Source of the DNA: Deltaproteobacteria bacterium
GTDB lineage: Bacteria; Myxococcota_A; JAADFL01
NCBI GenBank assembly: GCA_013152945.1
Contig: JAADFL010000142.1
Location: 1 to 6,161, forward strand
Reading direction: 5' to 3'
Length of the DNA: 6,161 nucleotides
Position 1 is the stretch's first letter. Each line of letters starts with the position of its first letter. The notes below the pieces were generated by a model. It made no database searches. It saw only the letters and a list, made by a program, of their open reading frames with translations, and was not told the DNA's origin. Below, in pieces: positions 1 to 6,161 of the stretch. The translations under genes were made by a program, and so were the position numbers.

Positions 1-40
1 CCCCGTCCCCCCACACACCCCCACACACCCGTCCCCACAC
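1..40. repeat. C-rich tandem tract, G-quadruplex-like on the minus strand
   Basis: Direct reading shows two exact adjacent copies of a 10-mer, ccacacaccc at 11-20 and 21-30, flanked on both sides by CCCGTCCCC-like blocks (1-10 and 28-36). On the minus strand this gives five G runs of 3 to 6 bases separated by loops of 2 or 5 bases (AC, TGTGT, TGTGT, AC), which satisfies the usual G-quadruplex pattern. It lies about 85 bases beyond the stop codon of the Hsp70 gene and would be in its 3' untranslated RNA if transcription continues. It touches the window edge, so its full extent is unknown. It could be part of a larger dispersed repeat family. Confidence 0.6.
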
Positions 41-123
41 ATCCATGTGTTGGAGCCAACAGGAATCGATGCCAGGTGCTTCGAGTGCCTGCAGGATGCG
101 GAAATTACTTTTTGTAAAAAGCC

Positions 124-1632
124 CTAGTTGCTTGGGGGTTCGATCCTGACCTGGGTCTGTTTGCCTGTGGAAATCTCTTTGGCGGTCACCTTGAGTACAC
201 CGTCTGCATCCAGTGAAAACATCACTTCTACACGTACCTCTCCGGCCGCTTTTCTTGGCAGCCCCTCCAGAAAGAATTCTCCCAATTGTCTGTTTTCCGA
301 TGCTATTGGAGATTCACCCTGAAAAACAGATAACCTCACAAAATCCTGGTTGTTTTCAACAGTTTCGAATATCTTGCTCTCCTGTGTCGGCACAGTCGTG
401 TTCCTTGGAATAACTACAGAGAACTTGCCGCCCGTGGTTTCTATACCCATTGACAAAGGCGTCACATCCAGGAGTATGCTTTCCTTCATCTCTCCGGACA
501 GAATTGCTCCCTGCAGGCAAGCACCGGCCGCAACCACTTCGTCCGGGTTAACGCCCTTTGTGGGCTTTTTTTTGAATATCTGTTCAACCTTGGCCTGCAC
601 TGCCGGAACCCTGGTCATGCCTCCTACAAGCACGATATCATGTACATCTTCGGGTTTGAGCTTGGCATCATCCAAAGCCTTGAATACCGGTTCATCCAGT
701 GCATCGAATAAGTCGGAGCAGAGTTCTACAAAGGTCTCACGTTCAAGCCTGTCGATTTTCAGGTGCTTGGGTCCGGATTCGTCTGCTGTGATGAAAGGGA
801 GGTTGATGTCACAGTGGTCCAGCGAAGACAACTCCTGTTTTGCATGTTCCGCAGCCTCTTTCAACCTTTGCAAGGCCATTGGATCTTGACGTAGATCCAG
901 CCCGGTTTCATTGCGAAAATTGTTTACAAGATAGTTTATCAGCCTCTCGTCGAAGTCTTCTCCACCCAGGAAGGTATCACCGGAAGTGGCAAGCACCTCG
1001 TATACACCCGAACTTATTTTTAAGATAGTGATATCGAAAGTTCCGCCACCGAGGTCGAATACTGCAATATTTGCATTCACATCCTTTTTGGTGCCGTACG
1101 CAAGGGCGGCTGCGGTTGGTTCGTTTATGATTCTCTTGACTTTGAGGCCGGCCTCTTGACCTGCAAGTATGGTTGCCTGTCTTTGGGCATCATCGAAATA
1201 GGCTGGTACTGTAATGACCGCTTCATCCACAGGCTCATCCAGGTAGTCTTCCGCCGCCTGTTTGAGCTTTTTCAGAATGTATGCGGAAATTTGGGAAGGG
1301 GTCATTACCTTCCCCTGTATCTGGATACATGCATTACCTTTCTCACCGGGAACGATATTGTATGGAGCCTTTTCCTTGAATAGTTCTATTTCCTTTGAAT
1401 TGAATCGCCTGCCAATAAGCCGCTTGGTCGCGAAGACCGTGTTTGCCGGGTTCGTGATGGCCTGTCTTTTTGCCAATCTACCGACCAATGGATCTCCGTC
1501 CTTTTGAAATGCCACCACTGATGGAGTAGTACGCTCCCCTTCAGAGTTGTGAATGATAACAGGCTGATCGTTTTCAGCTACAGCTACACAAGAATTCGTT
1601 GTCCCCAAATCTATTCCAATAACTTTACCCAT
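124..1632 (-). CDS. dnaK: Lidless DnaK/Hsp70-family chaperone
   Basis: ATP-dependent cytoplasmic Hsp70 of 502 residues; housekeeping DnaK is about 630-640. The nucleotide-binding domain spans about 1-383, with phosphate loops DLGTTNS (8-14) and DLGGGTFD (193-200), catalytic Lys70, the Pro143/Arg151 relay, [10 protein letters not shown] (171-180) and VGGMTRVP (336-343). The interdomain linker is LLDVTPLS (387-394). Arg167 and linker Asp389, matching the E. coli residues that dock a J-domain, are kept. The substrate-binding beta domain covers about 395-498. The protein then stops (IEPPSN), just where the alpha-helical lid would begin, and no lid-like sequence follows in any frame of the remaining 123 bases. 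ATG start at 1632; a GGGAGG ribosome site lies 14 bases upstream, which is longer than usual. The gene sits 187 bases downstream of a J-domain protein on the same strand, its likely partner. The symbol is given for family only: this is probably a specialised paralogue, not the housekeeping gene. Confidence 0.95.
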
Positions 1633-1646
1633 GTTGTTTCTATTTG

Positions 1647-1652
1647 CCTCCC
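1647..1652 (-). promoter_or_regulatory. Distant ribosome binding site of the lidless dnaK
   Basis: GGGAGG is the only strong Shine-Dalgarno match upstream of the ATG at 1632. The gap of 14 bases is longer than the usual 5-9, which may lower translation. The start itself is secure because [12 protein letters not shown] is the standard Hsp70 N-terminus. Confidence 0.5.
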
Positions 1653-1685
1653 ATGTTCATCCTTGTTCTGAACCAAGTTGATTGT

Positions 1686-1714
1686 ATATTATTAAAACAA
1701 ATATTGTTTGAAAA
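1686..1714 (-). promoter_or_regulatory. Possible sigma70-type promoter for the lidless dnaK
   Basis: On the minus strand TTTTCA (1714-1709) and TAATAT (1691-1686) are separated by 17 bases, in a very AT-rich stretch about 55 bases upstream of the ATG. The -35 match is only 4 of 6, so this is a weak call. If real, the Hsp70 can be transcribed separately from the J-domain gene. No CIRCE element (TTAGCACTC-N9-GAGTGCTAA) is seen, so there is no sign of HrcA-type heat-shock control. Confidence 0.3.
1695..1709. repeat. AT-rich palindrome inside the putative dnaK promoter
   Basis: Arms aaacaa (1695-1700) and ttgttt (1704-1709) are perfect inverted repeats around a 3-base centre. The palindrome lies in the spacer between the proposed -35 and -10 boxes, a common place for a repressor operator. 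In such AT-rich DNA a 6-bp arm can occur by chance. Confidence 0.35.
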
Positions 1715-1780
1715 GTCCTATTTGATTGTTTTTTTTCGAGGATAATGCATAACAAAAGAAACGTTTTTCCCAACAGAATC

Positions 1781-1807
1781 AACCATGATTTCATAAAAAG
1801 CATGGTT
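1781..1807. repeat. Inverted repeat AACCATG-N13-CATGGTT just after the J-domain gene
   Basis: Seven-base arms at 1781-1787 and 1801-1807 pair perfectly around a 13-base AT-rich loop, 13 bases beyond the stop codon of the J-domain gene. No U-run follows on the minus strand, so it is not a standard intrinsic terminator. It may be an mRNA-stabilising hairpin, a weak terminator or a protein-binding site. Confidence 0.4.
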
Positions 1808-1819
1808 TTGAAGCTCCAT

Positions 1820-3259
1820 CTAATCAGAGTCCGGTTTTTTCCTGAAAAATTTTGAAAGAATCCCGCCAGAAGGAGTGCCTCCCCTTTTTTTCGACCTTTC
1901 GGTTTTTTTCCCGGGCGATGCCTTGATGCTTTGTTTTCGTTGTGCAGCCCTTAATTCGGCATTTACATCCGGGTTACGGGGGTTGAGTGCCTTGCTCTTT
2001 TCGAAGAATTCCAGGGCCTTTTTAAGATCGCCTTCAATTTTGAATATCATACCCAAGTAATAAAGCGGTAGATAGTAGTCATCATCAAGCTTACAGGCCT
2101 TTTCAAGCAATGCCTTTGCCTCTCTTTTCTTGGAATGGTCTTCCATGAACATGGCCCAACCAAGCAATGCCTTGTACTCGGCGCTTTTCTTTTCGAGATA
2201 GGCTGCCCTGGCAAAGCATTGCGCAGCTCCTGCATAGTCTTTTTTCCGGAGCAATGCACGCCCCCTGACAGCCTCCTGAACCGGGTTGCCTCGAAAAGAA
2301 GAGCCCATAGCAGTTCGGCGTCTCGAAGTATCATTAGTGTCCTTGGTTCCGGATCGGGGAGAACCATGTTTTTTCAAAGGGCTGTCTTGCTTTTTATTCC
2401 GCTTTTCTTCCTTGATTGTATAAAGAGGAACAGTGTCACCTGTAGCTTTACCCTTATCGACACGTGATGGCCTTGGATGGATTTTCTTGCTGGGAGGCGG
2501 TTGCTTGGACCTTGATTGATTGTCTTTTGCTTTCCTGCCGGGCTTATGACCCAGGGCTATCTGTTGAATCGGGTTCGTTGTTCCGTCTTTTGTTGGTTCG
2601 ATGGGCGGTTTCTCTTTTGCCTTCTCCTTGATCGAATTAACCATATTGGCCGATCTTATTGCATCTTGCTTCAAACGTTCCACCGCCTTCTTGGTTGAGG
2701 CGAACAATGTATTTGTCAGCTCTTTGATTTCTTTGTCGTTGTAGCCTGCAAACCTGTCCGGGTGGTACCTTGGAATAAAGGTTTCCTTGAAAGCCCTGTC
2801 TATTTCTTCTGCCGATGCTTCGGAATTCAAATCGAGGACAGTCAGGATCTCTCTTGTTTGTACCTTGCCCAACAACCTTTTAAGACTCGTAACCACTTTG
2901 TCCACTTCAGGAGGGCGGATCAATGGCCAGGCTCCCTGACCTGTTTCTAGAACCTGTTTTATCTGTTCTCTGGTACTTTGTTTGATTGGAGTAATACTGA
3001 GAATGATCCCTGTGGCGGGATTATTGTTTGATAAGTTTTTACCATCCAGTATCTGGACTACTTTGCCATGCAGATCAAGCATGCCTTGCACTTTGCTTAT
3101 GGTAATTCGACTGGTTACATCCGAGCCTATGGTAATACCATCAGGATCGCATGGCAAAAACGCTATATTATTATTCAGTGCCTGACTAATGACTTCAGAG
3201 CCTCTCTCAAACGACTCAAAGCCAATAATAATCTGCTTTCTGGGCACAAGCACTCCCAC
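1820..3259 (-). CDS. J-domain co-chaperone with PilZ-like N-terminus and C-terminal TPRs
   Basis: A 479-residue cytoplasmic protein with no signal peptide or membrane segment. Residues about 8-107 resemble a PilZ-type beta-barrel (a GSDVTSRITI strand, LHGKVVQIL, then ATGIILSI and a final helix), but the RxxxR and D/NxSxxG c-di-GMP residues are not seen. Residues about 135-205 are a J-domain with HPD at 166-168. There is no Gly/Phe region or zinc finger, so it is a class C J-protein. Residues about 210-322 form a basic, Lys/Pro/Ser-rich, probably disordered linker. About 323-430 hold three TPR-like helix pairs (start near NPVQEA, EYKALLG and YLPLYYLG). The C-tail is strongly basic. It should stimulate the ATPase of an Hsp70, most simply the lidless one encoded next. 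The longest start is GTG at 3259; GTG at 3247 has a better placed GGGAG site. An in-frame stop lies just upstream, so no longer form exists. Confidence 0.85.
   Translation of the reverse strand: MGVLVPRKQIIIGFESFERGSEVISQALNNNIAFLPCDPDGITIGSDVTSRITISKVQGMLDLHGKVVQILDGKNLSNNNPATGIILSITPIKQSTREQIKQVLETGQGAWPLIRPPEVDKVVTSLKRLLGKVQTREILTVLDLNSEASAEEIDRAFKETFIPRYHPDRFAGYNDKEIKELTNTLFASTKKAVERLKQDAIRSANMVNSIKEKAKEKPPIEPTKDGTTNPIQQIALGHKPGRKAKDNQSRSKQPPPSKKIHPRPSRVDKGKATGDTVPLYTIKEEKRNKKQDSPLKKHGSPRSGTKDTNDTSRRRTAMGSSFRGNPVQEAVRGRALLRKKDYAGAAQCFARAAYLEKKSAEYKALLGWAMFMEDHSKKREAKALLEKACKLDDDYYLPLYYLGMIFKIEGDLKKALEFFEKSKALNPRNPDVNAELRAAQRKQSIKASPGKKTERSKKRGGTPSGGILSKFFRKKPDSD
3253..3257 (-). promoter_or_regulatory. 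Ribosome site favouring an alternative GTG start at 3247
   Basis: Three in-frame GTG codons open the J-domain gene (3259, 3253, 3247). GGGAG at 3257-3253 stands 5 bases before the GTG at 3247, a good spacing. The best site for the GTG at 3259 is AAGGGG, 17 bases upstream. The protein may therefore begin at 3247, four residues shorter. No ATG is available. Confidence 0.4.
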
Positions 3260-3325
3260 CCTATCTTCGAAACGTACCCCTTATTCCCCTTAATGGTGGT
3301 ATGATGCTTTTTTTGTCGGCCCCTG

Positions 3326-3526
3326 TCAAGATTCTTGCTTTCTTTTTCTCCGATAGAAAATGACGATGGTCAGACAATGGAATTCCCTGTCACTGCTTTG
3401 CAGCACTTCACGGTCCACTATTTCCATGTCAGGATTGTCCCGCTTCCACCTGGTGATGTCTTCGCCAAGAGCCTCTCTTTCACGTGCCTTGGTAGCCGAA
3501 AAAACCTTGCAACCTTCCCAACTCAC
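3326..3526 (-). CDS. Small uncharacterised protein (66 residues)
   Basis: I cannot name a family for this protein. It is soluble and charged, with no signal peptide or membrane segment. It begins with an amphipathic, Arg/Glu-rich stretch (ATKAREREALGEDITRW, residues 11-27). A short alternating region follows (MEIVDREV), then a distinctive QSSDREFHCLTIVIFYRR near the C-terminus that looks like a beta strand after a conserved-type motif. It is judged real because a GTG start at 3526 has a strong GGAGGG ribosome site 5 bases upstream, and because the composition is protein-like throughout. It ends 66 bases before the J-domain gene on the same strand with no clear terminator between, so it may be co-transcribed with it. 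The fold alternates helix then beta strands, but function is unknown. Confidence 0.65.
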   Translation of the reverse strand: MSWEGCKVFSATKAREREALGEDITRWKRDNPDMEIVDREVLQSSDREFHCLTIVIFYRRKRKQES

Positions 3527-3531
3527 TTCCG

Positions 3532-3537
3532 CCCTCC
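3532..3537 (-). promoter_or_regulatory. Strong ribosome binding site that decides the GTG start of the small gene
   Basis: GGAGGG on the minus strand, 5 bases from the GTG at 3526. Its quality is the main reason to accept the short reading frame at 3326-3526 as a gene with a GTG start. Confidence 0.65.
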
Positions 3538-3580
3538 GATATCCCCCGCTGGTCTCATTAACAGGTATTAAAATAAATCC

Positions 3581-3603
3581 ATTGACTGACCATATTCGTC
3601 AAT
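3581..3603. repeat. Inverted repeat ATTGAC-N11-GTCAAT
   Basis: Perfect 6-base arms at 3581-3586 and 3598-3603, with centres one and a half helical turns apart. The repeat lies about 55 bases upstream of the small-gene start, where an operator for the downstream genes could sit. The right arm is also part of the attcgtcaa direct repeat, so the three elements may be sites for one dimeric regulator. Confidence 0.4.
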
Positions 3604-3635
3604 GAGTCATTAACGCAATGTTGTTGATTCGTCAA
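3594..3635. repeat. Direct repeat attcgtcaa, two copies 33 bases apart
   Basis: Exact 9-base copies at 3594-3602 and 3627-3635 (TTGACGAAT on the minus strand). The 33-base period is close to three helical turns, so both would face the same side of the DNA. Each carries a TTGACG -35-like box on the minus strand, but I found no convincing -10 box at the right distance from either. Between them lies the perfect palindrome AATGA-G-TCATT at 3601-3611. Confidence 0.45.
3601..3611. repeat. Short perfect palindrome AATGAGTCATT
   Basis: Five-base arms around one central base. It overlaps the right arm of the 3581-3603 inverted repeat by three bases. It is in the gene-free stretch upstream of the small gene and could be a regulator site; its short length makes chance possible. 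Confidence 0.35.
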
Positions 3636-3724
3636 ATTCCGGAAGGAATCCATGGTTGCCTGTTGTGTGGTTGTTCGTCCGGCCCCTGCAAAAAGTCAGC
3701 GCCTATAGCTTGTGCCACTGATAT

Positions 3725-5911
3725 TTACAGAAGATGGCAAAACAAAATAGAAAAATAGTAAACAATAAAAATTAACTGAAAAGCAGGACAGAAAAATTTG
3801 AAATGATCAATCTTCCGGGTTTGATTTGCCGCAGATATAGGTTTTCGGGTCATTCGGGTCGGAAGGTGTAAATACGCCGTATTGCTCCACTTGACCGTGC
3901 CGACAAGCCAGTGACAATTCCTCTTCTCCAGGATGTGGGTCTGCTCGTTTTGTTGTACCCCCTTGATGAATACCCTGACCTTGGCCATGGTCGAGCCCAG
4001 ACTGTAGTCCTCGTAGTAGGTCACCCAAATCCTGTACGTGTCATCACAAGGATGGGTGTGGCCGATATTTTCTGGCCCGTACCCTTCAACATCGTCTATG
4101 TCCAGGCTGGGATCATCAGACTTGTCGCCGGCCTTGCAATAATCGGGATGGGGGTTGAAGTAATGGCAGTCTCCGCCCGGATTCGTTGCCGTGGTGTCTC
4201 CGTATTTTGCCCCGGAACGAATATAGTGCAAGTCGACATCTGTCTTCGGGTGGTCCCAAACGAGTTGGGTTATGATAGCCTTCTTGGGATTTGCATTGAT
4301 GGTTACACACTTGTCGTTCTTGCATTCCGGATCGGATGTACATGCCCCGCCCTGCTCGCATATCTCGAGACACGGCTCGTACGTTCCCACCAGGTCCACG
4401 AAGAAGCTCGGCTGGGCTGCATTCGAGCACGAGTCCATGGCTGTTACAGCGCCCGGGTTGCACTCGGGGTTGAAGCCTGTGTGAGAGTCCATTGGGGCCT
4501 TTTTAAAGTACCACCTGTAGGTAATGGTCTTGCCGGACGGGCTGTGGCTGCCGGTTCCATCGAGCAGGACCGTGTCCAGGGGTTCGACTTCATCGATTTT
4601 CGGATCGGTCACGTCGACTACAGCTACCGGGCATTGGCCGCAGCTCCCGGACAGTGGCAGGTACGCGGACCTCGTATTGTTGTCGCCCAGATCATACATT
4701 ACTTCCACCCTGGCCTTGCGGTTCGCCTCCTGCTGCTGTGTGCAGGTCATGGTTGCCGTAAGCCATCCATCCGGATCGGCATCCGCATGTGATTTGAGGT
4801 ACTTCGGAAGGGCTGCAGGCGCATCCGGAGCTTCCCTGGTGGTAAAGTCGATTACCGCCATGTCGCTGCCTCCGCCTGCTCCCACTTTATCATAGGGCGG
4901 CCCAGGCCAACACAGTTGTTGCTGGCAGGTCATGCCATTGCCGCAGTCTTCATCTTTTGCACAGTCTTTCGTGCACCTGGCCACGTTCGCAGCGCCCATG
5001 AAGCACTTGTTGGCGCAAGCCGAATCCTCTGCAACCGGTTTTCCATCGGCATCGGGCGCCATGCAGAGCGAACCCAATCCCCCGCGTTTTTGAGCCTGCG
5101 GGTTTGCCGATGCGTCGTCGACGATTCTCATTCCTACCAGCCTTACCTGCGGGCAGTTGTCGGACAGCCGCATCTCGAATTTCTGCCCCAGGGTTCTGCC
5201 GGTTACGCTGTTTCCAAAGTCGTGATCAGCGGGTTTGAACTCGATGTTGCAGGATGGGCTGCCTATCAGATTTACGACCCAGGGATTTTCACTGTTCTTT
5301 TCTCCTACCAGGTCGGCCCGGTCCGGATCCTGGTTCTGGATTGTAAGCGTCCTGGAGCAACCGCTATGGAGCTTTGTATAAGCATAAGTCAGGATATAGT
5401 CTGCGTAACCACCGGACTGGAGCACAATGTAGGATTTAACGCCGGTTGGCCTGTCGCCTGCGCAATTACCGCCTGATTCATGCTGGTCGTCCAGGCACTC
5501 ACATTTATTGCTTGCCGGGGGACAAGGGCTTCCCTGGTAATCCTGGGGTGTTTCAAGACCGAAGATGCACGAGTCCATTCCAAGGCTGATGTCGTCTTTG
5601 GACGGAGCGGTAATCTCGAGGGGACCTTCACCCACATTGTAAAGTCTTAGTGTCAGCTTGGTCACCCGTTCCGGTTTGTCTGCGTTGGTGCTGAGCCCGG
5701 GGTCGGTGAAATTCGCATTTGTTGGATTGTTCTTGCCCGGCGGTGTTGAAGGCACCACACTACTCGGAGGAGGGCAAGTGCCTTCAGGGCATGCCTTGAC
5801 TTCTATGTCCGGGTAGGCGGAAAAGAAGTACTCGCTGCAGGACAGCCCAAACAACAGTATGGCGCCGATAAATGCAGATGTAGAAAGAAAATTCACCTTG
5901 CCCCGGGTCAT
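3725..5911 (-). CDS. Cysteine-rich lipoprotein with Hydin-like, PKD and DUF2135-like domains, frameshifted 3' end
   Basis: The reading frame as present encodes 728 residues. An N-terminal export signal (basic MTRGK, hydrophobic core 8-24, GLSC at 22-25) suggests a lipoprotein with Cys25 lipidated, though the lipobox is imperfect (Gly at -3). A Pro/Thr/Asn linker follows (about 41-80). Next come two Hydin/ASH-like beta domains (NVGEGPLEI near 92-100, then DFGNSVTG near 231-238), a Cys-rich module (about 283-334), a further beta region (350-425), a PKD domain (about 427-520, with LLDGTGSHSPSG) and a second short Cys-rich piece (514-535). The C-terminal domain (about 545-675) has TDVDLHYI and the acidic DDPSLDIDDVEGYGPENI, like DUF2135/YfaP-type domains. 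About 33 cysteines suggest many disulphides outside the cytoplasm. Likely role: cell-surface adhesion or structure, inferred. The ATG at 5911 is backed by a perfect AAGGAGGT. The last 51 residues (after Asn677) look spurious; see the frameshift entry. Confidence 0.85.
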   Translation of the reverse strand: MTRGKVNFLSTSAFIGAILLFGLSCSEYFFSAYPDIEVKACPEGTCPPPSSVVPSTPPGKNNPTNANFTDPGLSTNADKPERVTKLTLRLYNVGEGPLEITAPSKDDISLGMDSCIFGLETPQDYQGSPCPPASNKCECLDDQHESGGNCAGDRPTGVKSYIVLQSGGYADYILTYAYTKLHSGCSRTLTIQNQDPDRADLVGEKNSENPWVVNLIGSPSCNIEFKPADHDFGNSVTGRTLGQKFEMRLSDNCPQVRLVGMRIVDDASANPQAQKRGGLGSLCMAPDADGKPVAEDSACANKCFMGAANVARCTKDCAKDEDCGNGMTCQQQLCWPGPPYDKVGAGGGSDMAVIDFTTREAPDAPAALPKYLKSHADADPDGWLTATMTCTQQQEANRKARVEVMYDLGDNNTRSAYLPLSGSCGQCPVAVVDVTDPKIDEVEPLDTVLLDGTGSHSPSGKTITYRWYFKKAPMDSHTGFNPECNPGAVTAMDSCSNAAQPSFFVDLVGTYEPCLEICEQGGACTSDPECKNDKCVTINANPKKAIITQLVWDHPKTDVDLHYIRSGAKYGDTTATNPGGDCHYFNPHPDYCKAGDKSDDPSLDIDDVEGYGPENIGHTHPCDDTYRIWVTYYEDYSLGSTMAKVRVFIKGVQQNEQTHILEKRNCHWLVGTVKWSNTAYLHLPTRMTRKPISAANQTRKIDHFKFFCPAFQLIFIVYYFSILFCHLL
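3807..3881 (-). other. Displaced C-terminus of the lipoprotein after a frameshift
   Basis: From 3878 down to a TGA at 3807-3809, a different frame reads GVFTPSDPNDPKTYICGKS followed by NPED and stop. This continues the preceding VGTVKWSN sense, has ordinary codon use and ends in a polar tail. The frame that stays open instead runs into a basic, then hydrophobic AT-rich tail ending at 3725, which looks like translated intergenic DNA. Adding one base (or removing two) near 3879-3881 would restore a protein of about 701 residues. It may be a real mutation or a sequencing/assembly error; no slippery heptamer is seen to support programmed slippage. Confidence 0.7.
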
Positions 5912-5917
5912 GACACG

Positions 5918-5925
5918 ACCTCCTT
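5918..5925 (-). promoter_or_regulatory. Perfect ribosome binding site of the lipoprotein gene
   Basis: AAGGAGGT matches the anti-Shine-Dalgarno consensus over eight bases and lies 6 bases before the ATG at 5911. It fixes the start and predicts strong translation. Confidence 0.85.
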
Positions 5926-5986
5926 GGAGTTACCCCATTGAAAGAAAGGACATAATACTCCTCAAAGCACAAAACTTATAGCCCAT

Positions 5987-6007
5987 ATAAATTAAACCGT
6001 AATTTAT
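5987..6007. repeat. Palindrome ATAAATTA-N5-TAATTTAT over the promoter
   Basis: Perfect 8-base arms at 5987-5994 and 6000-6007 with a 5-base centre (21 bp overall). It covers the -10 box and most of the spacer of the promoter at 5991-6018, the classic position for a repressor operator. It is AT-only in the arms, so some chance of coincidence remains, but an 8+8 perfect match is longer than the other inverted repeats in the window. Confidence 0.5.
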
Positions 6008-6018
6008 CGGCCTGTCAA
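5991..6018 (-). promoter_or_regulatory. Sigma70-type promoter for the lipoprotein gene
   Basis: On the minus strand a perfect -35 TTGACA (6018-6013), a 16-base spacer and a 5-of-6 -10 box TTTAAT (5996-5991). Transcription would begin near 5984, giving a leader of roughly 70 bases before the ATG at 5911. It lies between two same-strand genes, so the lipoprotein gene probably has its own transcript. Confidence 0.55.
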
Positions 6019-6066
6019 GACGGCACGCAAAATTTTGTTTTTTTCAGCCTGTGTCCTGCACCGGGT

Positions 6067-6161
6067 TCATTCCGTAGACCTGAAGACGAATGGGAACTTG
6101 ACCACCACTATGCCTCCACCCTTCGGTTTTGGGAATCTTATTTGCCTTATTACACCGGCGA
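6067..6161 (-). CDS. C-terminal fragment of an AgmX/PglI (TonB-like) domain protein
   Basis: The gene enters from beyond the window edge; only the last 30 codons and a TGA at 6067-6069 are present. The residues read AGVIRQIRFPKPKGGGIVVV and then KFPFVFRSTE. The pattern of a hydrophobic strand, FPKPKGGG turn and a final VVVKFPFVF strand is typical of the C-terminal beta strands of AgmX/PglI-type and TonB-like domains found in myxobacterial and deltaproteobacterial envelope proteins. There it marks outer-membrane-facing or gliding/energy-transduction proteins. With so little sequence the rest of the protein (often FHA, GYF or repeat regions plus a membrane anchor) cannot be judged. It lies 155 bases upstream of the lipoprotein gene, same direction, with a promoter in between. 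Confidence 0.6.
   Translation of the reverse strand, partial: AGVIRQIRFPKPKGGGIVVVKFPFVFRSTE

Follow-up and report, generated by a model that had tools for sequence, protein, structure and literature searches.

Gene layout of the locus

The window, that is, the whole stretch of DNA that we analyzed (6,161 nucleotides), is an entire MAG contig of an uncultured myxobacterium from a deep Myxococcota lineage. Three closely spaced genes, P0003, P0002 and P0001, lie on its minus strand at 124-3526 (Table 1); for P0002, translation might instead begin at a GTG that lies in frame a few codons further on. The sigma70-like site between P0003 and P0002 is a candidate promoter of the J/Hsp70 pair, and sigma70-like sites occur in total at chance level, which makes it weak evidence for a promoter. 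A scan of the minus strand of the gap between P0002 and P0001 found no promoter-like or terminator-like site. In the PilZ-J pairs of relatives the two genes lie almost end to end; because the gap here is longer, it is uncertain whether P0002 and P0001 are co-transcribed. There are no motility genes in the window; full-length DnaK-type Hsp70s are encoded elsewhere in the genome, which also encodes the type IV pilus protein PilB.

Homologs of the 66-aa protein P0003 were found in 8 of 56 other relatives, with 56-69% identity, and at the nine loci homologous to its gene no J or Hsp70 gene lies closer than ~1.5 kb. P0003 is a genuine conserved gene outside the chaperone module, and we rejected it as a member of that module because its homologous loci lie away from J and Hsp70 genes.

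Table 1. Genes and features of the window and the evidence for each
Feature	Coordinates	Strand	Basis
P0003, 66-aa small protein	3326-3526	minus	ORF; conserved gene outside chaperone pair
Sigma70-like site TTGACA-17-CATCAT, candidate promoter of pair	3301..3329	minus	between 66-aa gene and J gene
P0002, PilZ-like/J/TPR co-chaperone, 479 aa	1820-3259	minus	ORF, families, colinear alignment, AlphaFold2 model
PilZ-like domain, residues about 7-106	2942..3241	minus	AF2 pLDDT about 85, Foldseek, VIA-align
J domain, residues 134-208	2636..2860	minus	Pfam DnaJ 9e-4, family HMM, AF2 helices
HPD motif, residues 166-168	2756..2764	minus	read directly from sequence
Disordered, basic, low-complexity J-to-TPR linker	2285..2620	minus	pLDDT <50 over most of 221-321
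TPR array, residues 326-447, seven helices	1919..2284	minus	Pfam TPR_2 8.7e-10, AF2 helices
C-terminal tail GGILSKFFRKKPDSD	1823..1867	minus	instance of conserved family motif
J-Hsp70 intergenic gap, 187 nt	1633..1819	minus	ORF coordinates
P0001, lidless Hsp70, 502 aa	124-1632	minus	Pfam HSP70, alignment, clade support
P0001 NBD, about residues 1-384		minus	alignment to E. coli DnaK and nine lidless relatives
P0001 linker SILLD, then SBD-beta to residue 502, without SBD-alpha lid		minus	same alignment
P0001 Arg167 codon	1132..1134	minus	alignment
P0001 Asp389 codon, interdomain linker (= E. coli DnaK D393)	466..468	minus	alignment

P0001, an Hsp70 without a lid

P0001 matches Pfam HSP70 over profile positions 1-499 of 599 (2.3e-207, 690 bits), and in the alignment with E. 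coli DnaK its chain ends, at residue 502, with the close of SBD-beta, which bears out the first-pass annotation of this protein as a lidless Hsp70. It has the NBD with nucleotide motifs, the linker and the SBD-beta of the Hsp70 superfamily, and the LLD of the linker is invariant across the alignment of P0001 and its relatives. Could the lid have been lost through a frameshift or at a contig end? We ruled this out, because nine lidless relatives terminate within ~30 residues of the P0001 end; their like position indicates that absence of the lid is ancestral and not an artefact. Several Myxococcota families contribute to the lidless clade in which P0001 falls (support 99/96), outside the branch that holds E. 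coli DnaK, and on this account, as well as for want of an SBD-alpha lid, P0001 is not a housekeeping DnaK. Our literature search found no report of a natural lidless bacterial Hsp70. Arg167, the DnaK residue touched by the Asp of the J-domain HPD (PMC8215388, PMC7289447), aligns in P0001, as does Asp389, and both are retained together with the HPD of P0002, as had been claimed.

Domains of the J-protein P0002

P0002 aligns colinearly, over its full length, with the PilZ-J-TPR proteins of relatives. Its J domain scores weakly in Pfam DnaJ (19.7 bits against a cut-off of 27.8), reaches 5e-26 with a family profile that was built with P0002 itself included, and was modelled by AlphaFold2 at pLDDT 80-93; in the alignment it has a one-residue insertion and a proline directly before the HPD, in helix II. 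The HPD, the family HMM match and the modelled helices place P0002 among the class C J-domain proteins, with its Pfam score below the cut-off, and no class A/B domains (zinc-finger, C-terminal) were found in it. The earlier description as a class C J-protein with TPRs was therefore sound.

The N-terminal domain had been proposed to be a PilZ-like sensor region. Pfam PilZ had no match in P0002, hhalign gave only P 0.03 for PilZ, and a PilZ sequence score of 11.8 bits, compared with a maximum of 7.5 among 2000 shuffles, is by itself suggestive. A fold search with the whole protein was swamped by the TPRs, and the domain was modelled alone with 17 PilZ-J relatives. The top eight Foldseek matches to this model were all PilZ structures (best E 9.9e-5), and VIA-align gave Z scores of 8.6 to XC1028 (3dsg) and 8.2 to 4fou, with the best unrelated row at 5.7. 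The predicted model thus has the beta-barrel of the PilZ superfamily, and on this basis the N-terminal domain is a PilZ fold. The fold part of the proposal stands; the sensing part is undercut, since inspection of the alignment found both RxxxR and D/NxSxxG to be missing, so that the domain does not appear to be a c-di-GMP-binding PilZ. The nearest solved PilZ structures are themselves reported as non-binding or trivially binding c-di-GMP. Some relatives keep parts of the c-di-GMP motifs (RIKLR and DLSRS in genome G045; a canonical-looking domain in L191), and an FHA-GGDEF gene neighbors the pair at G045:C210.

The tail of P0002 carries a motif of two hydrophobics, two mostly polar or basic residues and two further hydrophobics, which 38 of the family's 40 J-TPR tails carry, versus 17 of 170 control ORF ends (10%). 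We rejected the tail as an amphipathic helix because its hydrophobic moment is no higher than that of the controls. It resembles the MinD targeting helix.

Conservation of the J/Hsp70 pair

In the lidless clade a J-TPR gene precedes the Hsp70 gene in almost every case: a J gene lies directly upstream at 8 of 9 lidless Hsp70 test loci and at none of 22 full-length DnaKs, 16 of which have J downstream. PilZ-J-TPR loci were drawn from named Kofleriaceae, Nannocystineae and other Myxococcota MAGs, and wherever the contig continues past PilZ-J the Hsp70 gene comes next, at -4 to 17 nt (15/15). The tree places the window module beside PilZ-J pairs and degenerate pairs (support 91/91). P0002/P0001 is a real, conserved pair, and the condition that the first-pass annotation had named as refuting, a neighborhood not shared by relatives, is excluded for J and Hsp70. 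Of the three f44 genomes, two carry the Hsp70 but no J gene upstream of it. In f7 and f17 a giant zinc-ribbon/GYF/TPR gene, without counterpart in the window, lies upstream of the pair.

HPD and Arg167 are kept together in 47 of 53 pairs and lost together in the remaining 6, with no mixed pair. On the tree they were lost together only once, and for that reason we rejected the six degenerate pairs as independent evidence. Genome G045 and the f27 genomes G084, G285, G297 and G303 carry both intact and degenerate pairs, and in genomes with both kinds the loss is restricted to the matched pair. Strict gene order and adjacency, the phylum-wide lidless clade and the way in which HPD and Arg167 are kept or lost together all support the suggestion, so far as sequences can, that P0002 and P0001 are a working J/Hsp70 pair.

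Relation to known systems

Comparable to the pair described here is HscC of E. coli, a specialised Hsp70 whose own class C partners, the J-proteins DjlB and DjlC, are encoded nearby and are tail-anchored in the membrane, hinting at the site of action (PMC8215388). However, HscC keeps its lid domain whereas P0001 has none. No PilZ or TPR domain is known in DjlC. HscC also has an NBD deletion at 76-101 (PMC8215388), and the alignment of P0001 has no such gap, which sets it apart from the HscC/DjlC system. DnaK1/DnaJ3 of Nostoc punctiforme is likewise a dedicated second DnaK/J pair apart from the housekeeping system, tied by co-expression and co-occurrence, with no PilZ-J fusion mentioned (PMC9239167).

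Within the Myxococcota, CsdK1/CsdK2 of Myxococcus xanthus also couple PilZ to an Hsp70 system, and the PilZ domain of CsdK1 lacks half of the c-di-GMP motif too (PMC10313047); in those proteins PilZ and Hsp70 share one chain, while P0001 has Hsp70 regions only and PilZ sits on its J partner. The solved folds nearest to the P0002 domain, the type IV pilus PilZ (XAC1133) and XC1028 of Xanthomonas, are non-canonical PilZ proteins but small and stand-alone, without J domain or TPRs; the former bridges PilB and FimX (PMC8389850). SglK and StkA of M. xanthus are, like P0001, non-housekeeping Hsp70 homologues in Myxococcota, and had been offered as parallels. The parallel is weak: SglK is described as being of the DnaK type (PRK00290) and able to rescue the growth of a dnaK mutant of E. 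coli (PMC8265645), whereas P0001 belongs to the separate lidless clade.

Discussion

We conclude, with a probability of roughly 0.7, that P0002 and P0001 are a dedicated chaperone system of two genes, distinct from the housekeeping DnaK. The J partner would guide its Hsp70 to one particular client or location, perhaps at a surface machine or the inner membrane. The J domain would trigger ATP hydrolysis on the adjacent Hsp70 via the HPD-Arg167 contact. Lid-deleted DnaK releases its clients fast, and P0001 would be expected to bind and release clients quickly as well; because an Hsp70 without a lid should do so, client choice and residence would rest on the J-protein. The TPRs of P0002 may hold the client or a partner, the PilZ-like domain, having lost its c-di-GMP motifs, may serve as an adaptor between proteins in the manner of the type IV pilus PilZ, and the conserved tail would either tether P0002 to the inner membrane or dock into the Hsp70. 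The type IV pilus, a surface machine whose PilB is encoded in the genome, is one candidate target. P0002 would pair exclusively with P0001 and not with the housekeeping DnaK.

Several observations count against a dedicated pair: the weak Pfam J score, the insertion and proline in helix II, the 187-nt gap, the single co-loss event, the f44 exceptions and the control-level amphipathicity of the tail. We also counted against it a survey of M. xanthus in which 24 PilZ genes were deleted, including 4 that also encode a DnaK or DnaJ domain, and motility or development was altered only for plpA, pixA, pixB and pkn1 (PMC8316039).

Is the pair a regulator of motility or exopolysaccharide, equivalent to SglK/StkA in Myxococcus or DnaK1/DnaJ3 in Nostoc? 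We regard this as unlikely, if the most plausible of the alternatives, and a link of the pair to motility or polysaccharide is only an inference. The Nostoc pair is a cognate one linked to polysaccharide and to the motors of the type IV pilus (PMC9239167), the PilZ structures closest to the P0002 domain are regulators of this kind of pilus, PilB is in the genome and the giant gene lies upstream of the pair in f7 and f17, but the window has neither this gene nor any motility gene, and SglK is DnaK-type and complements dnaK (PMC8265645). It is improbable that P0002 is instead a general class C co-chaperone of the housekeeping DnaK, with the lidless Hsp70 an independent holdase and the two genes neighbors by shared regulation only. 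The long gap would suit such an arrangement, as would the generic nature of the HPD/Arg167 contact, DnaK retaining Arg167 too; however, it accounts poorly for strict order and adjacency across families, and for the one lineage that has lost HPD together with Arg167 while retaining intact pairs in its genomes. Less probable again is a PilZ-like domain that works as a c-di-GMP sensor switching the chaperone: its modelled fold, the motif parts kept in G045 and L191 and the FHA-GGDEF neighbor in G045 are set against the absence of both motifs in the window and the reported lack of more than trivial c-di-GMP binding by the nearest PilZ structures. That all three genes, the 66-aa protein included, are the single module first proposed is scarcely credible, despite their common strand and tight spacing in the window, because P0003 homologs sit elsewhere, away from J/Hsp70 genes.

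Returning to the dedicated pair, we tentatively suggest, at somewhat less than even odds, that it belongs to a Myxococcota family in which a lidless Hsp70 is combined with its own J-TPR protein bearing a swapped N-terminal adaptor (PilZ-like, DUF4388/PATAN and others). In one branch of this family the HPD-Arg167 switch would be gone from J-protein and Hsp70 alike, so that the pair would function without its canonical trigger, and the window would be a deep member with an intact switch near that branch. Here a branch of Hsp70 has given up its lid and yet kept a private J partner, with an adaptor domain that varies by lineage, and the pairs in which HPD and Arg167 are both lost are a natural test of the purpose of the conserved J/Hsp70 contact. 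The pair may also help to explain why the Myxococcota have so many Hsp70 and PilZ proteins, most of them without known role.

Conservation of the J-protein and lidless Hsp70 pair

The window spans an entire contig (C142) of a MAG (4.84 Mb, 94% complete). This MAG encodes nine Hsp70s, among them full-length DnaK-type copies located elsewhere, and the 502-aa Hsp70 P0001 is therefore not the housekeeping Hsp70. It is at most 59% identical to every Hsp70 found, covers only the first 499 of the 599 positions of the Pfam HSP70 profile and stops where the substrate-binding beta subdomain ends. In a maximum-likelihood tree it joins lidless proteins of several families, 513-532 aa long, in a group with support 99/96, and full-length DnaKs fall outside that group. 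The nearest genomes available for comparison have the phylum in common with this MAG and nothing lower. Relatives retrieved by name were Kofleriaceae, Nannocystineae and other Myxococcota MAGs, which identifies the phylum as Myxococcota.

The first-pass annotation had proposed a chaperone module of three neighboring genes, of which the adjacency of J-protein and Hsp70 is kept in relatives: a J-protein gene lies directly upstream in eight of nine lidless Hsp70 test loci (a contig end cuts the ninth) versus 0/22 full-length DnaKs, and at all 15 PilZ-J loci with a continuing contig in named Myxococcota the PilZ-J-TPR gene is followed by an Hsp70 gene at -4 to 17 nt. A second lidless Hsp70 clade (families f5 and f10) again has J directly upstream, with a different N-terminal region; two f44 genomes are exceptions, the upstream J being missing. 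The sensor region of the J-protein differs by lineage, being PilZ in the window, f20 and f27, receiver-like plus DUF4388 in f7, DUF4388 in genome G051 of f17, and absent in G045:C210. The third gene is not in the module. Homologues of the 66-aa protein, 56-69% identical, occur in 8 of 56 other relatives with no J or Hsp70 gene within about 1.5 kb; the ORF is a true gene, and its product is outside the chaperone system. Between this ORF and the J gene there is a sigma70-like site, a kind of site that occurs at chance level in the window.

It had also been argued that retention of HPD and Arg167, the DnaK contact of the HPD Asp (PMC8215388, PMC7289447), indicates a working pair, and the comparison strengthens this. 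Both are intact in the window, and among 53 adjacent pairs both are kept in 47 and both lost in six (HPA with Ala, HPN with Ala, HPS with Ser), with no mixed pair. The six form a single branch and therefore reflect one joint loss event. That the loss was joint, in genomes also keeping intact pairs (e.g., G045 and several of f27), argues that each partner responds to the other.

Directly upstream of the J/Hsp70 pair in f7 and f17 genomes (L117, L118, L123, L125, L126) is a giant TPR protein of 1245-1471 aa that often carries an MJ0042 zinc ribbon or a GYF domain.

Features of the window and of other loci
Feature	Location	Strand
C/A-rich low-complexity repeat, contig end	1-60	
Lidless Hsp70 P0001	124-1632	-
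J-protein P0002	1820-3259	-
66-aa protein	3326-3526	-
728-aa lipoprotein-like protein	3725-5911	-
ORF overlapping the 728-aa gene	3807-4028	
1000-aa protein, PilZ ahead of a C-terminal Hsp70; single-domain PilZ genes on either side	G000:C205 80115-84077 (L113)	
Two PilZ-Hsp70 fusions in tandem, three PilZ domains in one of them; adjoining further 585-aa protein containing HPD	G000:C156 5277-9851 (L115)	
Second PilZ-J protein of the same genome as the window, 362 aa, clear Pfam PilZ domain	G000:C57 1522-2328 (L072, L210)	
534-aa Hsp70; J-protein gene (178 aa) about 40 nt downstream	G000:C27 6739-8920 (L112)	
FHA-GGDEF gene (domains judged by eye) directly downstream of HPS/Ser167 pair	G045 (L124) 3018-3923	-

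All four window genes are on the minus strand. The C-terminus of the lipoprotein-like protein is odd, and the plausible natural ending of the overlapping ORF (QYGVFTPSDPNDPKTYICGKSNPED) suggests a frameshift near 3,880. The terminal repeat is likely an assembly break. Elsewhere, L113 resembles the M. xanthus CsdK/CdbS theme, and L112 is likely a second dedicated pair in opposite gene order.

Architecture and proposed function

Read from the N to the C terminus, P0002 begins with a PilZ-like domain, followed by an HPD-bearing J domain; a basic, disordered linker then leads to the TPR array, and the protein ends in a short tail. It aligns colinearly with relatives' PilZ-J-TPR proteins across its full length. 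The isolated PilZ-like domain was modeled at pLDDT 79; its top solved-structure matches are the Xanthomonas type IV pilus PilZ and XC1028, for which c-di-GMP binding is reported absent or only trivial (PMC8389850; PDB title), and inspection of the alignment found neither c-di-GMP motif in it. The equivalent domain of relatives matches Pfam PilZ in 5 of 11 cases (best 1.9e-13). A tail motif occurs in 38/40 family members versus 17/170 controls.

Dedicated J/Hsp70 pairs (HscA/HscB, HscC/DjlC, DnaK1/DnaJ3; PMC8215388, PMC9239167) and M. xanthus PilZ-DnaK or PilZ-DnaJ proteins (PMC10313047) are already known. In the papers searched, which were open-licence texts only, no description was found of a lidless Hsp70 combined with a J-TPR partner whose adaptors are swapped and with a branch that lost both halves of the switch.

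The pair may act at type IV pili, because these are regulated by the nearest PilZ folds, are where DnaK1/DnaJ3 of cyanobacteria works (PMC9239167), and have their PilB encoded in the MAG; no point among these names a client. The tail motif may serve as a membrane anchor, as in tail-anchored DjlC (PMC8215388), or bind Hsp70, a guess given the ordinary helical moment of the tail. We propose that the J-protein probably recruits the lidless Hsp70 to a single class of client and probably triggers its ATPase, with specificity that would come from the TPRs and the PilZ-like adaptor.
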